Of a stretch of DNA of 26,586 nucleotides, positions 1 to 26,586 are shown piece by piece. The stretch comes from Pedobacter sp. (GTDB taxonomy: Bacteria; Bacteroidota; Bacteroidia; Sphingobacteriales; Sphingobacteriaceae). Where the stretch lies: positions 1-26,586 of the forward strand of contig JAQBOT010000207.1 of NCBI GenBank assembly GCA_028287885.1, read 5' to 3'. The position numbers were made by a program, and so were the translations under genes. The notes beneath the pieces are model-generated. The model saw only the letters and a list, made by a program, of their open reading frames with translations. It was not told the origin of the DNA and did not search any database. How positions within the stretch are numbered: the first letter of the stretch is position 1; each line of letters starts with the position of its first letter.

Positions 1-798
1 GTTTACTCCGATTCCCATATACGTTCCTACATATTGCCCTTTTCCTTTAACTCCGTCAAGAATGGTATGCAGAGAGCTCGTATTTGGCTTGCTTCGCCTA
101 TACTGTGCATGGAAATAACCTTCATCTTCGGGCACAGTTGTAAGTGTATAGTCAACTTGATAGTATAGATTCATTGGCTTTTCGTCTAAGTTTTCCATGG
201 TGATCCGACATTTTCTCCGGAAGGGCATTTTCCAATAGCTGTTGAAAGCACTTCCGGGATTTACGGTCATTGCCAAGGAGTTCAGTTGCGCATATTCACC
301 CCAGCCCATTCCAAAGAAAGGGCCCACCGGTGACTCTACAGAAGGTGTTTTCTCGTCATCCCAATAGAAGCGGATAATGGTAAAATTCCAATTGCCAGTT
401 GGTGTCATCCAGATGTGCTGTATAGCACCCGAGCCCTCAATTTCTGCGATCGTTATTGTTTCCCCAGAATTGATAATGATGTATGGATTCACCTTCCAGC
501 CTATTCCAAGATCTCTGGCCTGACTCGCGGCATTTGCCACATTCCGATGCCCTTTATTTTTTACGGGATCAGCCATGCCACCTTTCCCCTTCTCTCCATT
601 AAGATTCTCTGGGCTAATTGATCTGGTCTTCGCATCCGACAAACGTGACAAGTTTCCCATATTCATGTCCAAGCCATTAAAGCCTGACTGCTGAGCCTTG
701 ACTTCATTGGAAAAAGCTGTAAACAGGATTAACAAAGAAACTAATAATCCAAGGCAAGAAGGCCTAAGGATGAATGGGATGTTTTTGCGAGTTTTCAT
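1..798 (-). CDS. GH172 (DUF2961) secreted glycosidase, 5' part
   Basis: The reverse strand is open for 266 codons from ATG at 798 to the window edge, so the 3' part is missing. A lysine/arginine-rich start and a hydrophobic stretch (about residues 9-29) ending near VKAQ form a signal peptide, so the product is exported. Residues around 118-160 read AEIEGSGAIQHIWMTPTG and then DDEKTPSVESPVGPFFGMG, which are hallmarks of DUF2961, now glycoside hydrolase family 172. Characterised members act on fructofuranosyl or arabinofuranosyl linkages; the substrate here cannot be told. The family's catalytic glutamates normally follow just downstream (WGEGE and GTGTEDY regions), so they fall outside the window and activity cannot be judged. 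The gene is divergent from the S41 peptidase. Family assignment is confident, substrate unknown. Confidence 0.85.
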   Translation of the reverse strand, partial: MKTRKNIPFILRPSCLGLLVSLLILFTAFSNEVKAQQSGFNGLDMNMGNLSRLSDAKTRSISPENLNGEKGKGGMADPVKNKGHRNVANAASQARDLGIGWKVNPYIIINSGETITIAEIEGSGAIQHIWMTPTGNWNFTIIRFYWDDEKTPSVESPVGPFFGMGWGEYAQLNSLAMTVNPGSAFNSYWKMPFRRKCRITMENLDEKPMNLYYQVDYTLTTVPEDEGYFHAQYRRSKPNTSSLHTILDGVKGKGQYVGTYMGIGVN

Positions 799-854
799 AT
801 TGGTGCATCTATATCCCCATTAAATTACTTTTTAATTGGGAAATTTATGATGAC

Positions 855-886
855 TTTGTTGCTTTTCTATTTCTCGACTAAATTTA
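855..886 (+). promoter_or_regulatory. Bacteroidota-type promoter of the S41 gene
   Basis: TTTG at 855-858 is followed after 20 bp by TAAATTTA at 879-886, close to the Bacteroidota consensus TTTG/TAnnTTTG. The start codon at 893 lies only 6 nt beyond the -7 element. Transcription would therefore begin at or within a few bases of the ATG, giving a nearly leaderless message. Confidence 0.6.
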
Positions 887-892
887 GCTCCC

Positions 893-2131
893 ATGAAAAC
901 GCTTTTTTTTTTCTGCCTTTTACTGAGTGGCGAATGCGTATTGGCGCAAAAACTCACACCGCAGCAGTACAAAGAAGATTTCAGTTATTTCTGGGAAACG
1001 ATGAATAGTCAATACTGTTACTTTGATAAGAAGCAGGTTGATTGGAATAAAGTGCGGGAAATATATGCACCAAAGTTTGATACGGTAAGTTCAAAGAATT
1101 CCTTTATTTCCTTAATGGAGCAAGTTATATACGAGGTATATGATCACCATTGTTCGCTAGGCGCCAATATGCCTCAGTCCAGACGCATGGTTCCAACCGG
1201 AACGGACATCTGGGCAGAATATGCAAATGACAAACCTCTAATTACTGAATTACGCAGGGACTTTGGCGCGCAAAAGGCAGGCATAACCACTGGGATGGAG
1301 GTAATTGCCATAAACGGAATTCCTGTAAATAGCGCTATTCAACCTTTTCTTGGGCATACCCAGAATAGTGCGTCGAAAAGCTTTGCACTTAGGCTCAGCT
1401 TAGCTGGTGATCACCTCAGCCCCCGGAAGCTTACGCTAAAGAAGGGCAGCATGATCCAAGAGTATTACCCCGACCGCGTCAGCACGATGCTAGAGCATAT
1501 AAACTATGGCGAGAAAATTGAGCATTCAGTCTATGGTCAAACCGGCTACATCAAAATCAACAATTACTTAGGTGATGATGCAATTATTGCGCTGTTCGAT
1601 GGTGTACTGAATGGAATGATGAATACAAAATCCTTGATCATTGACTTGCGGGAGACACCAAGCGGTGGCAATACAACCGTTGCACGTGCCATACTGGGCC
1701 GGTTCATCAGTAAGGAACAGTTTTACCAAAAACACGAATACTTCGCTGAAGAAAAAGAGACCGGTGTTAAACGAAGCTGGGTAGAGATCGTTTCCCCACG
1801 TGGAAAAACGTACACCAAACCTGTCGTGGTGCTTTGTGATCATTGGACGGGAAGTGTTGCCGAAGGCATTACCATCGCCTTTGACGGGATGAAACGGGCC
1901 ACAATAATCGGAACCACGATGGCAGGGTTGAACGGTGCTGTTTATAGTTTTACCATGCCGAATACCAAAATAGGATTCAACATCCCTACAGAACGCCTTT
2001 ACCACGTCAATGGCCAACCCAGAGAGCTATATAAGCCGGCAATACAAGTCGACATGCAAAAGCAAAAAAGCTCAGGAACTCAAGATGTAATCCTCGATGC
2101 TGCACTTCAGTACTTAAGTAACTCCAGGTAA
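893..2131 (+). CDS. S41 family peptidase-like secreted protein
   Basis: This 412-residue protein has a signal peptide (hydrophobic residues 4-18, probable cleavage after VLAQ). It next has a helical N-terminal region, then a PDZ-like segment around residues 110-170 (QKAGITTGMEVIAINGIPV). The C-terminal half is the tail-specific protease (S41) fold, with LIIDLRETPSGGN near residue 250 and TGSVAEG containing the candidate nucleophile Ser321. In E. coli Tsp the catalytic lysine lies 25 residues after the serine (Ser430/Lys455). Here that position is Leu346, in a GTTMAGLNGAV segment with no lysine. The protein may therefore use another general base, as tricorn does, or be inactive. Its periplasmic or extracellular location and peptide substrate are inferred from family. 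The gene appears to be transcribed alone. Confidence 0.8.
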   Translation: MKTLFFFCLLLSGECVLAQKLTPQQYKEDFSYFWETMNSQYCYFDKKQVDWNKVREIYAPKFDTVSSKNSFISLMEQVIYEVYDHHCSLGANMPQSRRMVPTGTDIWAEYANDKPLITELRRDFGAQKAGITTGMEVIAINGIPVNSAIQPFLGHTQNSASKSFALRLSLAGDHLSPRKLTLKKGSMIQEYYPDRVSTMLEHINYGEKIEHSVYGQTGYIKINNYLGDDAIIALFDGVLNGMMNTKSLIIDLRETPSGGNTTVARAILGRFISKEQFYQKHEYFAEEKETGVKRSWVEIVSPRGKTYTKPVVVLCDHWTGSVAEGITIAFDGMKRATIIGTTMAGLNGAVYSFTMPNTKIGFNIPTERLYHVNGQPRELYKPAIQVDMQKQKSSGTQDVILDAALQYLSNSR

Positions 2132-2258
2132 AGACAGCATCTAAGCCTGAAACCGCGCCTTCCTGAATTGTAAAAAGATCAGCAGAAAAAAACAGCTCCC
2201 TCTGCGCATTGTTAATCTCTGAATACTACAGCTTACCGGAAACTTACCAACTTATGTT

Positions 2259-3221
2259 ATGGAAAAAAGAAGATTAGGAAACTCGGATTTGGAAGTTGCG
2301 CCAATCGCATTTGGTGGTAACGTTTTTGGATGGACGATCGAAGACCAGACGTCATTTAATATTCTTGATCAATTTACTGCCGACGGCTTCAACTTAATTG
2401 ATACCGCTGATGTGTATTCGAAATGGCATCCAGGAAATCAGGGAGGCGAGTCTGAAACGATCATCGGTAATTGGATGAAAACTCGTGAAAACCGCGACCA
2501 GGTGATTATATCAACAAAGGTAGGTGGTGATATGGGGAGTGGCAGAAAAGGCCTCTCCAAAGACTACATTGTAACCGAAGTAGAGGCCTCGCTTAAACGG
2601 CTCCAGACCGACTATATAGATCTATACTTTTCTCATTTCGACGACCTGGAAACCCCCATCGAGGAAACGCTTTCTGCTTATGATCAATTGATTAAAGCTG
2701 GGAAAGTGCGCTGTATCGGTGCCTCTAACTTTTCAGCCGAACGGCTTAAGGAATCACTGGAAGCAAGTCAGCGGAATAACCTGCCCAAATACCAGGTATA
2801 TCAGCCAGAGTACAATCTGTATAACCGAGAGAAGTATGAGCAGCAATATGAACAGTTGATCATAGATAATCAATTGGGTGTAATTAACTACTTTGCCCTG
2901 GCAAGCGGGTTTCTAACTGGCAAATACCGTTCTGAAGCCGACCTGAACAAGAGTCCGAGAGGCGGCGGGATAAAGGCATATTTGAATGATAAAGGCTTTA
3001 AGATCCTAAAAGCATTGGATGAACTGTCTGAGCAACACAACACTAACCCGGCCAGCCTGGCCATTTCCTGGCTAATTGACAGACCCTCCATCACCGCGCC
3101 AATAGCTAGTGTTACCAACACCATACAACTTGAAGCTTTAAGGGAGGCTGCAGCTTTAAAGTTAAGTACAGAAGACATCCGTATTCTAGATGAGGCAAGT
3201 GATTGGAAAAAGGAGAATTAA
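2259..3221 (+). CDS. Aldo/keto reductase
   Basis: This is a 320-residue TIM-barrel oxidoreductase of the AKR superfamily, likely NADPH-dependent and cytosolic. It would reduce an aldehyde or ketone that the sequence does not identify. The catalytic tetrad is visible: Asp48 and Tyr53 in LIDTADVYSKW, Lys87 in STKVGG and His126 in DLYFSHFDD. The C-terminal cofactor region (ITAPIASVTNTIQLEALREA) is the usual site for the adenosine phosphate. Length and motif order fit the YajO/Tas-like group. The 127-bp leader shows no strong promoter match. The stop is followed after 25 bp by the mazG promoter, so the two genes need not be co-transcribed. Confidence 0.9.
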   Translation: MEKRRLGNSDLEVAPIAFGGNVFGWTIEDQTSFNILDQFTADGFNLIDTADVYSKWHPGNQGGESETIIGNWMKTRENRDQVIISTKVGGDMGSGRKGLSKDYIVTEVEASLKRLQTDYIDLYFSHFDDLETPIEETLSAYDQLIKAGKVRCIGASNFSAERLKESLEASQRNNLPKYQVYQPEYNLYNREKYEQQYEQLIIDNQLGVINYFALASGFLTGKYRSEADLNKSPRGGGIKAYLNDKGFKILKALDELSEQHNTNPASLAISWLIDRPSITAPIASVTNTIQLEALREAAALKLSTEDIRILDEASDWKKEN

Positions 3222-3246
3222 AGTAAGAAGCCGGAGAGATAAAAGC

Positions 3247-3254
3247 TAAATTTG
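3247..3254 (+). promoter_or_regulatory. -7 element (TAAATTTG) of mazG
   Basis: TAAATTTGC matches the Bacteroidota -7 consensus exactly, although no good -33 partner is visible. It covers the TTG at 3252, so that codon lies upstream of the expected transcription start. The ATG at 3273, 18 nt beyond the element, is therefore the better start for mazG. Confidence 0.55.
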
Positions 3255-3272
3255 CGGCTTACAAAAGATCCT

Positions 3273-4079
3273 ATGCCTAACTTCATACCCCCACAGACCG
3301 CTACAGACCCATCTTCAGGATTTTTAAGGCTATTGACGGTTTTAAACACCTTACGCGCTGAATGTCCCTGGGACAAAAAGCAAACCATGGAAACACTCCG
3401 TCACCTCACCATCGAGGAGACCTATGAGTTATCAGATTCGATCATGGACGGTGATATTCAGGAAGTGAAAAAAGAACTTGGCGATGTGATGATGCACTTG
3501 GTGTTTTACGCAAAAATTGCCGAAGAACAAGGCGAGTTCGATATCCTTGATGTTCTGAATGGGGTATGTGACAAACTCATCAACCGCCACCCGCACATAT
3601 ATTCAGACGTGATCGTGGAAACAGATGAGGATGTGAAAAGAAATTGGGAGCAGATTAAACTTAAAGAAGGCAATAAATCTGTTTTAGGTGGTGTTCCAGT
3701 ATCCTTACCTGCCTTGGTTAAAGCGGCTAGGATCCAGGAAAAAGCCAGAGGTGTAGGTTTTGATTGGGAACACAAGGAACAAGTTTGGGAGAAGGTAGAA
3801 GAGGAACTTCAGGAATTTAAAGAAGAGTTTAATGTGCTTGAAAATAGTGCAATTGATGTTGACAAAGCGGAAGCAGAGTTTGGAGATCTTTTATTCTCTT
3901 TGATAAACTACGCACGTTTCATCAACATCAATCCAGAAAATGCACTCGAAAAGACGAACAGAAAATTCATAAAACGCTTCCAATACCTGGAGGAAAAGGC
4001 CAGGCAAAATGGTAAGCCACTCCGGGATATGACCTTGGGAGAAATGGATGTATATTGGAATGAAGCTAAAAAGCTTTAG
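3273..4079 (+). CDS. mazG: Nucleoside triphosphate pyrophosphohydrolase MazG
   Basis: MazG hydrolyses (d)NTPs to the monophosphate and pyrophosphate and is regarded as a house-cleaning enzyme; in E. coli it also influences (p)ppGpp levels. The 268-residue product matches the usual tandem-domain length (263 in E. coli). The first domain carries the metal-binding set EETYE (Glu48, Glu49, Glu52) followed by ELGD (Glu68, Asp71), preceded by the typical CPWDKKQT. A second, less canonical domain has EEELQEF and AEFGDLLFSLINYAR near residues 180-215. An in-frame TTG at 3252 is rejected as start because it lies in the promoter. The stop overlaps the 3' end of the convergent helicase-like gene by 4 bp. 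Confidence 0.93.
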   Translation: MPNFIPPQTATDPSSGFLRLLTVLNTLRAECPWDKKQTMETLRHLTIEETYELSDSIMDGDIQEVKKELGDVMMHLVFYAKIAEEQGEFDILDVLNGVCDKLINRHPHIYSDVIVETDEDVKRNWEQIKLKEGNKSVLGGVPVSLPALVKAARIQEKARGVGFDWEHKEQVWEKVEEELQEFKEEFNVLENSAIDVDKAEAEFGDLLFSLINYARFININPENALEKTNRKFIKRFQYLEEKARQNGKPLRDMTLGEMDVYWNEAKKL

Positions 4080-5377
4080 CTATGCTTCCTTTTCATGGTC
4101 ATCTTTGCCTTTTGCCCAATGCCGTAATTGTGGTTCTTGGAGTTGCTTTCTTTTTTCTCATGGAAGGCACCCCCGCCTGCAGGCTCTGAACCATTATCAT
4201 TAACAATGGAGTTTTTGTTGTTGCCTTTTTTAGCTGGCTTTTCTATAGTGATTTCCTCAGGCCATTCCATGACTTCCATTTTATGACCAATGGATTGTTC
4301 AATCTTTTTCACCTGCAGCAATTCCAGATCTGTTGAGAAAGTAATAGATACAACATCTTCTGATGCATCTTTATCTTTCACAATACGGCTTAAGAAGACT
4401 TCTTTTTCTTCAGGCAATTCAAAATGAAATATAAAAGGTATGCCTTTTAGGTCCAAGCGCTCTGTACCCTCGTTCGCAACAACAAGGACCCTGGCTTCAG
4501 CTGCATTCTTAAAGTCTTCAAACTCATCAAATCCAACTTCATCAAAATGCAAAGGCCTAAGCATCGAGTACTCCCCTTCCTTCTCAGTCGCTATGCTTTT
4601 GCAAAGTTTTTGAGCAGTAAGTCGGGTGTTAACAAAGACAACAACCTTGTCAAAAACTTCATCATCCCTTAACAGCGTATGCAGTAGATGTACTTTTGTT
4701 TTGTAGTTCGGCACCTGATAAAGCAATTGTGTTACCACCTCAGTTGTCGAATCTGCAAACTCCTCCACTTCTATTAATGTTGGGAAGTTCATAAAGGGAT
4801 CGATCATTTTGTACAGCTTTTCGTGTGCCACTTCGGTGAATACCAGATGCTGACATTTCCCTGCACTCCTTGCAAGTTCTACAACCGGCAATTGCATACC
4901 CTGCTTTACAATCAAAGCCGCATCATCCACGATAAAGGTCTGCAGTTTACTTAAATTTAACCCCAACTTCAGGTATACGGCACGTGCACGCGTCGGCGTA
5001 GCCACAACGATATCTACACCTAAAGCAAGTTCACTTACTTCAGCGTCCAACCCCCCTGTACCATATAAACCAGTAATGTTGAGACTCCGATTTTTGCTTA
5101 AGGAAACAAACTGATCAATTACAGCGACAGCACGGTCCGCGTCGGCAACCAAGATCAAGACTTTCGGCGCATCGTCTTTTGTGTATTTTAAACGCATCAG
5201 CACACCCAGAACATAGGTTGTTGTCTTACCAGACTTCTCTGGTGCGACAGCAATAATATCTTGCCCGCCAAGAATCCTGGACATCGCTTTCAACTGTATT
5301 TCTTTTGGTGTTAAATATCCTGCATCAGTCATAGCTATGACCAATGATTTACTGAGTTTTAATTTATCTAGCGACAC
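4076..5377 (-). CDS. Degenerate DEAD-box helicase-like protein
   Basis: This 433-residue protein has the two RecA-like domains of a DEAD-box RNA helicase, but with altered catalytic motifs. The Q-motif glutamine (Gln28) and the P-loop lysine and threonine survive in APEKSGKT (residues 45-52), and ATPTRA matches motif Ib. Motif II reads DDAA (151-154) instead of DEAD. Motif III SAT is replaced by TEV (181-183). Motif VI HRxGRxGR is replaced by LSRIVKDKD near 329-337. The motif IV-like VVVFVNTR remains. ATP may still bind, but hydrolysis and unwinding look doubtful. The tail after about residue 370 is basic, Asn/Gly-rich and probably disordered, as in RNA-binding helicase tails. The start is GTG; an in-frame stop lies 12 bp upstream of it. 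Confidence 0.8.
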   Translation of the reverse strand: MSLDKLKLSKSLVIAMTDAGYLTPKEIQLKAMSRILGGQDIIAVAPEKSGKTTTYVLGVLMRLKYTKDDAPKVLILVADADRAVAVIDQFVSLSKNRSLNITGLYGTGGLDAEVSELALGVDIVVATPTRARAVYLKLGLNLSKLQTFIVDDAALIVKQGMQLPVVELARSAGKCQHLVFTEVAHEKLYKMIDPFMNFPTLIEVEEFADSTTEVVTQLLYQVPNYKTKVHLLHTLLRDDEVFDKVVVFVNTRLTAQKLCKSIATEKEGEYSMLRPLHFDEVGFDEFEDFKNAAEARVLVVANEGTERLDLKGIPFIFHFELPEEKEVFLSRIVKDKDASEDVVSITFSTDLELLQVKKIEQSIGHKMEVMEWPEEITIEKPAKKGNNKNSIVNDNGSEPAGGGAFHEKKESNSKNHNYGIGQKAKMTMKRKHS

Positions 5378-5404
5378 GCTTCTCTTATTTTAATGTAATC
5401 GGAG

Positions 5405-5412
5405 CAAATTTA
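5405..5412 (-). promoter_or_regulatory. -7 element (TAAATTTG) of the helicase-like gene
   Basis: Read on the minus strand, TAAATTTGC lies 27 nt before the GTG start at 5377 and matches the Bacteroidota -7 consensus. A clear -33 TTTG is not seen at the expected spacing. Confidence 0.5.
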
Positions 5413-5437
5413 CAAAATTAAGCTAAGGATAAAGGCA

Positions 5438-7030
5438 TTGCAGGAGGTTAAAGCAGTTAACATTGTATATGTTTACTCTAGAAAAACGCATAATACGTTG
5501 AAAGCAAAAAAAGAAACGCTCCTTCTTGCATTTTTTATAATCGCCAAATTTGTCCTTTCTTATACATTAGTTCATCCAGTATATGAGCTGCAACGCGACG
5601 AGTATCTACATCTAGATCTTGGCAGGCATTTGGCCTGGGGCTATACCTCTGTACCCCCATTTACGGGCTTAGTGTCCTACCTGATTCTTCAGTTGGGGAA
5701 TTCGATATTCTGGGTAAAGTTTTTTCCTGCTTTGTTCGGGGCGTTAACAACATGGGCAGTTTGGAGGCTTGTAAAAGATCTTAAAGGAGGACTGTTTGCG
5801 CTGCTTCTATCCGCGACAGCCGTTACTTTTTCAGTGGTAACCCGTATCAACATTCTTTACCAACCAAACTCTTATGACATCCTCAGCTGGACACTTGTAT
5901 ATCTTTGTTTACTTAGATATTTGGATACAAAAGACAAGCTATGGATCTGGAGCACTGGAATCGTATTTGCAATTGGATTTTTAAACAAATACAACATTTT
6001 ATTCCTTGGAGCAAGTCTACTTCCGGCTTTGTTGTTAACTGAAAACCGACGGATATTCTTAAAAAAAGACGTTTATATCGCTGTAATACTTGCCTTCATT
6101 TTGATTTTACCAAATCTGATGTGGCAACAGCAAAACCAGTTCCCGGTAATCCATCACATGAAGGAACTGGCAGAGACTCAGCTTGTAAACGTCAAACGTT
6201 TAGATTTTATCAAAGAACAATTTCTATTCTTTATCGGGTCTGTGTTTGTGCTTTTCGCCGCGTTTACCTCATTTTTCAAATACCCGCCTTTCAGCAAATA
6301 CCGCTTTGTATTATACTCCTACATTCTGACAATTTTGCTGTTTGTGTTCTTAAAGGCAAAGACTTATTATGCAATTGGCCTCTATCCTGTGCTCCTAGCA
6401 TTTGGTTCGGTATATCTAGAGAAAATCTTGAATAAGGGATGGAGATTCCATTTGCGCAAAGTTGCAATTCTGATCCCTATTTTCCTTTTCGTTCCAATTA
6501 TCAAGCGTGCATTTCCGGTGTACCCTCCTCAAAAGTTAGAAAGCATGGCAGCTTCCTCTGGAAACATGCACACCTGGGAGGATGGAAAACAACACCCTTT
6601 AGATCAAGACTTTGCCGATATGCTCGGCTGGGAAGAATTGGCGCACAAAGTCGACCTGGCTTATTCCAAAGTAAAGGATAAAAAGCACATGCTTATCCTA
6701 TGTGATAACTATGGTGAAGCGGGTGCGATAAATTATTACACAAAGATTCCTGGTCTGAGAGCAACATCGTTCAATGCAGACTACTTGAATTGGATAAAAC
6801 TTGACCATACGATAACCACAATTATTTCAGTAAAGGAAGTTGAAGAGCCATCAGAATTACTGGTCAACGAAAAGCGATTGTTTAAGAACATCAAGCTTAC
6901 CGGCAGCATTGAAAACAGATTCGCCAGGGAATTCGGCACACGGATATATGTCTTATCAATGCCAAAGCTTGACGTAAGTGCGGCACTAAGAAAGTACAAG
7001 CTCCGCTTACTTAAAACGTATAGCTTTTAA
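5438..7030 (+). CDS. GT39-like membrane glycosyltransferase
   Basis: The protein is polytopic, with many hydrophobic segments over residues 25-350 and a soluble C-terminal part. This is the layout of PMT/ArnT-type (GT39/GT83) transferases, which move a sugar from a polyprenyl-phosphate donor outside the membrane. The first periplasmic loop holds YELQRDEYLHLDLG; an acidic pair at this place is the catalytic signature of these families. The acceptor (lipid, protein or glycan) is not evident. The start is uncertain: the longest frame begins with TTG at 5438, and another TTG at 5498 would remove 20 polar residues before the first membrane segment. No ATG is available nearby. The last 24 bp overlap the convergent permease gene. 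Confidence 0.75.
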   Translation: MQEVKAVNIVYVYSRKTHNTLKAKKETLLLAFFIIAKFVLSYTLVHPVYELQRDEYLHLDLGRHLAWGYTSVPPFTGLVSYLILQLGNSIFWVKFFPALFGALTTWAVWRLVKDLKGGLFALLLSATAVTFSVVTRINILYQPNSYDILSWTLVYLCLLRYLDTKDKLWIWSTGIVFAIGFLNKYNILFLGASLLPALLLTENRRIFLKKDVYIAVILAFILILPNLMWQQQNQFPVIHHMKELAETQLVNVKRLDFIKEQFLFFIGSVFVLFAAFTSFFKYPPFSKYRFVLYSYILTILLFVFLKAKTYYAIGLYPVLLAFGSVYLEKILNKGWRFHLRKVAILIPIFLFVPIIKRAFPVYPPQKLESMAASSGNMHTWEDGKQHPLDQDFADMLGWEELAHKVDLAYSKVKDKKHMLILCDNYGEAGAINYYTKIPGLRATSFNADYLNWIKLDHTITTIISVKEVEEPSELLVNEKRLFKNIKLTGSIENRFAREFGTRIYVLSMPKLDVSAALRKYKLRLLKTYSF

Positions 7031-8239
7031 AGGGGAGATCTGACTAACCAATAAAGAAGGCAAAATCAACACGATTAAACAGATAAACATCGTGATGATA
7101 TTTAACAAGAAGATATCTGAAAAGTGGAATTCGATGGGAACGTAAGACAGGTAATACGAGCCTTGCTCCAACTTAAAAACGTGCGTGATCTTCTGAATAA
7201 AGCCCAGGCCGAGTCCCAATATATTTCCCAACAATAATCCGAAGCCGACCAAATACAAGGCATTGTATAGGAACACCTTCATCATGTTCAAATTTGTCAT
7301 TCCAAATGCTTTCAGCATCCCGATCATGTTAGTCCGTTCAAGGATCATGATCAAAAGAGCGGTCACCATGTTGATAACACCAACGATCATCATTAAAATC
7401 AATAACACTTTCGTATTCACATCCAACAAAGATAGCCAGGTAAAAATATTCGGAAAGTAATCGACCACAGTCTCTGCTTTAAGCTTCAATTCTAAATTCT
7501 TATACAGATCATCTGAAACGCTGGTAAGCTTTGAGAAATCCTTGATCTTAATTTCTATGCCCCCTATTTCCTGTGGCGACCACTTATTTAGACGCCTGAT
7601 GATGCTTAGGTCACCAAGCACAAAACTTTTATCTACCTCATCAACACCAATGTTATAAACGCCTACAATCTTGAATTTTCGTTTACGCGGTGCCTCATTC
7701 GCCGCCTGCATTAGAAAATGCATGATGAAGTCGTCGCCAGTTTTCAACTTCAGTCTGCTCGCCGTATACTGAGATATTAAGATTTGAGTCCCACTTTTCT
7801 TTGGATCATCAAAGTTTATCGTTGTACCACTTACCAAGTGTTGCTTAATATAATCCCAATTGTAGGTTTTATCCACACCTTTAAAGTTGATTCCTTCTAC
7901 CTCATCATTAGCCGAAATTATCGCAGGCTTTGTAGCGTAAGGCTGAAAGTATACGATGTTTTTATTTTTCTTCAGATCAGCATAGGTCTTAGCTTCGGGA
8001 ATGAATGGCGAAAGTTCAAAAGAATTATTTAAATCAAGCTTATATATCCGGATATCTCCCACATAGCCTCTAACTTTTTGTTGAATTTCTGTCTTAAAGC
8101 CTTTTATTATTGCAATGGAAAGCATCATAACCGCAAGACTCAGCATGACGCCTGAAATGGCTATGCGAACAATCAATTTAGAGAAAGTTCTTTCTGACTT
8201 AATGGCAATGCGCTGGGCAATAAAGTATTCTGTGTTCAA
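7007..8239 (-). CDS. LolC/LolE-type ABC transporter permease
   Basis: This 410-residue MacB/FtsX-superfamily permease has one membrane helix at about 23-46, a large periplasmic domain (about 50-270), and three C-terminal helices (VLLILMMIVGVINMV, YLVGFGLLLGNILG and LLNIITMFICLIVLI regions). That 1+3 topology and length match the lipoprotein-release permeases LolC/LolE, which work with LolD to extract lipoproteins from the inner membrane. No ATPase gene is nearby, so the partner is encoded elsewhere. The only acceptable start is TTG at 8239 (NTEYFIAQRIA, typical for the family). The frame stays open upstream for about 35 codons without ATG, GTG or another TTG. Confidence 0.85.
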   Translation of the reverse strand: MNTEYFIAQRIAIKSERTFSKLIVRIAISGVMLSLAVMMLSIAIIKGFKTEIQQKVRGYVGDIRIYKLDLNNSFELSPFIPEAKTYADLKKNKNIVYFQPYATKPAIISANDEVEGINFKGVDKTYNWDYIKQHLVSGTTINFDDPKKSGTQILISQYTASRLKLKTGDDFIMHFLMQAANEAPRKRKFKIVGVYNIGVDEVDKSFVLGDLSIIRRLNKWSPQEIGGIEIKIKDFSKLTSVSDDLYKNLELKLKAETVVDYFPNIFTWLSLLDVNTKVLLILMMIVGVINMVTALLIMILERTNMIGMLKAFGMTNLNMMKVFLYNALYLVGFGLLLGNILGLGLGFIQKITHVFKLEQGSYYLSYVPIEFHFSDIFLLNIITMFICLIVLILPSLLVSQISPLKAIRFK

Positions 8240-8577
8240 ATTCTTCTTGGATAAAATCGCAGGAAAGTTGTTAACGGTTCTAAAAAGAACTGCCGATTTC
8301 CGTCGCCGTAAAAATGCAATTATTATTCCAATTACAGATCCTATACACAGTTATGACAAAACGTGTGAATAATTATGTTCGGGACGCTCTTAATCTCATG
8401 AGATCCGTAAAGAACACGTTTAAATCATATATCTGTAGGGCATTTTTGATCCCCGGCTTTCATTGAAATCTTACGCTTTTTTGCTGCAAATATTAGATGA
8501 ATGAAGCAATTAATATTGCGTATATTAATATGAACAAACACGGATAATCAGAGCAAATAAAACTAATATAAAAAACT
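8240..8577. other. 338-bp divergent intergenic region
   Basis: This AT-rich gap separates the minus-strand permease from the plus-strand 79-aa gene. I see no tRNA and no convincing gene. A 37-codon open stretch from ATG 8353 on the plus strand resembles nothing I recognise. The notable element is a perfect 8-bp inverted repeat at 8509-8529, listed separately. Confidence 0.5.
8509..8529. repeat. Perfect inverted repeat, possible operator
   Basis: ATTAATAT and ATATTAAT flank the 5-bp spacer TGCGT, giving a perfect 8-bp dyad 48 bp upstream of the small gene at 8578. Its size fits a dimeric regulator site. It is AT-rich, so chance is possible. Confidence 0.4.
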
Positions 8578-8817
8578 ATGGCACGCCAAAAAGCAACACC
8601 TGCACCAACAATTGAACAAACCATCGCCAACAAGATTGAAACCATCAGAGCTGAAATTAGTAAAAATCAAGAACAGCTAGATCATTGGGAAAAAATCAGT
8701 AACGATTACCAAACAAACAAAGTAACCATTGAAAGTATTCTTGCCGTACATAAGGCACCAGACCTCGCCGAGGTTAAAGAAAAGAAAGTCAGCAAGAAAG
8801 CAGCTAAGGGATTGTAA
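8578..8817 (+). CDS. Small lysine-rich coiled-coil protein, unknown function
   Basis: A 79-residue cytosolic protein with no recognised domain. Residues about 10-60 (TIEQTIANKIETIRAEISK onward) have the spacing of an amphipathic helix or coiled coil. The C-terminus is a basic tail (KEKKVSKKAAKGL), which could contact nucleic acid, though that is inference only. Codon use and the isoleucine-rich heptads look like a real gene. It is bracketed by an upstream palindrome and a downstream terminator-like hairpin, so it is probably a monocistronic unit. Confidence 0.65.
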   Translation: MARQKATPAPTIEQTIANKIETIRAEISKNQEQLDHWEKISNDYQTNKVTIESILAVHKAPDLAEVKEKKVSKKAAKGL

Positions 8818-8877
8818 TTTAATACTAAACGTTCCTTTCCAGCTTGAAAAGTTTAGAAAGCGACTTTTTTATTGAAC

Positions 8878-8930
8878 AAAATGCAGCAGCCACAACACAG
8901 CTACGATGTGTAATTGATGCTGCATTTTTA
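8878..8930 (+). terminator. Terminator-like hairpin after the 79-aa gene
   Basis: AAAATGCAGCA (8878-8888) pairs perfectly with TGCTGCATTTT (8918-8928). This forms an 11-bp stem ending in a T run. The 29-nt loop contains a small ACAC/GTGT helix. It precedes the NamZ promoter, so it probably ends the upstream transcript. The loop is long for a classic intrinsic terminator. Confidence 0.5.
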
Positions 8931-8931
8931 T

Positions 8932-8939
8932 TAGATTTG
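8932..8939 (+). promoter_or_regulatory. -7 element (TAGATTTG) of the NamZ-like gene
   Basis: TAGATTTG lies 14 nt before the ATG at 8954 and matches TAnnTTTG. The -33 partner is weak. Confidence 0.5.
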
Positions 8940-8953
8940 AAAAAAGTAAATTC

Positions 8954-10225
8954 ATGAATGCAAGCTTTTTAATCCTGCTAAACCTAAGCTTCCTTACTGC
9001 GACTTTGCAGACTTGCGGCAATACACCTGAAAAGAAACAGGTTGATCCATTGAGTTCAGATACGTCGAGAATCTCAGGAAGTATTTCAGAACCGAGCAAG
9101 GCGCTGCGTACTGGTGCTGAACAAACTGAACTTTACCTTCCCCTTCTCCAAGGTAAAAGAGTTGGAATGGTTGTAAATCCAACCTCTATAATTGGCAAGC
9201 AAACTTCGGTAGACAGCCTCTTGAAAGCAGGTGTGCAGATTGTAAAGATCTTTGGCCCGGAGCATGGATTTAGGGGTAATGCAAGCGCTGGCGCAACGGT
9301 GAATGATGCCATAGACGAAAAGACCGGAATTAAGGCCGTGTCATTATATGGCAAGTACGAAAAGCCAACCGCAGAAGATCTTCAAGATATAGATATTATG
9401 GTTTTCGATATACAGGATGTAGGCGTTCGCTTTTACACCTATATTAACACGCTACAACATGTGATGGAAGCCTGTGCGGAGAACAACAAACAGCTTTTAA
9501 TACTTGACCGCCCCAACCCCAATGGATTTTATGTTGACGGGCCCATTCTAGACCCAAAGTTGGTGTCTGGCATTGGCTTGCAAGCCATTCCAATTGTACA
9601 TGGATTGACGGTCGCTGAATACGCCCAAATGTTAAACGGCGAAGGCTGGCTAAAAAACAAAGTACAGTGCAAGATTAAGATTATAAAGGCGGCCAATTAC
9701 GACCACAGCATGCCTTATGTACTACCTGTAAAACCTTCACCGAATCTGAACACGGCACAATCTATTCTCCTTTATCCAACGTTATGTCTATTTGAAGGTA
9801 CGATCCTAAGTCAGGGTCGCGGTACACAGTTCCCCTTTACCGTGCTTGGTGCACCAGCCTTAAAGGGCAAATACACGTTTTCTTTTACGCCAAAAAGCAT
9901 TAAAGGAATGGCAGAAACACCTTTGCACCAAGACACGCCATGTTACGGCCTAGATCTTCGTGCATACAATATTTCAAACATTAGACAAGAAAAAACGTTA
10001 AATATTAAATGGCTTATTGAGCTGTACAATGCATATCCAAACAAGGCAGATTTCTTCAATAATAAGCTGAGCAAGCAAATGGGGAACTTTGATAAACTTG
10101 CAGGCTCTACTAACCTCAAACAGCAGATCATTGCAGGCAAGTCGGAAAATGAAATTCGGGCAAGCTGGGAACCCGGCTTGGGGGCCTACAAAAAGATGAG
10201 AAAGAAATACCTGCTTTACCCTTAA
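8954..10225 (+). CDS. NamZ-like (DUF1343, GH171) exo-beta-N-acetylmuramidase lipoprotein
   Basis: DUF1343 proteins are now known as GH171. Bacillus subtilis NamZ removes terminal N-acetylmuramic acid from peptidoglycan fragments. This 423-residue protein carries the family signatures: GKRVGMVVNPTS near residue 68, FGPEHGFRG near 96 followed by a Gly/Ala-rich stretch, MVFDIQDVGVRFYTYI near 155, LDRPNPNG near 185, and a C-terminal WEPGLGAYKKMRKKYLLYP. A short hydrophobic N-terminus ends in LQTC, with Cys21 a plausible lipidation site. The lipobox is non-standard and the n-region lacks positive charge, so export is likely but the anchor is less sure. A role in cell-wall recycling or scavenging is inferred from family. 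No other recycling genes adjoin it. Confidence 0.87.
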   Translation: MNASFLILLNLSFLTATLQTCGNTPEKKQVDPLSSDTSRISGSISEPSKALRTGAEQTELYLPLLQGKRVGMVVNPTSIIGKQTSVDSLLKAGVQIVKIFGPEHGFRGNASAGATVNDAIDEKTGIKAVSLYGKYEKPTAEDLQDIDIMVFDIQDVGVRFYTYINTLQHVMEACAENNKQLLILDRPNPNGFYVDGPILDPKLVSGIGLQAIPIVHGLTVAEYAQMLNGEGWLKNKVQCKIKIIKAANYDHSMPYVLPVKPSPNLNTAQSILLYPTLCLFEGTILSQGRGTQFPFTVLGAPALKGKYTFSFTPKSIKGMAETPLHQDTPCYGLDLRAYNISNIRQEKTLNIKWLIELYNAYPNKADFFNNKLSKQMGNFDKLAGSTNLKQQIIAGKSENEIRASWEPGLGAYKKMRKKYLLYP

Positions 10226-10271
10226 TAGGCAGTTTCCAAGAAGCCAGGTTGAAAAATTAAAAACATAGACT

Positions 10272-10484
10272 ATGAACAGCGTAGATAAAGAAAAGAATGA
10301 AAGGCCAAGCAGTAATTTCCAAGAGGAAGCTCCAAAAGGAAAGGTCCCTTCAGGAGAACATGCCGTAAGACAGCCTGAAGATGAAGAATACACCAGAGAA
10401 GAGGCCGACTTCAAAGATGTAGCGAAAAGCAAGGAGAATTCGGAGCAGCCGGTTAATCCAATTAAAACCCCACCTTCTTCTTAA
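10272..10484 (+). CDS. Small acidic, probably disordered protein
   Basis: A 70-residue, highly hydrophilic protein made almost entirely of Glu, Lys, Ser, Pro and Asp, with no hydrophobic core. It is likely disordered or stress-related, and no domain is recognised. It begins 46 bp after the NamZ-like gene, probably on the same transcript. Its last 23 bp overlap the 3' end of the convergent topoisomerase gene. The continuous reading frame and plausible start favour a real gene, but evidence is limited. Confidence 0.55.
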   Translation: MNSVDKEKNERPSSNFQEEAPKGKVPSGEHAVRQPEDEEYTREEADFKDVAKSKENSEQPVNPIKTPPSS

Positions 10485-11535
10485 CGTCTTTTTGAGCCTG
10501 CTTTAAGAAGGCCATCAAAACTTTCTCATCGTTTTCCATTGCCGCCATAGTGTGTGGCCTTTCCTTGTGTATTTTCTTTAGGTATTTACCCAATTGGTCG
10601 TTTTCAAAAGCCTCAAGAAGTAGTGGGTAAACGTAAGAACTTTTACACACAGCCCTGGTATTGCCAAGTTTAGAGGCTACGCAATCGAGCACCTGAACAA
10701 CCACTTTCTTCTTTTTAATGTCCTGTGTGGGGTCAACGCCGCAGAGCGCGAGTTGCCTTAAAGCCTCTAAGGTCCCACCCCAGGTCCGAAAGTCTTTGGC
10801 GGTAAAATCACTACCGGTGATTTCCCTGATGTAATTGTTAATCTTTCCCGAGTCCACAGATTTGTGTTCTTTCCCTTCAGTATAATATTGAAACAATTCC
10901 TGCCCCGGGATCTCTTGACACTTTCTCACCATTTGAGCAAGAGACTTGTCGTTCAGGGTAAGATCATGCTTTACTCCTTTCTTACCAACGAAGCTGAGCG
11001 TTACCTTGTCCCCATCAAACTTGGCATGCTTGTCCCTTAAGGTACTTAAACCAAAACTGCCGTAGAGTTCCTTGTATGTCTCGTTGCCGACGCGGATGAG
11101 AGTTTTCTGCATGACCTGAACACAAATCGCCAGCACCTTCCGTTCGTCAAGCTCCTTCCTCTTCAAGTCTTTTTCTATTTTCTTCCTTGCTTCCGGTAAG
11201 GCTTTCCCAAATTCAAGGAGCCTGAAGTATTTACTGTCAGAACGTCGGGATGTCCATTTCGGATGATACCGGTATTGTTTTCTGCCAGCAGTATCAACGC
11301 CGGTTGCCTGCAAATGCGCATTTTTATTTTTCGCGATCCAGACGTTCGTCCAGGCCGGAGGAAGCACCAGAGCGCGGATTCGCTCCAGCTGTTTCTCATC
11401 CGTAATCAGATTTCCACTTTTATCTTCATAATAAAAATCTCCTGGATTACCTTTTCTGTAAATACCTGGCAATCGGTCCGTAACGTACACCAAGCCGCTT
11501 AATTTAATCTCTTCCTCAGTCTGGACCATATACAA
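10462..11535 (-). CDS. DNA topoisomerase IB
   Basis: This is the poxvirus/eukaryote-type topoisomerase found in some bacteria, which relaxes supercoils by nicking one strand through a 3'-phosphotyrosine. The 357-residue protein has the N-terminal DNA-clamp region (YRYHPKW near residue 90) and the catalytic domain. Landmarks are LIRVGNETY and STLRDKHAKF, which supply the conserved arginine and TIB motifs, then KDFRTWGGT, and the active-site LGNTRAVCKSSYVYP with Tyr301. All key positions appear intact. ATG at 11535 and an in-frame ATG two codons later are both possible starts. It is divergent from fmt across 48 bp. Confidence 0.92.
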   Translation of the reverse strand: MYMVQTEEEIKLSGLVYVTDRLPGIYRKGNPGDFYYEDKSGNLITDEKQLERIRALVLPPAWTNVWIAKNKNAHLQATGVDTAGRKQYRYHPKWTSRRSDSKYFRLLEFGKALPEARKKIEKDLKRKELDERKVLAICVQVMQKTLIRVGNETYKELYGSFGLSTLRDKHAKFDGDKVTLSFVGKKGVKHDLTLNDKSLAQMVRKCQEIPGQELFQYYTEGKEHKSVDSGKINNYIREITGSDFTAKDFRTWGGTLEALRQLALCGVDPTQDIKKKKVVVQVLDCVASKLGNTRAVCKSSYVYPLLLEAFENDQLGKYLKKIHKERPHTMAAMENDEKVLMAFLKQAQKDVKKKVGF

Positions 11536-11583
11536 TTGGAGATAATCCGTTAAATTTTTAGTTATTTTGTCTTAAAACACAGG

Positions 11584-12495
11584 ATGATGAGAATAGTTTT
11601 CATGGGCACCCCCGATTTCGCAGTAGCATCTTTAAATGCCTTATTGGCAGCGAGGCTTGACGTAGTAGCCGTCGTTACCGCAGCTGATAAACCTGCAGGT
11701 CGAGGTCAGAAAATGAATGAAAGTGCTGTTAAGAAATTTGCTATTGAAAGAAACCTCCCTGTGCTGCAGCCACTTAAACTTAAGGATCCGGAATTTATTG
11801 AGCAACTTCGTTCCTTTCGGGCCGACATCCAAGTGGTCGTAGCCTTTCGTATGCTGCCCGAGCTGGTCTGGAATATGCCAACACATGGCACTATCAATCT
11901 TCATGCTTCGTTGTTGCCAAACTACAGAGGTGCTGCCCCAATTAACCATGCAATCATCAATGGCGAAACTGTGAGTGGGGTAACTACTTTTTTCCTGAAA
12001 CATGAAATTGACACAGGGGATGTTATCTTTTCGGAGCAAGTTGATATTGGCCCGGATGAAACTGCAGGAGAACTGCACAATAAGCTGATGGAAACCGGAG
12101 CTCAACTGCTGGTAAAAACGATCCAAGCTGTTCAAGATGGAAACTACACAGAACAACCCCAAAGGCAATCAGACGATCTAAAACATGCACCGAAGATCTT
12201 TAAGGAGTTTTGCGAAATCAACTGGACCCAGCCTGCACAGCAAGTGTATAATCTGATCAGGGGTTTAAGTCCCTACCCAACCGCATTCACAACACTTCAG
12301 GGTAAAAACATAAAGGTCTTTAAAGCAATCTTAGTACGGAAACAACCAGCTGAAGCGGCAGGAACGTACCAGACCGACGGTAAAACTTTCTTGCAATTTG
12401 CTGCCCAGGATGGTTACCTAAAATTAACAGATATCCAGTTTGAAGGCAAAAAACGCATGCAAATCGAAGAATTCTTAAGGGGCATGCGGCTTTAG
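11584..12495 (+). CDS. fmt: Methionyl-tRNA formyltransferase
   Basis: Fmt formylates initiator Met-tRNA using 10-formyl-tetrahydrofolate. The 303-residue protein (315 in E. coli) starts with the typical RIVFMGTPDFA. The catalytic set is Asn105 and His107 in INLHASLLPNYRGAAPI, with Asp143 in HEIDTGDV. The C-terminal OB-like domain follows from about residue 205. Two consecutive ATGs (11584 and 11587) are possible starts; the second gives the usual family N-terminus. The usual partner def (peptide deformylase) is not adjacent. The stop is separated from the convergent PabC-like gene by a single base. Confidence 0.96.
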   Translation: MMRIVFMGTPDFAVASLNALLAARLDVVAVVTAADKPAGRGQKMNESAVKKFAIERNLPVLQPLKLKDPEFIEQLRSFRADIQVVVAFRMLPELVWNMPTHGTINLHASLLPNYRGAAPINHAIINGETVSGVTTFFLKHEIDTGDVIFSEQVDIGPDETAGELHNKLMETGAQLLVKTIQAVQDGNYTEQPQRQSDDLKHAPKIFKEFCEINWTQPAQQVYNLIRGLSPYPTAFTTLQGKNIKVFKAILVRKQPAEAAGTYQTDGKTFLQFAAQDGYLKLTDIQFEGKKRMQIEEFLRGMRL

Positions 12496-12496
12496 T

Positions 12497-13336
12497 TTAG
12501 TTAGCTGCGTTTAACAAGGAACTTAGCATTTTTGCATTTTCATTGAAGTAGCGCTTGCGGCCATAGCCCATAACCCATCGAATTCCCCCAACCGCGTTAC
12601 TTACAAAAACCTCCTCGGCTTCTTTCAATACCTCTGGATTAAGTTGCGCCTCAATGATCGAGATGTCATTGCTTTTCGCAAGATCCATGACCACCTCCCG
12701 CATGACACCCGCCACACAACCTTCAGAGAGCGCTGGCGTATAAATCTGTTTATCGTATACCACAAAGAGATTTGAACTCATACTCTCACATAAGAAGCCG
12801 TTTTGATTTAGCATAAAAACATCATCTAAACGATGCTGCTTTTTAAACAATCCAGCCATTACATAGATCAGCGCATTGCTGGTCTTGTAATTAGAAAGCT
12901 TATTTATTGGTTTAGCGAGCTCGTCATAGACGTCAATGATCAAACCCTTCTTATTCAGCTGATAATCACTCTCATTAAGTACCGATGATTCCAGTACATA
13001 GCCAGATTTGTTATTTTCAGGTGTATACAAGCCTTCAGCATCCCGGTATACAGAGAGTCTAAAGCGTACATTTCCTTTATACTTGTTCTTTTTTGCCAGC
13101 TCAGCAGTTTTCTGTTTTAGGAAATAGGCATCCAGTAAAGTGCTGCCGTCCATTTTCAAAGCTTTCATGCCCTCACTTAGCCGGCCTGCATGTTGTTCTG
13201 CAAACTTCAGTTTGCCATTAGACATGCGCATGGATTCAAACAATCCATCTCCATACTTAAAGCCTCGGTTTCCCACGGATAGTACTGGCTGGTTGGCCAG
13301 AATGAATTCATCATTGTATAAAATGTATTCCTGCAT
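12497..13336 (-). CDS. Class IV aminotransferase, probable aminodeoxychorismate lyase (PabC)
   Basis: This is a PLP-dependent fold-type IV enzyme of 279 residues. The PLP lysine is Lys151 in KLSNYKTSNAL, and the glutamate that contacts the pyridine nitrogen is Glu184 in NGFLCESMSSNLF. The N-terminal NRGFKYGDGLFES is typical of the BCAT/PabC/D-amino-acid transaminase family. PabC releases p-aminobenzoate and pyruvate from aminodeoxychorismate. That role is favoured by length and by a PabB gene about 10 kb away, but a branched-chain or D-amino-acid transaminase cannot be excluded. It starts 6 bp after the stop of the pseudouridine synthase gene and probably shares its transcript. Confidence 0.82.
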   Translation of the reverse strand: MQEYILYNDEFILANQPVLSVGNRGFKYGDGLFESMRMSNGKLKFAEQHAGRLSEGMKALKMDGSTLLDAYFLKQKTAELAKKNKYKGNVRFRLSVYRDAEGLYTPENNKSGYVLESSVLNESDYQLNKKGLIIDVYDELAKPINKLSNYKTSNALIYVMAGLFKKQHRLDDVFMLNQNGFLCESMSSNLFVVYDKQIYTPALSEGCVAGVMREVVMDLAKSNDISIIEAQLNPEVLKEAEEVFVSNAVGGIRWVMGYGRKRYFNENAKMLSSLLNAAN

Positions 13337-13342
13337 GTAATA

Positions 13343-14371
13343 TTAGAGCTGTACGATATAGTTTCTCCACTTGTTAAGCACTGCATCAAAATCAGCAGGC
13401 AGAGGTGCTTCAAATTCCATATATTCTTTTGTTGTTGGATGGACAAAGCCTAAGCTTTGTGCATGTAGCGCTTGTCTCGGCAACAGATCGAAGCAATTCT
13501 GTACATACTGCTTGTACTTCGTGAACGTTGTTCCTTTTAGTATCTTATCTCCGCCATAGTTGGCATCGTTAAACAAAGGATGGTGGATATGCTTCATATG
13601 CGCGCGAATTTGGTGTGTACGTCCGGTTTCCAGCTGACAGCTGATCAGCGTAACATATCCTAAACGCTCCAATACCGAATAATGTGTTACCGACCACTTA
13701 CCTTTTTCTTCATCATCATAAACATCCATGATAATTCGGTTTTTTGCGCTTCTTCCTATGTATCCTTGCACGGTGCCATCCTGCTCTATGTCGCCCCAAA
13801 CCAGCGCGAGATATTTGCGGGTTATCGTATGATCAAAAAACTGCTTAGCAAGCTTGGTCATGGTAATTTCGTTTTTACTGATCAACAGTAAGCCTGAAGT
13901 ATCTTTGTCAATTCGATGTACCAGGCCTGGCCTCCCTTCATTGCCTGGTAGCTCCGGCAACTGTTCAAAGTGAAAAGCAAGGGCATTGACTAGGGTCCCA
14001 TGGTAATTGTTATAACCTGGATGCACAACCATTCCGGCTGGCTTGTTAACCACAAGAAGGTCTTTATCTTCGTAAATAATGTCTATAGGGATATCTTCGG
14101 GGTAAACTTCGGTATCTCTAGGTGGATGTGGAAACACGATAGATATTTCATCAGCCGGCTTAACCTTATAACTTGATTTTACCGTATTGCGATTTACGAG
14201 CACATTCCCGGCATCTATGGCATTCTGAACCCGGTTACGTGATGCATTTTCCACGCGGGTCATTAAAAATTTGTCTATTCTCAACAGTGACTGGCCTTTA
14301 TCTACAACGATGTTGAAATGTTCGTATAAATCCTGTTCCTCTAAATCCTGCAGACTGTTGGTATTTTCCAT
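13343..14371 (-). CDS. rluD: RluD-family 23S rRNA pseudouridine synthase
   Basis: The 342-residue enzyme has an N-terminal S4 RNA-binding domain (residues about 30-85, LLRIDKFLMTRVENASRNRVQ) and a RluA/RluD catalytic domain. VHRIDKDTSGLLL (151 onward) contains the catalytic Asp155, and ETGRTHQIRAHM lies near residue 260. RluD in E. coli modifies 23S rRNA helix 69 (1911, 1915, 1917); transfer of that specificity is inference, since RluC-like paralogues share these motifs. It is the first gene of a two-gene minus-strand unit with the PabC-like gene. Confidence 0.92.
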   Translation of the reverse strand: MENTNSLQDLEEQDLYEHFNIVVDKGQSLLRIDKFLMTRVENASRNRVQNAIDAGNVLVNRNTVKSSYKVKPADEISIVFPHPPRDTEVYPEDIPIDIIYEDKDLLVVNKPAGMVVHPGYNNYHGTLVNALAFHFEQLPELPGNEGRPGLVHRIDKDTSGLLLISKNEITMTKLAKQFFDHTITRKYLALVWGDIEQDGTVQGYIGRSAKNRIIMDVYDDEEKGKWSVTHYSVLERLGYVTLISCQLETGRTHQIRAHMKHIHHPLFNDANYGGDKILKGTTFTKYKQYVQNCFDLLPRQALHAQSLGFVHPTTKEYMEFEAPLPADFDAVLNKWRNYIVQL

Positions 14372-14375
14372 TTTG

Positions 14376-14383
14376 CAAAACTA
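14376..14383 (-). promoter_or_regulatory. -7 element (TAGTTTTG) of the rluD unit
   Basis: On the minus strand TAGTTTTGC ends 4 nt before the ATG at 14371. Transcription would start at or next to the first base of the start codon, suggesting a leaderless message. No strong -33 partner is visible. Confidence 0.5.
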
Positions 14384-14465
14384 ACCTTTAACAATTACAA
14401 TATTAAAAGAAATTAGGTCTTGGGCAGGTAAAAGGAATACCTGAAGACAAACCGGAAAAGCCCCC

Positions 14466-14473
14466 TATATTTG
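14466..14473 (+). promoter_or_regulatory. -7 element (TATATTTG) of the ACC deaminase-like gene
   Basis: TATATTTG matches the consensus exactly and ends 5 nt before the ATG at 14479, again predicting a leaderless or nearly leaderless message. The -33 region shows no clear TTTG. Confidence 0.55.
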
Positions 14474-14478
14474 TTCCT

Positions 14479-15366
14479 ATGTTTACGAATCTGCATAGCC
14501 CTTTACAGAAATTGGATCATCCTACGCTAACAAACCTTTGGATTAAAAGGGATGACATGATCGATCCATATATATCCGGGAACAAATGGCGTAAGCTGAA
14601 ATACATCATTGAAGCAGCTAAGGAGAAGGGGAAAACCCATCTTGTTACTTTTGGTGGCGCGTATTCGAATCATTTAGTGGCAACCGCTTCCGCAGCTGCA
14701 CGATTGGGATTCAAGGCTACAGCATTCGTAAGAGGTGAGCCTGTAGACAATGAAACGTTGTTGTTGTGCAGGCTGTTTGACATGAAGCTTATTTTCACAG
14801 AACGCGAATTGTACAAAAATAAATGGGTGCTTTTTGACGCCCATTTTGGTGATGATCCCGCAGCTTACTTTATTGATGAAGGCGGGGCAAGTATGGAAGC
14901 AGTTCGAGGATGTGCAGAGCTGATTGCGGAACTTCCTAAAGATTTCGACTACATCTTCTGTGCTGCAGGAACAGGAACAACGGCAGCTGGTTTACTCCAG
15001 GGCGTCAAACAAAACGGATTGAGCAGCCAGATTCATGTGGTACCGGTACTAAAGGGTGGAGCATTCATCAAAGATGAAATTGCACAGTTTACAGAAATTA
15101 CCGAGCAGCTTGTATTACATACCGACTACCACTTTGGTGGCTACGCAAAGTCAACCGAGCAACTGCTTGCCTATATGGCAAGCTTCATTTCAGCTCAGGG
15201 CATATTGATTGACCCTGTTTACACGGCTAAGCTATTCTTTGCCATCGAAGATCTTGCAGAGCGTAATCTCATTCGGAAGGATGCCAAGATCCTGGCCATT
15301 CATACGGGTGGTCTCCTTGGTATTTGGGGCATGCAAGCTAAGCTGAATGCAATACTAAGCACATAG
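14479..15366 (+). CDS. ACC deaminase / D-cysteine desulfhydrase-like PLP enzyme
   Basis: This is a fold-type II PLP enzyme of the COG2515 family, 295 residues, shorter than classical ACC deaminases (about 338). The PLP lysine is Lys36 in SGNKWRKLKY. Ser63-Asn64-His65 in GGAYSNHL match the catalytic serine region, and GTGTTAAGLLQG (from 164) is the phosphate-binding loop. Family members open the cyclopropane ring of 1-aminocyclopropane-1-carboxylate or eliminate sulfide from D-cysteine. The motif set does not separate these, and a plain D-cysteine desulfhydrase is at least as likely. It has its own promoter and is divergent from rluD. Confidence 0.85.
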   Translation: MFTNLHSPLQKLDHPTLTNLWIKRDDMIDPYISGNKWRKLKYIIEAAKEKGKTHLVTFGGAYSNHLVATASAAARLGFKATAFVRGEPVDNETLLLCRLFDMKLIFTERELYKNKWVLFDAHFGDDPAAYFIDEGGASMEAVRGCAELIAELPKDFDYIFCAAGTGTTAAGLLQGVKQNGLSSQIHVVPVLKGGAFIKDEIAQFTEITEQLVLHTDYHFGGYAKSTEQLLAYMASFISAQGILIDPVYTAKLFFAIEDLAERNLIRKDAKILAIHTGGLLGIWGMQAKLNAILST

Positions 15367-15402
15367 TTTGTTACTGGGTTTGGAACACGGCAGTTATAGC
15401 CT

Positions 15403-15499
15403 GGCCCTATACAGGGTTTATACAGGGGGTTGACAGGGCGATTTGCCGTGTATAGGCCCTGCTTAGGCCCAGTTTGAGCCCTGGTTGGGCCCTGTTTGA
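15403..15499. repeat. 11-bp phased inverted repeat array
   Basis: Three 11-bp units stand in tandem: TATACAGGGTT (15408), TATACAGGGGG (15419) and TTGACAGGGCG (15430). They are followed by inverted units whose GGCCC/AGCCC cores start at 15455, 15466, 15477 and 15488, again exactly 11 bp apart. GGCCCTATACAGGG (15403-15416) can pair with CCGTGTATAGGCCC (15446-15459). The whole block could fold into a long imperfect hairpin or bind a protein on one helical face. Confidence 0.7.
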
Positions 15500-15598
15500 T
15501 CCGAACCTGCCAGCAAGAAAATGCGGATGTGTTCCTGACCTTTGATCAGCAAGTTCTTCAGAAAAATGCAAGAAAATTCTAGTTATATTTGAAAATAC

Positions 15599-15617
15599 GG
15601 TTTAAACCGTTTAAACC
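15599..15617. promoter_or_regulatory. Palindromic GGTTTAAACCGTTTAAACC block, possible operator
   Basis: The 19-bp sequence contains the perfect palindrome GGTTTAAACC and a second GTTTAAAC overlapping in register, making a near-perfect larger dyad. It sits 35 bp upstream of the -33 element of the lysine aminotransferase promoter, a place where an activator or repressor could act. The regulator is unknown. Confidence 0.4.
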
Positions 15618-15651
15618 TATATTTGGAGGTACTGATAAAAAAGTGCCTTTA

Positions 15652-15682
15652 TTTGTTATTTTAGGGCTTTTTATTACATTTG
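15652..15682 (+). promoter_or_regulatory. Promoter of the lysine 6-aminotransferase gene
   Basis: TTTG at 15652-15655, a 19-bp spacer and TACATTTG at 15675-15682 form the best promoter match in the window. The element ends 20 nt before the ATG at 15703, which fixes that ATG as the start rather than the upstream TTG. Confidence 0.7.
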
Positions 15683-15702
15683 ATATTACCAATATAGAAG
15701 AT

Positions 15703-17034
15703 ATGTACGAATTAACTGTAACACCGGAACTAGTCAACGAAGCGCTCAGCAAACACATATTAGCAGATGGCTTCGACCTCACCTATGACATAGAAAAAAG
15801 TCAGGGTTGTTATATCTATGACTCGAAATATAACCGGAAGTTGCTGGATTTCTTCACTTGTTTTGCATCAGTGCCATTGGGATACAACCACCCGAAGATG
15901 ATGAATGATGAGGTTTTTAAAAAGAATTTGTTATCTGCAGCATTGGCAAACCCATCGAATTCTGATGTGTATACCCAGCAGTACGCGGAGTTCGTTGAGA
16001 CCTTCGGTAAAATTGGTATACCCTCCTACTTGCCACATGCTTTCTTTATTGCGGGTGGCGGTTTGGCAATTGAGAATGCATTGAAAGTTGCAATGGATTG
16101 GAAAGTCCAGAAAAACTTCAAGAAAGGATACAAGGAAGAAAAAGGATTCAAAGTGCTCCATTTCGAAAGGGCCTTCCATGGTAGAACCGGTTATACGCTT
16201 AGCCTGACTAACACGTCGCCTGATAAGACAAAGTGGTTTGCCAAATTCGATTGGCCAAGGGTCAAAGTTCCAACTGTACGATATCCTCTAAATGATGAAA
16301 ATTTGCTGTTGGCAATTGAAACAGAAGCTGCATCGATCAGTCAGATCAAACAAGCTTTTATTGATAATAAGGATGAGATCTGTGCAATCATCGTTGAGCC
16401 GATCCAATCTGAAGGAGGCGACAACCATTTGAGAGAAGAGTTTTTGATCGAATTGAAAGAGATAGCAGACGAAAACGAAGCCTTCTTAATTTACGATGAA
16501 GTTCAAACAGGCGTTGGCTTAACTGGAAAATTCTGGTGTCATCAGCATTACAGCGAAAAAGCACGACCAGATATCCTGGCGTTTGGAAAGAAGATGCAAG
16601 TTTGTGGAATTTTAGTTGGCAATAAGGTTGATGAAATAGAAAACAATGTGTTTACGGTATCATCAAGAATAAACTCCACCTGGGGCGGTAATCTGGTCGA
16701 TATGGTTCGCTGCACAAAGATACTCCAGGTGATAAAGGAAGATGGACTATGCGAAAACGCCGCTGCGATGGGCAGATACTTGCGTGATAACTTGCGCTTA
16801 CTTGCAGATCGATATGACAAGATTAGTAACGTTCGCGGAAAAGGCCTATTGTGTGCCTTCGACTTCGCGAATAAGGATCAACGAGATAATTTTATCAAGC
16901 AAGGCATGGAAAATAATGTCATGTTTTTAGGATGTGGCCAGCAAACCATCCGTTTCAGACCTGCCTTAAATATGCAAAAATCTCACATCGACCAAGGTAT
17001 CGAAGTTATGGAAAGGATTTTACCAGGACTCTAA
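15703..17034 (+). CDS. lat: L-lysine 6-aminotransferase
   Basis: This class III (fold-type I) PLP aminotransferase of 443 residues transfers the epsilon-amino group of lysine to 2-oxoglutarate. That yields alpha-aminoadipate semialdehyde, which cyclises to piperideine carboxylate. HAFFIAGGGLAIENALKVA near residue 110, the AFHGRTGYTLSLTNT segment, FLIYDEVQTGVG near 265 and ILAFGKKMQVCG with Lys296/Lys297 as PLP ligand fit the LAT group closely. These features separate it from ornithine or GABA transaminases. Lysine catabolism is the expected role. No lrp-type regulator or semialdehyde dehydrogenase lies beside it. A small membrane-anchored protein follows after 21 bp. Confidence 0.88.
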   Translation: MYELTVTPELVNEALSKHILADGFDLTYDIEKSQGCYIYDSKYNRKLLDFFTCFASVPLGYNHPKMMNDEVFKKNLLSAALANPSNSDVYTQQYAEFVETFGKIGIPSYLPHAFFIAGGGLAIENALKVAMDWKVQKNFKKGYKEEKGFKVLHFERAFHGRTGYTLSLTNTSPDKTKWFAKFDWPRVKVPTVRYPLNDENLLLAIETEAASISQIKQAFIDNKDEICAIIVEPIQSEGGDNHLREEFLIELKEIADENEAFLIYDEVQTGVGLTGKFWCHQHYSEKARPDILAFGKKMQVCGILVGNKVDEIENNVFTVSSRINSTWGGNLVDMVRCTKILQVIKEDGLCENAAAMGRYLRDNLRLLADRYDKISNVRGKGLLCAFDFANKDQRDNFIKQGMENNVMFLGCGQQTIRFRPALNMQKSHIDQGIEVMERILPGL

Positions 17035-17055
17035 GGACCAGCGTAACATATAAAA

Positions 17056-17460
17056 ATGAGGAATAAAAAGACAAACATTGTACTATGCATTCTTGTGTTT
17101 GTCTTAATAGCCTGGATGGTTAAAGGAACATTTACGCAGCCCGGCATAGACAAACTTAAGAGCGACTTTAAAGAGGTGGGCCGATACCGTAACGAAAATA
17201 ACACCGGCCCTATTCAATATGTATTCTCCGTATCCGTAAGGGACACCATTTCAAAAGAAATGGTTACCTACGGCAATTTTCAGCCACATCATAAAGGCGG
17301 AAATACGAAGGTGTACTTCTTTTTGGAAGGAAGCAATGTACCAAAGAACCTGACTTCGGGTAACGTGAACTTTGATCCTGAGTTTAACAAGTCCTGCATA
17401 GCGCTTTATGAAAAAAGCCCTGTTGGAATTGTGAGCTTGAAGAAAGACCCCTTTCGCTAG
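17056..17460 (+). CDS. Small membrane-anchored protein, unknown function
   Basis: A 134-residue protein with a basic start (MRNKKTN) and one hydrophobic helix at about residues 8-24, then a polar domain. It is probably an inner-membrane-anchored periplasmic protein. I recognise no family. The domain has beta-rich character (IQYVFSVSVRDTISKEMV, TKVYFFLEG) and a single cysteine near residue 115. It lies 21 bp downstream of the lysine aminotransferase gene with no promoter between them, so it is likely co-transcribed, but a link to lysine metabolism is only a guess. Confidence 0.7.
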   Translation: MRNKKTNIVLCILVFVLIAWMVKGTFTQPGIDKLKSDFKEVGRYRNENNTGPIQYVFSVSVRDTISKEMVTYGNFQPHHKGGNTKVYFFLEGSNVPKNLTSGNVNFDPEFNKSCIALYEKSPVGIVSLKKDPFR

Positions 17461-17478
17461 ATTGCTGGCTGATGTGAT

Positions 17479-18195
17479 TTATCGAAGGTCAAATAAATTG
17501 TCTACGCCCAAAAGTTTTCTAGATGTAAAGCCTTCGGCAAAGGTGGCGCCAATGGATTTACCGAACTCTCTGGCTCTTCCCAATACACTCTCAAAGAATT
17601 CTGGGGAAGATATATATGTCTCGGCCTCCTGATGATCGGGATTATAAAACTGAGTTTTAAATGCTTTGATCGCTTGAACTTTCAAATCAATGAAAGGAGT
17701 GATATCTACGATGATATCAGGTTTAATGTAGAAATCCTGGATATATTGCAGGAGCAACCTCGGGCGCCAGGCTTCCTGTGTTACCCCATCCAGTTTGGTT
17801 TCAATCTTAGACAAACCAGCCAAGAAACAGGCATCATTCGCCAGGTCTCCGGCGCGTGCATGATCAGGGTGCCTATCCCTTAAAGCATTGCTCAATACGA
17901 TCTCTGGCTTATACTTACGGATCATTTTTATAACTTCAAGCTGATGTGCTTCGTCATTCTTGAAAAATGCGTCTTTAAACCTTAAGTTTTCTCTGGCATG
18001 CAGTCCAAGGATTTTTGCCGAGTCGGCTGCTTCCTCATCCCTTATATCTGCTGTTCCACGGGTACCAAGCTCTCCCCTGGTAAAGTCCACGATGCCGACT
18101 TTCTTACCCATTGCTATGTGCTTTGCGATTGTCCCTGAGCATCCAAGTTCTGCATCATCCGGATGGACAGCTAGCACTAATATATCTAATTTCAT
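17479..18195 (-). CDS. bshB1: Bacillithiol biosynthesis deacetylase BshB1
   Basis: BshB1 removes the acetyl group from N-acetylglucosaminyl-malate, the second step of bacillithiol synthesis. The 238-residue protein is a zinc-dependent PIG-L/LmbE deacetylase: AVHPDDAELG gives His11 and the Asp13-Asp14 pair, and RHPDH gives His109-His112. FTRGELGTRG and FKTQF match the BshB1 subgroup rather than mycothiol MshB. It is the last gene of a minus-strand unit after the peroxidase (33-bp gap), which suits a thiol-redox role. The bshA and bshC genes are not in the window. Confidence 0.93.
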   Translation of the reverse strand: MKLDILVLAVHPDDAELGCSGTIAKHIAMGKKVGIVDFTRGELGTRGTADIRDEEAADSAKILGLHARENLRFKDAFFKNDEAHQLEVIKMIRKYKPEIVLSNALRDRHPDHARAGDLANDACFLAGLSKIETKLDGVTQEAWRPRLLLQYIQDFYIKPDIIVDITPFIDLKVQAIKAFKTQFYNPDHQEAETYISSPEFFESVLGRAREFGKSIGATFAEGFTSRKLLGVDNLFDLR

Positions 18196-18228
18196 TTTGG
18201 CGTGTATGTTGGTGATGTTCGGGTCAGA

Positions 18229-18729
18229 TTAGGACAATAGTCGCTGAACCTGTTTTTTAATTTTTGAAGACAAGGGTTTGGTAAAAGGGAAAAAATAATC
18301 TACGACCTGCCCATCTTTGTTTATCAAATATTTATGAAAATTCCATCGCGGTGTGGAGGTTAAAACACCATTAAGCTTCTTGTCAGACAGGAATTTATAC
18401 AAAGGATGGGCATGCTCTCCCCTAACCATAATCTTGTCAAATACAGGAAAGGTGACTCCATAGTTGACTTGGCAAAATTCTCCAATTGCCGCGCCGTCTA
18501 GGGGTTCCTGCCGTCCGAAGTCGTTGGACGGAAAAGCAAGTATTTCAAAATTCTCGTTATTAATTTCAGCTTTTAGCTGTTCCAATTCCTTTAGCTGTGG
18601 TGTAAACCCGCAGCCAGAGGCGGTATTCACAATCAAGAGTATCTTACCTTTATAGTCTAAAAGGTTTTTATTAGATCCGTTGATCAGCTTAACTTTAAAT
18701 TGATGAATGCTTGTTGCGTTGTGGGTCAT
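18229..18729 (-). CDS. Glutathione peroxidase-family thiol peroxidase
   Basis: A 166-residue peroxidase of the GPx family, reducing hydroperoxides in the cytosol. The catalytic tetrad is present: Cys40 in NTASGCGFTPQ, Gln74 in FGRQEP, Trp129 and Asn130 in PRWNF. Cys86 in EFCQVNYGVTFP corresponds to the resolving cysteine of yeast Gpx3. This points to a two-cysteine mechanism with thioredoxin, or possibly bacillithiol, as reductant rather than glutathione. The FPCNQ cysteine is serine here. It sits between a DUF4294 gene (6 bp upstream) and bshB1, so it is probably the middle gene of an operon. Confidence 0.92.
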   Translation of the reverse strand: MTHNATSIHQFKVKLINGSNKNLLDYKGKILLIVNTASGCGFTPQLKELEQLKAEINNENFEILAFPSNDFGRQEPLDGAAIGEFCQVNYGVTFPVFDKIMVRGEHAHPLYKFLSDKKLNGVLTSTPRWNFHKYLINKDGQVVDYFFPFTKPLSSKIKKQVQRLLS

Positions 18730-18735
18730 CCTTAC

Positions 18736-19356
18736 TTATTGATAATATCCTGAGGCAATTATTATAGATTCTATATCGCGGTCTTCATTTGGATCGTAAG
18801 TGCTTTTAAGATTGTGACCAACTACACGAGCCACCGATTGGTATAAAAATGCAGTAAGCCCGCCTTTTGTTTGCTTCACAATATCAAAAGTGGTTCTGCC
18901 TAGCTCGCGGTCGACAAGCTTGGTTAAAATCTTTCCCTGTGTGATGGTCAGATTTTTAATTTCTGTATTAAACATTTGTTTGATTTCTTCATCACAGGCC
19001 TTGATTAAGCGCTTTTGTTGCTTTTTGTCTGGAGTGACGGCAATCTCTTGTTCCAATTGCTCGTACCTGCGCTTTGCAAAGAGTGCGTAAGGCATTACTT
19101 TCAGAACGTTATATCGTAGGCGATTGTAGGCAGCTTGATCTTCTTGTGATTTAAATATCCGTATTCCATATATGGACACCTCTCTCAACGGTATCCATGG
19201 AATCATTTCTCCATCTACGTTTGTTCCTGCAACCTTTATGGAATCGTTTTTGCCCCTTTCAGGAAACTTTATTGCGGGTGGGATTTCTTGGGCTTTTACT
19301 TGTTTACCCGCGGCAATAATGACAATTATCAGAAGAATTAACCTATAAAATTTCAT
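18736..19356 (-). CDS. DUF4294 secreted protein
   Basis: The protein is about 206 residues from ATG at 19356 and has a signal peptide (hydrophobic residues about 5-16, cleavage near KQVKAQ). The mature part matches DUF4294 in pattern: EVSIYGIRIFKSQEDQAAYNRLRYNVLKVMPYALFAKRRYEQ, in two pieces, then ITQGKILTKLVDRELGRTTFDIVKQTKGG. The function of the family is not known to me; it is common in Bacteroidota and predicted periplasmic. A TTG six codons upstream (19374) lies inside the -7 element and is rejected as start. It leads the operon with the peroxidase and bshB1. Confidence 0.85.
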   Translation of the reverse strand: MKFYRLILLIIVIIAAGKQVKAQEIPPAIKFPERGKNDSIKVAGTNVDGEMIPWIPLREVSIYGIRIFKSQEDQAAYNRLRYNVLKVMPYALFAKRRYEQLEQEIAVTPDKKQQKRLIKACDEEIKQMFNTEIKNLTITQGKILTKLVDRELGRTTFDIVKQTKGGLTAFLYQSVARVVGHNLKSTYDPNEDRDIESIIIASGYYQ

Positions 19357-19371
19357 AAATTTATAATCCCG

Positions 19372-19379
19372 CAAAGTTA
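19372..19379 (-). promoter_or_regulatory. -7 element (TAACTTTG) of the DUF4294-gpx-bshB1 operon
   Basis: On the minus strand TAACTTTGC ends 15 nt before the ATG at 19356 and matches TAnnTTTG. No clear -33 element is seen. It settles the start choice for the DUF4294 gene. Confidence 0.5.
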
Positions 19380-19415
19380 AACCTAAATTAATAGATTAGG
19401 TTTGAGATGAACCTT

Positions 19416-19423
19416 TAAATTTG
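19416..19423 (+). promoter_or_regulatory. Candidate -7 element (TAAATTTG) of the rel gene
   Basis: TAAATTTG matches the consensus and would give a leader of about 78 nt before the ATG at 19507. The leader contains TTGGAT (19427-19432) complementary to ATCCAA (19447-19452), a possible short hairpin. The -33 element is not convincing. Confidence 0.4.
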
Positions 19424-19506
19424 TTGTTGGATTGTCAGATACGATCATCCAAGCAATATATGCCTTTTAATAAAAAATTACCTGATTTACTACGAAAATA
19501 ATACAA

Positions 19507-19956
19507 ATGAAGAATACGTTGGTGATTGATTTAGAAGCAGAGAAGCAAGAAATACTTAAAAGATACCGGGCTCTGTTACGCGCATGTAAGCCAACAATGC
19601 AAAGAGGCGATAAGAAAGAGATTCGAAAAGCATTCGATATGGCCTTGGAAAGCCATAAGAACATGCGTAGGAAATCTGGAGAACCGTACATATATCACCC
19701 AATTGCTGTAGCACAAATAGCGGCGGAAGAAATTGGCCTGGGGACCACCTCGATTGTTTGTGCATTGCTGCACGACGTTGTTGAAGATACAGATTTAACC
19801 CTTGAGGATATTGAGCGGGAGTTTGGTAAAAAAACCGCTAAGATTATTGATGGACTAACAAAGATATCTGGTGTATTTGACTACAACAGTTCTTTACAGG
19901 CTGAGAATTTCAGAAAGATGTTGCTCACGCTTGCAGATGATGTGCGGGTGATATAG
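19507..19956 (+). CDS. N-terminal fragment of RelA/SpoT (partial HD hydrolase)
   Basis: The 149 residues before the TAG cover most of the metal-dependent (p)ppGpp hydrolase domain, including His64 in YIYHPIAVA, His89-Asp90 and Glu93-Asp94 in LLHDVVEDTD. The domain's last conserved metal and substrate residues (Asp and Asn of KLADRLHN) come after the stop. The fragment alone should therefore be inactive and poorly folded. Confidence 0.75.
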   Translation: MKNTLVIDLEAEKQEILKRYRALLRACKPTMQRGDKKEIRKAFDMALESHKNMRRKSGEPYIYHPIAVAQIAAEEIGLGTTSIVCALLHDVVEDTDLTLEDIEREFGKKTAKIIDGLTKISGVFDYNSSLQAENFRKMLLTLADDVRVI

Positions 19957-19983
19957 ATTAAGCTCGCTGACCGGCTGCATAAT

Positions 19984-21714
19984 ATGCGTACAATGGATTT
20001 CATGCCTCGGCAGAAGCAATTGAAAATCGCATCTGAGACCATTTACTTATATGCTCCATTGGCCCACCGCCTTGGTTTATACGCGATCAAATCAGAATTG
20101 GAAGATCTTTCCATGAAATATCTGGAACCGGATACGTATAAATATATTGCAACTCAGCTGAATGAAAAAAAGGCGGAACGGAACCTATTTATTAAGCGTT
20201 TTGTAGAGCCAATTACGGAGAGTTTAAATGAGCAGTCGCTTAAGGCGGACATATTCGGAAGACCTAAATCCATCCATTCCATTTGGAATAAAATGAAAAA
20301 GAAGAACATACCTTTTGAGGAAGTGTATGATCTCTTCGCCATCCGGATCATTCTGGATAGCACACCAGAACAGGAAAAAGCAGATTGCTGGAAGGCGTAC
20401 TCCATAGTTACTGACCTATACAGACCGAACCCGGATCGTTTGCGCGACTGGGTGTCCTCGCCAAAAGGAAACGGCTATGAGTCGCTGCACACAACCGTTA
20501 TGGGGCCAAAGGGACAATGGGTGGAAGTACAGATCCGAACACAACGGATGAATGAAATAGCCGAAAAAGGTTTTGCGGCGCATTGGAAGTACAAAGAATC
20601 CAGCTCAGACAACGGCTTGGATCAATGGATCATGAAAGTTCGTGAGATGTTAAACAACCCGGAAGCAAATGCGCTTGACTTCCTGGATGATTTTAAAATG
20701 AACCTGTTCTCTGACGAGATCTTCATTTTTACGCCAAAAGGTGCGCTGCTTCAATTGCCATTGGGGGCTACAGCCCTGGATTTTGCATTCGAGATTCACA
20801 CCGATGTAGGTGCAAAGTGTATTGGTGCCAAGGTTAATCATAAACTCGTACCCCTATCCTACAAGCTTCAGAATGGAGATCAGGTGGAAATCATCACCTC
20901 TGGAAAGCAAGTACCTAAAGAAGATTGGCTTAATATTGTTGTAACAGCAAAGGCGAAATCAAAGATTAAATCTTCATTAAAAGAAGAAAAAAGGAAAATT
21001 GCCGAGCAGGGGAAAGAAACGCTTGAACGCAAGTTGAAGTCTTTGAAGATCACCTACAATACGGACAATTTAAATAAGCTTACTTACTTTTTCAAGCTTC
21101 CATCAACACAAGAGTTGTTTATTGCAATAGCTCATGGAAAGATTGAGTTGAAGGACCTGAAGGATTACCTTGCAAGTGAGAAAGAGATAGAAAACCGAGG
21201 CGCCGACAGGAATGATCACCAACAAATTGAAGCTTTATTAACGAAGGTAAAAGGGCCAGAGTCTGACATTCTCCTCATTGGGGAAGACATGCAACGGATT
21301 GACTACACCCTCGCTCCTTGCTGTAATCCCATTCCAGGGGATGACGTTTTCGGTTTTGTTACCGTTAGTGACGGCATTAAAATTCACCGTACGAACTGTC
21401 CGAATGCCGCACAATTGATGGCAAACTATGGATACCGGATCGTAAAAGCAAAGTGGAACAAACAACAAGAATTAACATTTTTAACCGGCCTGCACATTAT
21501 TGGTATTGATGATGTGGGCTTAATTAATAACATCACCAAAGTTATCTCAAACGATTTTAAGGTAAACATGCGTTCCATCACCGTAGACACCGATAATGGA
21601 ATCTTTGATGGTTCAATTATGATCTATGTAAATGATAAAGAACACTTGGATCAACTCATAGAGAATCTTTTGGAAGTACGAGGTGTGACGGGAGTTACGC
21701 GCTTTGATGCTTAA
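19984..21714 (+). CDS. C-terminal fragment of RelA/SpoT (synthetase, TGS, ACT)
   Basis: From ATG 19984, 27 nt after the TAG, 576 residues stay open. The synthetase domain (about 85-205) has FGRPKSIHSIWNKM, RLRDWVSSPKGNGYESLHT and EVQIRTQRMNEIAEKGFAAHWKYK, all intact. The RLRD motif is of the basic RxKD type found in bifunctional enzymes. TGS spans about 243-307. LAPCCNPIPGDDVFGF and HRTNCPNA mark the conserved-cysteine region, and an ACT domain ends the protein. If reinitiation occurred, the product would synthesise (p)ppGpp without its own hydrolase, a combination normally harmful to growth. Confidence 0.75.
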   Translation: MRTMDFMPRQKQLKIASETIYLYAPLAHRLGLYAIKSELEDLSMKYLEPDTYKYIATQLNEKKAERNLFIKRFVEPITESLNEQSLKADIFGRPKSIHSIWNKMKKKNIPFEEVYDLFAIRIILDSTPEQEKADCWKAYSIVTDLYRPNPDRLRDWVSSPKGNGYESLHTTVMGPKGQWVEVQIRTQRMNEIAEKGFAAHWKYKESSSDNGLDQWIMKVREMLNNPEANALDFLDDFKMNLFSDEIFIFTPKGALLQLPLGATALDFAFEIHTDVGAKCIGAKVNHKLVPLSYKLQNGDQVEIITSGKQVPKEDWLNIVVTAKAKSKIKSSLKEEKRKIAEQGKETLERKLKSLKITYNTDNLNKLTYFFKLPSTQELFIAIAHGKIELKDLKDYLASEKEIENRGADRNDHQQIEALLTKVKGPESDILLIGEDMQRIDYTLAPCCNPIPGDDVFGFVTVSDGIKIHRTNCPNAAQLMANYGYRIVKAKWNKQQELTFLTGLHIIGIDDVGLINNITKVISNDFKVNMRSITVDTDNGIFDGSIMIYVNDKEHLDQLIENLLEVRGVTGVTRFDA

Positions 21715-21726
21715 TACACAATTGAC

Positions 21727-21758
21727 TGTGAAGTTTTATTGAAAAATTGATACCTTTG
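21727..21758 (+). promoter_or_regulatory. Promoter of the Fur-family gene
   Basis: TGTG (21727-21730), a 20-bp spacer and TACCTTTG (21751-21758) resemble the Bacteroidota promoter with one mismatch in the -33 element. An AAAGGAG purine run follows at 21759, unusual here because few genes in the window show a Shine-Dalgarno-like sequence. The ATG is at 21776. Confidence 0.55.
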
Positions 21759-21775
21759 AAAGGAGTTAAAAAAGT

Positions 21776-22264
21776 ATGTCTACAAGTCACAACAGCGAGT
21801 TGGTTAGAAAAATATTCGAAGCCTACCTCGAAAATAAAAGTCTTCGGAAAACACCGGAACGCTTTGCAATCCTTGAAGAAATCTATTCCAGAGATGACCA
21901 TTTCGATGTAGAGACCCTTTACATCCATATGAAAAACCAGAAATATCGAGTAAGCCGGGCAACAGTGTACAACACGCTGGAACTTTTGGTTTCCTGCGAT
22001 CTGGTTACAAAACATCAGTTTGGAAAGAACATGGCTCAGTTTGAGAAATCTTACGGCTATCACCAGCATGACCACATCATTTGTATTGATTGCGGGAAGG
22101 TTGTTGAATTCTGTGACCCCCGTGTGCACCAGATTCAAAGCATGGTTGGTGACCTGCTGAAGTTTGACATTAAACACCACTCCTTAAATCTGTATGGAAT
22201 TTGCTTTGACTGTAAGGCCAAATCCGCTCCGGTTGCAAATACCGAAATCCAACATGCAAATTAA
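21776..22264 (+). CDS. Fur-family transcriptional regulator
   Basis: A 162-residue metalloregulator. The N-terminal winged helix (RKTPERFAILEEIYSRDDHFDVETLY, in two halves, then VSRATVYNTLELL) reads DNA. The C-terminal dimerisation domain has HQHDHIICIDCGKVVEFCD and a second CFDC pair, giving the two CxxC motifs of the structural zinc site. Histidines in the HQHDH region supply the regulatory metal site. Which metal or peroxide signal it senses (Fur, Zur or PerR) cannot be decided from these motifs. It has its own promoter and is followed by purA after 33 bp. Confidence 0.92.
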   Translation: MSTSHNSELVRKIFEAYLENKSLRKTPERFAILEEIYSRDDHFDVETLYIHMKNQKYRVSRATVYNTLELLVSCDLVTKHQFGKNMAQFEKSYGYHQHDHIICIDCGKVVEFCDPRVHQIQSMVGDLLKFDIKHHSLNLYGICFDCKAKSAPVANTEIQHAN

Positions 22265-22294
22265 ATTTATAAATATAATCTTTTCTAATTTTAA

Positions 22295-23575
<1,281 letters not shown>

Positions 23576-23594
23576 TAGAAAAATAAATTAAACG

Positions 23595-23623
23595 AAAGGG
23601 TGGCTTAAAACCACCCTTTTTTT
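23595..23623 (+). terminator. Intrinsic terminator of purA
   Basis: AAAGGGTGG (23595-23603) pairs perfectly with CCACCCTTT (23611-23619) around a 7-nt loop. A T run follows, 20 bp after the purA stop. Confidence 0.85.
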
Positions 23624-23646
23624 GTTAGCAATAATTAGCTTAAAAA

Positions 23647-24897
23647 ATGCATTCAGATCCGTTTAAGGAAAAGGCGATCCGCTGGGCAGATCAATTTGAA
23701 CATTGCTGTGTATTGGACTCAAATGGATATACAGACTTGAATGGGCGTTTTAATTACCTGGTAGCGGCTGGCTCAAAGCATATTTTGTATGCTGGTGAGG
23801 ATGCATTTAAGGAACTTAAGAACTTTCAGGAAACATACCGGACCTGGATGTTTGGGTATTTGGGATACGACCTAAAGAACCAACTTGAAACCTTAATTTC
23901 CGCCAATAAGGACAGCTTGTTCTTTCCAGACATGTTCTTTTTTATACCTGAATATGTCATCGCTGTAAGTGCCAAAGGGATAGAAGTATTGCTTGGAAGC
24001 GCGGACATACTCGGAGAAATAGCAAGTTTTCCTCTTAGGAAAGTACAGCTGCAGCAAGCGGCATTCACCGTTGACCCTGCAGTTTGTAAAGACGATTACA
24101 TCAACAACGTTAAGGCAATCAAGGAACACATCAATCGCGGGGATATCTATGAACTTACTTATTGCCAGGAGTTCTTCGCTGAAAATGCATCTATAGATCC
24201 CTTACAGACCTATATGCAATTGAATGCCTTGTCGCCTACGCCCTTTGCCGGTTACTTGAAGCTAAAAAACAAATATATACTTTGCGCCAGTCCGGAGCGC
24301 TTCTTATGTAAGACAGGGACCAGATTAATCTCCCAACCGATTAAAGGAACAGCGCGACGGGGAAAGACGGTGGAGGAAGATCTGCAAAGTAAATTACGTT
24401 TGACAAGCGACCTGAAAGAACAGACGGAAAATGTAATGATTGTGGATCTTGTACGAAATGACTTGACGAAAAGCGCCATCCCTGGCAGCGTGAGTGTAAC
24501 TGAACTATTTGGCATATATACTTTCCCGCAGGTGCACCAAATGATTTCTACAGTAGCATGCGAGCTTGCTCCGGAAGTGCACTTTATAGATGCAATAAAA
24601 AACGCATTTCCAATGGGTTCGATGACGGGCGCTCCGAAGATCCGCGCCATGCAGTTGATCGAAACTTATGAAAGGAGCAAACGTGGTGTTTACTCAGGTG
24701 CCATGGGTTACATTAGCCCGGATGGGGACTTTGACTTGAATGTAATTATAAGAAGTATTTTATATGAAGCGGAACGCCAGTACTTGTCATTTCAAGTTGG
24801 CGGTGCTATTACGTACGCCTCGGATCCTGAAAAAGAATATCAGGAATGCTTACTCAAGGCAAGCGCAATACTTGAAACGATAAAAGGGCCCTTGTAA
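23647..24897 (+). CDS. pabB: Aminodeoxychorismate synthase component I
   Basis: PabB converts chorismate plus ammonia (from the PabA glutaminase) into aminodeoxychorismate for folate. The 416-residue chorismate-binding enzyme contains PIKGT with Lys233. The lysine form marks PabB; anthranilate synthase TrpE has PIAGT. Other family landmarks are VMIVDLVRNDL, GSMTGAPKIRAMQLIE, YSGAMGYISPDGDFDLNV and QVGGAITYASDPEKEYQE. There is no fused glutaminase or lyase domain. A PabC-like gene lies at 12497-13336, and pabA is not in the window. The last codon falls inside the terminator hairpin. Confidence 0.93.
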   Translation: MHSDPFKEKAIRWADQFEHCCVLDSNGYTDLNGRFNYLVAAGSKHILYAGEDAFKELKNFQETYRTWMFGYLGYDLKNQLETLISANKDSLFFPDMFFFIPEYVIAVSAKGIEVLLGSADILGEIASFPLRKVQLQQAAFTVDPAVCKDDYINNVKAIKEHINRGDIYELTYCQEFFAENASIDPLQTYMQLNALSPTPFAGYLKLKNKYILCASPERFLCKTGTRLISQPIKGTARRGKTVEEDLQSKLRLTSDLKEQTENVMIVDLVRNDLTKSAIPGSVSVTELFGIYTFPQVHQMISTVACELAPEVHFIDAIKNAFPMGSMTGAPKIRAMQLIETYERSKRGVYSGAMGYISPDGDFDLNVIIRSILYEAERQYLSFQVGGAITYASDPEKEYQECLLKASAILETIKGPL

Positions 24898-24907
24898 GGC
24901 CCTTTTT
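24883..24907. terminator. Bidirectional terminator between pabB and the M48 gene
   Basis: AAAGGGCC (24883-24890) pairs with GGCCCTTT (24898-24905). T runs stand on both strands, so it can end pabB on the plus strand and the M48 gene on the minus strand. The 7-nt loop contains the pabB stop codon, so translation reaches into the hairpin. Confidence 0.8.
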
Positions 24908-24912
24908 CTTGT

Positions 24913-25749
24913 TTATTTAACTGGCTTCCCAGTTGTAGAATTATAATATCGTTGTGCCTCAGGCAAGTTCTTTTGGATCTGAGCTACCCGGGTTGCGTCA
25001 GCCGGGTGAGTGCTTAACCACTCAGGTGGCTTTTGTGAGTTATCACTGGAAGCCGACATCCTTTGCCAAAAAGTAACTGCGTTGGATGGATTATAACCAG
25101 CCATCGACATAAAGATCAGACCTAAATGATCTGCTTCAGATTCCTGAGTTCTTGAATTTGGCAACAAGTACCCAGCCTGTGCACCTACTCCGTAAAGTTG
25201 ACCAATAGCAGTCTGCATGGTTTGTGATTTTCCAGCAGTTGCAGCTCCAATTAAGCTTCCTAGCCCCTGTGCTACTGCAGTTTTGGAAGCACGCTCTGAA
25301 GAGTGCTGAGCTACAGCGTGTGCAATCTCGTGTCCCATAACGGTAGCAAGACCCGCATCATCTTTTGCAACAGGCAATATTCCTGAATACACAGCTACTT
25401 TGCCACCTGGCATACACCAAGCATTTACTTCTTTACTGTCTATCAGGTTGAATTCCCATTGGAAACCTTCAATTTGAGCTCCATAACCATTCGCATTCAT
25501 GTATTTGGTTACAGCGGCTGCAATTTTTTGACCAATACGCTTAACCCGCGCTGCATCTGCATTGTTTAAGACTTTCGTTGAGGGATCCTTTAGCAGGGTA
25601 GTATAACTTTGGGCAGCGGCGGTCTGCATCTCACTTTCATTTACAAAATTCATTCTGCTTCTCCCCGATAATGGAACAGTTGAGCAAGAATTGGCGAATA
25701 ATAGCAATGCAACTGCAAGAGCTGATAATTTCAATTTTTTCATTGGCAT
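24913..25749 (-). CDS. M48-family metallopeptidase lipoprotein
   Basis: A 278-residue zinc peptidase related to the periplasmic BepA/LoiP/YcaL group, which handle misfolded envelope proteins. The N-terminal signal ends in the lipobox FANSC, so Cys22 is the likely lipidated residue. The zinc site is HEIAH (His140, Glu141, His144) with Glu203 in ESEADHLG. An Ala/Gly-rich loop separates the two. The C-terminal WLSTHPADATRVAQI is typical for the family. There is no TPR extension, making it a compact LoiP-like form. The start could be ATG 25749 or the ATG two codons later. It is separated from plsY by an 82-bp gap containing a nested hairpin. Confidence 0.92.
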   Translation of the reverse strand: MPMKKLKLSALAVALLLFANSCSTVPLSGRSRMNFVNESEMQTAAAQSYTTLLKDPSTKVLNNADAARVKRIGQKIAAAVTKYMNANGYGAQIEGFQWEFNLIDSKEVNAWCMPGGKVAVYSGILPVAKDDAGLATVMGHEIAHAVAQHSSERASKTAVAQGLGSLIGAATAGKSQTMQTAIGQLYGVGAQAGYLLPNSRTQESEADHLGLIFMSMAGYNPSNAVTFWQRMSASSDNSQKPPEWLSTHPADATRVAQIQKNLPEAQRYYNSTTGKPVK

Positions 25750-25771
25750 AATTTGGTTTGTTAAGTAACTC

Positions 25772-25812
25772 AGCCAAAGGATATAGCATGAACAATGCTG
25801 CGAGCTTTGGCT
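25772..25812. repeat. Nested palindromic element
   Basis: AGCCAAAG (25772-25779) and CTTTGGCT (25805-25812) enclose AGCAT (25785-25789) and ATGCT (25795-25799). This gives an 8-bp stem, a 5x5 internal loop, a 5-bp stem and a 5-nt loop. Direct repeats AACTC flank it (25767-25771 and 25813-25817). No T run follows on either strand, so it is not a standard terminator. Confidence 0.5.
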
Positions 25813-25831
25813 AACTCGTCTGTTAAATTTG

Positions 25832-26479
25832 TTAGTTTCCTTTGCGTTTAAACAAATAGACTTTAGATTCTTTGCCTTTAAGAAGACGCTCGAGGTTTTT
25901 CTGATGGGTAATCAATATGAGTACACACACACACATACCATATAGAACCTCGGACTTAATTGATGAGTGAAATATGAATATGATGCTTAGTGGAAATGTA
26001 AATCCAGAACATATAGACGCTAGCGACACGTATTTCGTAACCAATAGAACTCCGACAAAAACAAGAACACAAAGCATAGATGCTGGTAAGTTAACTGCCA
26101 AAATCATTCCAAAAAGTGTAGCAACCCCCTTACCGCCCCTGAATCCGGCAAAAATAGGGAACAAGTGCCCCATTACAGCAGTGACGCCGAGGGCAAGTTC
26201 GTAGTTAATAAATTGTGAAGAATTGTGTGGTCCGGTAACGGAAAGACCTATAAAATAGGCAAGTTTTGTTGCTGTGTAGCCTTTGGCAATGTCAATAATC
26301 ATTACTGCGGCGCCTGCCTTTTTCCCCAGCACGCGAAAGACATTTGTAGCCCCGGCATTGCCGCTTCCATATTCCCTGACGTCGACGCCGTAAAACGCAC
26401 CGCCAAGCCAAACAGCCGTTGGAATTGAGCCGCAAAGATAAGCTAGGATTAAAGCTGAAACAGAGTAAATAGATATCAT
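25832..26479 (-). CDS. plsY: Acyl-phosphate:glycerol-3-phosphate acyltransferase PlsY
   Basis: PlsY makes lysophosphatidic acid from acyl phosphate and glycerol 3-phosphate, the first step in phospholipid synthesis. The 215-residue membrane protein has the conserved motifs YLCGSIPTA, EYGSGNAGATNVFRVLGKKAG and GFRGGKGVAT, interleaved with hydrophobic helices, in the order seen across the family. The acyl-phosphate producer plsX is not adjacent. The start ATG is 2 bp after the stop of nadC, so the two genes are probably one transcript. Confidence 0.95.
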   Translation of the reverse strand: MISIYSVSALILAYLCGSIPTAVWLGGAFYGVDVREYGSGNAGATNVFRVLGKKAGAAVMIIDIAKGYTATKLAYFIGLSVTGPHNSSQFINYELALGVTAVMGHLFPIFAGFRGGKGVATLFGMILAVNLPASMLCVLVFVGVLLVTKYVSLASICSGFTFPLSIIFIFHSSIKSEVLYGMCVCVLILITHQKNLERLLKGKESKVYLFKRKGN

Positions 26480-26481
26480 TC

Positions 26482-26586
26482 CTAGAAGGCTTTTAAACTC
26501 ATGTCTAAACTTTTAACGGAGTGGGTTAAAGCGCCCATAGAAACGAAGTCTACACCACAGGCTGCATATTCTGCTATGTTACTTTC
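26482..26586 (-). CDS. nadC: Quinolinate phosphoribosyltransferase, 3' end
   Basis: The last 34 codons of a minus-strand gene run in from the window edge and end with TAG at 26482. The translated end includes IAEYAACGVDFVSMGAL followed by THSVKSLDMSLKAF, the characteristic C-terminus of NadC (carboxylating nicotinate-nucleotide pyrophosphorylase). NadC converts quinolinate and PRPP to nicotinate mononucleotide in NAD synthesis. The catalytic core is outside the window. Upstream neighbour of plsY. Confidence 0.85.
   Translation of the reverse strand, partial: ESNIAEYAACGVDFVSMGALTHSVKSLDMSLKAF

Follow-up and report, generated by a model that had tools for sequence, protein, structure and literature searches.

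The window analysed here, a stretch of 26,586 nucleotides, is contig C493 of a Pedobacter draft genome (G000; 3,416,165 bases in 498 contigs, 92% completeness). It carries a rel gene of the RelA/SpoT homologue (RSH) family in which a frame of 735 conserved codons is interrupted by a single stop, a TAG at positions 19954-19956 of the forward strand (codon 150). The open reading frames on its two sides, 19507-19956 (149 aa) and 19984-21714 (576 aa), share one frame, and a frame with 735 conserved codons and one stop is far beyond chance. The features of the locus are as follows:

19507..19956, + strand: 5' open part of rel (149 residues, 1-149), closed by the TAG and covering HD_4 positions 1-113 of 156
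19630..20079, + strand: HD_4 hydrolase domain with one TAG inside (149.1 bits)
19863..19912, + strand: stretch of about 49 nt, near residue 124, apparently missing in the database protein P0140, as judged from protein letters only
19954..19956, + strand: in-frame TAG, codon 150, where all 29 relative loci read have leucine
19960..19983, + strand: KLADRLHN hydrolase motif, residues 152-159, from the sequence and the relative loci
19984..21714, + strand: 3' open part of rel from an ATG (Met160), 576 aa, with synthetase, TGS, AH/RIS and ACT
20257..20601, + strand: RelA_SpoT synthetase domain PF04607, intact (135.9 bits)
20719..20898, + strand: TGS domain, residues 405-464
21475..21702, + strand: ACT_4 domain, residues 657-732

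With codon 150 read as X, the translated frame matches TIGR00691 (spoT_relA) over residues 42-730 of 735, and the domains HD_4, RelA_SpoT, TGS, AH/RIS and ACT_4 are all present in this order. The same succession of HD, synthetase, TGS, AH/RIS and ACT characterizes the long RSH proteins of the Rel[HS] type (TIGR00691; classification as excerpted from PMC3153485) and, likewise as for that type, a single long RSH was found in G000; in contrast to them, the window record has one TAG inside HD. As deposited, the frame is divided by this TAG, which lies within HD_4, so that neither fragment contains a complete hydrolase domain. The KLADRLHN hydrolase motif is present in the window DNA and is shared with the 29 relative loci read. 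It had been placed three codons after the stop, but starts at codon 152 (19960), two codons past it.

Leucine occupies codon 150 in all 29 relative loci read (L034-L062), where it is encoded by five different leucine codons, and also in the close relatives G147 and G071, as the initial annotation had stated for relatives in general. A single substitution separates the TAG from a leucine codon found in close relatives. A genus-wide search returned a rel match in 144 of 145 genomes, and by table count the frame is full-length and uninterrupted in 136 of the 144 same-genus genomes with a match. The eight without a whole frame are G000, G147, G015, G139, G158, G145, G122 and G021. Among these, the rel genes of G147 and G015 are divided at contig ends, that of G139 starts at base 2 of its contig, and that of G158 is without residues 1-68.

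The rel gene of G147, which is among the closest relatives (97-98% in protein), is intact but divided between contigs that overlap by 57 nt, and it could be compared with the window gene on both sides of the stop. Over residues 1-187, G000 and G147 are separated by 101.5 synonymous and 3.5 non-synonymous differences, and over residues 170-735 by 312.5 synonymous and 30.5 non-synonymous differences. Synonymous sites are near saturation and protein change is tiny on both sides, a pattern that indicates very strong purifying selection upstream and downstream of the TAG. The conservation of the frame originally described on both sides of the stop is confirmed. With G071 as outgroup, seven protein changes including the stop fall on the G000 branch and four on the G147 branch. 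Because selection has kept both sides, the stop is either very young or absent from the organism. Three protein searches for a same-species copy, each with 8000 candidates scored, listed no full-length copy of more than 97% identity among the best 120 matches of each, and the exact DNA context of the stop was not found in viral contigs, a weak test given that the collection is viral.

In G000 there is one match to PF04607 and one to PF13328, both in the window rel gene. A second RSH with either domain was not found in the draft, from which some 8% of the genome is perhaps missing. Across 41 genomes (G000 included), PF04607 gave one match in 40 and two in G017, in line with the premise that these bacteria rely on few Rel enzymes. 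The search for a second rel/spoT gene, one of the checks suggested at the outset, thus favours a single Rel, while a draft that is 92% complete leaves room for a second enzyme. Small alarmone hydrolases occur in Sphingobacteria according to the excerpted text of PMC3153485, and it is possible that one was missed here.

Lone in-frame stops were also sought elsewhere in the draft, in a sample of 81 stretches including the window (61 + 20; 627,578 bases). The scan used a codon-phase Markov model and retained stops with coding sequence on both sides, judged by the best of six frames, and no ATG within the next 12 codons. Its sensitivity was about 0.5 on simulated stops, and the rel stop itself would escape the filter because of ATG 19984. 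The scan yielded 27 candidates (18 + 9), all of which were compared with Pfam and NCBIfam (seven with longer flanks in NCBIfam, the other 20 separately); an eighth protein compared with longer flanks does not belong to the 27. In four of the 27, a family match spans the stop by a good margin: topA and uvrA (NCBIfam), a DUF3997 protein (Pfam) and a glycosyltransferase (PF13641 and NCBIfam). Family cut-offs were uneven (1e-3 or 0.01 versus 1e-5), with all four counted cases at E <1e-5. A fifth, borderline case is a PAS kinase located at a contig end, in which TIGR00229 starts two residues upstream of the stop and a longer model spans the stop (2.9e-5). A YhhN-like gene on the topA contig was not counted, as its domain ends before the stop.

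The interruption of uvrA is a TAA at L184:6965 (+) on contig C60, 71 codons before the gene end. This one TAA in G000 stands against no stop in the best match of 30 out of 30 other genomes, although the best match of G006, at 55%, is probably a paralogue. A second, uninterrupted UvrA-like gene with 55% identity is encoded on contig C134 of G000. In topA, the TAA (L196:172 (+), contig C290) falls in the C-terminal part of the gene. A first reading of this position gave a sense residue in four of five relative loci, the fifth not matching the text pattern; on alignment, a sense residue was present in all 22 relative loci, and it was glutamate in all 15 from the same genus. Four other genomes (G008, G043, G016 and G017) have one stop inside the matched topA stretch; two of the four were compared, and in these, G008 and G043, it is not at the position seen in G000. 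The two remaining genes both carry a lone in-frame TAG, at L297:394-396 (+) on contig C398 for the family 2 glycosyltransferase and at L167:11068 (+) on contig C350 for the DUF3997 protein, which lies at a contig end.

As controls, the same filter was applied to 400,000 bases of G071 and to 186,861 bases of G147, which like G000 is a fragmented draft (586,861 bases in total). This gave 18 candidates in G071 and five in G147, and among the 23 there was no Pfam match across the stop and an NCBIfam match across it in two. One of these consists of hybrid-kinase models that span a histidine kinase and then a response regulator; in the other, the model of the AryK regulator runs 19 residues past an AraC-type domain that ends before the stop. 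In both cases we take the stop to be the natural end of a gene. The contrast between G000 and the controls, in small numbers throughout, is 2/27 versus 0/23 by Pfam alone and 4 (or 5)/27 versus 2/23 when NCBIfam is included, which makes an excess of lone stops in G000 suggestive, not strong. Taken at face value, the counts correspond to about 13 lone stops per megabase of G000, so that a given 2.2-kb gene is struck in about 3% of cases, and at that rate such stops are to be expected when many windows are scanned. Missense changes at otherwise invariant columns were not raised in the window genes (5 in 3,272 columns, the eleventh highest of the genomes listed), and this test speaks neither for nor against a sequence error.

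Conserved genes elsewhere in G000 also contain lone in-frame stops, and on this ground we consider it probable that the TAG results from one miscalled base in the consensus, the draft being fragmented and perhaps thinly covered. The organism would then keep an ordinary intact bifunctional Rel, both (p)ppGpp synthetase and hydrolase, and one erroneous consensus base would have turned codon 150 into TAG. This is the best reading, in that it needs the fewest assumptions to account for the full conservation together with the stops in rel and in the other genes; we infer a shared technical cause for these stops, as well as thin coverage. False internal stops are described in excerpts of PMC11017572 as arising from low coverage or quality, with their number tracking assembly error. 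The spurious pseudogenes treated there (Cooley and Wright 2024) resemble the present case in that a single lesion affects a conserved gene, several occur per draft and relatives are intact; for rel itself, a single lesion in a conserved gene with intact relatives is what was found.

A further point counted for an error is the database protein P0140, a second, different break of rel in near-identical sequence. This 131-residue protein, from a contig of 1159 bp, is identical to the window Rel over residues 1-123 and is alone in this among the best 120 matches listed by each search; past residue 123 it reads as though about 49 bases had been lost, with one further change. Judged from its letters, P0140 could reflect a faulty assembly of this very sequence or else be another broken allele. 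Against an error it can be held that a genome truly losing genes could produce the same pattern, and that a loss of uvrA might be borne, given the UvrA-like gene on C134. Of the four explanations that the initial annotation had left side by side, the recurrent lone stops thus favour sequence error, and recent null mutation, suppression and re-initiation are less favoured. The case advises caution: in a fragmented draft, a lone stop within a conserved gene should first be compared with what the remainder of that draft shows, and only then be used to infer function. For G000 the stops in topA and uvrA provide a simple yardstick.

The main rival is a recent null mutation, which we regard as unlikely but as the alternative that survives best. 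Here the TAG would be real, and the strain or the dominant population would be without Rel function and make no (p)ppGpp. Such a mutant would be (p)ppGpp-null and not hydrolase-defective, because the synthetase lies after the stop and the downstream part would be poorly translated. The stop is one substitution away from the leucine codon of close relatives, the window gene is the sole RSH match in G000, so that a nonsense change would act as a null, and P0140 could represent a second null allele. Broken rel frames also occur in two Pedobacter genomes that consist of a single contig, near residue 128 in G145 and near residue 184 in G122. Both breaks, however, are one-base deletions (L172 ~5384 and L173 ~5555, respectively), and that of G122 lies beside a C run, which makes them resemble indel errors; such errors often adjoin base runs. 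No further frame break was seen in the genes neighbouring rel in G145 and G122, within the parts examined. A real null is further opposed by the lone stops in unrelated conserved genes of the draft, by the whole rel frame in 136 of 144 genomes, and by G021, a very fragmented draft of about 760 contigs whose rel gene (contig C570, L176) also has internal deletions, which are probably a misassembly. If the mutation were nevertheless real, a bacterium whose only RSH is a Rel that does not work would be a natural (p)ppGpp-null. A literature search on Pedobacter together with ppGpp returned no match with either word in title or abstract.

A bolder version, in which natural Pedobacter populations lose their sole Rel again and again through lesions in its hydrolase domain, would draw on the window TAG, the P0140 deletion and the frame breaks near residues 128 and 184. 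We think this very improbable, and a clustering of rel breaks at residues 124-187 was rejected for now: the G147 case is a mere contig break and those of G122 and G145 are one-base deletions. Were it true, loss of (p)ppGpp control would be selected in some habitats or cultures.

Very improbable as well is re-initiation at ATG 19984, yielding a 576-residue enzyme with a synthetase and no working hydrolase. The 576-aa frame does begin 27 nt after the stop and contains intact RelA_SpoT, TGS, AH/RIS and ACT domains, and in Porphyromonas and Bacteroides a Rel without key hydrolase residues occurs beside RshB (PMC6994654, in excerpt). The window Rel would likewise be unable to hydrolyse if only its 3' part were produced. 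However, the Rel of those genera is a full-length protein with degenerate HD residues, and hydrolysis is thought to come from RshB, whereas G000 has a conserved HD domain and yielded no second RSH, the PF13328 match being the window rel only. A monofunctional synthetase RSH with a degenerate hydrolase was not recognized here, given an HD_4 match of 149.1 bits with one TAG and constraint that is not relaxed. Moreover, the ATG encodes Met160, which belongs to the conserved motif LHNMRTM and recurs in the 29 relative loci read, and since protein conservation explains its presence it is no evidence of a start site. Loss of hydrolase beside active synthesis is also reported as harmful elsewhere: in excerpted accounts, S. 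aureus Rel is called essential for its hydrolase (PMC6053245), and in E. coli loss of spoT is generally held to be lethal when relA is proficient, although survivors with weaker relA alleles were found (PMC4154780).

A tRNA search of G000 listed 34 matches from 150 scored out of 215 candidates, and none of the 33 to which ARAGORN gave an anticodon had CUA or UUA. The sole CUA-pattern match lies inside tRNA-Glu; of seven UUA-pattern matches, one lies inside tRNA-His and the other six are at places where ARAGORN recognizes no tRNA. Leucine and isoleucine tRNAs were both missing from the matches listed, and the search or the genome is therefore incomplete. The suggested check for an amber suppressor accordingly turned up no CUA-anticodon tRNA, among the matches of an incomplete inventory. 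Least probable of all is that a suppressor tRNA or a reassigned codon lets the TAG be read through to a full-length Rel, a reading compatible with the frame conserved on both sides and with the gaps in the tRNA inventory, but opposed by these anticodons, by the uvrA and topA stops, which are TAA and not TAG, and by the use of TAG as a normal stop, which in the first sample (107 long frames, 16 of them running off a contig) ends 16 of the 91 long frames that close in a stop.
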